This document shows positions 1 to 64,000 of a stretch of DNA of 64,000 nt, piece after piece (position 1 is the first letter of the stretch; each line of letters starts with the position of its first letter). A model generated the notes under the pieces. It did not search any database. It was given only the letters and a program-made list of their open reading frames with translations, and was not told where the DNA came from. The stretch comes from Pseudomonadota bacterium (GTDB lineage Bacteria; Desulfobacterota; Desulfobulbia; Desulfobulbales; SURF-16). The DNA lies in NCBI GenBank assembly GCA_018816555.1, contig JAHIVT010000048.1, positions 1 through 64,000 on the forward strand, in the 5' to 3' direction. Both the position numbers and the translations under genes were made by a program.

Positions 1-140
1 CACGGTTCTGTGAGGGGCCGGGAACAATGGGCGGAGTGCAGCGACATGCTGATGGCACGTAGTAGCCGCGTGCGGCAGGGCGTTATGAGAAGACTATCTG
101 CAATCGTCTTATCTCCTCCAAAGAACTCGGTCTACTCGAC
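1..140 (+). mobile_element. Possible 3' tail of a group II intron (remnant)
   Basis: The window opens with CACGGTTCTGTGAGGGGCC, which resembles the 3' strand of a group II intron domain V followed by domain VI. The stretch TCTACTCGAC at 131-140 resembles the 3' end of many bacterial group II introns. The material between does not fold into a clean domain VI that I can see by eye, and the reverse transcriptase and the 5' half of domain V would lie outside the window. It may be a degenerate copy or a chance resemblance. Confidence 0.3.
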
Positions 141-183
141 TGTATATCAGATTTGATGACACCTTATCTGCAAAACCGGTTGA

Positions 184-807
184 TTAACTCTGAACAACTA
201 CCGACCTGCTGTTAATGTCCTCAACCTGCCAGCAACCGTTATCCAGGGTGATGATATTCACACAGCAATAGTCCTGGGGGATGAGAAAAAGTTCCTGCAG
301 GGGGAGCTGCTGCATCTGTGACAGCAGGACCCGATTGACGCCGGCATGGGCAACCACCAGCAGCGGGCCGGCATTTTCCCTTGCCAGCCTGGTAAAAACC
401 GGGAGACTGCGTTGGGCAAGATCAGCAAAGCTTTCCCCACCCTGGGGACGGTAATGGGCCAGATCCTCGCCTCGTTTTTCATATTCGCCGGGAAATCGCC
501 GCCGCACTTCATCAACGGTCAGTCCTTCCCAGTCGCCCAGATTGATCTCGGCTAATTCAGGAACCGGCGTGATGTCGATTGTACGGTTACCGGCCACGAT
601 TTCCGCGGTCTGTAAAGTCCTGTGAAGCGGGGAAGTAAAAATCCGGGAAAGTTTAATATCCTTGAAAAAATCCCGCATAACCCGGGCCTGGATCTTCCCT
701 GCATCGGTCAGGGGCAGATCCAGTTGCCCCACGAAACGGCGGGGCCGGAACTGTTCAATTTGCCCATGCCGTATCAGATAGATCGGTCCATCCGTTTTTG
801 CTGACAA
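184..807 (-). CDS. Histidine phosphatase family protein (CobC/phosphoglycerate mutase-like)
   Basis: A 207-aa protein of the phosphoglycerate-mutase-like superfamily. The catalytic RHG triad is at residues 13-15 (LIRHGQ), and the second conserved His lies in the motif VVAHAG near residue 153. These enzymes hydrolyse phosphomonoesters through a phosphohistidine intermediate; alpha-ribazole phosphatase (CobC) is one family member, but the substrate here cannot be read from sequence. The probable start is TTG, one base after the TGA of the upstream gene, with GGAGAG as ribosome binding site inside that gene. It is the last gene of the aldehyde oxidoreductase operon, so it may process a cofactor or nucleotide intermediate; that role is inference. 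Confidence 0.85.
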   Translation of the reverse strand: MSAKTDGPIYLIRHGQIEQFRPRRFVGQLDLPLTDAGKIQARVMRDFFKDIKLSRIFTSPLHRTLQTAEIVAGNRTIDITPVPELAEINLGDWEGLTVDEVRRRFPGEYEKRGEDLAHYRPQGGESFADLAQRSLPVFTRLARENAGPLLVVAHAGVNRVLLSQMQQLPLQELFLIPQDYCCVNIITLDNGCWQVEDINSRSVVVQS

Positions 808-1953
808 TCAAGCTCTCCGGCATTGGCTGATCAGATAATCCAGACTGCAGCCTGTTTCCGTTTCTATGGCCTCCATCACCTTTTTGGCCTGGAGCAGTCT
901 CCTTTTGATAGCAGCGCAGGCCGCAGGATCATCAGCATAGAGGTCAAGCTTCTGTCTGAAACGATTTTCCACACTGACCAACATGTTGCCGCTCACCATC
1001 TTATCGGCAATGTAGACAATTTCTTTTTCCGTGACCCGGGCATCCGGTGGCAGTTCCGCATCCTTATGGGCTGCGACGATATCAGCAACCCGGTCAAATC
1101 CCAACTGACGCAGCCAGCGCCCCCCTTCCTCTTCATGATGGACATGGCCCTTGGCAATATCATGCAGCAGTCCGGCTACCCGGCAGACGTCTCTGTCCAG
1201 CCCCGCCCCTCTTTTCTCGGCAATACCCGCGCATATTGCTGCCGCAAGATCAGCTACCCGTTGTGCGTGGTCAATTCCCATTGGCGCCATCCTGTACAGG
1301 TCATGCAGCAGAACACTGCATTCATCAATGGTCGGTACATCCCGTTTGGCATAGAGATCGACTCCTGATTTGTAATCAGTCATGGTATCCATATCAAAGA
1401 GGATGTTGGCATCAGGGACCTCGATGTCACGCACTGAGGTGATGCTCTGCCGGTCCACCTGCTCAAGCAGGCCGCGCAGGCCGTCCGGGCCGTCATTGTT
1501 GAGAATGTGCTTTGACAGGGAGATGGTGATAAGCGGAGGATGGCCCCGCCTGCCATGAAAAACAGGATAAACGATTGCCAGGGGGAAATTGGTGAAGGCC
1601 TCGGCCAGCAACCTGATTGTTCCCCTGCGAATCAAAGGGATATCCACCGGCAGCAGAAAAAAGCCCCTTGTCTCCGAGCGAAGTGCCCTGATTCCGGTTT
1701 TGATCGAGGTGAACATACCCTGCTCATAGTCGGCATTGTGCACGGTGCGGGCACCCGCCCGGACCGCCTCCTGCTCGACCTCCTCAGTTCGGTGGCCGGT
1801 GACGACGATGATATCCCTGATGCCGCAACTCTGAAAAAGGTTAATGATATGGCCAAGCACTGTGGTTTCCCCAAGGGGCAACAGCGCCTTCAGTTCACCC
1901 ATCCTTGAAGAGAGGCCGGCGGCGGGAATGATGGCTGCAAGTTCAGTTTCCAC
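808..1953 (-). CDS. DVU_1551-type NTP transferase fused to an HD domain
   Basis: A 381-aa two-domain protein. Residues 1 to about 200 form a MobA/MocA-like nucleotidyltransferase with the glycine-rich AAGLSSRMG loop at 11-19. The C-terminal part is an HD phosphohydrolase-like domain with LLHDIAKGH near residue 265. Homologues of the first domain attach CMP or GMP to molybdopterin. Beside an aldehyde oxidoreductase of the xanthine oxidase family, which uses the cytosine dinucleotide cofactor, a MocA-like CTP:molybdopterin cytidylyltransferase role is the best guess. The start is probably GTG and overlaps the end of the XdhC gene. The HD domain is an unusual partner whose role is unknown; it could be a phosphatase acting on nucleotides. 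Confidence 0.8.
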   Translation of the reverse strand: METELAAIIPAAGLSSRMGELKALLPLGETTVLGHIINLFQSCGIRDIIVVTGHRTEEVEQEAVRAGARTVHNADYEQGMFTSIKTGIRALRSETRGFFLLPVDIPLIRRGTIRLLAEAFTNFPLAIVYPVFHGRRGHPPLITISLSKHILNNDGPDGLRGLLEQVDRQSITSVRDIEVPDANILFDMDTMTDYKSGVDLYAKRDVPTIDECSVLLHDLYRMAPMGIDHAQRVADLAAAICAGIAEKRGAGLDRDVCRVAGLLHDIAKGHVHHEEEGGRWLRQLGFDRVADIVAAHKDAELPPDARVTEKEIVYIADKMVSGNMLVSVENRFRQKLDLYADDPAACAAIKRRLLQAKKVMEAIETETGCSLDYLISQCRRA

Positions 1954-2989
1954 GGTTCTGCCCCCTTGCGCGCTGCTGGATCAGTTCGCCGACAATACTC
2001 ACCGCGATCTCCTCCGGGGTATCAGCCTCTATGGAAAGACCGATGGGACAATGTACCCGTTCCAACTGCGCCTGAACAGTCCCGTTTGCCAGCAGATTAG
2101 TGTAAATGGCGTTACGTTTTTTCCGGCTGCCGATCATTCCCACGTAACCGGCATTGGTGCGGAGCGCCTGTTCAAGGACATCACGGTCATGCATGTGTCC
2201 CCTGGTGACGATAACCAGGTAGCTGTCGTGGGTGATGTCATAGCCCTGAAAACAATCGGCAAAGGAGCCAAGCACGACCACCTGGTCGGCTGTTGGAAAT
2301 CGCTCCTGGTTGGCAAATTCGGACCTGTCATCCATGACAATTACTCGAAAGCCCACCTTGGCGGCGGCCTCCGCGGTGCAGGCGGAAACATGCCCGGCTC
2401 CCAGCAGAAAGAGGTCACCCGTGATGGAAAAGTAGGAAACCAGATACTCCTCACCCTCATGGGTGATGACCGAAGGGGAAGAGGTGGAGAGACGGAGTTT
2501 TTTGACGGCGGACAGGAGCGCCTCGGGCGCCTGGCTGAAGTTTACCTTTCCGGAATCGGCAATGACAAAGCGTGAAGCGTCGGTGACCTGACCATTGAGT
2601 TTGCTGACAAAGGAAACCCGGCGGCCGGTGTCGAGAGCTGCCAGTAAGGTTGAGAACACCTTGATATTTGCCGCATCCGCTGTAATGTATTCCAAAAATA
2701 TTTCCATGGTGCCACCGCAGATCATATCCGTACCGGCGGCATCGGCATTGGTCAGATCAAAAAAACGGCGGGCGGAATTTTTATGGGCAAATGATTGCAC
2801 CGACTCTTCTATTGCCACGGCCTCGACCTTGCCGCCGCCGATGGTTCCGGCAATCCGGCCGTCCTGCCGGACGATCATTCTTGCCCCGGCCATACGGGGA
2901 GCGGACCCGTTCTTGCTGGATACGGTGGCCATCACCAGATCCTCACCACTTGCCAATATGTCACAAACCTGCCTGATAAGCTGTTTCAT
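1943..2989 (-). CDS. XdhC-family aldehyde oxidoreductase maturation factor
   Basis: A 348-aa XdhC/CoxI-type protein. The N-terminal part has the family signature with TVSSKNGSAPR and GTIGGGKVEA; the C-terminal Rossmann-like region has LFLLGAGHVS and ends in an MIGSRKKR segment. XdhC proteins bind molybdenum cofactor, promote its sulfuration and insert it into xanthine-oxidase-family enzymes. Its ATG overlaps the TGA of the upstream CoA ligase gene (ATGA), and its own end overlaps the NTP transferase gene, so the genes are translationally coupled. The obvious client is the aldehyde oxidoreductase encoded at the head of the operon. Confidence 0.88.
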   Translation of the reverse strand: MKQLIRQVCDILASGEDLVMATVSSKNGSAPRMAGARMIVRQDGRIAGTIGGGKVEAVAIEESVQSFAHKNSARRFFDLTNADAAGTDMICGGTMEIFLEYITADAANIKVFSTLLAALDTGRRVSFVSKLNGQVTDASRFVIADSGKVNFSQAPEALLSAVKKLRLSTSSPSVITHEGEEYLVSYFSITGDLFLLGAGHVSACTAEAAAKVGFRVIVMDDRSEFANQERFPTADQVVVLGSFADCFQGYDITHDSYLVIVTRGHMHDRDVLEQALRTNAGYVGMIGSRKKRNAIYTNLLANGTVQAQLERVHCPIGLSIEADTPEEIAVSIVGELIQQRARGQNRGN

Positions 2990-4299
2990 GGCTGATTTTT
3001 ACCTCGATTGTCTTCGATTATGCGTTTCGCTTTGTTAATGAGGCCTGAGGGATTTGCCTCAAGAATAACCTCAATATCCTTCAGTTGAGCAACCCCTTTG
3101 AGCCGCAATGCCGCCAGCTGAAAAACCTCATCGCTGTTTGCCGGAATACTGGTCAATCGGACAATGAGTCTGTCCCTGCCATTTTCCTTTTGCAGTACAG
3201 GTTGAAAATCCAGCACACCCGGGATGGCAAGCAGGATTTCATCCAGCATATCCATGGAGACGGCTTGACCGTTATCCAGCTGCCGCACCTGGCCGATCCT
3301 GCCGCGCACCTTGTCCAGTCTCGTAATATGGCTGCCGCACACACACGGCCCGGCAAGCAGACGGCCGTAATCGCCGGTCCGGTAACGGATCAGCGGCATA
3401 CCCCTGCGGGTGAGGGTGGAAAAAACAACCTCGCCCCATTGACCCCTGTCAAGGGAAACACCTGTCCGGGGACAGACCACTTCAAAGAGCAAATCCGCTT
3501 CCCGCAGATGGCAACCACACAGTCCTTCGCATTCCACCCCGCCACCCAACCCGGTTTCCACCGTGCCGTAATGGCTGAAGACCCGGCATTGCCATGCGGC
3601 GGACAATTCATCGCACACGGTCTGGGGAATATAATCGGAGCAGAGCAGAACGGATTTGATCTGTCCGGCGGGGACGGACTGTCCGGCCGGGGTGCGGGAC
3701 AGGGCCAGCAACTGCACCGGGAAGCCGACAATGGCGTCAAAATTTTCAGCAAACACCTCCTTTGCCGCCAGCTGCGGATCAGTAACCAGCCCGTAGATCC
3801 GGCTGGCAACATCCATTCGCGCCAGGGCGCGGGCCAGGAGGTCCCCGGTGGAATCGGGAGTGGCGCCGGGCAGGAGGATCAGCACCTTCTGTCCGCCTTT
3901 AACCAGGGATTTCATGCCGTGATGAAAAAAATCAAGAGTGCGCTCCAGATCATCCTCGGTGAAAAACAGCCGCTTGGGTGGGCCGGTGGTGCCGGAACTC
4001 TGCATGGTGATAATGCGGGCCACCTCATCCTGACTGATGCAGAGCATGTCCTGCCCGGAGCGGCGTAGATCGCCTTCGCTGGTAAAGGGCAACCGGGACA
4101 GTGCCCCATGATCGGTGATGTCGGCCGGCACTGTTCCTGCCATTCTGGTTTGGTAAAACGGGCTGTTTGTCATGGCATGGTCGATTGTTTGCCGCAGTCT
4201 GCTGAACTGATACTGCTCGATGGCGGCACGGGCGGGCGAATGCTCCGCTCCCGCATTGACGCTCGCCGACACAATATTTTCAACAGTGGTACGTTTCAT
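2986..4299 (-). CDS. DVU_1553-type AMP-dependent CoA ligase (PaaK-like)
   Basis: A 437-aa adenylate-forming enzyme of the phenylacetate-CoA ligase (PaaK) type. The P-loop-like MQSSGTTGPPKRLFF motif lies near residue 100, an HYGTVETGLGGG segment is in the middle, and YRTGDYG marks the ATP/hinge region. It matches the CoA ligase known next to Desulfovibrio aldehyde oxidoreductase. A simple hypothesis is activation of the carboxylate made by the aldehyde oxidoreductase to an acyl-CoA or acyl-AMP. A role in making a modified cofactor is equally possible. ATG overlaps the upstream trsS stop by four bases. Confidence 0.82.
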   Translation of the reverse strand: MKRTTVENIVSASVNAGAEHSPARAAIEQYQFSRLRQTIDHAMTNSPFYQTRMAGTVPADITDHGALSRLPFTSEGDLRRSGQDMLCISQDEVARIITMQSSGTTGPPKRLFFTEDDLERTLDFFHHGMKSLVKGGQKVLILLPGATPDSTGDLLARALARMDVASRIYGLVTDPQLAAKEVFAENFDAIVGFPVQLLALSRTPAGQSVPAGQIKSVLLCSDYIPQTVCDELSAAWQCRVFSHYGTVETGLGGGVECEGLCGCHLREADLLFEVVCPRTGVSLDRGQWGEVVFSTLTRRGMPLIRYRTGDYGRLLAGPCVCGSHITRLDKVRGRIGQVRQLDNGQAVSMDMLDEILLAIPGVLDFQPVLQKENGRDRLIVRLTSIPANSDEVFQLAALRLKGVAQLKDIEVILEANPSGLINKAKRIIEDNRGKNQP

Positions 4300-5687
4300 C
4301 TGCCGTCCCCTGTCCGGTATAAGGACAGGCCATTGCTTGAAGTCAGGTTATAGGCACAGAAGGGAATCATCTTCCCTTCCGGTGAAACGACATGAATACA
4401 GCACCCCTGCAACCGTTCAAGATCCAGATTCCAGGCATCCTGAAAGGCCATACCGGAGATGGAAAAAGTATGGGTTTTGGCCCTTCTGAGAAAGTAATCC
4501 AGCTCATCCTCATTTTCGTGAACCTGGCTGGTGGAGCAATTGCATACCTTGGGGGCTGACCATTGCCTGGCAGTAAAAGAAACGCTTTTTTCTCTGCCCT
4601 CCATGGCCGACGGGATCTCGCCGTTCTGCCCGGAGGCTGAGCAGCAGATCTGCTGCCAGGAGGTGATTCCTCTCAGTGTATAGTTATCCTGCACCAGAAA
4701 ATTGGCATGAAAGGAACAGAGCGCATGTTCACATGACGGCGGGGAAAAGAGATTTGCCGGTATTTCACCGCGAGTCTGTTCTTCCAGGTTCATCAATATT
4801 TCCGGCAGAGTGATACGACTACTGTCATGGGGTTGCTGTGGATAACGACCGAAATAACTCACCGGCTGGAAATGGACGCCCCGCACGGTGGGTGAAAAGC
4901 GGGCTGCGTAGTTGATAATGCTGCCGATTACGCCTGTATTGACCCCTGGCACGATGGTAGGCACCAGCACCACACCCAGACCGGCAAAGCCGCAGTTGAC
5001 CAGGGCCTGCTCCTTGATTGCCGCAAGCGCCCGTCCCCGCAGGGACAGGTGGACGTCGTCGCTGATGCCGTCAAACTGGAGGAAGACGGATGACAGTCCT
5101 GCGGCTTTCAGGCTTTTTGCATAGTCTTCCTCTTCTGCCAGGCGGATGCCGTTGGTGTTGAGCTGCAGAAAGGAAAAACCTTTGTCACGGCCTAGGCGGA
5201 TGATGTCGGCAAGATCATCCCGCATCGTGGGCTCACCGCCGGACAGCTGGATATTACAGGGGCCGCTTGCCTGCAGGAGCCGGTCATAGTAGAAAGCGAT
5301 CTGCGCAAGGGACGGATCTGCCGAGGCATGGTTACCGGCATCGGCAAAACATACCTTGCAGCGCAGATTGCAACGGGAGGTAACTTCGATAAGCGCGGTG
5401 CAGGTATGCTGTTCGTGCTCCGGGCAGAGCCCGCAGTCAAAGGGACAGCCTTTTTCAGTCCTGGTGAATGTCTGCCGGGGCGAGGAGGCCTTTTTAGGCC
5501 TGTTCCAGGAGGTAAACGGTAACGGCCCACGCCAGATGATCGTCTGAAATTCCCCGTGATCCGGGCATTTTTTTACCAGATATACATCTTCACCATTCTG
5601 TTCACGCACGGCGGGAAGACGCCTCAGGCAGACTGGGCAAACGCTCTCCGTTGATGATAGTATATCTTTACCGGAACACTCATTCAT
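4296..5687 (-). CDS. trsS: Radical SAM protein TrsS
   Basis: A 463-aa radical SAM enzyme. A zinc-ribbon-like N-terminus (SVCPVCLRR, then KKCPDHGEF) is followed by a second Cys cluster (CPFDCGLCPEH) and the core CNLRCKVCFADAG that binds the SAM [4Fe-4S] cluster. The C-terminal part has more Cys (VCNCSTS, GCCIH, FCAYN). It matches the family annotated as radical SAM (seleno)protein TrsS. I see no in-frame UGA, so this copy is the Cys form. I chose the ATG at 5687, which overlaps the preceding gene's stop by eight bases; a TTG start ten codons upstream is possible. Substrate unknown; conserved linkage to the aldehyde oxidoreductase suggests a maturation or cofactor role. Confidence 0.82.
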   Translation of the reverse strand: MNECSGKDILSSTESVCPVCLRRLPAVREQNGEDVYLVKKCPDHGEFQTIIWRGPLPFTSWNRPKKASSPRQTFTRTEKGCPFDCGLCPEHEQHTCTALIEVTSRCNLRCKVCFADAGNHASADPSLAQIAFYYDRLLQASGPCNIQLSGGEPTMRDDLADIIRLGRDKGFSFLQLNTNGIRLAEEEDYAKSLKAAGLSSVFLQFDGISDDVHLSLRGRALAAIKEQALVNCGFAGLGVVLVPTIVPGVNTGVIGSIINYAARFSPTVRGVHFQPVSYFGRYPQQPHDSSRITLPEILMNLEEQTRGEIPANLFSPPSCEHALCSFHANFLVQDNYTLRGITSWQQICCSASGQNGEIPSAMEGREKSVSFTARQWSAPKVCNCSTSQVHENEDELDYFLRRAKTHTFSISGMAFQDAWNLDLERLQGCCIHVVSPEGKMIPFCAYNLTSSNGLSLYRTGDGR

Positions 5688-6135
5688 GGCGTTGTTCTTT
5701 AGGCATACTCGGGTCAAACCCGTATGCTGCGAGTATTTCCAGAATCTTGTTGCGGCTGGCGCTCATGATGTCGCCGCACTTCCGTATCTCCATGGCTGCC
5801 CCGCTGGGGATGATCTCATCGCATCTGATGCCGCCCCATCTGTCGGGGGCTGCGCCGGTAAACCATGCCGTGAAATCGGCAAGCATCAGCTTATATTGCG
5901 GGGACTCCTCTTCACTGCCGTCCCCTTTTGCCGCATACAGGGCAATGACGCAGGCCGCGCCGCTTGCCGCACCGCACACCTCCCCTGCCCCCAGCCCATT
6001 GCAGAGTCCGGACATGGAGCGCACCAGGGCAACGTTTTCCTCGCCCATGTCGTCAAGGGCCAGTTGCATGAGTATCTGGCTGCAACAAAGCCCCTGGGAA
6101 CCGAGTTGCATGATGTGCAGAACTGTATCATCCAT
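5680..6135 (-). CDS. DVU_1555-type C-GCAxxG-C-C family protein
   Basis: A 151-aa protein of the C-GCAxxG-C-C type. Conserved Cys occur in GLCCSQ, GLCNGLGAG, VCGAASGAAC, IRCDE and RKCGD. These spaced Cys are thought to bind a metal or Fe-S centre or to act in redox chemistry; no catalytic function is established that I can assign. The start ATG has a good ribosome binding site (AGGAG, 8 nt upstream) that overlaps the end of trsM. The 3' end overlaps the trsS start. Confidence 0.8.
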   Translation of the reverse strand: MDDTVLHIMQLGSQGLCCSQILMQLALDDMGEENVALVRSMSGLCNGLGAGEVCGAASGAACVIALYAAKGDGSEEESPQYKLMLADFTAWFTGAAPDRWGGIRCDEIIPSGAAMEIRKCGDIMSASRNKILEILAAYGFDPSMPKEQRHE

Positions 6136-6140
6136 AACAC

Positions 6141-6875
6141 TTACTCCTTTGCGGCGATGAGCAGGCAGTAACCTGGTTTTGCCGTGGCAAGGGAACTGCA
6201 GGTGAACGCGGCCTTATCCGCGCCCAGGAACAGCTGCCAGAAGGCGGCCAGGCTGCCGTAGCTGAAGATGATCTGGCCGGCCAGTTGCCGCAGCATGGCA
6301 GTGTGATCCTCAAACAAATGGATGGTAAATCCGGCGGACTTCAGATAGATTTCAAGGGTTTCCAGGGGAACCGCTCCGTGCAGGCAGCTGCGAATCTCTG
6401 CCGGATGCGCATCAGGCAAGGGGGTTGCCTTGCGGACGTATATGTCGGTCAACACCAGTTTGCCGCCTGGGGCAAGCACCCTCCACATCTCCTGCAGGCT
6501 TGCCTGCATATTGCCCGTCAGGGAGAGCACGCATTCCGAGATAATGGCGTCAAAAAAATCGTTCTGCACGGGAATGGCGTCCGCTTCGGCCAGCAGCAGC
6601 GGCATGTCGGGACAGAGGGAGGCCGCCTTCCACAGCATGGATGACGACGGATCAAGACCGGTCGGGGCCAGACCGAACTGGGAAGCAAGAAGGGCCATGG
6701 TCTGCCCGTAACCGCATCCCACGTCGAGAATGGTACTGCGGGCCGGCAGATTGCAGAACTCCATGGCCCTACGAGTCAACGCAATGCCTCCGGGACGCAG
6801 AGTGTCGCCGGTGATCTGCTGCAGTTCCTGCTGTTCACAGAGAAGAGGTGTATGTTTGAGTAATGTTGTATTCAT
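6141..6875 (-). CDS. trsM: DVU_1556-type SAM-dependent methyltransferase TrsM
   Basis: A class I methyltransferase of about 244 aa. SAM-binding motif I is ILDVGCGYGQT near residue 50, followed by FFDAIISECVLSLT and VLAPGGKLVLTDIYV as motifs II/III. Its position between the small redox protein and the C-GCAxxG-C-C protein matches the D. vulgaris DVU_1556 neighbourhood. The methyl acceptor is unknown. The ATG at 6875 follows the upstream stop by a few bases without a clear ribosome binding site, which suggests coupled translation; a GTG one codon earlier is also possible. Confidence 0.8.
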   Translation of the reverse strand: MNTTLLKHTPLLCEQQELQQITGDTLRPGGIALTRRAMEFCNLPARSTILDVGCGYGQTMALLASQFGLAPTGLDPSSSMLWKAASLCPDMPLLLAEADAIPVQNDFFDAIISECVLSLTGNMQASLQEMWRVLAPGGKLVLTDIYVRKATPLPDAHPAEIRSCLHGAVPLETLEIYLKSAGFTIHLFEDHTAMLRQLAGQIIFSYGSLAAFWQLFLGADKAAFTCSSLATAKPGYCLLIAAKE

Positions 6876-6884
6876 CACATTAAC

Positions 6885-7094
6885 TTATTTGTCTTCCAGG
6901 AGTTGCTCAACTTCAAGCATTTTGCCGAGCGCCAGGTCTTCGGGAACCAGCACAAAACCGCAGACAGGACATACCATCAGCTCAACATTGAACACGGAGC
7001 CCATATATTCCACGTTCACTTTGCGCGGCTGGAGTTCTTTATTGCAGCAACCGCAACGCCATTCCGTTTCACTGATAAAGGAAAAATTGCTCAT
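6885..7094 (-). CDS. DVU_1557-type small redox/zinc-ribbon protein
   Basis: A 69-aa protein with two paired-Cys knuckles: WRCGCCNKE in the first third and MVCPVCGFVLVPEDLA in the second half. The spacing fits a zinc ribbon or a rubredoxin-like iron site. The family occurs next to the dicluster flavoprotein in Desulfovibrio. Here its ATG overlaps the flavoprotein stop codon (ATGA), so the two are probably made in step and may work together, the small protein perhaps serving as electron carrier. That partnership is inferred from order and overlap only. Confidence 0.8.
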   Translation of the reverse strand: MSNFSFISETEWRCGCCNKELQPRKVNVEYMGSVFNVELMVCPVCGFVLVPEDLALGKMLEVEQLLEDK

Positions 7095-9394
7095 TTCGCA
7101 TCTCCCGGCAGGATCATTCGATGACTGTAAGCATTGTGGACGATATATCCCTGTTTGTCGGGTTGATACTCCACCCAGTATGTCACCCGAACCGGTTTGA
7201 AACTGGCAAGAAAGTGGCCGTTTTCAGGATCAACCAGCCTTTTGCCGGTCTGCTCTGCCTGAAAGATAACCTTCTGAATGTCATCCTCCAGGATATGTCT
7301 TGTGTTCATCAGCTCCATAACCTGGGGTGGGATAAACAATTTGATACTTTTATAGTCGGGAGTCATAACCGGTTCCTCATGCCATAGGGTGTTAAGCAGG
7401 TGCTGCTTGAGCCGCGCCCGGTTTTCATGGCGCCGGGAAAAACCGGGGTTGGGGCGCAGCAGAGGATCTTCCTGCTCGGCGGCGGGGAAGAGATAGTCGA
7501 GCAGATGGGCGATACGTCTGCCGGATGCGGCAATATTGTCTCGACACATGGCACAGTAGGCCAGACCGTCAAGATCACTGCGCAGGCCCTTGGCGCGGGC
7601 CGCTTTCTCGCCCAGCGGCACATTGGCGAACTGCATCAGCCCGCCGTAGCCGCAGCAGTCGGTCAGTTCCCCTGAATAGGGCTGTTCTTCAATTGAAATT
7701 CCGAGTTTTTTTATGATGTTACGGACGCTTGCGCGTATCTCGGGATCATGTCTGACCGTGCAGGGGTCATGGATGGTCATGGGCTGCGGCGGAATCGCTG
7801 TTTTCCGTTCGGGGAGTTCCATCCTGTCCAGAATCTGCCACAGGGACTGCACTTGCAACTCCGGGGCAAATTCTTTGAACACAGCATAACAGCTGGAACA
7901 GGCGGTGATAATGAGCGGATCGCCCAGTCTATTGACTTCGGCCTGGAAGGACTGCATGGTCTGGTTAAAAAGCTCCTGCCGACCGGACCAGTGTGCCGGG
8001 ATGCCGCAGCAACCGAGCATCAACCCTACCCCGCCGGCAAGATGGCCGGTCAGATGCAAATAGGTCTGTTCAACCGCAAATGGTGCGGACCCGGCAAGCT
8101 GACAGCCGGGATAGAAGAGGAAGCGGCTGCTGTCCCGCCCCGGTTGGTGCCTGGTCATGGCGGAAAATTCACCGAGGCTGAACTCCATGTCCTGCAGGGC
8201 AAACTCATGGGCCGAAGGCGGCATGGTTGATTTTGCCACCATATTTTCTCTGGTGGACCGGCAGACCGTGGCCATGGGAAAGTCGTGGGGGCAAATGACC
8301 GTGCACTGGCCGCAGAGCATGCAGGAATTGATCATTTTGTTGGCCGTGCGAGTGCCCTGGACAATGGCCTGGTTATTATAGATTTTGCGGACCAGTCGTT
8401 TCGGGTAATCTTTAAACTCCTGGAGAAAGGCGCATTGTTTGACGCATTCCATACACTCACACTGGATGCAGCGTGACGCTTCCCGGGCGGATTCCTGCTG
8501 GGTAAAGCCTGTGGACGGATCGGCGGGCTGCACCTCTTTGAGTGATTCTATGCCAATGGTGACCGTATGTAAACGGGTGGGGCAGGCTCCCTCCCGTTCG
8601 CGCTGGGCGGTGAGCGATACCTTCTGTAGATAGCGTTCGATGGACAGGGCGGCCCGCCGCCCATCCTCAACCTGTTTCATAATAGAAAAACCGTTTTCCG
8701 TGGTTCCGCCGCCGGCAAAACAGCCATCATTGCCCACGGCAAGGGTCAACGGATCAGGATGAGTGCAATCTACGGGCAGGGATGCAAGACCTGCACAATC
8801 CCTGTCGAAAAAAACAGCATCAGAGTCTTGTCTGACTATGTCGAAAAATTCCTTATTCAGAGACCAGCCGAACTGAATGTTGACTCCATAGGAGTCCAGG
8901 GTCTCCACGGCTCCTGAAAGTACGCGGGCGGGCAAAATCTCCTCAGCATACCCCCGCAGTGAGCCACCGACTTCTTCATCCCCGGTCATCATGACCACGT
9001 TACGTCCCTTGCGGGCCAGATCCAGGGCTGCGGTCATGGCGCTGAGGCCTGAACCGATGACAGCGACGCTGCCCCCCTTGGCGGGCAGTCGAGGTTGTTT
9101 GAGTACCATGGGCACCGTGGTTACGCAGAATCTTTCCAGACTGCCCACGGCCAGGGGGTCACCTGTCTCGGCCCGTTTACATGCCCGGCGGCATGGTTCG
9201 TCACAGATGCGTCCGACGATATCGGCAAAAGGCATGGTCCGGTCAAGTACGCGCCTGGCTCCACGCCAGTCCTCCTTGGCAAGGCAGCCCATGAAGGCCC
9301 GGACATCAATATGGATCGGGCAGGCAGCCGAGCACTGGGGAGATTCCTCCTGTATGCAGGTAGCTTCAAGCGTGCGGAGTTGCGGTTGATCCAT
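7091..9394 (-). CDS. Pyridine nucleotide-disulfide oxidoreductase / dicluster-binding protein
   Basis: A 767-aa multidomain flavoprotein. In order: a GltD-like Cys-rich N-terminus (QCSAACPIHIDV, CDEPCRRACKR); an FAD-binding fold (VAVIGSGLSAM near residue 109); two ferredoxin-like clusters (CIQCECMECVKQC and CMLCGQCTVICPHD); CCG-type domains as in heterodisulfide reductase HdrB (GCCGIP, DCCGYGG); and about 80 further residues with no motif I recognise. The layout is that of an electron-transfer module that can join NAD(P)H, ferredoxin and thiol/disulfide chemistry. It follows mop after a 90-nt gap holding a strong hairpin, and likely passes electrons from the aldehyde oxidoreductase; direction and partner are inferred. 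Confidence 0.83.
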   Translation of the reverse strand: MDQPQLRTLEATCIQEESPQCSAACPIHIDVRAFMGCLAKEDWRGARRVLDRTMPFADIVGRICDEPCRRACKRAETGDPLAVGSLERFCVTTVPMVLKQPRLPAKGGSVAVIGSGLSAMTAALDLARKGRNVVMMTGDEEVGGSLRGYAEEILPARVLSGAVETLDSYGVNIQFGWSLNKEFFDIVRQDSDAVFFDRDCAGLASLPVDCTHPDPLTLAVGNDGCFAGGGTTENGFSIMKQVEDGRRAALSIERYLQKVSLTAQREREGACPTRLHTVTIGIESLKEVQPADPSTGFTQQESAREASRCIQCECMECVKQCAFLQEFKDYPKRLVRKIYNNQAIVQGTRTANKMINSCMLCGQCTVICPHDFPMATVCRSTRENMVAKSTMPPSAHEFALQDMEFSLGEFSAMTRHQPGRDSSRFLFYPGCQLAGSAPFAVEQTYLHLTGHLAGGVGLMLGCCGIPAHWSGRQELFNQTMQSFQAEVNRLGDPLIITACSSCYAVFKEFAPELQVQSLWQILDRMELPERKTAIPPQPMTIHDPCTVRHDPEIRASVRNIIKKLGISIEEQPYSGELTDCCGYGGLMQFANVPLGEKAARAKGLRSDLDGLAYCAMCRDNIAASGRRIAHLLDYLFPAAEQEDPLLRPNPGFSRRHENRARLKQHLLNTLWHEEPVMTPDYKSIKLFIPPQVMELMNTRHILEDDIQKVIFQAEQTGKRLVDPENGHFLASFKPVRVTYWVEYQPDKQGYIVHNAYSHRMILPGDAK

Positions 9395-9430
9395 GCGGAA
9401 ATACCTTATTGGTGAAAGGTTATGGAGTGA

Positions 9431-9458
9431 AGGGGAAGCCGCCTGAGCGGCTCCCCCT
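9431..9458 (-). terminator. Intercistronic hairpin between mop and the accessory genes
   Basis: Arms AGGGGAAGCCGC (9431-9442) and GCGGCTCCCCCT (9447-9458) pair over 12 positions with one mismatch around a CTGA tetraloop. There is no strong U tract after it on the minus strand, so it may be a partial terminator or an mRNA end protector. Either would make the mop message more abundant than that of the maturation genes behind it. Confidence 0.6.
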
Positions 9459-9484
9459 TCTGTGGCCCGGTCGGACCTGTACCG

Positions 9485-12202
9485 CTATTTTTTCATGGCG
9501 GCAAGAACCTTTTCCGGCAGAGCCGGCAGGTTTCTCACGCGGGCGCCACAGGCATTATAAATGCCGTTGATCACTGCGGCATGGGGGCAGGTCAGCGGTA
9601 ATTCGCCGACACCCGAGGCGCCGAAGGGACCATCGGGACGCGGGGTTTCCACATAGAACAGTTCCATTTCGTCAGGGATCTGTTTGATATAGGGAAATCC
9701 TGCGCCAACCAGGGTTGAGTGCTTTTTGATGTCCTCGAAATCCTCGGTCAGGGCAAGGCCGATGGCCTGGGCCATACCGCCGTATAATTGGCCGTCAACA
9801 ACGAGTTTGTTGACAATCTTGCCCACATCGGCCACGCAGATCATTTTTTCAACCGTGGTCTTGCCTGTTGCCACTTCCACGGCAACCTCGGCCATGAACA
9901 GACCGTACATGTAACAGCAGAAGGGATTGCCCTGGCCGTTTTCATCGCAGGCGCCGGCAGGAGCCGACCATTTGCCGTTCACCTTGGTGGGAATGTTCTC
10001 AGCAACCATTTCAGCGTAGGTGCGGAAGGAACCGTCACCCTTTTTCATGGCCTTGATCAACTCCTCACAGGCGACCCGGACGGCCTGACCGACCACTACC
10101 TGACTGCGGCTGCCGCCTGCAGGACCGGAGTTGGGGCACATAGAGGTGTCGTTCATCACCAGTTTAATCCGGTTGCCGGCGAGACCCATGGGTCTCAAGG
10201 CCTCATGGGCGGTGCCCAGGGATCCCATATCAGCTCCCTGGCCATGATCCTCCCAGGTATTGTAAACGGTTACCGTACCGTCGGCGTTCAGCTCAGCATC
10301 CACTTCCGCCGTATCCGGTCCGTCCAGACCACAGCCGTAAACGCCCAGGGCGATACCAACGCCGCGTTTCACCTCGTCAGTCGAGTTGGCAGCGGCTTTC
10401 TTTTTGGCCTCCTCATACTTGGGACGCAGGATATCGAGCATATCCGGCAGAGAATAAACCTCGGGGTCCTGACCGGTGGGGGTTGTGGAACCCTTGCGGT
10501 AGCAGTTCTTATAGCGCAGTTCCAGCGGATCCATGCCGAGCTTTTCAGCCAGTTCATCCATCAGCACCTCTGAGGCGAACTCGGATTGGGGAGAACCGTA
10601 GCCACGGAAAGCGGAACCCCAGGCATGATTGGTACAGACGGTGCGTCCTTCACCACGGATATTTTTGATGTCATACCCTGCCCCGATAAACTGTGCACCA
10701 CGCAGGGTAAGCAGATCGCCGAATTCAGAATAAGGTCCGTGGTCAACACTCCAGTCGGTTTCCATGGCCTTGAGCATACCATCCTTGTCAGCAGCCATCT
10801 TGACATTCATGAAGAAAGGTGAGCGCTTGCCGGTATAGGTCTGCTGCTGGAAATAATCGTAGCAGAGAAAAACCGGGCGGCCGGTGGCAATGGCCGCGGC
10901 ACCGACCAGTGCTTCCATGGTGGGGCTGAATTTGTAGCCGAAGGTGCCGCCGGTATTGTTCTGCACCAGGATCAGGTCTTCAGGTGCGACTCCCAGACCC
11001 GGGGCGATCATATAGAGATGGAGATGGACACCGATGGATTTGGAATGAATAACCAGTTTATTGTCATCATTATAATAGGCAAAACCGACATCAGGTTCAA
11101 TGGGCATATGGGGCTGACGGCCAACATAATAATCACCCTCAATTACCACTTCCGCCTTGTTGAAAATGGGAGCGGTCTCCTCACCCTTGGCGATTTTCTG
11201 AATGTAATAGACATTCGGGGTGCCGGGATGAATTTCCAGAGCATCTTCTTCCATGGCCGCCGGAGCACTCATGTAGGCCGGCAGTTCTTCCAGTTCCACT
11301 TTAACTTTCTTGGCCGCTTCCTTGGCATGCTTGTCGGTATCGGCGCAAACAATGGCAATGGCGTCACCGAACTGAAAGACCTTTTCATCACAGAGGATGG
11401 GACGATCCCAGCCGTCACCCTTGTTGGTGGGGAAAGTGATCAGACCGGTAATGCGGTTTTTGCCTTTGATGTCCTTGGCGGTGACCACCTTGAAGACGCC
11501 CGGCATTTTCTCGGCTTCGCTGGTATCCACGGAAAGGATATTGGCATGGGAAACCTCTGCCTGTACCAGGGCCATCTGCAGGGTGTTATCCGGCAGCTGC
11601 AGACCGCGATCCGCACCGAAATCCCAGGTGCCGGTAACCTTGGCAGCAGCACTCGGACGGGGTTGATTGGTGCCGAAGACCTTGCCGTCCGCCGGAATCT
11701 TGTAGGCCAGGTCTTTCAGGCTGAGTTCGCCTTTCAGCACCTTGGCGGCATCCTGTACCGCATCGACCAGTTGTTTGTATCCGGTGCAGCGGCAGGCATT
11801 GCGGTTTTTCTGAAACCACTCGCGTACATCTTCACGGGAAGGATCGGAATTTGCGTCGAGTAGGGCCTTGGCGGAAACGACAAATCCTGGTGTACAGAAT
11901 CCACATTGTGCACCACCATGAACCATCCAGGCCATTTGAATTGCATGCAGATCGTCCGGGGTACCTATTCCCTCAATGGTCGTTACGGCGGCGCCATCAG
12001 CCACGCGTGACATCTTCGTCACGCAGGAACGGGTCAACTTGCCGTCCATGATGACATTGCACGCACCACACTGGGCCTTGCCGCAACCAATCTTCGTGCC
12101 GGTGAGTCTCAGCCTTTTCCGCAGAACTTCAGCCAGACTTTCATCACCATCCACAATAAGATTTTTTTCTACACCATTGACGTATAGTTTTTTCTTGATC
12201 AT
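9485..12202 (-). CDS. mop: Molybdopterin-dependent aldehyde oxidoreductase (Mop)
   Basis: A 905-aa xanthine-oxidase-family enzyme, close in length to D. gigas Mop (about 907 aa), oxidising aldehydes to carboxylates. The N-terminal plant-type [2Fe-2S] domain has GCGKAQCGAC near residues 40-48; the second [2Fe-2S] domain has CGFCTPGF and CRCTGYKQ. The large molybdopterin domain follows, and the conserved catalytic Glu is in GASGVGELPL near the C-terminus. No FAD domain is present, as in Mop. I place the start at ATG 12202 (MIKKKLYVNG), which aligns with D. gigas Mop and has GGAGA just upstream. It heads the ten-gene operon and lies downstream of a sigma-54 promoter at 12703-12717. Confidence 0.93.
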   Translation of the reverse strand: MIKKKLYVNGVEKNLIVDGDESLAEVLRKRLRLTGTKIGCGKAQCGACNVIMDGKLTRSCVTKMSRVADGAAVTTIEGIGTPDDLHAIQMAWMVHGGAQCGFCTPGFVVSAKALLDANSDPSREDVREWFQKNRNACRCTGYKQLVDAVQDAAKVLKGELSLKDLAYKIPADGKVFGTNQPRPSAAAKVTGTWDFGADRGLQLPDNTLQMALVQAEVSHANILSVDTSEAEKMPGVFKVVTAKDIKGKNRITGLITFPTNKGDGWDRPILCDEKVFQFGDAIAIVCADTDKHAKEAAKKVKVELEELPAYMSAPAAMEEDALEIHPGTPNVYYIQKIAKGEETAPIFNKAEVVIEGDYYVGRQPHMPIEPDVGFAYYNDDNKLVIHSKSIGVHLHLYMIAPGLGVAPEDLILVQNNTGGTFGYKFSPTMEALVGAAAIATGRPVFLCYDYFQQQTYTGKRSPFFMNVKMAADKDGMLKAMETDWSVDHGPYSEFGDLLTLRGAQFIGAGYDIKNIRGEGRTVCTNHAWGSAFRGYGSPQSEFASEVLMDELAEKLGMDPLELRYKNCYRKGSTTPTGQDPEVYSLPDMLDILRPKYEEAKKKAAANSTDEVKRGVGIALGVYGCGLDGPDTAEVDAELNADGTVTVYNTWEDHGQGADMGSLGTAHEALRPMGLAGNRIKLVMNDTSMCPNSGPAGGSRSQVVVGQAVRVACEELIKAMKKGDGSFRTYAEMVAENIPTKVNGKWSAPAGACDENGQGNPFCCYMYGLFMAEVAVEVATGKTTVEKMICVADVGKIVNKLVVDGQLYGGMAQAIGLALTEDFEDIKKHSTLVGAGFPYIKQIPDEMELFYVETPRPDGPFGASGVGELPLTCPHAAVINGIYNACGARVRNLPALPEKVLAAMKK

Positions 12203-12691
12203 TTCATTCTCCAAATTAAATGTTAGTAATGAAAAACGGTTATCTCAAGGTGGCGAACAGGTGAAAAATGCAGGTGGTATGATTTCCCAACTGACATTTT
12301 CACACAAACAAAGCTGATGAAATCGTATCCATTCGAATTCCATCAAAATTGCTCTCTGCGGATACTTCAGGTGGCTTAAAGCTGCAAAAAATACAGAAAC
12401 GGTATGAATGAAACATAAGCGGTAAACCCGACCAGTTCTGTCATAAGGGAAGTTGCGGCGGCCTCCCCTTAAAATGGCCTTTATCTTGGCTGCCTAACTT
12501 AAATTTTTATCACAATCGTATCGGTTAAGCAATGCCTTCTCTGAGCTTACCCTGAAATCCGAGAGGTGCTTGGGCCTGTGACTCCTACACTTATGAAGCC
12601 GTTCTTAAGGAGAGCGCACACATGGTAAGTGCCTTCCCTCATGGTTGATCGTAGATGCTTTCTGCCTCAGTTTGCATCCGGAACTATTTTT
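12203..12691 (-). other. Long 5' leader of the mop operon, no recognised gene
   Basis: If the sigma-54 promoter at 12703-12717 is used, the mop message has a leader of about 490 nt. It contains a short open frame of 31 codons (12642 down to the stop at about 12547) without a visible ribosome binding site. A hairpin around 12446-12471 pairs AAGGGGAG with CTTCCCTT on the RNA strand. I do not recognise a known riboswitch, including the Moco motif, by eye. Confidence 0.35.
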
Positions 12692-12702
12692 CTTTTCATA
12701 TA

Positions 12703-12717
12703 GCAACTCGTATGCCA
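12703..12717 (-). promoter_or_regulatory. Sigma-54 promoter for the mop operon
   Basis: Read on the minus strand the site is TGGCATACGAGTTGC. It has the invariant GG and GC separated by exactly 10 nt and matches the consensus TGGCACGNNNNTTGC at most positions. It is the only good -24/-12 match I found between mop and the rubrerythrin-like gene, and it lies 187 bp from the midpoint of a paired-box element at 12877-12917. Confidence 0.72.
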
Positions 12718-12868
12718 AACGAAAATATGCTGTGAGTTCAATTTGTTACAGGATAATTTTAAAAATGAGCGGGGACAACATGACTCAAGTGCGGGAAATA
12801 CTGCTTCTATCCTCAACAAAACAGGGTCACGTCCGGCCGATAAAACAAATGCAGTATTGCCTTTAAAC

Positions 12869-12925
12869 GCAATGGGTCAGAATGAAACATTGTCTTTGCT
12901 GCAAGGTGTCATCCTGACCCATTGC
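12869..12925 (-). promoter_or_regulatory. Enhancer-like paired boxes upstream of mop
   Basis: Arms GCAATGGGTCAGAATGA (12869-12885) and its complement (12909-12925) form a 17-nt inverted repeat with one mismatch. Inside are two TCAnnnTGA cores, TCAGAATGA at 12877-12885 and TCATCCTGA at 12909-12917, with centres 32 bp apart. The pair midpoint (12897) is 187 bp from the sigma-54 promoter centre, a typical distance for a bacterial enhancer. The same core and geometry recur at two other promoters in this window. Confidence 0.72.
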
Positions 12926-13009
12926 AGCGACATCCATAACTGGAAAGAACAATCAAAGTTTATGACACGGGAATTGGAGGAAAGTTTCCGGTATAAAGAA
13001 AGTAGTACT

Positions 13010-13047
13010 GCTGACCGTTACCTGCCTCAACAACGGTAACGGTCAGC
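13010..13047 (-). terminator. Hairpin downstream of the rubrerythrin-like gene
   Basis: Perfect 13-nt arms GCTGACCGTTACC (13010-13022) and GGTAACGGTCAGC (13035-13047) enclose a 12-nt loop, 82 nt after the stop of the minus-strand gene at 13129. The bases that follow on the RNA are pyrimidine-rich rather than a pure U tract, so this is a likely but not textbook terminator. Confidence 0.55.
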
Positions 13048-13128
13048 GCTTCGATAGGAGCGACCGTGAACAATGAATCTGCTCAGGTGCCGGCGGTGTC
13101 TGAAGGTTTGGGGGGGAGCAGTAATAAC

Positions 13129-13608
13129 TTACTGCTTCTTTTGAGAAGAGTGCAGCCTGCCGTTAAGAATTTTGAGATGTCTCATCTCTTCATTGATAAT
13201 GGCATCAATTTTTTCTTTTCCGGCTTTGCAGTCCACCAGGTCTTTCAGACCCAGGTAAAATATGATGGAATCTTTGCCCACCGTAATAGCGGATTCTAAA
13301 ATTGTTTCCTTGTTTGAGATATCGAGATCTTTTTCAAAAAATTCCCGGGTATCTGAAAGAGCCCTGAGATGAAGAACCGTCTCCCCTTCCGGGTCAAAGG
13401 TTGTTGAGTTCTTGTCACAAAGGGCAAGGGTTTTTCTGAAATCAGCAAATTTCATCCCATGGCAATCTTCCATGCCGGCAAGCTCGAGCAGGATCTTTCT
13501 CGCCTCGCCGTTCACCTTCTCGGCAGCCTTTCGGTAAAACTTTGCCCCTTTTTTCTCTATCTGTTCAGCCATTTCAAAAATTTCATCGGCAATAAAATCA
13601 AATCCCAT
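13129..13608 (-). CDS. Rubrerythrin-like ferritin-superfamily diiron protein
   Basis: A 159-aa four-helix-bundle protein without a rubredoxin domain. Candidate iron ligands are the Glu residues of the first helix (ADEIFEMAEQIE), Glu and His of LAGMEDCHGM, and ExxH in NEEMRHLKIL near the C-terminus. Such proteins commonly reduce peroxide or store iron in anaerobes. I start at the ATG at 13608 rather than 34 codons upstream because GGGAG lies 7 nt before it and the sigma-54 promoter at 13672-13686 falls inside the longer reading frame. It stands alone between mop and the two-component genes and seems to share their control. Confidence 0.8.
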   Translation of the reverse strand: MGFDFIADEIFEMAEQIEKKGAKFYRKAAEKVNGEARKILLELAGMEDCHGMKFADFRKTLALCDKNSTTFDPEGETVLHLRALSDTREFFEKDLDISNKETILESAITVGKDSIIFYLGLKDLVDCKAGKEKIDAIINEEMRHLKILNGRLHSSQKKQ

Positions 13609-13671
13609 CAGTAGACTCCCATTTTTTGTATCCTGAAGAATTTCCCTTGTGGTTTGTCTACCATCATCATG

Positions 13672-13686
13672 GCAATTTTGGTGCCA
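13672..13686 (-). promoter_or_regulatory. Sigma-54 promoter for the rubrerythrin-like gene
   Basis: The minus-strand sequence TGGCACCAAAATTGC is a near-perfect -24/-12 element: TGGCAC, TTGC, and 10 nt between GG and GC. Transcription should start near 13660, leaving a 5' leader of about 50 nt before the ATG at 13608. This also fixes the true start of the gene. Confidence 0.85.
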
Positions 13687-13845
13687 CATATATAAATCTG
13701 ATAATATCAATATGTTATGCTTTTCCAGGGTGAAAAGGCCAGGGACAATATGTCCCTTTTGATTTGTTAATAATTCTTATCTGGAAAGTGGCTGCCGGAT
13801 GAAAATCAGCAGACTGGGGATAGGATGGCTTTAACAGCTGGAGGG

Positions 13846-13886
13846 GTAAAACGACCCACCGGAAAGAGACCGGTGGGTCAGAATGA
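13846..13886 (-). promoter_or_regulatory. Enhancer-like paired boxes upstream of the rubrerythrin-like gene
   Basis: A perfect inverted repeat, GACCCACCGG (13853-13862) and CCGGTGGGTC (13870-13879), is flanked on the right by the core TCAGAATGA (13878-13886). On the left is a degenerate core GTAAAACGA (13846-13854; 6 of 9 positions match TCAAAATGA). The core centres are 32 bp apart and their midpoint, 13866, is 187 bp from the promoter centre at 13679, as for mop and the alcohol dehydrogenase. Confidence 0.65.
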
Positions 13887-13968
13887 CCGCATGGATTCGC
13901 GGGGAAGAAGACTGCTCTTCCTTAGTGATAAAGGTGTCGGTGCTATTAGGGTGAGCTGAAATGAGATG

Positions 13969-13999
13969 AAAAAATACCGGATCAGGGGCGCAAGCCCCT
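13969..13999 (-). terminator. Terminator of the regulator operon
   Basis: GCCCCT and AGGGGC arms (13994-13999 and 13984-13989) with a 4-nt loop are followed on the minus strand by an offset run of six U (13969-13974). It starts 12 nt after the stop of the response regulator gene and would end the alcohol dehydrogenase / kinase / regulator transcript. Confidence 0.65.
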
Positions 14000-14011
14000 C
14001 ACAGATCAAGA

Positions 14012-15349
14012 TCAATCGGCGTTAAACTCGTTCATCTTTCGATAAAGGGTCTTGCGGCTGATCCCGAGAGCTTCTGCAGCCTTGCGCCGGTTGCCGTTAT
14101 AGAAATTCAGCATCTTGAGGATGTGTCTTTTTTCAACCGATTCCAGGGTGATGCTCGGTTCGGACGTTTCCGCGGCAACCACGAGTTCACGGGGCAGGCA
14201 ACGTTCGGTGATGATGCCGTTTTCAGCAAGAATAATGCTGCGTTCAATGACGTTACGCAGCTCCCGGATATTGCCCGGCCAATCGTAGCGGAGCACACAG
14301 TCCATGGCGGTTTGCACTATGCGGTAGGTGGTGGAATCAGGGCTCAACGAGATAAGAAAATAATCAACCAGCAGTGGAAGATCCTCCTTGCGCTCGCGCA
14401 GAGGGGGAATATCAATATTGAAAACATTGATTCGATGAAAAAATGCTTCGTTAAAGCGGCCTTTTTTGACCTCATCGGCCAGATCGCGATTAGTGGCGAA
14501 CAGGAAGCGGATATCCACCCGGCGTTCATCTTTTTCACCAACCCGTCGGTATGTCTGGGTTTCCAGCATCCGCAACAGGGAGGCCTGCACCTCAAGGGGC
14601 AGTTCACCAATCTCGTCAAGGAACAGGGTGCTCTCGTGGGCATAAGACATGAGCCCTTCCCGGGATTCTCCTGCGCCGGTAAACGATCCTTTTATATGTC
14701 CGAAAAGCTCACTGCGGGCAAGTTCCTTCTGCAGGGAGGCGCAGTTTTTAATGATGAGCTGATTTCCTCCCCGGCCGGAACGATCATGGATGGCATGGGC
14801 CACCACGTCTTTGCCTACTCCTGATTCACCTGTTATGAGTACCGGGATAGTGGCCGGAGCAACCTTGTCAACAAGGAATTGAATATTGCGTATGGCCATG
14901 GAATTGCCGATAAACTTCACCGAACCCTGATCATATCCGGCCTTGTGGCGCAGTATCATATTTTCACGGGACAACCGAACTCGCTGGTGTGCTTTTTCCA
15001 CCACCAGATCAAGCCGGTCAAGGTTGAACGGCTTGGCAATAAAATCACAGGCCCCGAGTTTCATGGCCTCCACGGCACTGTCAATGTCTCCGTGCCCGGT
15101 GATCATGATCACCTCGGTATGGGGAATGGAATCCCTCACCTTGATCAGCAGATCCAGATTGGTGGTGTCGGGCAGCCGCAGGTCCATGATGATGACATCG
15201 AACCAGCGGCTCCGCACCAGGGCCATTGCTTCGGCTGCCGTGGCCGCAGTGAAAACCTCCCGTCTGGAGTTTGCCAGTTCCTTCTGCAGCAGTCTTCTGA
15301 TGGGCTCTTCGTCGTCGATCACGAGAACAGGATATTTATCGTTTACCAT
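14012..15349 (-). CDS. Sigma-54-dependent response regulator (NtrC family)
   Basis: A 445-aa NtrC-type activator. The receiver domain (1 to about 120) has the acidic pair in VIDDEE, the phosphoacceptor Asp in IIMDLRLP and the Lys of IAKPFN. The AAA+ domain has Walker A GESGVGKD and the sigma-54-contacting loop GSFTGA (usual form GAFTGA). A Fis-type helix-turn-helix closes the protein (NRRKAAEALGISRKTLYRK). It starts two bases after the kinase stop. The three paired-box/sigma-54 promoter units around it are its natural targets, including the promoter of its own operon. Confidence 0.93.
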   Translation of the reverse strand: MVNDKYPVLVIDDEEPIRRLLQKELANSRREVFTAATAAEAMALVRSRWFDVIIMDLRLPDTTNLDLLIKVRDSIPHTEVIMITGHGDIDSAVEAMKLGACDFIAKPFNLDRLDLVVEKAHQRVRLSRENMILRHKAGYDQGSVKFIGNSMAIRNIQFLVDKVAPATIPVLITGESGVGKDVVAHAIHDRSGRGGNQLIIKNCASLQKELARSELFGHIKGSFTGAGESREGLMSYAHESTLFLDEIGELPLEVQASLLRMLETQTYRRVGEKDERRVDIRFLFATNRDLADEVKKGRFNEAFFHRINVFNIDIPPLRERKEDLPLLVDYFLISLSPDSTTYRIVQTAMDCVLRYDWPGNIRELRNVIERSIILAENGIITERCLPRELVVAAETSEPSITLESVEKRHILKMLNFYNGNRRKAAEALGISRKTLYRKMNEFNAD

Positions 15350-15351
15350 TA

Positions 15352-16542
15352 TTATGAAATTCCGGGTAGTTGTATACAGAATGTTGTGCCTTTGCCCACT
15401 TCACTGGTCACACTGATCTGACCGTTGTGATTTTTCACTATGGTGTAACAGGTGGACAGGCCGATACCGATCCCTTTGCCGACCGGCTTGGTGGTAAAAA
15501 AAGGCTCAAAAAGCTTGTCCTGCAATTCTAAAGGAATGCCGCAGCCGGAATCTTCCACAATCAGTCCCGCACCGCCGGTTTCGTCCGGATAGGTTTTGAT
15601 CAGTATAGTGCCGCCTTCACCACTGGCATCAAGGGCATTAGTCAACAGGTTGATGATGACCTGCTTAAGTTGCGATTCGTCACCCATAATCAACGGCAGC
15701 TTGTCATCTAATTCAATTTTAACAATAACTTTGTGCTGTTCTTTAAAATGGTGCTTCAGGATAAACAGGGTATCATTAATACAATCGTTTACGTTCACCG
15801 GGCACAGACTGGAGGCCATGGGCCGGCTGAAGGTGAGCAGCGTGCGGACGATATCCCGGCAGCGCAGGCATTCTTTGATAATGGTATCGGTATATTCTTG
15901 AAAATCGTTATATAGATCTTCATCCACCTGTTCGTGCACCCGGCCGAGTCTGCGCCGCAATCCTTCGGCAAAGCCGCTTATGGCGGTGAGAGGGTTGTTT
16001 ATTTCATGGGCCACTCCGGCGGCTAATGCCCCCACGGTAGCCATTTTCTCAGCCTGATAAAATTGCGACTGAAATTCTTTTTCCACCGTGACATCCCGTT
16101 TAAAGAGCAGCACGTTGCGTTCGCCGGTAAGACTGGTCTTCAGCGGCGAGGCAATCAACTCAAAATGCCTGAATTTGTCCCCCACTTTATGAATGCAGGA
16201 ATCCTTGCATATTTCATCACGATCCAATGCCTTGATAACCGGGCAGCCATCACAGGGCGTATCTCTGTCACGAAAAAACTTATAACAGTATTGCCCCTTC
16301 GGGTCGGTATCCGGATACCATTCCTTGAAAATATGGTTGACCGATTGGATTTTCAGGTCTTCGGAAAGTACCACCATCATATCGGTTATGGCGTCCAGCA
16401 GTCCCTTGAATTCCTGGCGTTTCTTCTCCAGCTCACGGTTCGAATGCTTCAGTTCCTCTACTTTACGTTGAAGTTCCTGATAAAAACCGAGTTTGCAGTG
16501 TTCAATTCCGATAAGATCAGCAAGAGTGGTGGGGGCAGACAT
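15352..16542 (-). CDS. PAS-domain sensor histidine kinase
   Basis: A 396-aa kinase with no clear transmembrane segment, so probably cytoplasmic. An N-terminal coiled-coil-like stretch (residues about 20-45) is followed by a PAS domain with a Cys cluster (YCYKFF, TPCDGCPV, CKDSC). Then come the HisKA box with phosphorylated His in AAGVAHEINNPL and an HATPase domain (NLLTNALDA, DSGCGIP, GIGIGLST). The Cys-rich PAS could bind a metal or sense redox state. I start at ATG 16542, seven bases after an AGGAGG; the alcohol dehydrogenase stop overlaps it as TGATG. It should phosphorylate the adjacent regulator. Confidence 0.9.
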   Translation of the reverse strand: MSAPTTLADLIGIEHCKLGFYQELQRKVEELKHSNRELEKKRQEFKGLLDAITDMMVVLSEDLKIQSVNHIFKEWYPDTDPKGQYCYKFFRDRDTPCDGCPVIKALDRDEICKDSCIHKVGDKFRHFELIASPLKTSLTGERNVLLFKRDVTVEKEFQSQFYQAEKMATVGALAAGVAHEINNPLTAISGFAEGLRRRLGRVHEQVDEDLYNDFQEYTDTIIKECLRCRDIVRTLLTFSRPMASSLCPVNVNDCINDTLFILKHHFKEQHKVIVKIELDDKLPLIMGDESQLKQVIINLLTNALDASGEGGTILIKTYPDETGGAGLIVEDSGCGIPLELQDKLFEPFFTTKPVGKGIGIGLSTCYTIVKNHNGQISVTSEVGKGTTFCIQLPGIS

Positions 16543-17690
16543 CACCATACCTCCTCGCAAATCGAGAGCAGATCTTCCCATGATGCCGGTTTGGGATTGG
16601 TCAGATTGCAGACATCATTGACAGCCATTTTACAGATTGGTTCAAGATACTGTCTGTCACCTTCGCTGACCTCATCGCTGAGCCTTAAGGAAACATTGAA
16701 TGAGGCAAAAAAATCCTCAAGTTTAGCAATTCCCGCCAGGGCGGTTTCATCGTCCGAACCAAGCCGTTTGTCGAGTATGACCCGGCCGATATCAGCCATT
16801 CTGGCAGGACATGACGGCATGTTAAAGCGCATGACCGCAGTAAGCAGTATTGGATGAACGACTCCGTGGCTCATGTCGAACTGGCCGCCCAGAGAATGGG
16901 CCAGGGCGTGCTCGGCTCCAAGTCCTGCATTGCTGAAGGCCATTGATGCATATGTAGAGGCAACACTCAATTGTTCCAAAGAATCTAAAGAATGTGTTTC
17001 TACAGCATGTTGCAGATTACGGAGAATCAGATCGATGGCTTTCAGGGATTGCGGCATGGTGAACGGGGAGGCGATGGGAGAAAGATAGGCCTCAATGGCA
17101 TGGGCCAGGGCGTCCACCGCGGACTGGGTAATCTGCTTTTCCGTTTTTGTACGTAAAATAAGCGGGTCGACGATGGATATATTGGGAACCAGGGTGCGGG
17201 TGATGATGGACATTTTTACCGCACGTTTCACATCGGTGATGATACAGAACTGTGATATATCAGATCCGCTCCCTGCGGTGGTTGTGATGAATACCATGGG
17301 CGGCAGAGGGTGCTGGACTCTGTTGGCCCCTTCATAATCACGGATCTTGCCTCCGTTACTGGCAATAATGGCAATGCCCTTGGCCGTATCCATTGCGCTG
17401 CCTCCGCCAATTGCCATGATGACATCAGCCCGATTTTTGAGATAGAATTCCGCGCCCTCCTCCACCTGGTAATCGCGGGGATTGGAGGTCACCCTGGGAT
17501 AATAGATCCAGTCTATGCCTTCGGCTTTCAGGATATCCATGAGGCGTTGCACCCAGCCGGCCTCCTCAATGCCGGGATCACTGACTAAAAAGATCTTTTT
17601 TGCGCCATGTCTCAGTGCATATTGCCCAGCATATTTGATACTTCCTCTGCCAAAAATTATTTCAGGAATAGCGAATTTAGTTGTTTCCAT
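16542..17690 (-). CDS. Iron-containing alcohol dehydrogenase
   Basis: A 382-aa group III (Fe-type) alcohol dehydrogenase. The NAD-binding GGGSAMDTAKG lies near residue 95. The iron ligands are an Asp and three His in DALAHAIEAYLS and in the stretch GAEHALAHSLGG and SHGVVHP. It would oxidise a primary alcohol such as ethanol to the aldehyde, the substrate of the neighbouring Mop. I prefer ATG 17690 (METTKF) over the ATG four codons upstream because AGGA is well spaced from it. It is the first gene of an operon with the sensor kinase and regulator and has its own sigma-54 promoter. Confidence 0.92.
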   Translation of the reverse strand: METTKFAIPEIIFGRGSIKYAGQYALRHGAKKIFLVSDPGIEEAGWVQRLMDILKAEGIDWIYYPRVTSNPRDYQVEEGAEFYLKNRADVIMAIGGGSAMDTAKGIAIIASNGGKIRDYEGANRVQHPLPPMVFITTTAGSGSDISQFCIITDVKRAVKMSIITRTLVPNISIVDPLILRTKTEKQITQSAVDALAHAIEAYLSPIASPFTMPQSLKAIDLILRNLQHAVETHSLDSLEQLSVASTYASMAFSNAGLGAEHALAHSLGGQFDMSHGVVHPILLTAVMRFNMPSCPARMADIGRVILDKRLGSDDETALAGIAKLEDFFASFNVSLRLSDEVSEGDRQYLEPICKMAVNDVCNLTNPKPASWEDLLSICEEVW

Positions 17691-17784
17691 TTTGATTACC
17701 ATCCTAATTTTTATTTATCATCCTATGTTAGGACTGAATATTTATGAGAAAGTTCAGGCTGTTGACACCTTGAGATTTTTTTGA

Positions 17785-17799
17785 GCAGGTTTCATGCCA
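17785..17799 (-). promoter_or_regulatory. Sigma-54 promoter for the alcohol dehydrogenase-kinase-regulator operon
   Basis: The minus-strand sequence TGGCATGAAACCTGC has the GG and GC dinucleotides 10 nt apart and matches the consensus except for C in place of the first T of TTGC and T for C in the -24 box. The start of transcription is expected near 17773, about 80 nt before the ATG. It places the regulator under its own control. Confidence 0.8.
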
Positions 17800-17955
17800 G
17801 ATCTGAAACAGCTAAGAAATCAAGCTATTACAATAATGAATCATTGCATAAATGTGGCAAAATGTCCCATAAAATGAATGAAGCGTGTCAGGATGAAGAT
17901 AAAAAAGGACAGCTTTGAGCTGTTATACGTATGTACGCAGGGGATCGAACGAAGT

Positions 17956-18002
17956 GTATCAAAATGACCCGCTCTTTTTTAACTGATGGGTCATTTTGAT
18001 AC
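17956..18002 (-). promoter_or_regulatory. Enhancer-like paired boxes upstream of the alcohol dehydrogenase operon
   Basis: Perfect 15-nt arms GTATCAAAATGACCC (17956-17970) and GGGTCATTTTGATAC (17988-18002). The cores TCAAAATGA (17959-17967) and TCATTTTGA (17991-17999) are 32 bp apart. Their midpoint, 17979, lies 187 bp from the sigma-54 promoter centre at 17792. The lack of a U tract argues against a simple terminator for the DUF488 gene. Confidence 0.75.
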
Positions 18003-18086
18003 AGGTATTTGAAGATAGACCTCTGTTAGCAGATGCGCTTTCATCTTCTGATTGAAAGCTGGCATACGACTGCCATCGATCTGATC

Positions 18087-18608
18087 TCATGGGGAGAAAA
18101 TCGGCAGACGGGGCTGAATACTATCTTTATCAAGGAGATCTTCTGCCGGAAGTAATGAACCATCGCTTCTGATATGAAGGACGGGAATATGGTGCCTCGT
18201 CACCAGCTCTTTTGCGATGAGCAGGTGACGATGGCATTTGCCGGGATCTTTTTCAGCACACATCAGGGCAATTCGCCAGCCATCAGCCAGACCTTGCCGA
18301 AGCCGATCAAGGCCGTGCCTGAATTTTTTTGATTCTGCAATTTTGCTGTAAAGTACCCTGCCGTTTGCATCGGAAAATCCGGGATCGGAAGGTTTGCCGC
18401 CGATTGCATCACACATGAAGATATATTTCAGCCCTGCATCTTGGATGGCTGATTGTATGTTACGTTTGTTGAACCACGTCACATAACGTGAATAGGGTGC
18501 GGATCTGACATCCACCACCACCTGAATGAACTTGGCTGTCAGCAGTTGCAGAAAGGTTGCCATATCGTGATTTGAATGGCCGATGGTAAAAATAGTATCG
18601 GACTTCAT
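18087..18608 (-). CDS. DUF488 family protein
   Basis: A protein of about 173 aa with the DUF488 hallmarks: TIFTIGHSNHD at the N-terminus, VDVRSAPYSRY near residue 30, and MCAEKDPGKCHRHLLI in the second half. The conserved Cys and His suggest an enzyme or metal site, but no biochemical function is established that I know of. I start at ATG 18608, where family similarity begins; an upstream ATG at 18647 would add 13 residues. It follows the ferredoxin gene by a short gap on the same strand and may be co-transcribed with it. Confidence 0.8.
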   Translation of the reverse strand: MKSDTIFTIGHSNHDMATFLQLLTAKFIQVVVDVRSAPYSRYVTWFNKRNIQSAIQDAGLKYIFMCDAIGGKPSDPGFSDANGRVLYSKIAESKKFRHGLDRLRQGLADGWRIALMCAEKDPGKCHRHLLIAKELVTRHHIPVLHIRSDGSLLPAEDLLDKDSIQPRLPIFSP

Positions 18609-18671
18609 AATGGAGTCAGTAATACAGGTAATTGAAGCATAAATCATGCGGAAAGTTCAATTATGCCGGTA

Positions 18672-18872
18672 TCAACCGCCCTCTTTCTCATAGTGGATGC
18701 AACTGGTCGGACAATTGCGCATGGCCTCCTCCACCAGTTCCTCATCACAGTCAAAACTAACGACTCTGGCTGTATCCATGCCGCGTTCAAAACTGAAACA
18801 ACGGGGGCATATATCCGCACAGCTGCCGTCGCCGATACACTCATGCTCATCAATGTAAAACGGTTTTGCCAT
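18672..18872 (-). CDS. Small ferredoxin with Asp at one cluster position
   Basis: A 66-aa single-cluster ferredoxin. The N-terminal ligand loop is CIGDGSCADICP, that is C-x2-D-x2-C-x3-CP, and the distal Cys lies in CPTSCIHYE. In Pyrococcus furiosus ferredoxin the same Cys-to-Asp change gives a [4Fe-4S] cluster with one Asp ligand that easily becomes [3Fe-4S]; the same may hold here. The highly acidic C-terminal half is typical of soluble electron carriers. GAGGAG lies 8 nt before the ATG. The redox partner is unknown. Confidence 0.85.
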   Translation of the reverse strand: MAKPFYIDEHECIGDGSCADICPRCFSFERGMDTARVVSFDCDEELVEEAMRNCPTSCIHYEKEGG

Positions 18873-19807
18873 CTGTCCATCTCCTCTGTAATTTATCTTT
18901 TTTCAACCTACTTATTATACTGAGCTGCAAGAGAAATCAAAGCCATTGATTGATGAATTCCGCTTTTCATATCAAAACTCCTCTATTTCGATTGTTTTTG
19001 TTCTATCCATCTTCAATCTGGAAACCTCTGCCGAATCATAGCTTTCCTATCCTTCCTCAACCCAACTCCCACACAATCACAACTGCTGACACAGGGAAAA
19101 GAGGTTCTTGAAATGGTTTCGTGACGTTTGTGAACCATGTGACGCACAAAAAATCATGTTTTTTTTCCCGTATCACCACCATCAGTTGCGTAAATTCACC
19201 CAATTGTGGGTGTAAACCCCCATTTTCAACTACGTGATTCCATTATTAGCTTCCCGAAAAATGAGCCGCCATTCACCTAACATTTTAATTCTATTAATTT
19301 TTTTAAAATTGTCAGGGTTACTGCTGTCACAGAGCATAAATTTTGCATCATTCAAAAGAGTTATACGGTCAGGATATCAGTAAATTTAAATATAGGATGT
19401 TAGGTTCTGGTCGGAGTGATATGGGCTATTATAGCGTCAGGATGGTCTTGTCATATCATCCGATAGTTGCTTTTTATCGCCTACCACTTGTTCACATCTG
19501 TGAATACAGCGAATTACCTCTTCCTAAAGTTTTTCACTCCAACCCTGAAGTATCGCCGTGGTTCCCGACCAAATACTTTGAAACTTGTGGTACTGCGAAA
19601 ACGCCAGGATAGTTCAGAGAGATTTTTAGTGGTAACTCGTATATGCCCGTAATAGTCAAGGGAGTTTAGCGCATTACAGCCCCATGACTCATGAAACTGT
19701 TGATTAAACCGGTTCCCCAAACCCGTGGCGCGGGTCGCCGCTTTGCATGTAAAAATGACAATTCGGACCTCGGCAATAGTGTAACAAATTACAGAAAAGG
19801 AGAAATA
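18873..19807. other. Long AT-rich intergenic region, no recognised gene
   Basis: About 930 bp separate the divergent ferredoxin and secreted-protein genes. No open frame has a convincing ribosome binding site or recognisable product. The hairpin ACCCG-TGGCG-CGGGT (19721-19735) lies some 70 nt before the secreted-protein ATG. I see no known riboswitch or repeat. Confidence 0.4.
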
Positions 19808-21685
19808 ATGAAGAATAAATTTTTAACAGCGTTGCTAACAGGATTGTTTCTGTTTGTGATGGGCGGTCCAGCCCTGGCACAATCATTAACAGGTCCAGCT
19901 TATCCGCTTCTTGATGGAACTTATGGACAATGGACTGGCGGAAGCGGTAACCCTGGCGATACTGGCGGACTCACATGGAACTATGGGAACTTCGACCTTT
20001 CGGCGTTCAACGAACTTTATTGGGCTCCAACACTGGTTAATGTGTCCCTAGATGGTGGAAATCATACAACTTCTTTAACTTATACTGGAAACACCGCTAC
20101 GACGGCAACCTGGATGGGCGATACTTACTATGCTTATAGTAGCTCATGGGTTGCGACAAGATTTACTTTAACTAATCCACAAGGATGGCTTGTGGATGCA
20201 AGACCATCAGGTACTCCAGGAGCTGCAGTCGATATCACTGGCGATTTCTCTGTCATACTTCTCGTGGAAGTTAATTATAATGGTTTGTGGGTGGCAGCAA
20301 ACAACTTGCAACAATACAATAACAATCTTACCAATATTAGCATAAATGCCGGATTTTATTATGGATGTATTGATACCGACAGTGACGGTATCGGTGATTG
20401 TGTGGATAGTTGCCCGAATGACATCAACAAAACCGAAGCAGGCATCTGCGGCTGCGGCGTTGCTGATATTGACAGCGACGGCGACGGCACCTATGATTGT
20501 CTTGACGGCTGCCCGGCTGACCCCAGCAAGACCGCTTCCGGTCAGTGCGGTTGCGGTGTGGCGGATACCGATACGGATGGTGACACAATCGCTGACTGCA
20601 ATGATAGCTGCAATGACCTTATCGACACTGACGACGACGGCACGGCGGACTGCGTTGACGGCTGTCCGGCGAATCCTGCCAAAATCGCACCTGGCTTTGG
20701 CGGCTGCACGGCATCGGATGTAGCGGTGGAACCGGCTCCGGAAGTGACGGTGAACCCGGTTCCGGAGGTTGAGGTGACCATTGCCGACGTAACCGATGCC
20801 TGCATCCTTGCCTCTGACCTGACCAGCCTTGACATGCCGGTTGGCTACCAGGCGGTGGGTGACATCTATGAAATCAGTACTGACTGTTCCTTAACAACGG
20901 CCACGGTCTGTCTCACTTATGACGAAAGCAAGGTGCATATCAGCGAACTTGACCTCAAGCTCTTGCATTACACCAACGGCCAGTGGCAAGACATCACCAC
21001 CATTTTGAATGATGAGAACAACACCGTCTGCGGTGAAACCACCTCCTTCTCGCCCTTTGTGGTGGGAGAAATGATCGGTGACGTCCATGTTCTTCCTGCG
21101 CTCAGCTCCCTTACTTCACTGGAAGACGATCTGGTTGTGACCTTTGACGGCAGCCGCTCCTCCTGCTATGACCTGGCCTATGACGCCTTAGGGATCGCCT
21201 ATCCGGTTGACCTTCTCTGTGAATACAGCTGGGATTTCGGCGATAACGGCGCTGGTATGGAGTTGGGAGGCAATGGCGAGGATATTGTAGTCTATGAGTA
21301 TAGTGCTTCTGGCACCTATACTGCAACGCTCACCATGAGCGAGCCGAACAGCGGCGTGACCGTCTCGAAAACCGTGACCGCCACGGCGGCTTTGGTTGAG
21401 CCCCAGGGAGCTGCCGCGGATTTTGCCTCAGCAGTGAATGACAAAACCGTGACGATTACCGCACCAACCCTGGATGCCTCGGTGGTTCGTGCTTACATCT
21501 ACTGGGGTGACAGGAAACGTACCGTTTCAATCAATCCCCAGGTCGACCTCACGACTGGTATCAGTTATACCTATGCCCGTGGCGGACGTGACTATAACAT
21601 CCGGGTGCAGACCATTGATGCTGCTCACAACATGAGCGACTACACCTTCACGGAAGATGGTGACCTGACGGTTACTATTCCGTAA
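19808..21685 (+). CDS. Secreted protein with thrombospondin type 3 repeats and a PKD domain
   Basis: A 625-aa exported protein. Residues 1-25 are a signal peptide (MKNKFLTALLTGLFLFVMGG, cleavage after ALA). Residues about 26-220 are rich in Gly, Thr, Asn and Tyr and look beta-structured. Residues about 225-325 carry four Asp/Cys calcium-binding thrombospondin type 3 repeats (such as DTDSDGIGDCVDSCP and DTDDDGTADCVDGCP). A PKD-like domain with YSWDFGDNG and YSASGTYTATLT follows near residue 475-540, then a Fibronectin-like end. I see no sortase or PEP-CTERM anchor. The start has AAGGAG 6 nt upstream. It could be a surface or matrix protein; ligand unknown. Confidence 0.82.
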   Translation: MKNKFLTALLTGLFLFVMGGPALAQSLTGPAYPLLDGTYGQWTGGSGNPGDTGGLTWNYGNFDLSAFNELYWAPTLVNVSLDGGNHTTSLTYTGNTATTATWMGDTYYAYSSSWVATRFTLTNPQGWLVDARPSGTPGAAVDITGDFSVILLVEVNYNGLWVAANNLQQYNNNLTNISINAGFYYGCIDTDSDGIGDCVDSCPNDINKTEAGICGCGVADIDSDGDGTYDCLDGCPADPSKTASGQCGCGVADTDTDGDTIADCNDSCNDLIDTDDDGTADCVDGCPANPAKIAPGFGGCTASDVAVEPAPEVTVNPVPEVEVTIADVTDACILASDLTSLDMPVGYQAVGDIYEISTDCSLTTATVCLTYDESKVHISELDLKLLHYTNGQWQDITTILNDENNTVCGETTSFSPFVVGEMIGDVHVLPALSSLTSLEDDLVVTFDGSRSSCYDLAYDALGIAYPVDLLCEYSWDFGDNGAGMELGGNGEDIVVYEYSASGTYTATLTMSEPNSGVTVSKTVTATAALVEPQGAAADFASAVNDKTVTITAPTLDASVVRAYIYWGDRKRTVSINPQVDLTTGISYTYARGGRDYNIRVQTIDAAHNMSDYTFTEDGDLTVTIP

Positions 21686-21715
21686 ACATTTCGGAACAAG
21701 ATCCAAATACAACCA

Positions 21716-21747
21716 GGAGCAGGCAGAGCAATCTGTCTGCTCCTTTT
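21716..21747 (+). terminator. Rho-independent terminator of the secreted-protein gene
   Basis: GGAGCAGGCAGA and TCTGTCTGCTCC pair around a GCAA loop with one mismatch and are followed by TTTTGTTTTG. The hairpin lies 30 nt after the stop codon. Confidence 0.85.
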
Positions 21748-21953
21748 GTTTTGTGCGTAAAATATTCCGGCAGTAAGTGATGAACAAAATCCTGATCTTC
21801 CGACAGTCAGTCACCTACAAAATTTCAATCTCTCCCTTTCCTGAAAAAGTGCAAGCTCTATTTGATGATGGTTGGCCCGGTTATGAGGGACCATTTTGCA
21901 CGGTGAGTTAGCAGGCTGTTGAAACCAAACTGATTAATCATTGTACTTTTCAG

Positions 21954-22088
21954 AGTGTCATAGAGACCGAACAGGGTCTCTTCCACTACCTTGAAGTTTA
22001 CAATCGGCAAAGAAAGCATTCCACCAACGGTTACGAATTTCCTGCTCAATATAAACAGGAATGGGGAAACAACAGAAAAGAGGCTTAA
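21954..22088 (+). pseudogene. IS3-family transposase fragment (C-terminal rve end)
   Basis: Forty-four in-frame codons ending in TAA encode SVIETEQGLFHYLEVYNRQR and then KHSTNGYEFPAQYKQEWG. This is the typical C-terminus of the IS3-family integrase-like transposase (family form: EYIEVFYNRQRRHSTLGY). The frame is closed by a TAG at 21909-21911, and no upstream transposase domain or intact inverted repeats are visible, so this is a scar of an old insertion. It lies between the secreted-protein gene and the GH63 gene. Confidence 0.75.
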
Positions 22089-22270
22089 CTCAGGCTCCAC
22101 TCTTTTGTGGCAAGATCATTCTCCTGAGGAGGGTAAGGACAGAACGCTCATACAATCTTTATCCCCGCCCCATGGCTGATCCGAATTACGCATACGTCCA
22201 AAGTGGCCGGATCTATTGTAACGAAACAGCATTGGGGCAGCCGTCTAAGAGGTCTGCTGCCCCTGGCATG

Positions 22271-25132
22271 TTAACGAGCATCGCATGGTGCGTCTTCGCG
22301 AATTCCCAGAGTTGCGGCTTTCCGGCGCACTCCCACCTCCTGGATGAGATTGGCCACGAGTCCAGTCCAGCCAGTCTGATGACTTGCCCCAAGGCCGGCT
22401 CCGGCATAGCGGTCCGCATCGTCACCCGCATGGAAATACTCGTAGAAGAGCAGATAGTCATTCCAGTTCGGATCATTCTGGAATATCTCCACTTCGCCAA
22501 AGACCGGCCGTTTCATGGTGTTGGGATCACGCAGAAAAATTTGAATGAGTCTCAGAGACAGGGCATCCGCGATCTCGTTTAAGGTCATGGAACTACCCGA
22601 GCCGGTCGGATATTCCACCTTGAAACCTTCACCCAGGTATTGACCGAACTTGTGCAACGACTGGACGATGAGATAGTTCATCGGCATCCAGACCGGACCG
22701 CGCCAGTTCGAGTTGCCGCCCATGAGTTTGACAAAATTGGACTCGGCAGGTTCATACCGGATCTCTAAATTGTTGCCGTTGTCCAGGGTAACATGTGGGT
22801 GGGAGAGGTGATATTTGGATAAGGCTCTGATCCCGAAGGGGCTCAAAAATTCATCCGTATTGAGCATGCGCTGCAGGATAAACCCGAGCTTGGTCTTGTC
22901 CACTAATGAAATCGTGCCGCTGAACGTTGCCGGGGCCGTATCCCCGGTCACCTGGCGCAGCAGGTCGTCAAGGTTGATGTGGGCATTGTCATCGGTCACA
23001 TCACGGCGGTTCCTTTTAAACCAGCGCAGGAACCCGTAGAGATCATAAAATGAGTCCGGATCCGTGACTTTTTGCGAAATCTGTTCAATGGCAAAGAGAG
23101 GTACGAGGCCAACCATGGAATAGACCCGCAACCGGCCATACTTATTGGCGCAGTCCATGAAAAAATTATTCTGCTCATCCCAGAGCCCGTCTGCTGCGAG
23201 CTTATTCATGGCATCACAGATAAACATGAAGTGCTCCAGGTATTTACGCAGGGAATCCTTATACTGAAAGGCGGCCGCACCAGCTTTGCTTGCCTTGTTT
23301 TCACTCTGTTCAGTCGACTTGACTGCCACGAGTTCGTCAGCAATCTTGATCATGTTGAGGCAGAACATTGCCATCCAGGCGGTTCCATCCGCCTGCTCTA
23401 TGACATTGCCATCCGGGTCCTTGTCAATAATCCGGATGTTGTCCAGCCCCAGGAAGCCCCCTTCAAAAATGTTGTTTTCCTGTTTGTCCACCCTGTTGAC
23501 CCACCAGGTAAAATTCATATTGAGCTTGTTGAAGACCCGTTCCAGAAAGAGAGTATCTCCCTGGCCAAGCATCTCTTTTTCGCGCTCGTAAACCTGCCAG
23601 GCTGCCCAGGCATGCACAGGAGGGTTGATGTTGCAGAAATCCCATTCATAGGCAGGGATCTGGCCATTGGGATGCTGATACCATTCCATCACCAGCAATT
23701 CCAGTTGGTGCTTGGCAAACTCCGGGTCAATGATCGCCAGGGTGGTGGTATGGAACGCCAGGTCCCAGGCCGCGAACCAGGGGTATTCCCATTTGTCCGG
23801 CATGGAAAGCACATCCTTTGCATACATGTGGGGCCAGCGGTTCATCATTTTGTCGTATTGGTGTTCGGCGGAGGGTGACATCGTATCGCCGTGCAGCCAG
23901 CGATAGACCACGAGATGATAAAGCTGCTTGCCCCACAGCATGCCGGCAAAGGCCTGACGCTGCACCAGATACATGTCCTGCTCCTCGGCATCCTTGGTTC
24001 GATCAAACGGGCAGATGGCATCATAGAATTGATCGGCCTCCTGCAGTCGGCGCTGAAATATCCGGCTGAACTCCACGCTGAACGGCTCAGCCAACGTCTG
24101 ATCGGACAGACGCAACAAAACAGTCGCCGTGCCGTTCGGCCCGAGTTGCAACAGGTAATGAGGGGCTGCCTTGGTGCCGGTCTTGTCTGGATTTACCGTT
24201 GACTTGGCCCCATTGGAGACAATGTGGTCGTTAATCCCATCCTTGACATACAATGACTGATTGCCGCCCCATCCAAAGCGTTCGAAATTGGTTTCATTTT
24301 CCGTAAACAAAACATTGTCGCAGGCCTGGCAGTACAGCCACCGTTGAGGGAGAAGAACGACATTCTTGTTCGTGAGCGGGTCCGTGACCGTCACATCCGA
24401 AACCGCGATGACCTTCTCGCCATTAACGCAATCCCCCTGGAGCTGCAAGGACGGCTTGTGGATGCTCGAGTCGCCCCAGGACCAGGTATTACGAAACCAT
24501 AAAGTGGGCAGTAGATGCAGGGCCCTGGCCTCATTGCCCCGGTTGCACACCGTGATGCGAATCAGAATATCCTCAGCCTTATTCTTGGCGTATTCAACAA
24601 ACACATCAAAATAGCGCCCCTGATCCAGGGCGCCGGTATTGATAAGTTCGTATTCCAGCGGGTTCATGGAATAACTTTTGTTTACCAGCTCGGCGTAAGG
24701 ATATTCGTAGGGGTACTTATAGAGGTATTTCATGTAGGAATGGGTCGGAGTGTTATCCAGGTAGAAATAGTATTCCTTTACATCCTCGCCATGGTTGCCC
24801 TCGCTGTTGGTCAGCCCGAACAGACGTTCCTTGATGATCGGGTCCTTGCCGTTCCACATGGCCACAGCAAAGCACAGGAATTGCTGGAGATCGGAAAGCC
24901 CGGCAATGCCGTCCTCTCCCCAGCGGTAAGCCCGGGACCTAGCCTGATCGTGGACGAAATCACTCCAGGCATTACTGTGTTCCTTGTAACATTCACGAAC
25001 CGTGCCCCACTGACGTTCACTCAAGTATGGGCCCCAGTGCCGCCAAGTCTCGATAACGTTTGGCGCAGCAAGACGCTTACGTTCCTCGGTGCTTTGAATT
25101 TTTCCGGTCTGATAATAGCCTCGAAACGTCAT
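22271..25132 (-). CDS. GH63/MGH1-like glycoside hydrolase (glucosidase)
   Basis: A 953-aa protein resembling bacterial GH63 (mannosyl-oligosaccharide glucosidase-like, MGH1-type) enzymes with an (alpha/alpha)6 barrel. Family-like stretches include YRWGEDGIAG near the N-terminus, PDKWEYPWFAAWDLAFH in the middle, EGGFLGLDNIRIIDK, and NWRGPVWMPMNYLIV near residue 800. No signal peptide is seen, so it should act in the cytoplasm, probably releasing glucose from alpha-glucosides or compatible-solute glycosides; the substrate is not known. GGAGGG precedes the ATG. It lies 36 bp after the debranching enzyme gene on the same strand, suggesting an operon. Confidence 0.83.
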   Translation of the reverse strand: MTFRGYYQTGKIQSTEERKRLAAPNVIETWRHWGPYLSERQWGTVRECYKEHSNAWSDFVHDQARSRAYRWGEDGIAGLSDLQQFLCFAVAMWNGKDPIIKERLFGLTNSEGNHGEDVKEYYFYLDNTPTHSYMKYLYKYPYEYPYAELVNKSYSMNPLEYELINTGALDQGRYFDVFVEYAKNKAEDILIRITVCNRGNEARALHLLPTLWFRNTWSWGDSSIHKPSLQLQGDCVNGEKVIAVSDVTVTDPLTNKNVVLLPQRWLYCQACDNVLFTENETNFERFGWGGNQSLYVKDGINDHIVSNGAKSTVNPDKTGTKAAPHYLLQLGPNGTATVLLRLSDQTLAEPFSVEFSRIFQRRLQEADQFYDAICPFDRTKDAEEQDMYLVQRQAFAGMLWGKQLYHLVVYRWLHGDTMSPSAEHQYDKMMNRWPHMYAKDVLSMPDKWEYPWFAAWDLAFHTTTLAIIDPEFAKHQLELLVMEWYQHPNGQIPAYEWDFCNINPPVHAWAAWQVYEREKEMLGQGDTLFLERVFNKLNMNFTWWVNRVDKQENNIFEGGFLGLDNIRIIDKDPDGNVIEQADGTAWMAMFCLNMIKIADELVAVKSTEQSENKASKAGAAAFQYKDSLRKYLEHFMFICDAMNKLAADGLWDEQNNFFMDCANKYGRLRVYSMVGLVPLFAIEQISQKVTDPDSFYDLYGFLRWFKRNRRDVTDDNAHINLDDLLRQVTGDTAPATFSGTISLVDKTKLGFILQRMLNTDEFLSPFGIRALSKYHLSHPHVTLDNGNNLEIRYEPAESNFVKLMGGNSNWRGPVWMPMNYLIVQSLHKFGQYLGEGFKVEYPTGSGSSMTLNEIADALSLRLIQIFLRDPNTMKRPVFGEVEIFQNDPNWNDYLLFYEYFHAGDDADRYAGAGLGASHQTGWTGLVANLIQEVGVRRKAATLGIREDAPCDAR

Positions 25133-25167
25133 AACCCGGCCCTCCCTTCATTTATTTTTTTGCCAAA

Positions 25168-27495
25168 TCACTTCTCAATTAAAATCAGCACGCTCCGCTC
25201 ATGCATGATATACGAGCGCTCCAGCATGGTGGTCCCATTTTCAAAGTTGCCCAGGCCTTCCATCCAGTCTGCCGTATCCACCATGCGAAACCACCGCCTT
25301 CCAGCCAGGTTTTCCGGCATAACGATCGATTCATCATGGTCACTACGGTTATATGCCACATAAATGGAAGCCACCCCGGTGGTATTGAGAAACGCCTGGT
25401 TATCCACCCTAAAGCCGAGAAAATGGATGTTTGGATCACCCCATTCTCCGCCGGCCAACTCCGATCCATCCCGTCGAAACCATGCGATATCCTTGAGTCC
25501 GGCCTGATTCATGTCTGATCCGGTGAAATAACGGTCCGGCCGCAACGACGGATGGAGGTGACGGAACCGGATCAGGTTCCGGGCAAACTCAAAGATCCGT
25601 ATGTCGTCGTAACGTCGCATCTCGCCGAGGAGCGCCTCGTCATTGGTCTGAATGGCCAGGGCATATTGATTGAAATGCACCCAGTCGAGATAGACGCTCG
25701 CATCATCGACAGCCACGACGTTATCCCGGCCGTTCAGGGTGCGGAAGAGTTCATCCCCGAAGCAAAACATCGGCGTACCGGCAGCGACCATGAGGATAGC
25801 AAAGGCATTGCGCACCGCCTGACGCTGGGACGCGTCATTGCTCCCATGATCCCAGGCATCCTGCATGTTGGTATAGGAAAACACATCGCGCAAGGTGTAG
25901 CCGTCATGGGAGGAGATGTAGTTGATGGAGAGATACGGCCGGGGATCGCGCCGTACCCCTTTGTTGAGAAATTGCTGGGCCGAGCCGGCAAACCCGTTGG
26001 CAATCGAGGCAGGCGGAATTGGCACAACATGAAGCTTGTTTTCCACCTGGCGGAAGGTGTTCCTGAATACATCATTCCACTCGGCCCAGCCATCGGGGAA
26101 ATTGCCGAGCTGATAGGTGCCGTCGCCGACAGCCCACGGCTCGGCAATGAGGTCCACGCCGACAAGGGTCTGAGGATCGCGTACAGGCAATTCCGTTCCC
26201 ATCCGGTTCAAGACATTTTTCGGATCTGTACTGTTGAACTCAAAACCGCCATCATACCGGGCATTGCCAAGCACCGGCGCCAGATCGAAGCGGAACCCGT
26301 CCACCCCCATTTCAGCGGACCAGTACTGTAAGGAATCAAGAATAAAGCCTCGGACCATGTCATTTGCCACATTAAGACTGCCGCCGCAAGCGGAATTGTC
26401 CTGGTACCGCCGGTTGGTTCCGCTATCAAGATCCTGGCGGCTGCGCAAGGTGTAATAGGATGCATTGTCAAGACCGCGGAAGCTAAGGAGACAAGCCCGG
26501 TCGGCAAACTGCATGGAGTCATCCTGCCGTGAATCACCAAAATCCGTGGCCCGCTTCAGGAGTCCTTCGCCGGTGTGGTTGTAAACCACATCAAGAAACA
26601 CCTTGATGCCCATGCTATGAAAAGCCCGCACCATCTCCTTGAACTCGCGGGTCGGCCCACCTGGCGTTTTGTCTAAAGAATACCGCCGATTCGGGGCAAA
26701 GTACCCCAAGGTCATATACCCCCAGTGATTATCGCCGCGGGGATCGCCGTCATCATTCTGCTCACTGGCAAAATGGTGGACCGGCAGGAATTCCACTGCA
26801 GTCACCCCCAGGTCCTGCAGAAATTTGGCCTTCATTCCCGCACCTTTATAGGTACCGCGACAGTCCTCCGGAATGGAGGAATCAAGCATCGTCAAGCCAC
26901 GGACATGCGCTTCATAAATAATATCGTCTTTCAGTGAACGTTTTGGCTTGCTGCCGAAAGTGGTACGATCTTTCTTAAGGACAAACACGCTTTTCGGCGC
27001 AATCCGGGCTGTGTCTATTTGGCGGAATCCTGGTCCGGAATAATAGTTGTCCCGGTACTCATTGGGATCAATCTCGGAAAGACGGGGATACGGGTCATGA
27101 CTGATCTCCCTGCCATAGGGATCGAGCAGCAATTTGTTTGGATTAAATCGGTTGCCCTGATCATCCACATCAGAAAGAAAACCGACCTCAGTCCCCTTTT
27201 TCCATGACTGCTCATGGACCCAGTTTGGTCCCCAGGCTCGGAAACCATAGTAGACCGCGGTGTCAAGCCCCTTGGCCCGCAGTTTCGCCCAGGAAATTTC
27301 CAAGACCCAAGTGTCCCCTTGCTCCCGGCTCATGGGGAGCCGTTCGACCTCGTCCGCATCTTGCGGCTGGGAAAAGAAGCAGATTTCCAGATGGGTGGCG
27401 TTTTTGGAATAGACCCGGAAGGTCAGAGTTTTTGAACGGGCTTTGTAATACGCGCCCAAGGTGAAATTTTGACTTTTTGGCAAGGGTGACGGCAT
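25168..27495 (-). CDS. Glycogen debranching enzyme (isoamylase type, GlgX/TreX-like)
   Basis: A 775-aa GH13 isoamylase-type enzyme that cleaves alpha-1,6 branches of glycogen or maltodextrin. An N-terminal CBM48-like domain (YSKNATHLEICFF) precedes the catalytic barrel with the four GH13 regions: DVVYNHTGEG, GFRFDLAP (nucleophile Asp), DLIAEPW (acid Glu) and INYISSHDGYT. AGGAGG is 5 nt before the ATG. No signal peptide, so cytoplasmic. Together with the downstream GH63 enzyme it forms a two-gene carbohydrate module, probably for mobilising stored glycogen or an alpha-glucan. No glycogen synthase or phosphorylase lies in the window. Confidence 0.88.
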   Translation of the reverse strand: MPSPLPKSQNFTLGAYYKARSKTLTFRVYSKNATHLEICFFSQPQDADEVERLPMSREQGDTWVLEISWAKLRAKGLDTAVYYGFRAWGPNWVHEQSWKKGTEVGFLSDVDDQGNRFNPNKLLLDPYGREISHDPYPRLSEIDPNEYRDNYYSGPGFRQIDTARIAPKSVFVLKKDRTTFGSKPKRSLKDDIIYEAHVRGLTMLDSSIPEDCRGTYKGAGMKAKFLQDLGVTAVEFLPVHHFASEQNDDGDPRGDNHWGYMTLGYFAPNRRYSLDKTPGGPTREFKEMVRAFHSMGIKVFLDVVYNHTGEGLLKRATDFGDSRQDDSMQFADRACLLSFRGLDNASYYTLRSRQDLDSGTNRRYQDNSACGGSLNVANDMVRGFILDSLQYWSAEMGVDGFRFDLAPVLGNARYDGGFEFNSTDPKNVLNRMGTELPVRDPQTLVGVDLIAEPWAVGDGTYQLGNFPDGWAEWNDVFRNTFRQVENKLHVVPIPPASIANGFAGSAQQFLNKGVRRDPRPYLSINYISSHDGYTLRDVFSYTNMQDAWDHGSNDASQRQAVRNAFAILMVAAGTPMFCFGDELFRTLNGRDNVVAVDDASVYLDWVHFNQYALAIQTNDEALLGEMRRYDDIRIFEFARNLIRFRHLHPSLRPDRYFTGSDMNQAGLKDIAWFRRDGSELAGGEWGDPNIHFLGFRVDNQAFLNTTGVASIYVAYNRSDHDESIVMPENLAGRRWFRMVDTADWMEGLGNFENGTTMLERSYIMHERSVLILIEK

Positions 27496-28093
27496 AAGGG
27501 GCCTCCTGTGCGAATTAATATGGCTCTTATTTTAAGTACTTAAGGCACTCTTCTCGAAACGCAATCAGGGTAGCAAGGTAATATCTGCCGAGATCAGGTT
27601 GTCTGAAGCTGCGATAAGTCGTCTTGTACAAAAGCGAGAAGGCAAACTCATCGCATAAATTGCTAAATGGGTTTCACCTCTTCCTTAAAAAATACTGGGG
27701 GGATATTTTTTGGACACACGGCATCTAAAAAGAGACGATGATGATTTTAAAAAAAAAGGGGGAAGTTTACCCAAATTGGCGAAGCCGATGCCGCCGGCTT
27801 AAACTCTTGCCTGAAGACTCCGCCAGACAGTGGATATTCACTGCGGTAAAGCCAATATGCAAAACAGATCCCTTTGCGTCCCCATCTTGCGGGGGGGGGG
27901 GTAGCTATATCTGTACGACATCCTAACAAATTGCTACAACTAAATTTAATGTTTGTAAATGTGGCAAATTGCCGCATTAAAACTGACACGATAACGGTAT
28001 CCACCTAATAGAGAGCCGCTTTTTTTGTGGGTGGGGTGGGGTTTAAAATATCCCCTACTGGTTAAACAGCGGTTGGACAAAATGACCAGACTG
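27496..28093. other. Intergenic region with an 11-G tract, no recognised gene
   Basis: About 600 bp between the debranching enzyme gene and the tRNA terminator. It holds an uninterrupted run of eleven G at 27891-27901, runs of A, and low-complexity T/G stretches near 28019-28043. No convincing ribosome binding site or protein was found. The promoter of the debranching-enzyme gene must lie here, but I could not assign it. Confidence 0.4.
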
Positions 28094-28130
28094 AAAAAAA
28101 AGGGGCTCCGGATAAAAGCCGAAACCCCCT
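28094..28130 (-). terminator. Terminator downstream of tRNA-Leu
   Basis: On the minus strand a GGGGGTTTCGG / CCGGAGCCCC hairpin is followed by eight U (28094-28101). It begins about 10 nt after the tRNA 3' end. Confidence 0.8.
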
Positions 28131-28139
28131 TCATACTTT

Positions 28140-28227
28140 TGGTGCCCGGAGCGAGAATCGAACTCGCACAGCAACAAGTGCCGAGGGATTTTAAGTCCCT
28201 TGCGTCTACCAGTTCCGCCATCCGGGC
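28140..28227 (-). tRNA. tRNA-Leu (anticodon TAA)
   Basis: An 88-nt class II tRNA on the minus strand with encoded CCA. The acceptor arms GCCCGGA and TCCGGGC pair. The D-arm is GGCGGAACTGGTAGACGC, the anticodon stem AGGGA/TCCCT carries the loop CTTAAAA (anticodon TAA), a long variable arm CGGCACTTGTTGCTGTG follows, and the T-loop is GTTCGATTC. It matches the common bacterial tRNA-Leu(UAA) almost base for base. Confidence 0.96.
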
Positions 28228-28295
28228 ATTATTTTGAATTTTGCTTTTTTAGCATATTGCAGACATGTTGGCAAGCGGCAAATGCTGGAGATAAA

Positions 28296-29426
28296 TTACT
28301 GAAACTTCCCCAGGACTGACCAGAGAACACCGGCGGCAATGGCGGAGCCGATGACACCGGCCACGTTGGGTGCCATGGCATGCATGAGCAGGAAATTGCC
28401 GGGATCTTCCTTCTGCCCCACAGCCTGCACCACCCTGGCGGAATCAGGCACTGCCGAGACGCCGGCAGCTCCGATCAGGGGGTTGATTTTTTCCTTGAGA
28501 AAAAGGTTCATGATCTTGGCAAAGATTACGCCGCCGGCGGTGGCCACCACAAATGACAGGGCGCCGAGGATGAAAATGAGAATCGACTGCGGGGTCAGGA
28601 AGGTCTGGGCCTGGGTGGAAGCGCCCACGGTAAAGCCGAGCAGGATGGTGACGATATCAATCAGGGCATTGCGGGCTGAATTGGCCAACCGGTCGGTCAC
28701 CGTGCTTTCTTTGAGGAGATTGCCGAAGAACAGCATACCCAGCAGGGTGATAGCGCCCGGGGCAATGAGGGTGCAGATGAGAAAGGCGACAATGGGAAAG
28801 ATGATCCTTTCCTTTCTGCTGACCTTGCGAGGCGCTTTCATGCGGATGCGGCGTTCTTCCTTGGTGGTGAGCAGGTACATGACCGGCGGCTGGATGACCG
28901 GCACCAGGGCCATGTAGGAGTATGCGGCAATGGCGATGGGACCCAGGAGTTCCGGTGCGATCATGGAGGCGAGAAAGATCGCCGTGGGCCCGTCCGCACC
29001 GCCGATGATGCCGATGGCCCCGGCCTGTTTCAGGGAAAAGCCCAGATAAAGCGAACCGAGAAAGGTAAGGAAAACACCGAGCTGCGCCGCCGCCCCCAGC
29101 AGAATGAGTTTGGGATTTGACAGCATGGTGGAAAAATCGGTCATGGCCCCGATGCCCAGAAAGATAAGGGGCGGGTAGATGCCCTTGGTAACCCCGAAGT
29201 AGAGATAGGAGAGAACGCTGCCTTCCGAGTAGACCCCCAGGGGCATGCCGGCAATGGGCGGAATGTTGCCGACAATGATGCCGAAACCGATGGGTACCAG
29301 CAGCAGGGGTTCGTAATCCTTGGTCACGGCCAGGTAAATGAAAACAACACCGACCAGGATCATCACCAGATTACCCCACTCCAGATGGGCAATGGCCGTG
29401 TTGTTGAAAAAACTCGTAAAATCCAT
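28296..29426 (-). CDS. Sodium ion-translocating decarboxylase, beta subunit
   Basis: A 376-aa integral membrane protein of the OadB/GcdB/MmdB family with about ten hydrophobic segments. Conserved stretches include LIFLGIGAMTDF, GIIGGADGPTAIFL (a polar reentrant segment with the Asp needed for decarboxylation and Na+ transport in the family) and GAAGVSAVPDSARV. It decarboxylates carboxybiotin and couples this to Na+ export. It ends the propionate operon, whose carboxyltransferase subunit points to methylmalonyl-CoA as substrate. Working in reverse it could use an ion gradient to drive carboxylation of propionyl-CoA. Confidence 0.93.
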   Translation of the reverse strand: MDFTSFFNNTAIAHLEWGNLVMILVGVVFIYLAVTKDYEPLLLVPIGFGIIVGNIPPIAGMPLGVYSEGSVLSYLYFGVTKGIYPPLIFLGIGAMTDFSTMLSNPKLILLGAAAQLGVFLTFLGSLYLGFSLKQAGAIGIIGGADGPTAIFLASMIAPELLGPIAIAAYSYMALVPVIQPPVMYLLTTKEERRIRMKAPRKVSRKERIIFPIVAFLICTLIAPGAITLLGMLFFGNLLKESTVTDRLANSARNALIDIVTILLGFTVGASTQAQTFLTPQSILIFILGALSFVVATAGGVIFAKIMNLFLKEKINPLIGAAGVSAVPDSARVVQAVGQKEDPGNFLLMHAMAPNVAGVIGSAIAAGVLWSVLGKFQ

Positions 29427-29437
29427 GTCAACGAACC

Positions 29438-29878
29438 TCAGACGATGATGATGAGTTTCTGGTCATGGTTGACGGCGTCACCTTCTGAAACGAGAATCTT
29501 TTTCACCACCCCGGCCCACTCCGCCGTGATGATGTTTTCCAGTTTCATGGCCTCCAGCACCAGCAGTTTCTGGCCGACCAGCACCTTGTCCCCTTCTGCT
29601 ACGGCAAGCTCAAGGATGTGGCCCGGCAGGGGCGAACAGATACAGCCTTCCGTGTCATTTCTGGGTGGAGCGGTGGTTGCGACTTTGCTGATCAGCGGAC
29701 CGGCTGTTTCAGGCTGAAATGCCTTTTCGCTAAGGTGCGGAACCGCCATGTTCAGGATCTTATTGACGGTGACAATGTGCTCGACGCCGTTTACATCAAC
29801 CGTGACAGTCTCTTCCGTGATCTGTTTGATCATCACTTCATAATCATTGCCGTTGATCGATAAATTATACATGCGCAT
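29438..29878 (-). CDS. Biotin/lipoyl carrier subunit of the decarboxylase
   Basis: A 146-aa protein. Residues about 75-146 form a biotinyl domain with the biotinylated Lys in LVLEAMKLEN (family form EAMKM) and the usual VxVGQ segment before it. The N-terminal half (MYNLSINGNDYEV) is the small domain seen in MmdC and OadA-type carriers, followed by a short Pro-rich linker. It shuttles CO2 between the carboxyltransferase and the membrane beta subunit. Confidence 0.92.
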   Translation of the reverse strand: MRMYNLSINGNDYEVMIKQITEETVTVDVNGVEHIVTVNKILNMAVPHLSEKAFQPETAGPLISKVATTAPPRNDTEGCICSPLPGHILELAVAEGDKVLVGQKLLVLEAMKLENIITAEWAGVVKKILVSEGDAVNHDQKLIIIV

Positions 29879-29927
29879 GAGGTATCTGTTGCCGTTTCAG
29901 GTTGAGATTTGGGGATTTTACCATAGC

Positions 29928-30332
29928 CTAACGATGGGGAAAGACACGGCGGGTAACATGGGTTCGCTGGGCCATGCCCTGCACACGTCCGGAAATCAGC
30001 CAGGGTGATTCCACGTCACCGTGGCTTTTCCAGGTAATTTTCTGATTTTCCTCCGGGAAATTCTGATCAAGATAAAAGGCCGTTGCGATGGCCATGAGAA
30101 TTTCCTTTTCCTGGTCGATAGTCTGCTGCTCCGCCAGCTTGTCGGCAGCATCAGTGGGGCGTGCCGGCCTTTTCCCCAAACGTTTAAGCAGCCACGGCAG
30201 GGAAACGATATAGAGGCTGATAATGATCAACCCGACAAAAACCAGCAGCATGCCGATAATGCTGAAGGTAACGGCATTAAAATCGCCGGCAAAGAGATTG
30301 GCGACCCCCATATGGTCAAATGAAAAGTTCAT
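29928..30332 (-). CDS. OadG-like membrane subunit of the decarboxylase
   Basis: A 134-aa protein with one N-terminal membrane helix (FSIIGMLLVFVGLIIISLYI, about 22-42) and a hydrophilic C-terminal tail. The topology fits the OadG/MmdD gamma or delta subunits, which hold the carboxyltransferase on the beta subunit. Sequence conservation in this family is low, so the call rests on topology and on its position between the carboxyltransferase and the biotin carrier genes. Confidence 0.8.
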   Translation of the reverse strand: MNFSFDHMGVANLFAGDFNAVTFSIIGMLLVFVGLIIISLYIVSLPWLLKRLGKRPARPTDAADKLAEQQTIDQEKEILMAIATAFYLDQNFPEENQKITWKSHGDVESPWLISGRVQGMAQRTHVTRRVFPHR

Positions 30333-30336
30333 GCGT

Positions 30337-31887
30337 TTACAGGGGAATATTGCCGTGTTTTTTCATGGGGTTGGTATCGCGTTTATTTTTCAGCATGCCC
30401 AGGGCCTTGATGATGCGGAACCGGGTGCGGGCCGGCTCGATGATGTCATCCACATAGCCCCGCTTTGCAGCCACATAGGGGTTGGCCACGGTTTCGGCAT
30501 ATTCCAGTTCCCGTTGAGCCAGAAACGCCTCGGGATTTTTCGCGCTTTTCGCCTCACGGCCGTAGAGCACCTCAACCGCTCCCTTGGCACCCATCACAGC
30601 GATCTCGGCCGTGGGCCAGGCATAATTCACATCGCCACGCAGATGCTTGGACGACATGACGCAATAGGCCCCGCCATATGCCTTGCGGGTGATGACCGTG
30701 ACCTTGGGCACCGTGGCCTCGGCAAAGGCATAGAGGATTTTTGCCCCGTTTCTGATGACACCGTTATACTCCTGGTTGGTGCCCGGCAGAAAACCAGGAA
30801 CATCAACAAAGGTGACGATGGGGATGTTGAAACAATCGCAGAAACGGACAAAACGGGCTGCCTTGATGGACGAGTCGATGTCCAGCACGCCGGACAGATA
30901 GCAGGGCTGGTTGGCGACAATGCCCACGCTGCTGCCGTTATACCGGGCAAAACCGATGATAATATTGGGGGCAAAAAACTCCTTAACCTCCAGAAACCTG
31001 GCATTATCAACCGTACGCAGAATGACCTGCTTCATGTCATAGGCCGCATTGGGGTTGTCCGGAATAATCTGGTTAAGAAATTCATCGCGGCGTTCCGGCT
31101 TGTCACTGGTAGGTACATAGGGAGGGTTTTCCACATTATTCTGGGGCAGATAGGAGAGCAACTCCTGTACATAGTGGATGGCATCGGAACCGCTTTCCGC
31201 CGCATAATCTGCAACCCCGCTTTTGGTGGCATGCATCATGGCGCCGCCGAGCTGTTCAACCGTCACATCCTCATGGGTAACGGATTTCACCACCTTGGGG
31301 CCGGTAAGAAACATATAGCTGTTATTCTTGACCATGACGGCGAAATCGGTCAGGGCGGGAGAATAGACCGCCCCGCCGGCGCATGGGCCGAATATGGCTG
31401 AGATCTGCGGCACCACCCCGGAGGCCTTGACATTACGCAAAAAGATATCCGTATAGCCGGCCAGACTTTCGATCCCTTCCTGGATTCTGGCGCCGCCCGA
31501 ATCATTGAGGCCGATAACCGGCGCGCCGTTGTTAATGGCAAGATCCATGATCTTGCAGATCTTTTCGGAAAAGGTCTCTGAGAGTGATCCGCCCAGCACG
31601 GTGAAATCCTGGGAAAAGACATAGACCAGCCGGCCGTCGATGGTGCCGTAGCCCGTCACCACCCCGTCGCCGGGAAACTGCTTGTCCGCCATGCCGAACT
31701 GCTGGCAGCGGTGGGACTTGAACATGTCGAATTCTTCAAAAGAGCCTTCATCGAGCAGCAGGTCAAGCCGTTCCCGGGCCGTCATCTTGCCCTGGGCATG
31801 TTGCCTGTCAATGCGTTCCTGACCGCCGCCGAGCCGTGCCTCGGCCCGCAGCTTCATGAGTTCGTCAAGTTTTTTCTGCATGGTCAC
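30337..31887 (-). CDS. Acyl-CoA carboxyltransferase subunit (methylmalonyl-CoA decarboxylase alpha)
   Basis: A 516-aa carboxyltransferase of the propionyl-CoA carboxylase beta / MmdA family. The paired crotonase folds show oxyanion-hole glycine motifs such as [13 protein letters not shown] and [13 protein letters not shown] in the first half and [15 protein letters not shown] with [12 protein letters not shown] in the second. It transfers the carboxyl of methylmalonyl-CoA to biotin. With the biotin carrier, OadG-like and beta subunits behind it, it forms a four-part ion-pumping methylmalonyl-CoA decarboxylase. Its ATG overlaps the stop of the epimerase gene. Confidence 0.93.
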
Positions 31888-32294
31888 ACCTTTATCCCTT
31901 TCGCGCAGAACTCGGTGAGCACGCCAAAAGAAGATTTGGGATGAAGAAAGGCAACCTGTTTGCCACCGGCCCCTTCAAAAGGCACCTCATGGATCAGGCG
32001 GCAGCCGCCCGTCCGGGCCTGGTCAAGCTGGCGGGTGATATCGTTGGTGCGAAAGGCAATATGGTGAATCCCCTCCCCTCTTTTTTCTAAAAAAGCGGCG
32101 ATGGGACTTTTTTCATCAGTGGGTTCGAGCAGCTCGATATGGACCTCGCCGACCCGGAAAAAGGCGGTTTTCACCATCTGGCTTTCGACAACCTCCTCCT
32201 TTTCGCAGGTAAGGCCAAGGGCCTGTTCATAATATTTCCTGGCCTCGGCAATGGATTTCACCGCAATACCGATATGATCAATTTTTTCCAGCAT
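31884..32294 (-). CDS. mce: Methylmalonyl-CoA epimerase
   Basis: A 136-aa vicinal-oxygen-chelate-fold protein. Metal ligands are the His of DHIGIAV at the N-terminus, HIELLEP, the His pair in GEGIHHIAF, and the terminal Glu in GVLTEF. It interconverts (R)- and (S)-methylmalonyl-CoA between the carboxyltransferase and mutase steps. I start at ATG 32294 (MLEKIDHIG) rather than an in-frame TTG three codons upstream. Confidence 0.92.
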
Positions 32295-32306
32295 GGTCAG
32301 CAAAGC

Positions 32307-33953
32307 TCAATGTTGTTTATATTCACCGAAAACCTGGCGCAGCACATCACAGATCTCACCCAGTGTTGCATACTCCTTAACAGCTGCCAGCACATAAGCA
32401 AAGAGATTTGCGTCAGTCCGGGCAGCTTGGTCGAGTTCTTTTAATGAATTTTGCACTTTGTCATGATTTCTCGTTTTTTTCAATTGCGAAAGCGCCGCTA
32501 CCTGCATTGTTTCAACCTCAGGATCAACACGCAGGGTGGGCGGCCTGCTCTCTTCCGTGATCTGAAAGCTGTTTACACCGACAATCATCCGTTCACCGCT
32601 TTCTATCTCCTTCTGGTATTCATAGGCGGCATTTTCGATCTGACGCTGGATAAAGCCGTCTTCAATGGCAGCCACCACACCGCCGGCCTTCTCTATTTTA
32701 TCGATCAACTCAACCGCCTCCCGCTCGATCCTGTCGGTCAACTGTTCGATGAAATAGGAACCGGCCAGAGGATCCACCGTGTCGGTCACCCCGGATTCAT
32801 GGGCGATGATCTGCTGGGTGCGCAGGGCAGTGCGCACCGAATCCTCGGTGGGCAGGGAAAGGGCCTCATCACGGGAGTTGGTATGCAGCGACTGGGTGCC
32901 ACCCAACACAGCGGCCAGCGCCTGCAGTGTGACCCGCACGATATTGTTGTCGATCTGCTGGGCGGTCAGGGTGTTGCCCGCGGTCTGGGTATGAAAGCGC
33001 AGCATGCAGCTGGCCGGATTTTTCGCCCCGAATTTCTCCTTCATAAGCCGGGCCCACAGGCGGCGGGCGGCACGGAACTTGGCCACCTCCTCCAGCAGAT
33101 CGGAGGAGGCATTAAAGAAAAAGGCCAGCCGCCGGGCAAAGACATCAAGCTCGAGCCCGGCATCGAGTGCGGTCTGTACGTAGGTAATGCCGTTGGCCAG
33201 GGTAAAGGCCACCTCCTGCACCGCGGTGGAACCGGCCTCGCGGATGTGGTAGCCGGAAATGGAAATGGTATTGAAGGACGGGGTGTTTTCACCGCACCAC
33301 TGGAAGATATTGGTGATCAGTCGGAGACTCGGCTGGGGCGGAAAGATATAGGTGCCCCGGGCCACATATTCCTTCAACACGTCATTCTGGATGGTTCCCT
33401 GCAGCTTTTGCGGAGCAACGCCCTGTTTTTCGGCAACCGCCACATACATGGCCAGCAGCACAATGGCCGGCGAGTTGATGGTCATGGAGGTGCTGACGCT
33501 GTCCAGCGGAATCTGATCAAACAGCATCTCCATGTCAGCAAGGGAATCAATAGCCACACCCACCTTGCCCACCTCCCCCAGGCTCATGGGGTGGTCCGAG
33601 TCGTAGCCGATCTGGGTGGGCAGATCAAAGGCCACGGAAAGCCCGGTGGTGCCCTGCTCCAGCAGATAGCGGTAGCGTTTGTTTGATTCCGCGGCGGAAG
33701 AAAATCCTGCATACTGGCGCATGGTCCACAAACGTCCCCGGTACATTGTCGGCTGTACGCCGCGGGTGTAAGGGTAGCTGCCGGGAAATCCCAACTGCCT
33801 TACATACTGGTCATCAATCTCTTCGGGCAGAGCAAGGAGCGGGATCTCGTCACCACCATGATTGGTGAATCGCTTTCTGCGTTCCGGGAAACGGGCCAGG
33901 CTTTTGGCCAGCACCTTGTCCTGCCACTCGGTCAGATCTTTGTTTTTTTCCAT
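32307..33953 (-). CDS. Methylmalonyl-CoA mutase, catalytic (N-terminal) subunit
   Basis: A 548-aa substrate-binding TIM-barrel subunit. The family stretch [20 protein letters not shown] precedes [12 protein letters not shown], and an MTINSPA segment is also seen. It lacks a B12 domain, which is supplied by the separate 141-aa protein two genes upstream in the transcript. This split form is common in archaea and in propionate-oxidising bacteria. The reaction is succinyl-CoA to (R)-methylmalonyl-CoA or the reverse. Confidence 0.93.
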
Positions 33954-33971
33954 AGTCAGTTCCCGTGCCTT

Positions 33972-34904
33972 TCAGGTGTCGATCATAAGCGGACAGAGCC
34001 GGGCGAGCAGTTTTCTGGCAGTCTGTCGCGGCTCTGCCGGATAAGCTGTTTCCTGGAGTTCAGCAAGCAAACGGGGCTTTAACAGTTCAACCGCCCAGTC
34101 CACGATTTCAAGCTCCAGGGAAGAATGGCGTCTTCTGTCATGTTCCCCGCTGCTTCGGCAAATGGCATCAAGTTCATCAATGGCAATGGCAAGCTCGTCT
34201 ATCCCCTGCCCTGTCGTGGCCACGGTTTTAAATACCCGGGACTGACAGGCATTTTTTCTGCCGCGCAGTGCCGCCTCCAGATCCATGCTCAGGGTTTCCG
34301 CCCCGACACAGTCGGTCTTGTTCACCACGAGCAGATCCGCCACCTCGAGAATGCCGGCCTTCATGGCCTGGATCTCATCGCCTAAACCAGGAGCCAGCAC
34401 CATCAGGGTCAGATCGGCCAGGCGGATAATGTCCATCTCCGACTGGCCCACCCCAACGGTCTCGATGATAACCGGCGAGCAACCGGAAGCGGCCATGATA
34501 CGAACCGCCGCACCGGCTGCAGCGCACAGACCACCAAGCCGCCCTCTGGTTGCCATGGAGCGGACCACCACATCCGAATCAAGGGCATGGCCCATCATTC
34601 GCACCCGATCACCGAGCAGAGCGCCGCCGGTGATGGACGAGGAGGGATCAACCGCCACAATGCCCACCCGTTTGCCCTGACTGCGCAGATGTCTGACCAG
34701 GGAGCTGGTCAGGGTGGATTTGCCCACCCCCGGGGAACCGGTGATGCCCAGAACCTGCGAACTTCTGACATTCTGCTGATCCAGGGATGTGAGGATGACC
34801 TCTGCCGCCTCATGGTCATTTTCCACCAGGGAGATGGCACGAGCGATGGAGCGGGCATCACGGTTATGCAACCCTTCAAGCAATGCGTTCAGATCGTTTC
34901 TCAT
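33972..34904 (-). CDS. meaB: Methylmalonyl-CoA mutase-associated GTPase MeaB
   Basis: A 310-aa G3E P-loop GTPase. Walker A is GSPGVGKST near residue 57, DPSSSITGGALLGDR is the switch region, and VNKTD is the guanine-specificity motif. MeaB protects the mutase from inactivation and guards cobalamin loading. It lies between the genes for the two mutase subunits, which fits a chaperone made together with its client. Confidence 0.93.
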   Translation of the reverse strand: MRNDLNALLEGLHNRDARSIARAISLVENDHEAAEVILTSLDQQNVRSSQVLGITGSPGVGKSTLTSSLVRHLRSQGKRVGIVAVDPSSSITGGALLGDRVRMMGHALDSDVVVRSMATRGRLGGLCAAAGAAVRIMAASGCSPVIIETVGVGQSEMDIIRLADLTLMVLAPGLGDEIQAMKAGILEVADLLVVNKTDCVGAETLSMDLEAALRGRKNACQSRVFKTVATTGQGIDELAIAIDELDAICRSSGEHDRRRHSSLELEIVDWAVELLKPRLLAELQETAYPAEPRQTARKLLARLCPLMIDT

Positions 34905-34913
34905 CGAACTCCA

Positions 34914-35339
34914 TCAAGGCTGATGTATTTCCCTGTGTTGCCTGCAGGCGTTGCGAAAGGCTTCAAGAATGACTTCCAGCGGCGTGCCCGGGGTAAAAAC
35001 CTCGGCAATGCCGGCCTCTTTCAGTTGTCGGATATCTTCCTCCGGGATGACCCCGCCACCAAGCACGGCAATGTCGTTAACCCCGGCCTTCCGCAATGCC
35101 TCAACCACTGCCGGGAATAAACGGAGATGGGCGCCGGACAGCGAGGAGAGCCCAATGGCTGCCACATCCTCCTGGATGGCGGCCGCCACAATCTCCTCGG
35201 GGGTGCGCCGGATGCCGGTATAGATCACTTCAAATCCGTCATCGCGCAGGGCCCGGGCAATGAACTTGGCCCCCCGGTCGTGTCCGTCCAGACCAGGTTT
35301 GCCGATCAGTACTCGAAAAGGGCTGTCATTGTTATGCAT
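34914..35339 (-). CDS. Cobalamin-binding (C-terminal) subunit of methylmalonyl-CoA mutase
   Basis: A 141-aa flavodoxin-like B12 domain. The cobalamin-ligating His lies in [13 protein letters not shown] (DxHxxG motif) near residue 20, followed by GLSSLSGAH and [11 protein letters not shown], which line the nucleotide tail. I start at ATG 35339 (MHNNDSPF), which overlaps the sucD stop by eight bases; the longer frame runs back into sucD. It pairs with the catalytic subunit two genes on. Confidence 0.92.
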
Positions 35340-36210
35340 GGTTGAATATTTCCTTGCAGAATTCCCCAAGTCTGCCCAGATCGTCACAGACATGGATACC
35401 GCCGGCACGCATGGCGGCGATTTTTCCCTGGGCCGTGCCACTGGCGCCGCTGACAATGGCCCCGGCATGACCCATCCTGCGGCCCGGTGGGGCGGTAAGT
35501 CCGGCGATAAACCCCACCACGGGTTTAGTCATGCTTTCCTTTACATAAAGCGCGGCATCCTCTTCGGCATTGCCGCCGATTTCGCCGACCATGACAATGC
35601 CCCTGGTCGCCGGATCCTGTTCAAAGGCGGCCAGACAGTCAATAAAGGAGGTGCCGATCACCGGATCGCCGCCGATGCCGATGCAGCTGGTCTGACCGAT
35701 TCCCTGGCGGGTCAGCTGATGTACCACCTCATAGGTCAGGGTGCCGGAGCGGGAGACAACTCCGATGGGGCCACCCGGTTTGTGGATCGCCCCCGGCATG
35801 ATGCCGGCCTTGCACTGTCCGGGGCTGATTAGCCCTGGGCAGTTGGGTCCGATGAGACGTGCTCCGGTCAATCGCAGGTACTGTTTCACCTTGAGCATGT
35901 CAAGCACCGGGATACCCTCGGTGATGCAGATGATAAGTTTCACCCCGGCATCAGCCGCCTCGCAGATGGCGTCCGCGGCAAAGGCCGGGGGCACGAAAAT
36001 CATGCTGGCATTGGCAGCGGTTTGATCCACCGCCGCCCGCACCGTGTTAAAGACCGGAATGGCGCTCACCTCGGTGCCGCCCTTGCCCGGGGTGACCCCT
36101 GCCACGATGCGGCTGCCGTAGTCCAGGCACTGCATGGTATGGAACAGGCCCTCCCTTCCGGTGATGCCCTGCACGACAAGACGGGTGGCGTCATCGACAA
36201 ATATGCTCAT
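35332..36210 (-). CDS. sucD: Succinate-CoA ligase, alpha subunit
   Basis: A 292-aa CoA-binding subunit. [14 protein letters not shown] starts the Rossmann domain, PNCPGLI follows, and the phosphorylated His is in [13 protein letters not shown] near residue 240. It conserves the energy of succinyl-CoA as ATP or GTP, or makes succinyl-CoA when run backwards. The ATG overlaps the sucC stop (ATGA). Confidence 0.94.
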
Positions 36211-37367
36211 GCCACCATCTCCGCCACCTTGGCCGCGGCATCGGCCATATCCACGGCGGTTATCAGCTGCAGACCTGAGTCGGCCAGTATTTTCCGGCCC
36301 TGCTCCACATTGGTGCCTTCCATGCGGATAACCAGCGGCACGGTAACACTGCACTTTTTCACCGCTTCAACAATGCCGCTGGCCAGGACGTCACAGCGGA
36401 GAATGCCGCCGAAGATATTAATGAAGATCCCCCTGACGTTGGGATCGCTTAAAATGATCTCAAAACCCTTTTCCACCATTGCCGCGGTTGCTCCGCCGCC
36501 CACGTCAAGAAAATTGGCAGGCTCGGCCCCGGCTTGTTTGATAATGTCCATGGTTGCCATGGCCAGTCCCGCCCCGTTCACCATGTTGCCCACATTGCCG
36601 GAGAGTCTGATATAGTTGAGATTGTACTCCCGGGCCTTGGCCTCAAACGGGTCCTCTTCATTGACATCGCGATATTTTTGCAGATCGGCATGGCGGAAAA
36701 GGGCGTTGGCATCCAGTTCAATCTTGGCGTCCACCGCCAGGAGTGAACCGCTGCCGGCAACAACCAGGGGATTAATCTCAACAAGCGCGCAGTCGTTTTC
36801 CACAAAGAGACGATACAGCGCGGCAAGCAGAGCCGACCACTGTTTCATCATGTCCGGCGCTATACCAAGCCCGAACAATATCCGGCGGATATGATGGGGT
36901 TGCAGGCCCTGCAGGGGGTTGACGCTTACCTTGATGATTTTGTCCGGCATGGTGGCGGCTGTATGCTCAATATCCATGCCGCCGGCAGAACTTGCCATGA
37001 TGACAATTGTCGCGGTAGCCCGGTCCGGCAGTAGAGAGAGATAGAGCTCGCGGGAGATGTCCGCCGCCTGCTCGATCAAAACCTTTTGCACAAGGCGTCC
37101 TTCCGGGCCGGTCTGGGGTGTGACCAGCGTCATGCCGAGGATTTCGCAGGTCTTCTGCTGCAGCTCTTCACGATCTGCGGCAAGCTTCACCCCTCCGCCC
37201 TTGCCTCTGCCGCCGGCATGGATCTGGGCCTTGACCACCAGGGGATAGGCATTGATCTCATCAGCTATGGCCAGCGCCTCAGCCACCGTAGCGGCCACGC
37301 CGCCTTCGGGAACCGGAATGGCGTAACGGCGGAAAAGTTCCTTGGCCTGGTATTCGTGAATTTTCAT
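36207..37367 (-). CDS. sucC: Succinate-CoA ligase, beta subunit
   Basis: A 386-aa ATP-grasp subunit. [15 protein letters not shown] is the family N-terminus, [19 protein letters not shown] the nucleotide-binding loop, and VEINPLVV and [10 protein letters not shown] line the active site. With SucD it links succinate and succinyl-CoA. Its place in the propionate operon rather than beside Krebs-cycle genes suggests a dedicated copy for propionate turnover. Confidence 0.94.
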
Positions 37368-37387
37368 AAATCAGAAAAGTGAATAAT

Positions 37388-39280
37388 CTATTTCGCCGCC
37401 CGTTTGGTGGAGAGCAGGGCGATAATTTCGTCAAGAATCGTCGGATCATCGATGGTGGACGGCATCCTGTACTGCCTGCCGTTAGCAATGGCCCGCATGG
37501 TGCCCCGCAGGATCTTGCCTGATCGTGTTTTGGGCAGACGGCTGGCCAGAATGGATTCTTTATAACAGGCAATGGGGCCGATCTCATCACGGACCATCTG
37601 CACCAGTTCCTTTTCAATCTCGGCAAAATCACGGTCCACTCCGGCTTTTAAAATAATAAAACCAATGGGTATCTCACCTTTTAAGGCATCCTGGGCGCCG
37701 ATCACTGCGCATTCAGCCACATCGGGATGACCGGAGACAACCTCTTCCATGGCCCCGGTGGAGAGTCGGTGACCGGCGATATTGATGACATCATCCATAC
37801 GGCCCATGATATAGAAATAGCCGTCCTCATCCCTATAGCCGCCATCGCTGGTTTCATAATAACCCTTGAAGGTGGACATGTATGATTTGACGAATTTTTC
37901 CTCATCACGCCAGAGGGAAGGAAGAGTGCCCGGCGGCAGGGGCAGTTTAATCACCACGTTGCCTTCCTGGTTTGGACCAAGCTCCTTGCCGGTGGGGTCG
38001 AGAATACGTACATCATAGCCCGGCACTGGTTTAGTCGGGGAGCCGGGTTTAACGGGAAATTCCTCGATGCCGCGGCAATTGGCAACAATGGCCCATCCGG
38101 TCTCCGTCTGCCACCAGTGGTCAATGACCGGCCGGTCCAGCAAATCGCAGGCCCAGTGGTAGGTGTCCGGATCAAGCCGTTCCCCTGCCAGATAGAGCGC
38201 CTCGAAATTTTTCAGGTTATACTTTTTGCAATATTCCCCATTGGGATCTTCTTTTTTGATGGCCCTGAAGGCGGTAGGCGCGGTGAACAGCACCTTAACC
38301 CCATGCTGCGAGATCACTCGCCAGAAGGCGCCCGGATCAGGAGTACCAACGGGTTTCCCCTCATAAAAAACACTGGTGCAACCCTTTAACAGCGGGCCAT
38401 AAACAATATAGGAATGTCCCACCACCCAGCCGACATCTGAGGCTGACCAGAACACATCGCCGCTGTCAAGGTTGTACACATTTTTCATGCTCCAATGCAG
38501 GGCCACGGCATGGCCGCCGTTATCCCGCATGACCCCTTTGGGAGTGCCCGTGGTGCCGGAGGTGTAAAGAATATATAAGGGATGGGTGGCACTCACCGGC
38601 ACACAGTCCGCAGGTTCGGAGGCGCCGGCCAACTCCTGCCAGTCCAGATCACGGCCTTCATGCAGATCGGCTTTGATAAAAGGGCGCTGATAAATAATGC
38701 ATTTCTTGGGTTTATGATCCGCCATTTCAATGGCCTTATCAATCAATGGCTTATAGGCCAGAACTTTTTTCCCTTCAATGGCACCGGAGGCGGTAATCAG
38801 GACTTTTGGTTGGGCATGATCAATGCGGATGGCAAGTTCATGGGCGGCAAAACCGCCGAAAACAACGGAGTGAATGGCGCCGAGACGGGCGCAGGCCAGC
38901 ATGGCCACTGCCGCCTCAGGAATCATGGGCATATAGATGATCACCGTATCGCCCATGGTGACACCCTGCTCTTTGAGTGCCCCGGCAAAGGCAGCCACCT
39001 GCTGCTGCAGTTGCCCGTATGTTATTTTCCGGATTGTATCGGTCACCGGCGAGTCATAGATGATGGCCACCTGGTCTGCCCGGCCGTTTTCCACATGCCG
39101 GTCAACCGCGTTATAACAGGTATTCATCATGCCGCCGGTAAACCAGCGGTAAAAAGGCGGGGTATCATCATCAAGAACTTTATCCCATTTCCTGTACCAG
39201 CTGATCCCCTCTGCTGCTTCAGCCCAGAAATTGTCAGGTTGCTTAAGACTTCTCTGAAAAACATCCTCATACTTTGCCAT
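37388..39280 (-). CDS. prpE: Propionate-CoA ligase (acetyl-CoA synthetase family)
   Basis: A 630-aa AMP-forming acyl-CoA synthetase. It has YILYTSGTTGTPKGV (ATP loop), the W-W-Q-T-E segment HWWQTETGW, and the catalytic C-terminal Lys in LPKTRSGKILR. Stretches such as MNTCYNAVDRHVE and VIYMPMIPEAAVAML are closer to PrpE than to acetyl-CoA synthetase. Being first in the methylmalonyl-CoA operon supports propionate activation at the cost of two ATP equivalents. AAGGA lies before the ATG. Confidence 0.9.
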   Translation of the reverse strand: MAKYEDVFQRSLKQPDNFWAEAAEGISWYRKWDKVLDDDTPPFYRWFTGGMMNTCYNAVDRHVENGRADQVAIIYDSPVTDTIRKITYGQLQQQVAAFAGALKEQGVTMGDTVIIYMPMIPEAAVAMLACARLGAIHSVVFGGFAAHELAIRIDHAQPKVLITASGAIEGKKVLAYKPLIDKAIEMADHKPKKCIIYQRPFIKADLHEGRDLDWQELAGASEPADCVPVSATHPLYILYTSGTTGTPKGVMRDNGGHAVALHWSMKNVYNLDSGDVFWSASDVGWVVGHSYIVYGPLLKGCTSVFYEGKPVGTPDPGAFWRVISQHGVKVLFTAPTAFRAIKKEDPNGEYCKKYNLKNFEALYLAGERLDPDTYHWACDLLDRPVIDHWWQTETGWAIVANCRGIEEFPVKPGSPTKPVPGYDVRILDPTGKELGPNQEGNVVIKLPLPPGTLPSLWRDEEKFVKSYMSTFKGYYETSDGGYRDEDGYFYIMGRMDDVINIAGHRLSTGAMEEVVSGHPDVAECAVIGAQDALKGEIPIGFIILKAGVDRDFAEIEKELVQMVRDEIGPIACYKESILASRLPKTRSGKILRGTMRAIANGRQYRMPSTIDDPTILDEIIALLSTKRAAK

Positions 39281-39625
39281 GATCCGTCCTTTTTTTTCAG
39301 TTGTTCAAAGCTCAGAAAGCGGGTAGTTTTACCGATGACTTTAAAGCCAATAGCATTGATAATCAACTTTGTCAAGAATAGCGCAAATGCTGATTCACTT
39401 AGCTAATCGCAAAACATTAGAGGGCCATGTAGTAGTCAGGGAGGATGGTGCTATTCTGTCACTTGATCATGCCGACAAAAAGCAAATTCTTAGATTAATT
39501 GGCGGGGTTGCACCGCTAATTGATGGACACCCTTAAATAAACAAGCACCCCAAGAAAGGCGGTATTGAAAATTCCTTGATAGGAGTTTAGCGAAGTAATT
39601 AAAAAATAACGGACAGATTCGTGTA
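39281..39625. other. Intergenic region upstream of prpE
   Basis: About 345 bp. The propionate operon promoter should be here, but I find no -24/-12 element with correct spacing and no clear -10/-35 pair on the minus strand. The only other content is a short open frame on the plus strand (39387-39536). Confidence 0.4.
39387..39536 (+). CDS. Hypothetical short open frame (49 codons)
   Basis: ATG to TAA encodes 49 residues with a plausible folded composition (starts MLIHLANRKTLEGHVV, ends LIGGVAPLIDGHP). No strong ribosome binding site precedes it and I do not recognise a family. It could be a real microprotein, a remnant of a longer gene, or chance. Confidence 0.2.
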   Translation: MLIHLANRKTLEGHVVVREDGAILSLDHADKKQILRLIGGVAPLIDGHP

Positions 39626-39862
39626 TCAGGATGAAATGGGGATAAGTAGCTCGGCAGGCAAATCAAAATACGGTTGCGGGAAATTGTGCACAGTGCTCAG
39701 AGAGGCGTTGCGGGTCGGTACGTGGGAGTTAATTCTCCCAAGAAGCTGCTGAAAACATACAGGGCAATAGCCATGGGAAATCTTTTCACCGGCTGAGGTA
39801 TTTCTGACTGCCCACCCTTTTAAAGTTTCAGTTTTATGGCAGACACAACATATTTTTTTCAC
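39626..39862 (-). CDS. Small Cys-rich putative metal-binding protein
   Basis: A 78-aa protein with MKKICCVCHKTE at the N-terminus and SHGYCPVCFQQL about 30 residues on, so two CxxC knuckles that could hold zinc. The C-terminal third has no motif. The start is GTG with a strong AGGAGG six bases upstream, which makes it a real gene. It follows the terminator of the selenoprotein gene on the same strand, so it probably has its own promoter. Function unknown. Confidence 0.65.
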   Translation of the reverse strand: MKKICCVCHKTETLKGWAVRNTSAGEKISHGYCPVCFQQLLGRINSHVPTRNASLSTVHNFPQPYFDLPAELLIPISS

Positions 39863-39966
39863 AGCTGTCCTCCTGAAGTTGGTTCGTATATCCTGATAAT
39901 CTTATCGGCAGAACTGAGGAAAACTTCAATTAGACGCGGAATTGGTCAACAAAGGAGGATGGAAGC

Positions 39967-39997
39967 AAAAAAAAAAGCCCCGCCAAAAGGCGAGGCT
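39967..39997 (-). terminator. Rho-independent terminator of the HesB-like selenoprotein gene
   Basis: On the minus strand AGCCTCGCC and GGCGGGGCT pair around TTTT (one G-U pair) and run directly into ten U. It is 25 nt after the stop codon. Confidence 0.92.
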
Positions 39998-40021
39998 CGT
40001 AGTTTTGATTTTATTCTAACG

Positions 40022-40351
40022 TCAACTGCCGCAACTGGTGCCGCATGATCCGCAGGAGGAACCACCGCCCAGCGGCATGCTGGAAGAAATGGCAAATCCT
40101 GACCGTGGACCGGCATCAATAAAATCAACCTTAATGCTGCCACATGTGTTCAGTAAACTTGATTCAACCAGAAATTTCAAATTATCCTGATCAAAAACTT
40201 TGTCGGTGTTTTTCGGCTCATCCAGAGCCAAGCCAAGTGATGGACCAGCTCAGCCACCCTGCATCAAGGCGATTCGGATGGCGGAATCAATATTATTTTG
40301 CTCCAGATACGCTTTCAGATTTTTAATAGCCAGCTCCGTAACGTTCAACAT
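40022..40351 (-). CDS. HesB/IscA-like selenoprotein (in-frame UGA as selenocysteine)
   Basis: A 109-residue A-type iron-sulfur carrier-like protein read through one TGA. It begins MLNVTELAIKNLKAYLEQNN with AGGAGG nine bases before the ATG at 40351. Codon 34 is TGA (40250-40252) in ALMQGG-U-AGPSLGLALDEP, exactly where IscA/HesB proteins have their first conserved Cys. The frame continues to SSCGSCGTSCGS with the C-terminal Cys pair and stops at 40022. HesB-like selenoproteins are an established bacterial family. Ordinary gene calling would report only the part after the UGA. Confidence 0.88.
40215..40229 (-). promoter_or_regulatory. Candidate bacterial SECIS hairpin
   Basis: On the mRNA strand GGCTC-TGGAT-GAGCC forms a 5-bp stem with a 5-nt loop, starting 20 nt after the UGA codon, within the range for SelB-recognised SECIS loops. 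The loop contains the GG dinucleotide usual near the apex. It lies inside the coding sequence, as expected for bacteria. Confidence 0.6.
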
Positions 40352-40588
40352 GGTTGTAAACCTCCTAAAAAAATTAAAAATAAGTTGAAATATCTAAAAA
40401 TGACAAATTGAGAATTTCAGGTTAAATTTTTTAAAATACGTTTTAATCGAACTCGTTAAAAGTTCACAAGATTTTTTCCCGATGCTTAAAAAAAATCAGA
40501 TAGTAATGTTTCTTCAATAATAAGTAATAAAACAGTATAAGTCAATATAATGGTCATTTGATAAAAATGAAAAACCCGAGACAATTAT

Positions 40589-40617
40589 TTGCATGGGGAG
40601 TTCTAACCCTCTATAAT
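40589..40617 (+). promoter_or_regulatory. Sigma-70-type promoter for pfkA
   Basis: TTGCAT (40589-40594) and a perfect TATAAT (40612-40617) are separated by 17 bp. Transcription would start near 40624, about 46 nt before the ATG. Confidence 0.8.
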
Positions 40618-40669
40618 CAGAAATAAATTGATAGAATTTTTTTTCTTAATAATCAATCAGGGATAGGCG

Positions 40670-41758
40670 ATGAAAAAAATTGTTATTTCAACCGGTGGTG
40701 GAGATGCCCCAGGCCTGAATGCCGTCATCTATGCAGTAGTCATGGCGTCCAATTCCAGAGGCTGGGAAGTATACGGCAGCCGCCAGGGTTATCTTGGCCT
40801 GCTGGATAAAGACGCACTCGTCCGATTGAGACCGGAGGATGTGGCGGAAATCACCCCTACGGGAGGAACGATACTTGGTTCAACCAATAAAGGAAATCCC
40901 TTTGCCATGCCAGTTGAAAACCTGGCCGGCGAGATCAATATCCGCGACGTTTCCGATCGGATCATGAGAAATTTTCTCCGCATGAATTTTTCATGTCACA
41001 TTGCGGTGGGCGGAGACGGCAGCCTGGAAATCGCCCATCGTTTTGCCGTGGAAAAAGGCATGCCGGTTATTGGGGTGCCGAAAACCATTGATAACGATCT
41101 GCTGGCAACGCAGTTGACTTTTGGTTTTGATACCGCCGTTTCCACGGCAACAGAGGCCCTGGACAAACTCCATTCAACTGCCAAATCCCATGACCGGGTA
41201 ATGGTGGTTGAGGTCATGGGCCGGGATTCCGGCTGGATCGCCTTGAATTCCGGTATCTCAGGCGGAGCCGATGTGATCCTCATACCGGAAATACCCTTTG
41301 ATCTCGATAAAGTCTGTGAAAAAATCAACGACAATGAACTGCTGGACAAGCATTATGACATCGTCGTTGTAGCAGAGGGGGCACGGGCCATCGACCATGA
41401 AACCATTTATAAGGGTGACGGCGAGATCGGCAGGTCGGAGAAGGTGCTGGGTGGAATCGGCGAGTGGGTAGCCAAAGAAATCAATAAACGGACGGGAAAA
41501 GACACCCGGTCACTTGTCCTCGGCCATCTGCAGCGAGGTGGCTCCCCTACCACCTTTGACCGCCTGCTGGCCCTGCGCTTTGGTGCCACAGCGGTCCGTC
41601 TGGCGGAAAGTGAGAATTTTGATCAGATGGTTGCCCTGGCAGGAGACCAGATGTGCTCGGTTCCCCTTGCAGATGCCATAAAAAGCCGCAAAAAAGTGCC
41701 GTTGGACAGCGACAAGGTACTGACCGCCCGGGAAATCGGTATCTGTTTCGGCGGGTAA
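40670..41758 (+). CDS. pfkA: 6-phosphofructokinase
   Basis: A 362-aa PfkA-superfamily enzyme phosphorylating fructose 6-phosphate. GGGDAPGLNA is the N-terminal phosphate loop. GGDGS at residues 114-118 carries the small Gly that favours ATP as donor. PKTIDNDL has Lys138, which is usual in pyrophosphate-dependent and group III ATP enzymes. EVMGRDSGWIA, LGHLQRGG and FDRLLA complete the active site. The Gly/Lys combination suggests an ATP-using group III enzyme without classical allosteric control, but donor choice needs assay. It is the only long plus-strand gene in this half of the window and has its own promoter. Confidence 0.92.
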   Translation: MKKIVISTGGGDAPGLNAVIYAVVMASNSRGWEVYGSRQGYLGLLDKDALVRLRPEDVAEITPTGGTILGSTNKGNPFAMPVENLAGEINIRDVSDRIMRNFLRMNFSCHIAVGGDGSLEIAHRFAVEKGMPVIGVPKTIDNDLLATQLTFGFDTAVSTATEALDKLHSTAKSHDRVMVVEVMGRDSGWIALNSGISGGADVILIPEIPFDLDKVCEKINDNELLDKHYDIVVVAEGARAIDHETIYKGDGEIGRSEKVLGGIGEWVAKEINKRTGKDTRSLVLGHLQRGGSPTTFDRLLALRFGATAVRLAESENFDQMVALAGDQMCSVPLADAIKSRKKVPLDSDKVLTAREIGICFGG

Positions 41759-41773
41759 GAAACGCTCTGGGAC

Positions 41774-41807
41774 GCCGGCCTCTGTCTCAATATCGACAAA
41801 GGCCGGC
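41774..41807. terminator. Hairpin between convergent pfkA and HNH gene
   Basis: Perfect 8-bp arms GCCGGCCT (41774-41781) and AGGCCGGC (41800-41807) with an 18-nt loop, in the short gap between the ends of two convergent genes. Weak U tracts on both sides; probably a shared terminator. Confidence 0.5.
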
Positions 41808-41845
41808 TGATTGTTTCGGCGTTGGATACCCTGTTGCCTCTGCCG

Positions 41846-42157
41846 TCACGATTCATGCCGGTCAAGGCTTGCCATATACTCCTCCCACTCCAGGGGCAGA
41901 AGAGTCTTTTTCCTGGTATTACACTCTTTGCAGGCGGCAACGATGTTGCCTTTGCTGCTCGTCCCTCCCCGGGCCAGGGGAATCAGATGATCCATGGTCA
42001 GCTCTTTTGCCGGAAATTTCCTGCCGCAATAGTAGCAAATGCCCGCAGCTATTTTGTTTTTCCACCAGGATGTCTTGCGCAGGTCCCGGGCCTTGGCCTT
42101 TTCTTTTTTGATGACCTGCTCATCTACCCCGGTGAAACAGAAATCCTCATTTATCAT
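41846..42157 (-). CDS. HNH endonuclease domain protein
   Basis: A 103-aa protein that is almost entirely an HNH domain. Zinc-knuckle Cys pairs are CYYCGRK and CKECNTRKK, with the catalytic TMDHLIPLARGG between them. Stand-alone HNH proteins of this size are widespread in bacteria and may act in DNA repair or recombination; the specific role is unknown. It lies directly after folC on the same strand. Confidence 0.85.
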   Translation of the reverse strand: MINEDFCFTGVDEQVIKKEKAKARDLRKTSWWKNKIAAGICYYCGRKFPAKELTMDHLIPLARGGTSSKGNIVAACKECNTRKKTLLPLEWEEYMASLDRHES

Positions 42158-42172
42158 CGCGCATTTCTCTGA

Positions 42173-43519
42173 TCAGTCTTCATCAACAATGTCGCCGAGG
42201 AGAATCTTTCTCGCCGCCCCAACCAGATAAAGAGAACCGGCCACACAGATCAGATCCTCCGGCCCGGCCTCTTTTGCCGCACGGTCCAGGGCCTCGGCGA
42301 CACTGGCGCCGGCAATGGCGCGTTCTTTGAGTGAGTCAGTGAGAATGTCCCGCAGTTTTTCAGCAGTAGCCGACCGCTCCGACTCCGGACGGGTAAAAAT
42401 GATACGATGGCAATACGGGGCAATGGTATTAAGGGTTTTGCTAATATCCTTGTCCGCCATACTTGCCCAGACGCAGATAAGCTTTCTGTAAACAAAATCC
42501 GATGCAAGACTTTGGGTAAGCGAGACAATACCGGCCGGGTTATGGGCTCCGTCAAGCAGATAACGGCGCAGATTACCATCACCCGCCGCCGGAGGCTCGG
42601 CAGGACAGTCAATGTTTTTGCCGCTTGCGCAGTCTCGGCAGAAATATTCCAGCCGACCCGGCCAGTGCACCTTGGTCAGTGCTGAGCGGATAGTATCCTC
42701 GGTTATGGTAAATCCCTGTTGCTGCAGCAGGTCAAGTGCCGCCAGGGCAATTGCCGTATTGTCAAACTGATGCCCGCCTTTCATCCCCAGGGGCAGGTTG
42801 TTTCTTGCCCTGCCGCCTTCCCCCAGATAATCCCAGGTGCCATCATCATGCCGGACAGTTTTAAAATCTCGCCCCAGGAGGTGAAACGGCGCCTCCTTCT
42901 CCAGGCAGGTGCGTTTGACCACATCCAGGCTCACGTCCGCGGCAACGCCTGAGACCACTGGAATGCGATTTTTGATAATGCCGGCCTTTTCCGCAGCAAT
43001 CCGGGCAAGGGTTGTGCCGAGATGGGCCTCATGATCCATGGAAACATTGGTAATGATGCTGACCAGCGGGGTAATGACATTGGTGGCATCAAGCCTGCCG
43101 CCGAGCCCCACCTCCAGAATAACGATATCCACCTTTTGTCTGGCAAACCAGAGCAGGGCCAGGGCGGTGGTGAATTCAAAATAGGTGATCTGCCGTTCGC
43201 CGAGGCTGTCGCGAATGCTGGTTGCAATTTCGGCAAACTCATCTTTGGCAATATAGCGGTCATTGATACGGAAACGTTCCCGCACGGAAGTGAGATGGGG
43301 AGAGGTGTAAAGCCCGACCCGGTAGCCGGCCTCGCCTAAAAGGGCCAGCAGGGTAACAGAAACCGAACCCTTGCCGTTGGTGCCGGCCACATGGACAAAT
43401 TTCAAACCACGCTGGGGATGATGTACGCCTTCAAGAAAAGCGGCCATGCTGTCAAGGCCGAGCTTGATCTTGAAGAACTGCAACTGATCCAGATAAGACC
43501 AGGCATCCTGGTATTGCAT
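42173..43519 (-). CDS. folC: Bifunctional folylpolyglutamate synthase / dihydrofolate synthase
   Basis: A 448-aa Mur-ligase-type enzyme that adds glutamate to (dihydro)folates. VAGTNGKGSVSV near residue 45 is the ATP loop; YTSPHLTSVRERFRIN, ILEVGLGGRLDATN and LLDGAHNPAGI are family motifs. Length is normal. It is the first gene of a short minus-strand run with the HNH gene behind it. Confidence 0.93.
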   Translation of the reverse strand: MQYQDAWSYLDQLQFFKIKLGLDSMAAFLEGVHHPQRGLKFVHVAGTNGKGSVSVTLLALLGEAGYRVGLYTSPHLTSVRERFRINDRYIAKDEFAEIATSIRDSLGERQITYFEFTTALALLWFARQKVDIVILEVGLGGRLDATNVITPLVSIITNVSMDHEAHLGTTLARIAAEKAGIIKNRIPVVSGVAADVSLDVVKRTCLEKEAPFHLLGRDFKTVRHDDGTWDYLGEGGRARNNLPLGMKGGHQFDNTAIALAALDLLQQQGFTITEDTIRSALTKVHWPGRLEYFCRDCASGKNIDCPAEPPAAGDGNLRRYLLDGAHNPAGIVSLTQSLASDFVYRKLICVWASMADKDISKTLNTIAPYCHRIIFTRPESERSATAEKLRDILTDSLKERAIAGASVAEALDRAAKEAGPEDLICVAGSLYLVGAARKILLGDIVDED

Positions 43520-43677
43520 AGTTTACTTCCTGCTGAAAAAGAGGGGGAAGGTGAATTTCCGATTTATCATGATGAAATATGTCAAGCCGCTAAAAATAGC
43601 AGAACACGAGACAACCTGCAACTGCATCGACAAAGCACCATCATTTACTGCGAAAATTGTGCATCCCCCTACTCATT

Positions 43678-43893
43678 TCAGCAGGCTGGAGAAGGTTGAA
43701 AAACGAGATTCTCCTTTTTGCTGTTTACGGTCTTACGGGTTGAGGCGAAAAAGGGACATCTGGAGTGATCCTGACGGCAGAGATCTTCCAGATCGGCAAT
43801 GCTCGGGATATAATTTTCCTGTCTGGCCGAACATGTTGCAACCTGCCAACGGAACGCATCGCTTGAATAAATCGATAAATAGTGACAAATCAT
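43678..43893 (-). CDS. Small Cys-containing hypothetical protein
   Basis: A 71-aa protein with a strong AAGGAGG six bases before the ATG. Cys residues sit at MICHYL, ATCSAR, DLCRQ and SRCPFF, resembling small proteins of Desulfobacterota and Geobacter-like bacteria with a C...C...C-x6-CP pattern. It might bind zinc or an Fe-S cluster. No function can be assigned; its neighbours (folC and a helicase) give no hint. Confidence 0.6.
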   Translation of the reverse strand: MICHYLSIYSSDAFRWQVATCSARQENYIPSIADLEDLCRQDHSRCPFFASTRKTVNSKKENLVFQPSPAC

Positions 43894-43975
43894 GGTTATC
43901 CTCCTTGTTTTTTTAGAGAAGATAACCCCGCATTGTTAGGGAATTATTATATAATGATTAGTATTTATAAATGAT

Positions 43976-46231
43976 TCAGATTAATTCCAGCTGCGCATAG
44001 TCAAGACAGAGTGATTTCATGCCGTGGCGGGGAAAAAAAATATCCACCTTATTTTCTCCTATTATCTTTTTGATCTGCCCGCTACCAAAAAAGGGGTGTT
44101 TTACCGCCATGCCAGGAGAAAGCATGCTGGTGCTAGTGATTTTACCCGTGGCTGAAGCGGCATTTGCCTGTGAAACCTCTGACTTTTTTTCATAGGAAAA
44201 GACTTGGGCAGGCTTTTCCTGATGGGAAAAACGCCCGACCGGCGCACTATAGCCACCGTAAAAACTGCCGACTGGACTGACGTTATTGATCAGCCCTGCT
44301 GAAAGTTGCGCCAGAAAGGGGGAAATGGTGCAAAAGTGCCGCGACCTGTCAGGAGCGATGCTTTCCCGCGGATAGCTAAGAAAAAGCCGTGTTTTCGCCC
44401 TGGTTGCCGCCACATAAAGCAGACGTCTCTCCTCTTCAAACTGATCGGGAAAGGGGATGCAATGGGCCGAGGGAAACTTGCCGTCCGCCAGATCGATGAT
44501 AAAGACCGTGTCCCACTCCAGTCCTTTGGCCGAGTGGATGGTGGAAAGGATAAGGGTCTTGTTGTCTGATGCGGCCAAAGGGTCTGCCGTCAGATCCGGT
44601 GGATCAAGGGAGGCATCGTCAAGAAATTCCTGCAGCGTCTGATATTCACCGATAATGTTTTTGAACTGTTCCAGATCCCGGGCGCGGCTGGGATAATCAT
44701 CATGGTAAAGGCGCTCGAAAACCGGTTGATAATACTCCATGATCCTTTCAAACTGAGCAAGCGGTGTCCGGCTGTTGCGCAGGTCATAAAGCATACGCAC
44801 CAGCTCATCAAATTCGTTTTTCCAGGCCGGAGCCGTGGGATATTTACTCAAGGCGGCCAGGGGATCTTCAGCACTACTCAATGTTGCCAAGATCTTCTGG
44901 GCGGTTTTCGGGCCAACCTTGGGCAGATGCAGCAGGATCCTATGCCAGGAAAGGTTGTCCTGGATGTTGGCGATAAGACGCAGATAGGAAATGACATCCT
45001 TGACATGGGCCGTTTCCGTAAGCTTCAACCCGCCCCATTTTTCAAAGGCGATCTGGCTGCCGGCCAGCTCAAGTTCCAGTTTGAAGGAATGGAACCCGGC
45101 GCGGAACAGTACAGCCATCTCGTGGTAGGGGGTGCCCTGCCGATGGAGTTCATCTATCTTTTGGGCCACATACCTGGCCTGCTCTTTTTCGTCCCGGGCG
45201 GCAAAGAGTGCAGGTCTTTCCCCTGCTGCGATATTGCTGAACAGCTTTTTGGGATATCTTTCCTGGGCCTGTTCGATAATTGCGTTGGTCATTTCCAGAA
45301 TTTTCTGGCTGCTCCGGTAATTCTCCTCCAGTCGGATAATCTTTGTGCCTGAATAGATTTTCGGAAAATCCATGATATTGCGAAAATCAGCGCCGCGAAA
45401 ACTGTAAATGGACTGGCTGTCATCGCCGACCACCATGACATTATCATGACTTGAGGCGATGAGCCGCACGATCTGGGCCTGAATCCTGTTGGTGTCCTGA
45501 TACTCATCCACCATCAGATACTGAAAACGGGCGGAGACTTCGCAGCGGACATTTTCATTTTCAGCCAGTACGTCGCGGAAATTAACCAGCAGATCATCAT
45601 AATCCATGAGGCCGTGATCGCGCTTGAACTGCTGATAATGGTTGCGGATACGGTGCAGATCATCCATGAATTCAGCCAGATGAAAGTACTGGCTGCTGAC
45701 AAGTTCCTCAAGCGAATGGGATTTGTTGACTGAGCCGCTGATGATGTTCAGGATAACCCGTTTGGAGGGAAACCGTTTGCCGGCCCCGCTTAGGTCAAGG
45801 GATGACTTGATAAGATTGATAATCCCCTCGGCATCGGCCCTGTCGAGAATGGTGAAATTGGGAGCATACCCCACATAATGGCCGTAGCGGCGCAGGAGCA
45901 GGTTGGCCACCGCATGGAAGGTGCCGCCCATGACCCGCTGACAGGTGTCATCCAGCAGGGTTGCCGCCCTGCCCACCATTTGCTGCGCTGCTTTGCGGGT
46001 AAAGGTGAGTAGGAGAATATTATCCGGGGCAATGCCCTGCTCCACCATATGGACCAGCCGGTAGACAAGGGTGCGGGTCTTGCCGCTGCCGGCCCCGGCA
46101 ATGACCAGCACCGGCCCTTTTATAGTTTGCACTGCTTCAAACTGGGCAGGATTGAGATCATCTGCACCGATGCGTGATGCTAAACCGCTGCCGGATTTAT
46201 TTTTTGCAGGAAATAGACTTGGCTGATTCAT
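43976..46231 (-). CDS. UvrD/Rep/PcrA-type ATP-dependent DNA helicase
   Basis: A 751-aa superfamily 1A 3'-5' helicase. Motif Q/I region: LNPAQFEAV and VIAGAGSGKTRTLVYRL; motif Ia LTFTRKAAQQM; motif II VDEYQDTN; motif III VGDDSQSIYSFRGAD; motif IV LEENYRSSQ; motif V STIHSAKGLEWDTVFI; motif VI LLYVAATRAKT. A C-terminal tail ends in a Tudor-like segment (FGSGQIKKIIGENKVDIFF), as in PcrA/UvrD where it contacts RNA polymerase or UvrB. Probable role in repair or removal of stalled complexes. Confidence 0.92.
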   Translation of the reverse strand: MNQPSLFPAKNKSGSGLASRIGADDLNPAQFEAVQTIKGPVLVIAGAGSGKTRTLVYRLVHMVEQGIAPDNILLLTFTRKAAQQMVGRAATLLDDTCQRVMGGTFHAVANLLLRRYGHYVGYAPNFTILDRADAEGIINLIKSSLDLSGAGKRFPSKRVILNIISGSVNKSHSLEELVSSQYFHLAEFMDDLHRIRNHYQQFKRDHGLMDYDDLLVNFRDVLAENENVRCEVSARFQYLMVDEYQDTNRIQAQIVRLIASSHDNVMVVGDDSQSIYSFRGADFRNIMDFPKIYSGTKIIRLEENYRSSQKILEMTNAIIEQAQERYPKKLFSNIAAGERPALFAARDEKEQARYVAQKIDELHRQGTPYHEMAVLFRAGFHSFKLELELAGSQIAFEKWGGLKLTETAHVKDVISYLRLIANIQDNLSWHRILLHLPKVGPKTAQKILATLSSAEDPLAALSKYPTAPAWKNEFDELVRMLYDLRNSRTPLAQFERIMEYYQPVFERLYHDDYPSRARDLEQFKNIIGEYQTLQEFLDDASLDPPDLTADPLAASDNKTLILSTIHSAKGLEWDTVFIIDLADGKFPSAHCIPFPDQFEEERRLLYVAATRAKTRLFLSYPRESIAPDRSRHFCTISPFLAQLSAGLINNVSPVGSFYGGYSAPVGRFSHQEKPAQVFSYEKKSEVSQANAASATGKITSTSMLSPGMAVKHPFFGSGQIKKIIGENKVDIFFPRHGMKSLCLDYAQLELI

Positions 46232-46347
46232 AGTTGTGAACTATATATTTTTTTGGTTTGACCTGAACATACAAAAAAAGTAATATAGCAAATTATAAAT
46301 AATATTCAATTGCTACGTACTGTCAACAGTGAGGAGGTTTTCTGAAT

Positions 46348-46740
46348 ATGGCTGATTTGCACGAAATTTTCACGGATGATGCGCTCCAGAAACTCTTCCC
46401 TGCCAACCGGGCCGATGATTTTTTTGATGCCCTGTTCGGTGATGCCGCAGAAGGCGCCTATGATATCACGCTGAAATTCGGCGGTTACAAGCCTAATCAC
46501 CAGGAACTGCATTTTGAACTCCATCTCACCCAGCGTCCGGGTAAATGTCTCGCCTGCAATCTGACCTATGGACTGCCTGAGGTTTTTTCCCGCCATCCGG
46601 TCATCAACATCAAGGGTCTGGTTACTGATATCAATAAGCTTGTCGATGGTCAGTTGAACTGCAAACAATGGTCACTGACCAACACCAAATCCGTTTCCAG
46701 TGCCTTACACATTATTCCGTTGGTTATTGAGGTTGAATAG
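46348..46740 (+). CDS. Conserved hypothetical protein of Desulfobacterota
   Basis: A 130-aa acidic protein starting MADLHEIFTDDALQKLFP with GAGGAGG upstream, so a real gene. It contains RPGKCLACNLTYGLP and a conserved-looking HPVINIKGLV, and looks like a compact alpha/beta fold. I recall similar proteins in sulfate reducers carrying misleading automatic names, with no known function. It is divergent from the helicase gene and shares a 116-bp intergenic region. Confidence 0.7.
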   Translation: MADLHEIFTDDALQKLFPANRADDFFDALFGDAAEGAYDITLKFGGYKPNHQELHFELHLTQRPGKCLACNLTYGLPEVFSRHPVINIKGLVTDINKLVDGQLNCKQWSLTNTKSVSSALHIIPLVIEVE

Positions 46741-46815
46741 TGATCAGTTGAGCAGACGGCGTACATGGTTTCGTATGAAAAGCCGAAAGTAATTCCACTC
46801 TGATCAAGCGCCATG

Positions 46816-47478
46816 TTAAACAACACGTTCATCGATCGTTCGCCCCCAACGGATGCTGCCAAGCAGGGCAACAAGGAAATCTGGAGGGATAAAACGATCG
46901 CCGTGACACTGCCCGATGGTCCAGACCCAAGCATGTTTATCGGACGCCAGCGCATCGTGTGTCTCCCAGATTGAGCCTTCAAGCATTTGTATGCCAGCCC
47001 AAGAGATCGCTTGGAATTTCGAAATTGCCATGCAAGTTATCGCACACCTGAGCGGTATTTTCGGATCTGAAATGAAACATAGAACCAAATCGTCTTCACC
47101 TGGCGCACGTTCTGTGCAACAGAGCCGCTTTGGAAGGAGAAGTTCTAACATTCTTTGAGGTTCGACGATTTCAGATAAGGGGCGTCCAACGATTGTAGGA
47201 CGATCGAGTGCCTCTGGAATAAGCGCGATGCGTCCTTCTCCTTTATAGATACCGGTAGCGTGAAAAGTGAATTTTGCAGCAACCTCTACTTCGGCTCGAT
47301 GCAAGTCTGTGTCGCGAAGTTGACCTTGGACAGGTGCATAGACACCGGGGATCTCGCCTTTTTCCACGCTCGATAGGCCGAGGACCACCGAACCATCGGC
47401 TGTTAAGTCTGCCCACATGAAATTATACAACTGCTCGCCATTCCTTAGAAAAATGCGACGTTGTTTTGACTTAGCCAT
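46816..47478 (-). CDS. Hypothetical protein
   Basis: A 220-aa protein with GAGGA at proper distance from its ATG. It starts MAKSKQRRIFLRNGEQLYNF and has a Trp-rich C-terminal part (HAWVWTIGQCHGDRFIPPDF). I recognise no domain, signal peptide or membrane helix. Codon use looks less biased than that of its neighbours, which may mean recent acquisition. It stands alone between an unknown plus-strand gene and a PHP-domain phosphatase. Confidence 0.6.
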   Translation of the reverse strand: MAKSKQRRIFLRNGEQLYNFMWADLTADGSVVLGLSSVEKGEIPGVYAPVQGQLRDTDLHRAEVEVAAKFTFHATGIYKGEGRIALIPEALDRPTIVGRPLSEIVEPQRMLELLLPKRLCCTERAPGEDDLVLCFISDPKIPLRCAITCMAISKFQAISWAGIQMLEGSIWETHDALASDKHAWVWTIGQCHGDRFIPPDFLVALLGSIRWGRTIDERVV

Positions 47479-47507
47479 TGCGATTTTCCTCAGTTATTTA
47501 ACAACAC

Positions 47508-48284
47508 CTATCCAAGCATCTCCGGTAGCAGCTCAAAGTACCGCCCCACATGCTCGGGACGATGGGCATCGGAGCCGGCCACCAGTCGCACCCCCATCCG
47601 CTGCGCCTCTTTGATGAGCTTCAGCGACGGAAACGGTTCACACCGTAGGGCAAAACCCGAGGTATTCACCTCAATCGCCACATCTTTCTCCCGCATGAGC
47701 GTCAGAATTTCCATTGTCCTGGCAAAATGATTCTCGGAAAAGGAAAAAGAGGGACAGTGGCGCATCACCGCATCAAGATGGCAGACCACATCCGCGGGAA
47801 GCACGGCAAGGGCCTTTTTGAGTCCGTCAAAATAGGCGGCTGCGACATTCTCCACCCCTATTTTTTCCATCAGGGCGATGCTGGCCGGCCGGCGGCTCAC
47901 CATATTGACATGGCCGAGATCCGTCTGCAGGTAGTGATAGGAAAGGCCGATGCGGTCCCATTTGAATCTTTTCAGGAAATCCACGGCATCCTGCAGATGA
48001 TCCGGGTTGGCGCCCACCTCGACGCCGGTGCCTAAGGCAATGATCCCCTGATACTTTTCCGCCAGCCGCTTGCCTTCCGCATGATAATAAATAAAATCCT
48101 CTTCCGTGAGCCAGGTTGATTCAAAATACTCAATGGCTGTTTCATAATGCTCAAGAAAGATTATTTTCTGCAAACCTGCGGCAACTGCCGCCTGCACATA
48201 CTCCTCCATCTCGCCCCTGGCATGATGACAGAGCCGGGTGTGCACGTGACCGTCAGTGGTTATATCTATGGCTGCTCGTGGCAT
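47508..48284 (-). CDS. PHP-domain phosphatase (histidinol-phosphatase HisJ-like)
   Basis: A 258-aa PHP-superfamily protein. Metal ligands appear in DGHVHTRLCHHA at the N-terminus, IFLEHYE, VVCHLDAVMRH, and the terminal AGSDAHRPEHVG. The closest functional family is HisJ/HisK histidinol phosphatase of histidine synthesis, but PHP proteins have varied substrates and no his genes lie here. Confidence 0.82.
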   Translation of the reverse strand: MPRAAIDITTDGHVHTRLCHHARGEMEEYVQAAVAAGLQKIIFLEHYETAIEYFESTWLTEEDFIYYHAEGKRLAEKYQGIIALGTGVEVGANPDHLQDAVDFLKRFKWDRIGLSYHYLQTDLGHVNMVSRRPASIALMEKIGVENVAAAYFDGLKKALAVLPADVVCHLDAVMRHCPSFSFSENHFARTMEILTLMREKDVAIEVNTSGFALRCEPFPSLKLIKEAQRMGVRLVAGSDAHRPEHVGRYFELLPEMLG

Positions 48285-48306
48285 GATAAAATAGTCTGTA
48301 GGTATT

Positions 48307-48435
48307 TAGTCTGTTAGTAATGAAAACCGCAGAGCACACAGAGATCACGGAGAAAATATTTTTATTTTCAGCAAGTTGTCTCTGTGGGCTTGGTGCTCTC
48401 TGTGGTTAATTTTTCAGTATTTACCTAACAGACTA
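48307..48435. repeat. Dispersed palindromic repeat, copy A
   Basis: A core of about 90 bp (48326-48417) begins ACCGCAGAGCACACAGAG and ends CTCTCTGTGGTTAATTTTTC, forming a long imperfect hairpin. Outer arms TAGTCTGTTAG (48307-48317) and CTAACAGACTA (48425-48435) are perfect complements. The core is about 80% identical by eye to the element at 51587-51677. It fills the gap between ftsK and the PHP gene and may also act as terminator. Confidence 0.7.
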
Positions 48436-48474
48436 CAGTCTAATAGTCTAAACAACCTGAGCATTTACGTTTTA

Positions 48475-50619
48475 TCAATAATTTTTGCGGGCCAGAACTT
48501 CCCTGGGTTTTGCCCCGTCCGCCGGGCCGATGATCCCTTCCTTTTCCATGGTTTCAATCATGCGGGCCGCCCGGTTGTAACCCACCCGCAGACGGCGTTG
48601 AACCATGGAGATGGAAGCCTGACCGGTGTCACAGACAATAGCCACCGCTTCATCATATTTTTCGTCAAAATCTTCATCAGAATCACCGTCCGGGGCGTCC
48701 TCCTCCTTTTCCACGCTCTGGATGACGGACTCATCATATCGGGCGCTGCCCTGCTGTTTAAGAAATTCAATCAGCCGTTCGGATTCCTGTTCCGAGATAT
48801 ATGCACCGTGAATGCGCTGGAGCCGTGCCGTTCCCGGCGGCAGAAAGAGCATGTCGCCTGAGCCGAGCAGATGTTCCGCCCCGCTGGTATCAAGAATGGT
48901 GCGGGAATCGATCTTGGAAGAGACCTTGAAAGACATCCTGGTGGGGAAATTTGCCTTGATCAGTCCGGTCAGGACATCAACCGAGGGCCGCTGGGTGGCC
49001 AGGATGAGATGCATGCCGGCGGCTCTGGCCATCTGGGCCAGACGGGCCACGGCGGTTTCCACCTCGTTGGAGGAAACCATCATCAGATCGGCCAGCTCAT
49101 CGATGATGATGACGATATAGGGGAGTTTTTCCTCGGCAATCTCGTTATAGCTGACAAAGCCCTTGACCCGCATGGCCTCCATGAGGATGTAACGGCGTTC
49201 CATCTCCCTGACGGCCCACTGCAGGGCGCGGCTTGCCATCTTCGGATCCACCACGACCGGGTGCAGCAGATGGGGTATGGCCTCATAGCTGGAGAGTTCG
49301 ATACGTTTAGGATCAACCATGAGCAGACGCACCTCATCCGGGGTGGCCTTGAAAAGAATACTGGCGATAATGGCGTTAATGGCCACACTTTTGCCCGCCC
49401 CGGTGGCCCCGGCAATGAGCAGATGCGGCATTCTCGTCAGATCGGCACAGACCGGCCGACCGACCACATCCATGCCAAGCCCGATGGTCAGCTTGGATTC
49501 AGCTTTGATGAATTTCTCCGTAGCCAGAATTTCCCGGATGGTAACGGTTTTCCTGACAGGATTGGGAATCTCGATGCCCACTGCCGCCTTGCCGGGAATG
49601 GAGCCGATGATGCGCACGCTTTCCGCCTGCAGACCAAGGGCGAGGTCATCCGCCAGGGAAACGATCCGGTTGATCTTGACACCCGGAGCAGGAGCAAATT
49701 CATAGGTGGTGATCACCGGACCGGGAGAGATGCCGGTGACATTGCCCTTGACGCCGAAATCAGCGAGTTTGCTTTCCAGGGTGCGACTGACGGCAAGATA
49801 ATGTTCCCTTTCAATGACCACATCATTTTTGTCGGGCTCATTGAGCAGCGAAAGGCTCGGCAGCTGAAAATTGCCGGGCTGCACGGGCAGGGGCTGGAAT
49901 TCCTCCTTGGTGGCAGCACTTTTCAGGGTAATCGGTTCATGCAGTTGCGGAATGGCCAGCCGTGGTTCGGATAGTTCATCAGTCCGGCCACGGTCTGCAC
50001 CGTTGGCATCCGGTTTTTCCTCCATTGCCTTTAGCTGTTTGCGCTGCTTCAGTTTCTGATTGATGGTGCCGCAGGTCTGCACCACACTTCTGCCCACAAA
50101 AAACGGGGAAAAACGCACAGTGGCCATCAGCGACAGCAGCATGATGGTGCAGTAAAAGAGAAAGGCCCCTGCCCAGCCGAAATAGGTGCTGGTCACCCCG
50201 AAGAGAATATCGCCCAACCGGCCGGCAATGGTATAACTGTGCCCGAACAGGGTCAGGGTCTGCCAGGAAAAAGAGGCCAAAAGAGCACTGCTGCCCATGA
50301 GCAGGCCGGTACATCCGCCGCAGATAATGGGTAAACGCTGGATGGCAAACCTGCCGAAAAAGATTGAAACGCCGAAAAAGAGGAAGAGAACCGGCAACCA
50401 GAAGGAGCTGAGGCCGAGAAAGCTCATGAACAGCGTTGCCAGAAAATTGCCCACACTGCCGCACCAGTTGGCGGATGCACCCGGTGTGTACGGTTCAGCC
50501 GGGGGGGTAAAACTGACAAAGGACAGGAGCAGAAAAAGACCGGCAACTATGGCAAGAACAGCTGCTACCTCTTGCACAAGAGTAGGCTGGTACGTGTGAT
50601 TTGTGGTGGCTTTTACCAT
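48475..50619 (-). CDS. ftsK: DNA translocase FtsK
   Basis: A 714-aa FtsK/SpoIIIE protein, on the short side for the family. Four or so N-terminal membrane helices (residues about 15-175), a charged linker, then the motor with Walker A GATGAGKSVAINA, Walker B IVIIIDELADLMMV, and TQRPSVDVLTG. A C-terminal winged-helix gamma domain (QRRLRVGYNRAARMIETME) reads KOPS-type DNA. It moves chromosome ends through the division septum and activates XerCD. Confidence 0.94.
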   Translation of the reverse strand: MVKATTNHTYQPTLVQEVAAVLAIVAGLFLLLSFVSFTPPAEPYTPGASANWCGSVGNFLATLFMSFLGLSSFWLPVLFLFFGVSIFFGRFAIQRLPIICGGCTGLLMGSSALLASFSWQTLTLFGHSYTIAGRLGDILFGVTSTYFGWAGAFLFYCTIMLLSLMATVRFSPFFVGRSVVQTCGTINQKLKQRKQLKAMEEKPDANGADRGRTDELSEPRLAIPQLHEPITLKSAATKEEFQPLPVQPGNFQLPSLSLLNEPDKNDVVIEREHYLAVSRTLESKLADFGVKGNVTGISPGPVITTYEFAPAPGVKINRIVSLADDLALGLQAESVRIIGSIPGKAAVGIEIPNPVRKTVTIREILATEKFIKAESKLTIGLGMDVVGRPVCADLTRMPHLLIAGATGAGKSVAINAIIASILFKATPDEVRLLMVDPKRIELSSYEAIPHLLHPVVVDPKMASRALQWAVREMERRYILMEAMRVKGFVSYNEIAEEKLPYIVIIIDELADLMMVSSNEVETAVARLAQMARAAGMHLILATQRPSVDVLTGLIKANFPTRMSFKVSSKIDSRTILDTSGAEHLLGSGDMLFLPPGTARLQRIHGAYISEQESERLIEFLKQQGSARYDESVIQSVEKEEDAPDGDSDEDFDEKYDEAVAIVCDTGQASISMVQRRLRVGYNRAARMIETMEKEGIIGPADGAKPREVLARKNY

Positions 50620-50667
50620 GGCATAGCCAAAAGACTGTTCACCGATCCCGATTGAATGATAACTGAC

Positions 50668-51075
50668 TTATTCCTTCCTTACGTTACGGCAGATGGAGTC
50701 GAGAATACCGTTGATAAAGGGCGCGGCATCATCGGTGCTGAAACGTTTGGCAATCTCAATGGCCTCGTTGAGGATCACGGATGCAGGAACATCAGGCATA
50801 TGGGCCAGTTCAAAGCTGGCAATGCGGAGGATATTGCGGTCAATGACCGCCATGCGGCTCAAACGCCAGTTTTTGGCGTGCAGCTCGATCATGCTGTTTA
50901 ATGCATCCCATTGCAGCTGGATGCCGCTGAGCAGTTCCTGGGCATAGGGAACCGCCTTCCTGTTCACATCAAAATGATCGCACATGAGGGCAATATCGGC
51001 CTGATCATTGCCGCTCTGATCAATCTGATAGAGACATTGCAGGGCGAGTTCCCTTGATTTACGGCGGATACTCAT
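50668..51075 (-). CDS. nusB: Transcription antitermination factor NusB
   Basis: A 135-aa all-helical NusB protein. [15 protein letters not shown] is the family N-terminus and [17 protein letters not shown] with INGILDSI the C-terminal signature. I start at ATG 51075 ([10 protein letters not shown]), which overlaps the ribH stop as ATGA. It joins the boxB/boxA complex for rRNA antitermination. Pairing with ribH is a common bacterial arrangement. Confidence 0.94.
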
Positions 51076-51539
51076 ATCAGGCTTTTTAACAGATTCACCA
51101 TCTCGATTGCGGCAGCAGCGCATTCAGAACCTTTGTTACCGGCCTTTGACCCTGCCCTCTCGATGGCCTGCTCGATTGTATCGGTGGTTAGCACGCCGAA
51201 TATGATGGGCACTCCGCTCTCCATACTGGCCTGGGCAATTCCCTTGGCCGCCTCGTTTGCCACGAAATCAAAATGAGGGGTCGCCCCGCGGATGACGGCG
51301 CCGAGACAGATTACCGCATCATACCGTCCTGATTTCGCCATTTTCTGGGCAACCAGCGGTATTTCAAATGCCCCAGGTACCCGGGCGACCTCAATGTCAT
51401 CATCTGCCGCACCAAAACGGAGCAAGGTGTCAAGGGCGCCCTCAAGCAGACGTTCTGCAATAAATGAGTTAAAACGGGCAAGGACTATGCCGATTTTTTT
51501 ACCTTCAGCCTGGAAATTTCCTTCAAAATATTTTGCCAT
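51072..51539 (-). CDS. ribH: 6,7-dimethyl-8-ribityllumazine synthase
   Basis: A 155-aa lumazine synthase. Conserved [40 protein letters not shown] and [11 protein letters not shown] line the active site, with catalytic His in the PHFDFV segment. It condenses the pyrimidine with the four-carbon unit from RibB to make lumazine, the substrate of RibE. Confidence 0.95.
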
Positions 51540-51564
51540 TGCACCACTCCAAATTTTTTATGGC

Positions 51565-51688
51565 TTCGTAAAAAAGTCCGTTCTTCACCACAGAGCACAC
51601 GGAGAACACAGAGAAATATATTTTTTATTACAAATTGTTAACTCTGTGGACTCTGTGCTCTCTGTGGTTAATTTGCAGTTTTTACGAA
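51565..51688. repeat. Dispersed palindromic repeat, copy B
   Basis: The core (51587-51677) begins ACCACAGAGCACACGGAG and ends CTCTCTGTGGTTAATTTGCAG, folding on itself. Perfect outer arms TTCGTAAAAA (51565-51574) and TTTTTACGAA (51679-51688) flank it. The inner core is shared with the copy at 48326-48417, but the outer arms are not. It lies between ribBA and ribH. Confidence 0.7.
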
Positions 51689-51704
51689 TTCGTCATTTTT
51701 TATT

Positions 51705-52928
51705 TCAGCCTGCATCCTCAGAACCGTTCAGTTCAAGAAGATGGCCCATTTTATCTTTTTTACACCGCAGATAACCCAGATTTTCAGGAACAGGATCGGT
51801 CTCGATCTTTACCCGGTCCACGACCTCCAGTCCGTATCCCTCGAGTCCGACAATCTTTTTGGGATTATTAGTCATCAATTTCATTTTTCTGACTCCGATA
51901 TCGCGCAGAATCTGGGCGCCGATGCCGTAGTCACGCAGATCGGCCTTGAAACCAAGCTTGAGATTGGCCTCAACCGTATCAAGGCCGTTATCCTGCAGGG
52001 CATAGGCCTTGATCTTGTTGGCCAGACCGATGCCCCTGCCCTCCTGATGCATATAGAGGATGACACCACACCCCTCCTTGTTCACCATGCGCATGGCCGC
52101 CTGCAGCTGTCCGCCGCAGTCGCAGCGCATGGAACCGAAAACATCTCCGGTCAGGCATTCGGAATGCACCCGCACCAGCACACCCTTGTCTGCACTGATC
52201 TCACCCTTGATCAGAGCCAGGTGTTCATAGTCATCCACATCGTTGGTGTAAACCACGGCCTTGAATTCACCGCCATAGCGGGTGGGCAGTTTGGTTTCCG
52301 CCGCCCGATGGACAAGTTTGTCCATCTTCATTCTGTAGGCGACCAGATCGGCAATGGTGGCGATTTTCAGGCCATGTTCCCTGGCAAAAATCTCCAGATC
52401 AGGCATCCTGGCCATGGTGCCGTCGGCTTTCATGATCTCGCAGATGACACCGGCTGGAGCAAGCCCGGCAAGCCGGGAAATATCGACTGACCCTTCGGTC
52501 TGACCGGTGCGCACCAGCACTCCGCCCCTTCTCGCCCTCAAGGGAAAAACATGGCCCGGGCTGACCAGGTCCTCAGGTTTCACATCAGGAGCGACCGCCG
52601 CCTGAACCGTCCTTGCCCTGTCAGCGGCGGAGATGCCGGTTGTCACCCCTTGACGCGCCTCAATGCTTACGGTAAAAGCGGTTTGATAAGGGGACTGATT
52701 ATTCTGTACCATCATGGGCAATTTCAGTTTATCAAGATGCTCCGGGGTCAGGGTCAGACAAATCAAGCCCCTGCCATGGGTCGCCATGAAGTTGATGGCC
52801 TCCGGGGTTGCCATCTGGGCGGCCATATACAGATCACCTTCATTTTCTCTGTCCTCATCATCTACCAGGATGATCATCTTACCATCCCTGATGTCTTCTA
52901 TTACCTCTTCTATACTGCTTACCGGCAT
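51705..52928 (-). CDS. ribBA: Bifunctional DHBP synthase / GTP cyclohydrolase II
   Basis: A 407-aa two-domain enzyme. RibB domain (about 1-200): [11 protein letters not shown] metal site and [11 protein letters not shown]. RibA domain (about 205-400): zinc Cys in [20 protein letters not shown] and catalytic [14 protein letters not shown]. It supplies both starting compounds of riboflavin. No FMN riboswitch is visible upstream. Confidence 0.95.
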
Positions 52929-53045
52929 ATTTTCACCTGATCCGGTCCGTCCGGATATGAAAGATTAATATAATAAAAGTGTAAATTAAGGGCTACTGTA
53001 AGTATCTTTGCAATTTAATCCAGCTCTGTTGCCAAGAAAATAAGA

Positions 53046-53705
53046 TTATTTTAAAAAACCATGCTCGGCCAGAAAAGCGGGATTGATGCGTGATGTTTGC
53101 GGCCTTTCGCCGTTTTCTTTGACCTGCAGCAGCTTTTCCACATATTTACCGATCAGATCAACCTCAATATTCACCAGGTCCCCCTGTTTCAGCAATCCCA
53201 GGGTAGTGACCTGCAGGGTGTGGGGGATGATGGAAACGGAAAAGATGCGATCATCGCAGCTATTTACCGTAAGACTGATGCCATTGATGGTGATGGAACC
53301 TTTTTCAATAATATAGCGGCCTAATCCTTGCGGCACCGCAAAATGGAAACGAACGAAATCACCTTCAGGCTTTATTTCCTGCACCGGTGTAGTGGCATCC
53401 ACGTGTCCGCTGACCAGATGGCCGCCAAGCCGATCACTTAAGCGCAGTGCCCGTTCCAGATTCAGCTTCATGCCGATGCCGATACTGCCCAGATTGGTGC
53501 AGGACAGGCTTTCCGGAGAGACATCGACCTCAAAACGTCGGCCGGCAATTTTCTTGGCGGTCAGACAGACACCGTTGCAGGCGATGGATTCGCCTTCAGC
53601 GGGCTCAGTGAGATCAAAATCCGCCTCCACCCCGAAAACCATGCCGCCGCCTGACGGCCTTTTTTCGATGAGCTTGCCTTTTCCCTGGATAATTCCTGTA
53701 AACAT
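53046..53705 (-). CDS. ribE: Riboflavin synthase, alpha chain
   Basis: A 219-aa protein made of two lumazine-binding repeats; MFTGIIQGKGKL begins the first and LVSGHVDATT the second, with GVCLT and GISLTVN as the paired substrate motifs. It converts two lumazines to riboflavin plus pyrimidine. It lies between ribBA and ribD on the same strand. Confidence 0.94.
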   Translation of the reverse strand: MFTGIIQGKGKLIEKRPSGGGMVFGVEADFDLTEPAEGESIACNGVCLTAKKIAGRRFEVDVSPESLSCTNLGSIGIGMKLNLERALRLSDRLGGHLVSGHVDATTPVQEIKPEGDFVRFHFAVPQGLGRYIIEKGSITINGISLTVNSCDDRIFSVSIIPHTLQVTTLGLLKQGDLVNIEVDLIGKYVEKLLQVKENGERPQTSRINPAFLAEHGFLK

Positions 53706-53823
53706 TTTTCACTCAAAGATGTTTTGCATTAACTTCAGACAACCTGATCTCGGCAGTTTTTACTTTGATACCCTGATTGCGTTTCGAAAAGAGTGCCTAA
53801 AGTACTTAAAATGCCCTTGTGCC

Positions 53824-54939
53824 CTACGCACTGCTAAACAGGCCGTCGATCAGTACATCATCATCAAAACGTCTGATGCGGCGGGTAACAAATCTTTTGG
53901 CTTCCTGCACTCCGGCCAGGTTGAGACTGTCGATAACCGGCACGGCATCGCCTCCTAAAAAAAGAGGCGCCAGGAAAAGACAGACCTGATCCACCAGCCC
54001 TGCCCGCAGAAATGAGCCATGCACCTGGCTGCCGCCTTCCACCAGCAGGCTGTTTATCTGGGCCGCACCTAAAAACCGCAGCACCTGTAACAGATCAAGA
54101 CAGCCGTCCCGGCCGCTGTCAATGCGGATGATTTTTGCCCCCGCCTTTTCCAGGGCATCCGCCTTGGCTGGATCAGCTTGCTGAGAACAGAAAATCCAGG
54201 TCGGCGCCGTGGACTGCTGCCTGAGCATCTTTGCACCTGGGGCCAGACGGAGCTTACCGTCCAACACAACCCGCAAAGGATCTTTTCCCTTTTTCCCCTT
54301 TAATCTGGTGGTAAGTGACGGATCATCGACCAGGGCCGTACCCGCCCCGATCAGTATCGCGTCAACCCTGTTGCGGATGCGATGCACCTCCGCCCTTGAT
54401 TTTGCGCAGGTAATCCAGCTGCTCTGGCCGTTTGCCGCGGCTATCCGTCCGTCAAGACTGCAACCTGCCTTCATGATAACCCACGGTAACCCGCTGGTTA
54501 TATGCTTGATAAAAGGGTAATTCAACTCCCGGCATTCATCGACCAGCACCTCGGTTCTGACCTCGATACCGTTGCTTTGCAGAAAGGCACAGCCTGAACC
54601 GGCAACCAGCGGATTCGGGTCAATCATGCCGACAACAACCCTCTTGATGCCGGATGCAAGTATGGCTCGGGTACAGGGCGGGGTGCGTCCGGTGTGGTTA
54701 CAGGGCTCAAGAGTGACGTAAATGGTCGCCCCGCGCGCATTCTCCCCCGCCTCTTGCAGGGCGTGAATTTCAGCATGGGGGGTGCCTGCCTTTTTATGAT
54801 ACCCTCTGCCGATCACCCTGCCGTCCTGCACCACCACAGAGCCGACAGCAGGATTGGGGGAGGTCCTGCCCAGACCCTTGCGGGCCTCCCGCAGGGCCAT
54901 TCTCATAAAGACAAGGTCAGGATCCTTCACTCTTTTCAT
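53824..54939 (-). CDS. ribD: Bifunctional riboflavin deaminase/reductase RibD
   Basis: A 371-aa protein. The N-terminal deaminase has zinc ligands in TPHAEIHAL and [12 protein letters not shown]. The C-terminal reductase has [26 protein letters not shown] and [13 protein letters not shown]. It performs two steps after GTP cyclohydrolase II. Its start overlaps the end of nrdR by 23 bases. Confidence 0.95.
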
Positions 54940-55396
54940 CTTCCCGACCGCCGAGCAAACCCTTCAGCTCCTCCATGAATTCATTTAAATCCTTGAATTG
55001 CCGGTAAACCGAGGCAAAGCGGACATAGGCCACCTCGTCGATATTGCGCAGGGCGTCCATTACCCGGGCGCCTACTATGCGGACGGGTATCTCCCTCTCC
55101 CCCATATCCTGCAATTCTCTTTCAAGATTATCCACGAATTCTTCGATCTGGGTCATGCTCACCGGCCTCTTTTCACATGCCTTTTTCAGGCCGGCAACAA
55201 CCTTTGAACGGTCCCATGCTTCACGGCGGTCATCTTTTTTGATGAGCATGGGCATTGTCACCTCCAACCGTTCATAGGTGGTGAAACGTCGACCGCAGGA
55301 ATCGCACAGACGTCGGCGACGGGTTATCGTATAGTCTTTATTGAGGCGGGAATCAACCACCTTGTTTTCAAGATGGCCACAGTAAGGGCATTTCAT
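54917..55396 (-). CDS. nrdR: Transcriptional repressor NrdR
   Basis: A 159-aa regulator of ribonucleotide reductase genes. The N-terminal zinc ribbon is [15 protein letters not shown] and [13 protein letters not shown]. An ATP-cone domain follows ([14 protein letters not shown], then GERE and [14 protein letters not shown]). It binds NrdR boxes in response to ATP/dATP. Its place with dCMP deaminase fits nucleotide supply. Confidence 0.95.
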
Positions 55397-55430
55397 TTTT
55401 CAGCCTGCAATAATTCTTAAATGGAACAAA

Positions 55431-55464
55431 GGCCACAAAGAGATCGGGGCGCCTCTCTGTGGCC
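55431..55464. terminator. Hairpin between dCMP deaminase gene and nrdR
   Basis: GGCCACAAAGAG (55431-55442) and CTCTCTGTGGCC (55453-55464) pair with one mismatch around a 10-nt loop. The arms resemble the outer part of the dispersed repeats at 48.3 and 51.6 kb (CCACAGAG/CTCTGTGG) but the inner core is missing. It may be a short relative or a terminator. Confidence 0.5.
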
Positions 55465-55495
55465 AATGCAAGGGGGAATTTATGCTCCGTCTCTT

Positions 55496-55975
55496 TCAGC
55501 CGTTTTCCGGCGAGCTTCCCATCTGGATAAGCGGAATGCCTGCTTCGGCCAGCATCGATGCGGCCAGGGTGTCAGCATAGCCGTCTTTGTAGTATATGGC
55601 CTTGACCCGGGCATTGATCAGCATCTTGCTGCAGATTGAGCAGGGCATATTGGTACAGTAAACCGTGGAATTTTCCACACTGACACCGTGCAGCGCCGCC
55701 TGAATAATGGCATTCTGCTCGGCATGCAGCCCCCTGCACAATTCATGTCGTTCACCGGAAGGGATATTCTGCTGGGTACGCAGACACCCGACTTCAAGGC
55801 AATGGCGAACTTTGGTAGGTGCGCCGTTATAACCGGTGGCAATGATTCGTTTGTCCCGCACCAGGATTGCGCCAACCTTGCGCCGGGTGCAGGTTGAACG
55901 CTGGGCAACAAGTTCCGTAATGGAAAGAAAATATTCAGACCATGACGGGCGTTGGTCGGTATTAATCATCATCAC
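55496..55975 (-). CDS. Deoxycytidylate (dCMP) deaminase
   Basis: A 159-aa zinc deaminase of the ComEB/dCMP type. Zinc ligands are His in [10 protein letters not shown] and Cys in [25 protein letters not shown] and ATGYNGAP are substrate motifs. An additional Cys (CLEVGCLR) is typical of this family. It makes dUMP for thymidylate synthesis, matching its neighbour glyA, which supplies one-carbon units. Its start overlaps the glyA end. Confidence 0.92.
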
Positions 55976-57218
55976 GCACTAAATCAGGATACAAGGGGAA
56001 CTCATCACATAACATCCGTACTTCCAGCCGAATGGCAGCCAGTTCCTCCTTACGGTCGCGGTTGTCAATAGCCCTGTTGATCCAGGCGGCAATTTTTGCC
56101 ATTTCAGGCTCTTTAAAACCTCTTGTCGTCACCGAGGGAGTGCCGATGCGGATGCCGCCCGTGACGAAGCGGCTCTGAGTATCAAAAGGTATGGCATTCT
56201 TATTGACCGTAAGGCCTGAGCCCTCCAGAACCTCCTCGGCAAGTTTGCCGGTGATATTCTTGTTGTTTAAGTCGACCAGTAGCAGATGATTGTCCGTGCC
56301 GCCCGAGAAGAGTTGAAAGCCGTATTTTTGCAGGTTTTCCGCCAGCGCTCTGGCATTTTTCACCACCTGGGCCTGATAGATTTTAAACTCTTCAGTCATG
56401 GCCTCCTTGAAGCTCACCGCTTTGGCCGCAATAACATGGACAAGGGGGCCACCCTGAATGCCCGGGAATATTTTACTGTTCAGTCTCTTATCAAACTCCC
56501 CCTTGGCCAGGATCAATCCCCCCCGGGGACCACGCATGGTCTTATGGGTGGTGGTGGTGACAAAATGGGCATGGGGCACAGGTGAAGGGTGGACGCCGGC
56601 TGCAACCAGACCGGCAATATGGGCCATATCCACCATGAAAAGGGCATCAATCTTATCAGCAATTCTGCGAAATGCCTCAAAGTCAATCAGCCGGGGATAG
56701 GCGCTGGCTCCGGCCACGATCATCTTCGGTTTTTCAGTAAGGGCGATGCGTTCCACCTCTTCCATGTCAATCTGGCCGGTTTCCTTCTTTACCCCATAGG
56801 AGACGAAATCATAGAGCTGCCCCGAGAAATTGACACTGCTGCCGTGGGTAAGATGGCCGCCATGGGCCAGATCCATACCCAGCACCTTATCTCCGGGCTT
56901 GAGGGTGGCAAAGTAGACAGCCATATTGGCCTGACTGCCGGAATGAGGCTGCACATTGGCATATTCGGCCCCGAAGATTTCCTTTGCCCTGGTAATAGCC
57001 AGAGATTCAATCTCGTCGGCATACTCGCACCCGCCATAATATCTCTTGCTCGGGTAGCCTTCGGCGTATTTGTTGGTGAAAATGGATCCCTGGGCCTCAA
57101 GAACTGCCATGCTGACGATATTTTCAGAGGCGATCAGCTCAAGTTGGTTGGTCTGACGCTCAAGTTCATATCTGATGGCTCGGTAAACAGCCGGGTCTGT
57201 TTGTTTTAATGATGACAT
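55962..57218 (-). CDS. glyA: Serine hydroxymethyltransferase
   Basis: A 418-aa PLP enzyme. The PLP Lys is in [15 protein letters not shown] near residue 230; [25 protein letters not shown] and PHSGSQAN are family motifs. It converts serine and THF to glycine and methylene-THF. I start at ATG 57218 (MSSLKQTDP), where family homology begins; the longer frame adds 30 atypical residues. Confidence 0.95.
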
Positions 57219-57353
57219 ACAATACTCTTTGATTTGGTAGGGGTACAAAAAACTCATGAGAGGTACATCCTGAGTTGCATTGCCTTCCGGATAATTTCGC
57301 TGTCGCACATCGTCAGCATACTGGAGATTAACGACGGCTCTGTTTAATTACAA

Positions 57354-57776
57354 TTAAAACATTTCAATACGGCGCAGATGACGATCCCCGGCAAAGTCGG
57401 TGGCAAGCCAGATGCGGACAATTTCCTCGGCAAGGCCCGGTCCCGTTACCCGGGCCCCGAGACATAACACATTCGCATTATTATGTTCCCGACTCATACG
57501 GGCCGAAAACATCTCGGTGCATAAGGCAGCCCTGATTTTTTTATTGCGGTTGGCAGCCATGGACATGCCGAGTCCGGTGCCGCAGATCAAAATGCCGCGG
57601 TCACAGGTATTGTCCGCCACCAGATCACACACGGCTTTTGCATAGTGTGGGTAATCAACCGAGAGAGTCGAGTCGGTTCCCTGATCATTTACCTCATGTC
57701 CGAGTTGCGAAAGCAGAGGCAGAATGACCTTTTTTAAGGTAATACCGCCGTGATCACATCCGATGGCAATCTTCAC
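57354..57776 (-). CDS. rpiB: Ribose-5-phosphate isomerase B
   Basis: A 140-aa RpiB/LacAB-type isomerase. MKIAIGCDHGG, GTDSTLSVDYPHYA, ILICGTGLGMSMAANR with catalytic Cys, and REHNNANVLCLGAR are diagnostic. It starts with GTG five bases after GAGGAA, right after the fabF stop. Confidence 0.94.
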   Translation of the reverse strand: MKIAIGCDHGGITLKKVILPLLSQLGHEVNDQGTDSTLSVDYPHYAKAVCDLVADNTCDRGILICGTGLGMSMAANRNKKIRAALCTEMFSARMSREHNNANVLCLGARVTGPGLAEEIVRIWLATDFAGDRHLRRIEMF

Positions 57777-57778
57777 AT

Positions 57779-59020
57779 CTATTCCTCAAAGCGTTTCATA
57801 ATGATGACGGCGTTTGTCCCGCCGAATCCGAAGGAATTGGACATTGCCGCCCTGATTTTCATGTTTCGGGCACTGCCCGGCACATAATCAAGATCGCATT
57901 CATCATCAGGATTTTCAAGATTTGCCGTGGGAGGAGCAACCTGATTAAAAATGGACAGCGCCGTAAAAACGGATTCAATACCACCTGCCCCGCCCAGCAT
58001 ATGGCCGGTCATGGATTTGGTGGAACTGATGGCAAGTTTCCAGGCATGATCACCATAAACACTCTTGATTGCCCGGGTCTCGACAACATCGTTCAATGGT
58101 GTTGAGGTGCCATGGGCGTTAATATAGTCAATCTCGTCCACATTCATTTGCGCATCGGCAAGGGCCATTTTCATACAGCGAACTGCGCCATTTCCATCTT
58201 CAGGAGGGGCCGCCATATGGAATCCGTCACCGGAAAGACCGTAACCCGCCATTTCGGCATAGATGCGAGCACCCCTTGCCTTGGCATGCTCCAGTTCCTC
58301 TAAAATAAGAATTCCTGCACCCTCGGCAATGATGAAACCGTCACGGTCACGGTCAAAGGGCCGTGAGGCTTGCTCCGGGAAGTCATTATTTTTGGAAAGG
58401 GCCTTCATTGCGTTGAAACCGCCAACTGCGAGCGGGCAGATAACGGATTCGCTGCCACCTGTTACGGCCACGTCGCAGACGCCGGTGCTCACCAGACGAA
58501 AGGCTTCACCTACGGCATGGGTTCCGGCCGCACATGCCGTGGTTACTGACAAATTTGGTCCCTTGAGCTTTTTCACGATGGAGATCTGACCTGCACCCAT
58601 GTTGGGTATCACCATGGGAATGAAAAATGGGGTGATACGTTTCGGCCCCCGCTCAACACAGATCTGGTGGTACTTCTCAATGGTGGACAGTCCGCCGAGG
58701 CCGCAACCTGTGATGACGCCAATCCGGGCAGCATTTTCCTCAGTCACGGCAACGCCTGAATCGGTGAAAGCCATCTCTGCCGCAGCAACAGCATACTGCA
58801 CAAAGGGATCCAAGTGTTTAGCCGTTTTAGGGTCAATGAAATCTTCGGCAATGAAATCCTTGACCTCTGCAGCAATCTTGACTGCATGGTCAGCGGTATC
58901 AAAGCGAGTTATCAGACCGACTCCGCTCTTGCCGGCACAGATTCCATTCCATGTTTTTTCATTTCCGGTACCAAGCGGAGTGACGAGACCAACACCTGTG
59001 ACTACTACTCTTCTAGCCAT
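57779..59020 (-). CDS. fabF: Beta-ketoacyl-ACP synthase II
   Basis: A 413-aa condensing enzyme. Active-site Cys lies in VTTACAAGTHAV near residue 164, His in NAHGTSTPLND near 303, and the second His in SMTGHMLGGAGG near 340. It elongates acyl-ACP with malonyl-ACP. It forms a block with acpP and fabG. Confidence 0.95.
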   Translation of the reverse strand: MARRVVVTGVGLVTPLGTGNEKTWNGICAGKSGVGLITRFDTADHAVKIAAEVKDFIAEDFIDPKTAKHLDPFVQYAVAAAEMAFTDSGVAVTEENAARIGVITGCGLGGLSTIEKYHQICVERGPKRITPFFIPMVIPNMGAGQISIVKKLKGPNLSVTTACAAGTHAVGEAFRLVSTGVCDVAVTGGSESVICPLAVGGFNAMKALSKNNDFPEQASRPFDRDRDGFIIAEGAGILILEELEHAKARGARIYAEMAGYGLSGDGFHMAAPPEDGNGAVRCMKMALADAQMNVDEIDYINAHGTSTPLNDVVETRAIKSVYGDHAWKLAISSTKSMTGHMLGGAGGIESVFTALSIFNQVAPPTANLENPDDECDLDYVPGSARNMKIRAAMSNSFGFGGTNAVIIMKRFEE

Positions 59021-59111
59021 TCGCTACCTCGAAAGCTTGAGATATTACAAAACCCTGAATCATCGGCGCATATCACCCGATCATGGAGGATGTAAAGCGC
59101 GATAAGGCTGA

Positions 59112-59342
59112 TTATTTCAAGGAGTTAATGTGATCGATCGCATGCTGAACAGTTGTGATTTTTTCAGCTACGTCGTCCGGGATCTCGGTATCAAAAGCCT
59201 CTTCCATTGCCATAATGAGTTCGACAAGATCCAGAGAATCTGCACCGAGATCATCAACGAAAGAGGCTGCGGGAACTACTTTTGCTTTGTCAACACTGAG
59301 TTGCTCAACAATAATATCAATAAGTTTTTCTTCTTTAGACAT
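59112..59342 (-). CDS. acpP: Acyl carrier protein
   Basis: A 76-aa four-helix acidic protein with phosphopantetheine Ser in [15 protein letters not shown] near residue 37. AGGAGAAAATC precedes the ATG. It carries acyl chains for fatty acid synthesis. Confidence 0.96.
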
Positions 59343-59419
59343 GATTTTCTCCTTCTTTTTCCTTATAACCCGTCATGATGCCCCTAAGAGCACCAGAGGT
59401 CTGCATACACTTTTTTTTC

Positions 59420-60166
59420 CTAACCCATGAACATTCCGCCGTTAACATGGATAAACTGACCGGTGACATATCGGGCTTCTTCTGAAACCAGATAAGCAAC
59501 GGCAGCAGCCACATCTTCAACAGTCCCTAAAAAATTCATGGGGATTTCAGCTTTGATTTTTTCAGTTACCTCTTCAGACAGCCCCTTGGTCATATCCGTA
59601 TCAATATAACCGGGAGCAATACCATTGACAGTCACCCCACGTGATGCGAGTTCTTTGGCCACTGAACGGGTAAGACCCACCATACCCGCCTTGGCAGCCG
59701 CATAGTTGGCCTGCCCGGCATTTCCAGCAAACCCGATTACTGACGTAATCGAGACAATCCGTCCCCAACGCTGTTTCATCATGGGTCGGCTTACAGCCTT
59801 GATACAATTGAAAGCGCCTTTCAGATTGGTGTCAATAACCTCATCCCATGCCTGTTCCTTCATCATGACAACGAGACCGTCGCGGGTTATTCCCGCATTG
59901 TTGACAAGAATATCAATCCGCCCGAAATCGGCCAGTATCTTTTTAAAAGCCGCCTGCACCTGTTCTGAATCTGCAACGTCGAACTGGTAAGCCGCAGCGT
60001 TACCGCCCGTTTCTATAATCGATGCCACAGTCGCTTCAGCAGCATCGGGCCGGCTTACATAATTGACTACCACAGTTGCACCCATTCTGGCAAGGCGCAA
60101 GCAGATAGCATTGCCTATCCCGCGACTCCCTCCGGTGACCACTGCTATTTTTCCGTCCAATGTCAT
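59420..60166 (-). CDS. fabG: 3-oxoacyl-ACP reductase
   Basis: A 248-aa SDR. VTGGSRGIGNAI is the NADPH loop, LVNNAGITRDGLV follows, and the Ser-Tyr-Lys triad is seen as SITSVIGFAGNAGQANYAAAK. I start at ATG 60166 (MTLDGKIAVV) with GGAT upstream; the longer frame adds ten residues. Confidence 0.94.
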   Translation of the reverse strand: MTLDGKIAVVTGGSRGIGNAICLRLARMGATVVVNYVSRPDAAEATVASIIETGGNAAAYQFDVADSEQVQAAFKKILADFGRIDILVNNAGITRDGLVVMMKEQAWDEVIDTNLKGAFNCIKAVSRPMMKQRWGRIVSITSVIGFAGNAGQANYAAAKAGMVGLTRSVAKELASRGVTVNGIAPGYIDTDMTKGLSEEVTEKIKAEIPMNFLGTVEDVAAAVAYLVSEEARYVTGQFIHVNGGMFMG

Positions 60167-60198
60167 GTCGATCCTATTGGTTCTGTTGGTTATCAAAT

Positions 60199-61392
60199 TT
60201 ATGCTGAACGCGCCTGCTTTATTTTTTCAATTAATTTCGGCAGAATTTCAAAAACATCCCCGACAACGCCGTATGTTGCCACATCAAATATGGGGGCATG
60301 GGGGTCCCGGTTGATGGCGACAATGGTATCGGATGACTGCATACCGACAAGATGCTGGATTGCCCCGGAAATACCACAGGCAATATACACCTTGGGACTG
60401 ACGGTTTTTCCGGTCTGCCCCACCTGATGGGGATAGGGCATCCAGCCACTGTCAACGGCAGCCCTGGAGGCAGCTACAGCCCCGTCAAGCAACTGTGCCA
60501 ATTCGGCAATCAATTGAAATCCTTTTTCACCGTCAAGACCACGACCGCCTGATACAACAATATCAGCCTCGTTGAGATTGACCTGATCTCCTTCCAGAGC
60601 GACAAAGTTGCGCACCTTTACCCGGGAAACAAGCCGCTCAGGGGCGATGGTGCAATGGATAACTTCTCCTTGGCGGGCCGGATCAGGCACATTGGCCTTC
60701 ATCACAAGCGGCCGCACGGTTGCCATCTGAGGCCGGGTTTTAGAACTGGCAATGGTGGCCATGATATTGCCGCCAAAGGCGGGCCTGGTCTGCAGCAGGG
60801 CGCCGTCTTCCTGCTGGATATCAAGTTGGGTGCAGTCAGCAGTGAGACCTGTTTTAAGCGATGTTGCCACCCGGGGAATAAAGGAACGACCGATTGCCGT
60901 TGCACCGGCAAGAATCACTTCGGGTTTATACTGGCGGGCCAGATCTTCAAGTGCGTTGCCGTAGGCCTCATCGGTGAACTGGGCAAGGGTCTGGTCTTCC
61001 ACAACATACACCTTATCCGCGCCATAGGAAACAAGCTGGGCCGGCACATCTCCTGCCTTGTCAGTCAGCAGTACAGCTGACAGCGGCACCTTCTTCAGGT
61101 CTGCCAGTTTACGACCGACACCGAGTAACTCATGGGTGACTGGGGCGATTCTGCCATGACGGTACTCGGCATATACCCAGATGCCGGACCATGTGGACAG
61201 ATCATCTTTCTCCTCGCGATCTATGCCCTCAATTTTCAAGGCACCGACTTCGCAGGAATCAACACAAGCGCCGCACAAGGTACAGTTTTCGTTTACCTCG
61301 GCAATGCCGTCAACCACATGAATTGCATCAAAGGCGCAATTTGCCTCACAGAGTCCGCAGCCAATACAGGCATCAATATCTATCAGCAACAT
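60199..61392 (-). CDS. etfA: Electron transfer flavoprotein alpha subunit with N-terminal ferredoxin domain
   Basis: A 397-aa EtfA. Residues 1-60 form a two-cluster ferredoxin (CIGCGLCEANC and CTLCGACVDSC). The usual EtfA domains follow, with VVSGGRGLDGEKGF and ACGISGAIQHLVGM holding FAD. The same fusion is found in CarE of the Acetobacterium woodii caffeyl-CoA reductase, an electron-bifurcating complex. It partners with EtfB and the acyl-CoA dehydrogenase upstream. Confidence 0.94.
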   Translation of the reverse strand: MLLIDIDACIGCGLCEANCAFDAIHVVDGIAEVNENCTLCGACVDSCEVGALKIEGIDREEKDDLSTWSGIWVYAEYRHGRIAPVTHELLGVGRKLADLKKVPLSAVLLTDKAGDVPAQLVSYGADKVYVVEDQTLAQFTDEAYGNALEDLARQYKPEVILAGATAIGRSFIPRVATSLKTGLTADCTQLDIQQEDGALLQTRPAFGGNIMATIASSKTRPQMATVRPLVMKANVPDPARQGEVIHCTIAPERLVSRVKVRNFVALEGDQVNLNEADIVVSGGRGLDGEKGFQLIAELAQLLDGAVAASRAAVDSGWMPYPHQVGQTGKTVSPKVYIACGISGAIQHLVGMQSSDTIVAINRDPHAPIFDVATYGVVGDVFEILPKLIEKIKQARSA

Positions 61393-61396
61393 AAGA

Positions 61397-62176
61397 CTAA
61401 CACCATTCCATCAATTTTTCAGCCAACTGATCGACCTGTTCCTGTACAGTGCCTTCAATCATGGTCCGGTCACCCTTCAACTGTGGGGCAAAAACTTTGA
61501 CCACCCAGGTGGGGGAACCTTTCAGCCCTAACTGGGCGGTATCGGCATCAATATCAGCGGCAGTGAGGGTGGTTATGGCCAGCTTTTTCGCCTTCATTTT
61601 CCCTTTGAGAGAAGGAAGACGGGGTTCATTGATTTCCTTGACCACGGTAAAGAGTGCCGGCAGGGTGACTTCCACCTCATCATAGCCGTCATCCATCAAT
61701 CTTTCGACAACGAATGCCTTGTCACTCGCCTCAACTATCCTGCGTATACAGGTGACATAGGGGATGTCCATTCTAACGGCCAGGCCGGGCCCGACCTGGG
61801 CGGTATCGCCATCGATCGCCTGCTTGCCGCACAAAATAAGGTCAGCCCCGCCTATTTTTTTGATGGCCTGGGATAATGTATAGGTGGTTGCCAGGGTATC
61901 GGCACCGGCAAATGCCCTGTCGGAGACAAGAACAGCCTCGTCAGCCCCGCAGGAAACGGATTCGCGGAGAATTTCCGCGGCCTGGGGCGGCCCCATGGTC
62001 AGCACGATCACTGTTCCGCCATGTTTCTCCTTGAGGCGCACAGCCTCTTCAAGGGCATGACGGTCATAGGGATTAATGATGGATTGCACCCCTTCCCTGG
62101 ACAAGGTATTGGTCTTGGGGTCCAGACGAACATCCTTGGCATCAGGAACCTGTTTGATACAGACAATAATCTTCAT
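61397..62176 (-). CDS. etfB: Electron transfer flavoprotein beta subunit
   Basis: A 259-aa EtfB. MKIIVCIKQVPDAKDVRL, NPYDRHALEEAVRL, GADEAVLVSDRAFAGADT and QAIDGDTAQVGPGLA are family motifs. With EtfA it carries electrons between acyl-CoA dehydrogenase and ferredoxin, NAD or the quinone pool. Genes are spaced by only 4-5 bp. Confidence 0.94.
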   Translation of the reverse strand: MKIIVCIKQVPDAKDVRLDPKTNTLSREGVQSIINPYDRHALEEAVRLKEKHGGTVIVLTMGPPQAAEILRESVSCGADEAVLVSDRAFAGADTLATTYTLSQAIKKIGGADLILCGKQAIDGDTAQVGPGLAVRMDIPYVTCIRRIVEASDKAFVVERLMDDGYDEVEVTLPALFTVVKEINEPRLPSLKGKMKAKKLAITTLTAADIDADTAQLGLKGSPTWVVKVFAPQLKGDRTMIEGTVQEQVDQLAEKLMEWC

Positions 62177-62181
62177 CAGTC

Positions 62182-63330
62182 TTATGTGTACTCCTTGTTC
62201 AGTTCCTGCCCAATCACATTTCTCTGTATCTGGTTGGTTCCTTCATAAATCTGGAGAATTTTGGCGTCCCGCATCATTTTCTCAACCGGATAATCCCGCA
62301 TATAACCATAACCGCCGAGAACCTGCACCGCATCAACTGTGACCTTCATCGCCATATCGGTGGCAAAAACCTTGCACATGGAAGAGGCTTTGGACATGTC
62401 TTTCGGATGGGCATCAATATGCTTGGCCGCAGCATAAACAAGGGCGCGGGCAGCTTCAAGCTGGATCGCCATATCGGCAAGCATGTGCTGCACGGCCTGA
62501 AAAGAGATAATCGGTTTACCGAATTGCACTCTCTGCTTGGCATAGGTAACTGCCTCATCCAAGGCCGCTTGGCCAAGTCCGACGCCGAGAATGGCGATAC
62601 CCGGTCGTGATTTGTCCAATGTTTTCATGACCGTTATGAAACCGGTGCCTTGCCGGCCGATAAGCCGGTCTTTCGGAATGCGGCAGTCTTTGAAGATAAG
62701 CTCACGGGTTGAAGATGCCCGGATGCCGAGTTTCTTTTCCTTGACCCCGTAAGAAAAACCCGGATCAGTATCTTCTACGACAAACATGGAAGCACCGCGA
62801 GGGCCTTTTGAACGATCGGTGATGGCAATGACTGTATAAATCTTGGCTTCACCGGCGTTGGTTATCCACTGTTTGGTACCGTTCAGTACCCATTCATCAC
62901 CATCGAGTACGGCGGTGGTCTGGATACCTGAGGCATCACTGCCGGCATTGGCTTCCGTGAGGGCAAAAGCGGCTTTTTTCACGCCGGTGGCAATATCCGG
63001 CAGATATTTCTGCTTCATTTCTTCACTGCCGGAAATCATAATGGGAAATGCGCCAAGGGCACTGGCGGCAAATGCCGTTGCCACACCGACACAACCACGA
63101 CCAAACTGTTCCAGAGCTAAAACGATTTCAAAGGTGCCTGCCCCGAAACCGCCGTATTCTTCGGGAATATAAATACCAAAAAGATCTGCTTTGGCAACAG
63201 CGTCAAGAATATCTCTTGGAAACTCTTCGGATTCATCGAGAGCTGCACGTTGGGGAATGATTAACTCGTCGGCAATCTGCCGGGAGAGATCAACTATCAT
63301 CTGCTGTTCTTCAGTTAAAAAATAATCCAC
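62182..63330 (-). CDS. Acyl-CoA dehydrogenase (short/medium-chain type)
   Basis: A 382-aa FAD enzyme. FALTEANAGSDASGI and WITNAGEAKIYTV line the FAD pocket, and catalytic Glu lies in QIYEGTNQIQRNVIG near residue 365. Length and sequence resemble butyryl-CoA or similar dehydrogenases. With the adjacent EtfA (with ferredoxin domain) and EtfB it may form a crotonyl/acryloyl-CoA reductase or the oxidising enzyme; direction unknown. Confidence 0.93.
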   Translation of the reverse strand: MDYFLTEEQQMIVDLSRQIADELIIPQRAALDESEEFPRDILDAVAKADLFGIYIPEEYGGFGAGTFEIVLALEQFGRGCVGVATAFAASALGAFPIMISGSEEMKQKYLPDIATGVKKAAFALTEANAGSDASGIQTTAVLDGDEWVLNGTKQWITNAGEAKIYTVIAITDRSKGPRGASMFVVEDTDPGFSYGVKEKKLGIRASSTRELIFKDCRIPKDRLIGRQGTGFITVMKTLDKSRPGIAILGVGLGQAALDEAVTYAKQRVQFGKPIISFQAVQHMLADMAIQLEAARALVYAAAKHIDAHPKDMSKASSMCKVFATDMAMKVTVDAVQVLGGYGYMRDYPVEKMMRDAKILQIYEGTNQIQRNVIGQELNKEYT

Positions 63331-63366
63331 AGCTTAACTCCTCAACAAAATTATAATCAGAAAATT

Positions 63367-64000
63367 CTACCATCGAAATAAAGTGGCACCCCAGGTAAAA
63401 CCACCACCAAAGGCACAGAGCAGAACAAGATCTCCGGCATTAATGCGGCCTTCCCGATTCGCCTCGTCCAAGGCTATAGGGATACTAGCCGCCGATGTAT
63501 TACCATATTTGTCCAGATTTATGTAGACTTTTTCACTGGCTATCCCCAGCCTTTCTCCCAGGCTTTTTAAGATACGGATATTGGCCTGATGAGGAATAAA
63601 AAGGGCAATATCATCGACCGACACCTGCACCTGGTCAAGCACGTTCATGATAGCCATGTCCATGGAGCGAACGGCATACTTGAAAACATCCCGTCCGGCC
63701 ATCTTGATATAGGAACCGTCATTGTCTTGGGAAGCCAGATTTTTGTTCATACTCGGCACATTGTCCATATAGAGAAGCTTATAAAGACTGCCGTCTGAAA
63801 AGAGTTTGCTGGCCAACATGCCGCGATGCTCTGTTGTCCCTGTAACCAAGCAGGCCCCGGCTCCATCACCAAAGAGAACACAGGTGTTGCGATCTTCCCA
63901 GTTGACCCGGCTCGATAATGTCTCGGCGCCGACAACCAGAATTTTCATGTCCGGATCTGCTTTGATGTATTTATCAGCCACATCGAGACAAAAAACAAAA
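63367..64000 (-). CDS. fabH: Beta-ketoacyl-ACP synthase III, C-terminal part (cut by window end)
   Basis: The frame is open to the window edge. It contains VNWEDRNTCVLFGDGAGACL, the catalytic His in FIPHQANIRIL and Asn in KYGNTSAASIP. The catalytic Cys and N-terminal half lie outside the window. An internal GTG (63981) could be mistaken for a start. The enzyme primes fatty acid synthesis by condensing acetyl-CoA with malonyl-ACP. It is the first gene seen here of the acyl-CoA dehydrogenase/etf/fab block. Confidence 0.93.
   Translation of the reverse strand, partial: FVFCLDVADKYIKADPDMKILVVGAETLSSRVNWEDRNTCVLFGDGAGACLVTGTTEHRGMLASKLFSDGSLYKLLYMDNVPSMNKNLASQDNDGSYIKMAGRDVFKYAVRSMDMAIMNVLDQVQVSVDDIALFIPHQANIRILKSLGERLGIASEKVYINLDKYGNTSAASIPIALDEANREGRINAGDLVLLCAFGGGFTWGATLFRW

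Follow-up and report, generated by a model that had tools for sequence, protein, structure and literature searches.

A gene of the IscA/HesB family in a Desulfobulbales genome whose in-frame UGA is very probably read as selenocysteine

The window analysed here is a stretch of 64,000 nucleotides from a draft genome of the Desulfobulbales, and a minus-strand reading frame for a small protein of the IscA/HesB family is crossed in it by a TGA at the 34th codon. Does this TGA end the protein, is it a mistake of sequencing or a sign of decay, or is it decoded as selenocysteine (Sec)? The gene belongs to a selenoprotein family that has been described for two decades and has its own NCBIfam model. HesB-like selenoproteins were listed in 2005 (PMC1088965) and again for hosts including Deltaproteobacteria (Zhang et al., 2006; PMC1794560), with Desulfovibrio, Syntrophobacter and Geobacter among the hosts named (PMC1794560, PMC13188914). 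In 2007 two diverged groups were recognized, HesB selenoproteins being too short and too diverged to form one cluster (PMC1914089), and a 2026 review gives UxGP as the family motif and files the family under TIGR01911 (PMC13188914). Our literature search returned no paper combining IscA, selenocysteine and Desulfobulb.

The gene and the elements at its start are as follows.

40022 to 40351, minus strand: Sec-containing gene of the IscA/HesB family, from the match to NF038090, the translation with TGA as U and the conservation throughout the class.
40250 to 40252, minus strand: in-frame UGA, very probably Sec, residue 34 in the motif GGUAGP, read directly; homologues have TGA and paralogues Cys.
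40361 to 40366, minus strand: Shine-Dalgarno sequence AGGAGG, read directly, 9 nt before the ATG.

The first-pass annotation had placed the gene at the right positions and left its strand unsaid; the gene runs on the minus strand from 40351 to 40022, and the plus-strand reading of the same interval holds a TAG, several TGA and no comparable frame. It had also claimed that reading through the TGA joins a start preceded by AGGAGG to a full A-type carrier sequence, with which the translation of 109 residues, closed by a TGA stop, agrees:

MLNVTELAIKNLKAYLEQNNIDSAIRIALMQGGUAGPSLGLALDEPKNTDKVFDQDNLKFLVESSLLNTCGSIKVDFIDAGPRSGFAISSSMPLGGGSSCGSCGTSCGS

AGGAGG or GGAGG precedes nearly all homologues. 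Ordinary annotation would split or truncate such a gene.

The protein scored 145.2 bits against NF038090 (IscA_HesB_Se; protein residues 1-102, profile 1-101), well above the curated cut-off of 85 bits, and is thereby a member of this family, while the older HesB selenoprotein model, TIGR01911 (HesB_rel_seleno), gave 42.8 bits, below its cut-off of 66.35. It also passed the Pfam model Fe-S_biosyn, and its closest PDB sequences are Aquifex AQ_1857 and E. coli IscA. In an AlphaFold2 model (mean pLDDT 82, with low confidence in the tail 97-109), Foldseek placed IscA and SufA on top (TM about 0.7, E 5e-7 to 6e-6). IscA-type proteins hold iron or Fe-S clusters on three cysteines, in IscA Cys35, Cys99 and Cys101. 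In the alignment with E. coli IscA (1r94), residue 34 falls on Cys35, and the UxGP of the literature is found at this first-Cys position as UAGP. The homology to A-type carriers asserted at first reading, with the UGA at the first conserved Cys, is hence borne out by the family model, the alignment and the fold, and so is the likeness to HesB-like selenoproteins; the further description of this Cys as cluster-binding would apply to Sec34 by its position. C100, C103 and C107 lie in the low-confidence tail, which is flexible and rich in Gly and Ser, and gave no clear one-to-one match to the ligand cysteines of IscA. Cys70 is nearly invariant (59/60 Sec forms) and has no Cys counterpart in E. coli IscA.

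The family was found in all 115 genomes of the class, and exactly one TGA was present in a match in 109 of them, counted among the matches listed. Six genomes first counted without the TGA form were searched again: G105 does have it, four (G036, G050, G089, G098) gave neither a TGA form nor a selA match, and G077 has selA and the machinery with the TGA form absent. A TGA form without a SelA match was found in G039. The TGA occupies the same codon in relatives of the same genus and family, as well as in genomes that were assembled independently under the names Desulfobulbaceae, Desulfurivibrio and related ones, and most family matches above the cut-off in the phylum beyond the class also hold one TGA. 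Desulfogranum marinum and Desulfoprunum benzoelyticum are among the carriers of the TGA form. Cys stands at this position in paralogues from the source genome and from related ones. Downstream of the TGA, pS far exceeds pN (0.112 versus 0.006 against L030, 0.409 versus 0.036 against L029); pN/pS is about 0.05-0.25 in comparison with close relatives and 0.3 overall, with similar values upstream. Judged by these ratios, the sequence after the TGA is under strong purifying selection.

Bacterial Sec insertion proceeds by an established pathway in which SelB acts at a hairpin in the mRNA, and a candidate for this element follows the UGA.

40213 to 40231, minus strand: bacterial SECIS hairpin UUGGCUC-UGGAU-GAGCCGA, supported by folding and by comparative and synonymous-codon tests.

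The stem has 7 bp, the apical loop UGGAU spans 40224-40220, and the hairpin begins 18 nt and its loop 25 nt after the UGA, close enough to the 20 nt announced by the first-pass annotation. Folded alone it reaches -10.8 kcal/mol (z -3.7). Published rules for bacterial SECIS elements ask for a loop of 3-9 nt, a stem of 4-16 bp, a G in the first two loop bases, a distance of 16-37 nt from the UGA and an MFE of -7.5 or lower (PMC13188914), and the hairpin conforms to each of them, its G being at loop position 2. As a filter, these rules were passed by 65/67 Sec forms versus 5/18 Cys forms.

The comparative evidence agrees. Counting unbroken pairs from the loop outward in a fixed register, 60 distinct Sec homologues, which share ancestry and are not independent, retain on average 6.78 of the 7 pairs; when these 60 proteins were recoded synonymously, 1.44 pairs (sd 0.15) remained and none of 1000 trials reached the observed value, and the mean in Cys homologues was 1.93 pairs (n = 14). 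In the distant copy L049, GGCUC/GAGCC is replaced by GACUC/GAGUC, a G-C pair becoming A-U together with a change from Ala to Thr. The codons +8 (Ala GCU), +9 (Leu CUG) and +11 (Glu GAG) are invariant in a gene of which most varies. When the 54 nt starting at the TGA were folded freely against synonymous shuffles, Sec and Cys forms came out alike (mean z -0.84 versus -0.86), because other folds compete; in the window an upstream fold competes with the hairpin, and a fold of 66 nt gave a z of -0.9. The Rfam search of the window returned no SECIS match, which does not count against the element since bacterial SECIS elements are highly variable.

The machinery was searched family by family in the source genome, and all four components implied by the first reading, which had named the lack of selB or selC as evidence against itself, were found above their curated cut-offs: SelA (contig C152, 623 bits), SelB (C131, 372 bits), SelD (C145, 380 bits) and tRNA-Sec with anticodon UCA (C14, 71.5 bits; ARAGORN was also used). 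The selD frame (L018, 1480-2529, plus strand) has an in-frame TGA at residue 18, and to judge from this codon SelD is very probably itself a second selenoprotein. Together with the hairpin, all cis and trans components of the established pathway are present.

Two further observations concern these components. The near-complete genomes G036 and G039 (L127, L128, L136, L137) have intact SelB and tRNA-Sec(UCA) and no SelA match, possibly reflecting a divergent SelA, another route of Sec synthesis or a miss of the search. In the source genome, a paralogue of this family that has Cys and an additional insertion, SGCGCG (L046; G000:C14:64154-64480, minus strand) shares contig C14 with tRNA-Sec, about 11 kb apart.

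How else could this TGA be explained? The source assembly is a fragmented draft of 183 contigs, where a TGC or TGT misread as TGA, or a pseudogene with a fresh nonsense mutation, might be expected; the same TGA at the same codon in independently assembled genomes of the genus, the family and the class, together with the purifying selection after it, excludes the sequencing error that the first-pass annotation had itself raised, and with the conserved SECIS leaves error or decay a vanishingly small chance. A genome-wide reassignment of UGA to Trp or Gly would account for the in-frame UGA of both this gene and selD, but the gene itself and many of its homologues stop at TGA, the paralogues place Cys, not Trp or Gly, opposite the UGA, and a UGA-specific hairpin, tRNA-Sec, SelA, SelB and SelD are all present, so that we hardly credit it at all. 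An automatic annotator would call a product that ends at the UGA or starts beyond it, that is, a peptide of 33 residues or a piece of 69 residues initiated downstream, and an ORF of 69 aa with a TTG start at 40231 does exist; yet both halves are constrained at the protein level as one IscA domain and the constraint on the SECIS would serve no purpose, which makes such a truncated product very improbable.

Counted against the selenoprotein reading itself are the lack of separation in the 54-nt folding, the competing upstream fold, the kinship of the homologues, and the genomes G039 and G077. The conservation of the TGA, the continuity of coding across it, the interchange of TGA and Cys, the constraint on the SECIS and the machinery together make Sec insertion very likely, and with high confidence the product of this gene can be regarded as a selenoprotein, folded as an A-type carrier (IscA/HesB), with UGA34 read as Sec. 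That four of the six genomes first counted without the TGA form gave no selA match also speaks for this reading. SelB carrying Sec-tRNA(UCA) would bind the hairpin 18 nt downstream and UGA34 would be decoded as Sec, the second UGA, which has no such hairpin, terminating the protein.

The surroundings of the gene comprise three more features.

40517 to 40545, minus strand: probable sigma-70 promoter, TTGACT-17-TATTAT, lying about 160 nt before the ATG.
39965 to 39998, minus strand: intrinsic terminator, a stem of 10 pairs (39998-39975) followed by eight T.
40670 to 41758, plus strand: pfkA (6-phosphofructokinase; PF00365, 339 bits), the divergent neighbour.

The block TTGACTT...TTATTACTTATTATT / CTTATAATTT recurs in the intergenic regions of loci of the same genus (L030, L029, L026) and of L032, and the terminator is the perfect one that had been announced behind the gene. 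Beyond it, an ORF of 78 aa (39626-39862, minus strand) has CxxC pairs and resembles a zinc ribbon, with no Pfam match and a weak second match in G000:C152; it was rejected as part of the gene, as it lies past the terminator and adjoins the gene only in the nearest relative among the loci compared.

A divergent pfkA stands beside the Sec form in 52/60 Sec loci across the class (L021-L104), at 226-873 nt; at least one (L062) of the eight loci lacking it is near a contig end. Cys forms at other loci are mostly without pfkA. A Cys copy directly adjoins the Sec copy in at least 10 genomes. Such tandems (L061, L070, L074, L077; G022, G024, G025, G026, G038, G070, G075, G124, G140, G165) have both copies on the same strand with a few hundred nt between them, and either copy may come first; a few of the Cys copies retain a SECIS-like hairpin, a trace that suggests Sec-to-Cys duplication.

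What the protein does can be approached from its fold. Sec34 would form, with C100, C103 and C107 of the tail and perhaps Cys70, a selenolate-containing set of ligands for an Fe-S cluster or iron, and in an anaerobic host the protein would serve Fe-S cluster assembly, in carriage or in repair. We consider the carrier role somewhat more probable than other roles; the part of Sec34 in binding the cluster is inferred from its position, and, read most simply, the exchange would give the cluster site a selenolate ligand or a redox residue of higher reactivity. A selenoprotein whose selenol serves redox chemistry or the handling of metal or selenium, rather than Fe-S carriage, is a less likely, still serious alternative: selenoproteins of unknown role are mostly taken as redox proteins (PMC13188914), and in M. 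maripaludis disruption of a hesB-like gene left nitrogen fixation unimpaired, its function being called unclear (PMC11097638), but the UGA falls exactly on the Cys35 ligand position of an IscA fold. More speculatively, and in our opinion rather improbably, the Sec protein with its Cys70, its divergent pfkA and often its tandem Cys twin would constitute a selenium-responsive Sec/Cys pair with a role unlike that of known A-type carriers; if true, one example of such a role could be a cluster with a selenolate ligand that is linked to central carbon metabolism. In one class of anaerobes that cycle sulfate and sulfur the Sec form is nearly universal, and its conservation throughout the class, its Cys twins in tandem and the neighbouring pfkA provide handles on the function of the family.

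Among known systems, the HesB-like selenoprotein of Methanococcus maripaludis, labelled with 75Se (PMC11097638), is a counterpart that depends on an archaeal SECIS and archaeal translation factors and probably belongs to the other branch, that of TIGR01911. E. coli IscA (PDB 1r94/1s98), SufA (2d2a) and IscA with a [2Fe-2S] cluster (1x0g) share the fold and the position of residue 34, that of Cys35; compared with E. coli IscA and SufA, the present protein has Sec for Cys, the additional Cys70 and a longer tail of the CGSCGTSCGS type. It resembles the published HesB-like selenoproteins in its UAGP motif and in the exchange of Sec and Cys, where one Cys form was also reported to keep a remnant SECIS (PMC1794560, PMC13188914), and differs from them in missing the cut-off of the model under which the review places the family. 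With NF038090 the match is full-length and nothing of note is different: the protein is a member of IscA_HesB_Se.
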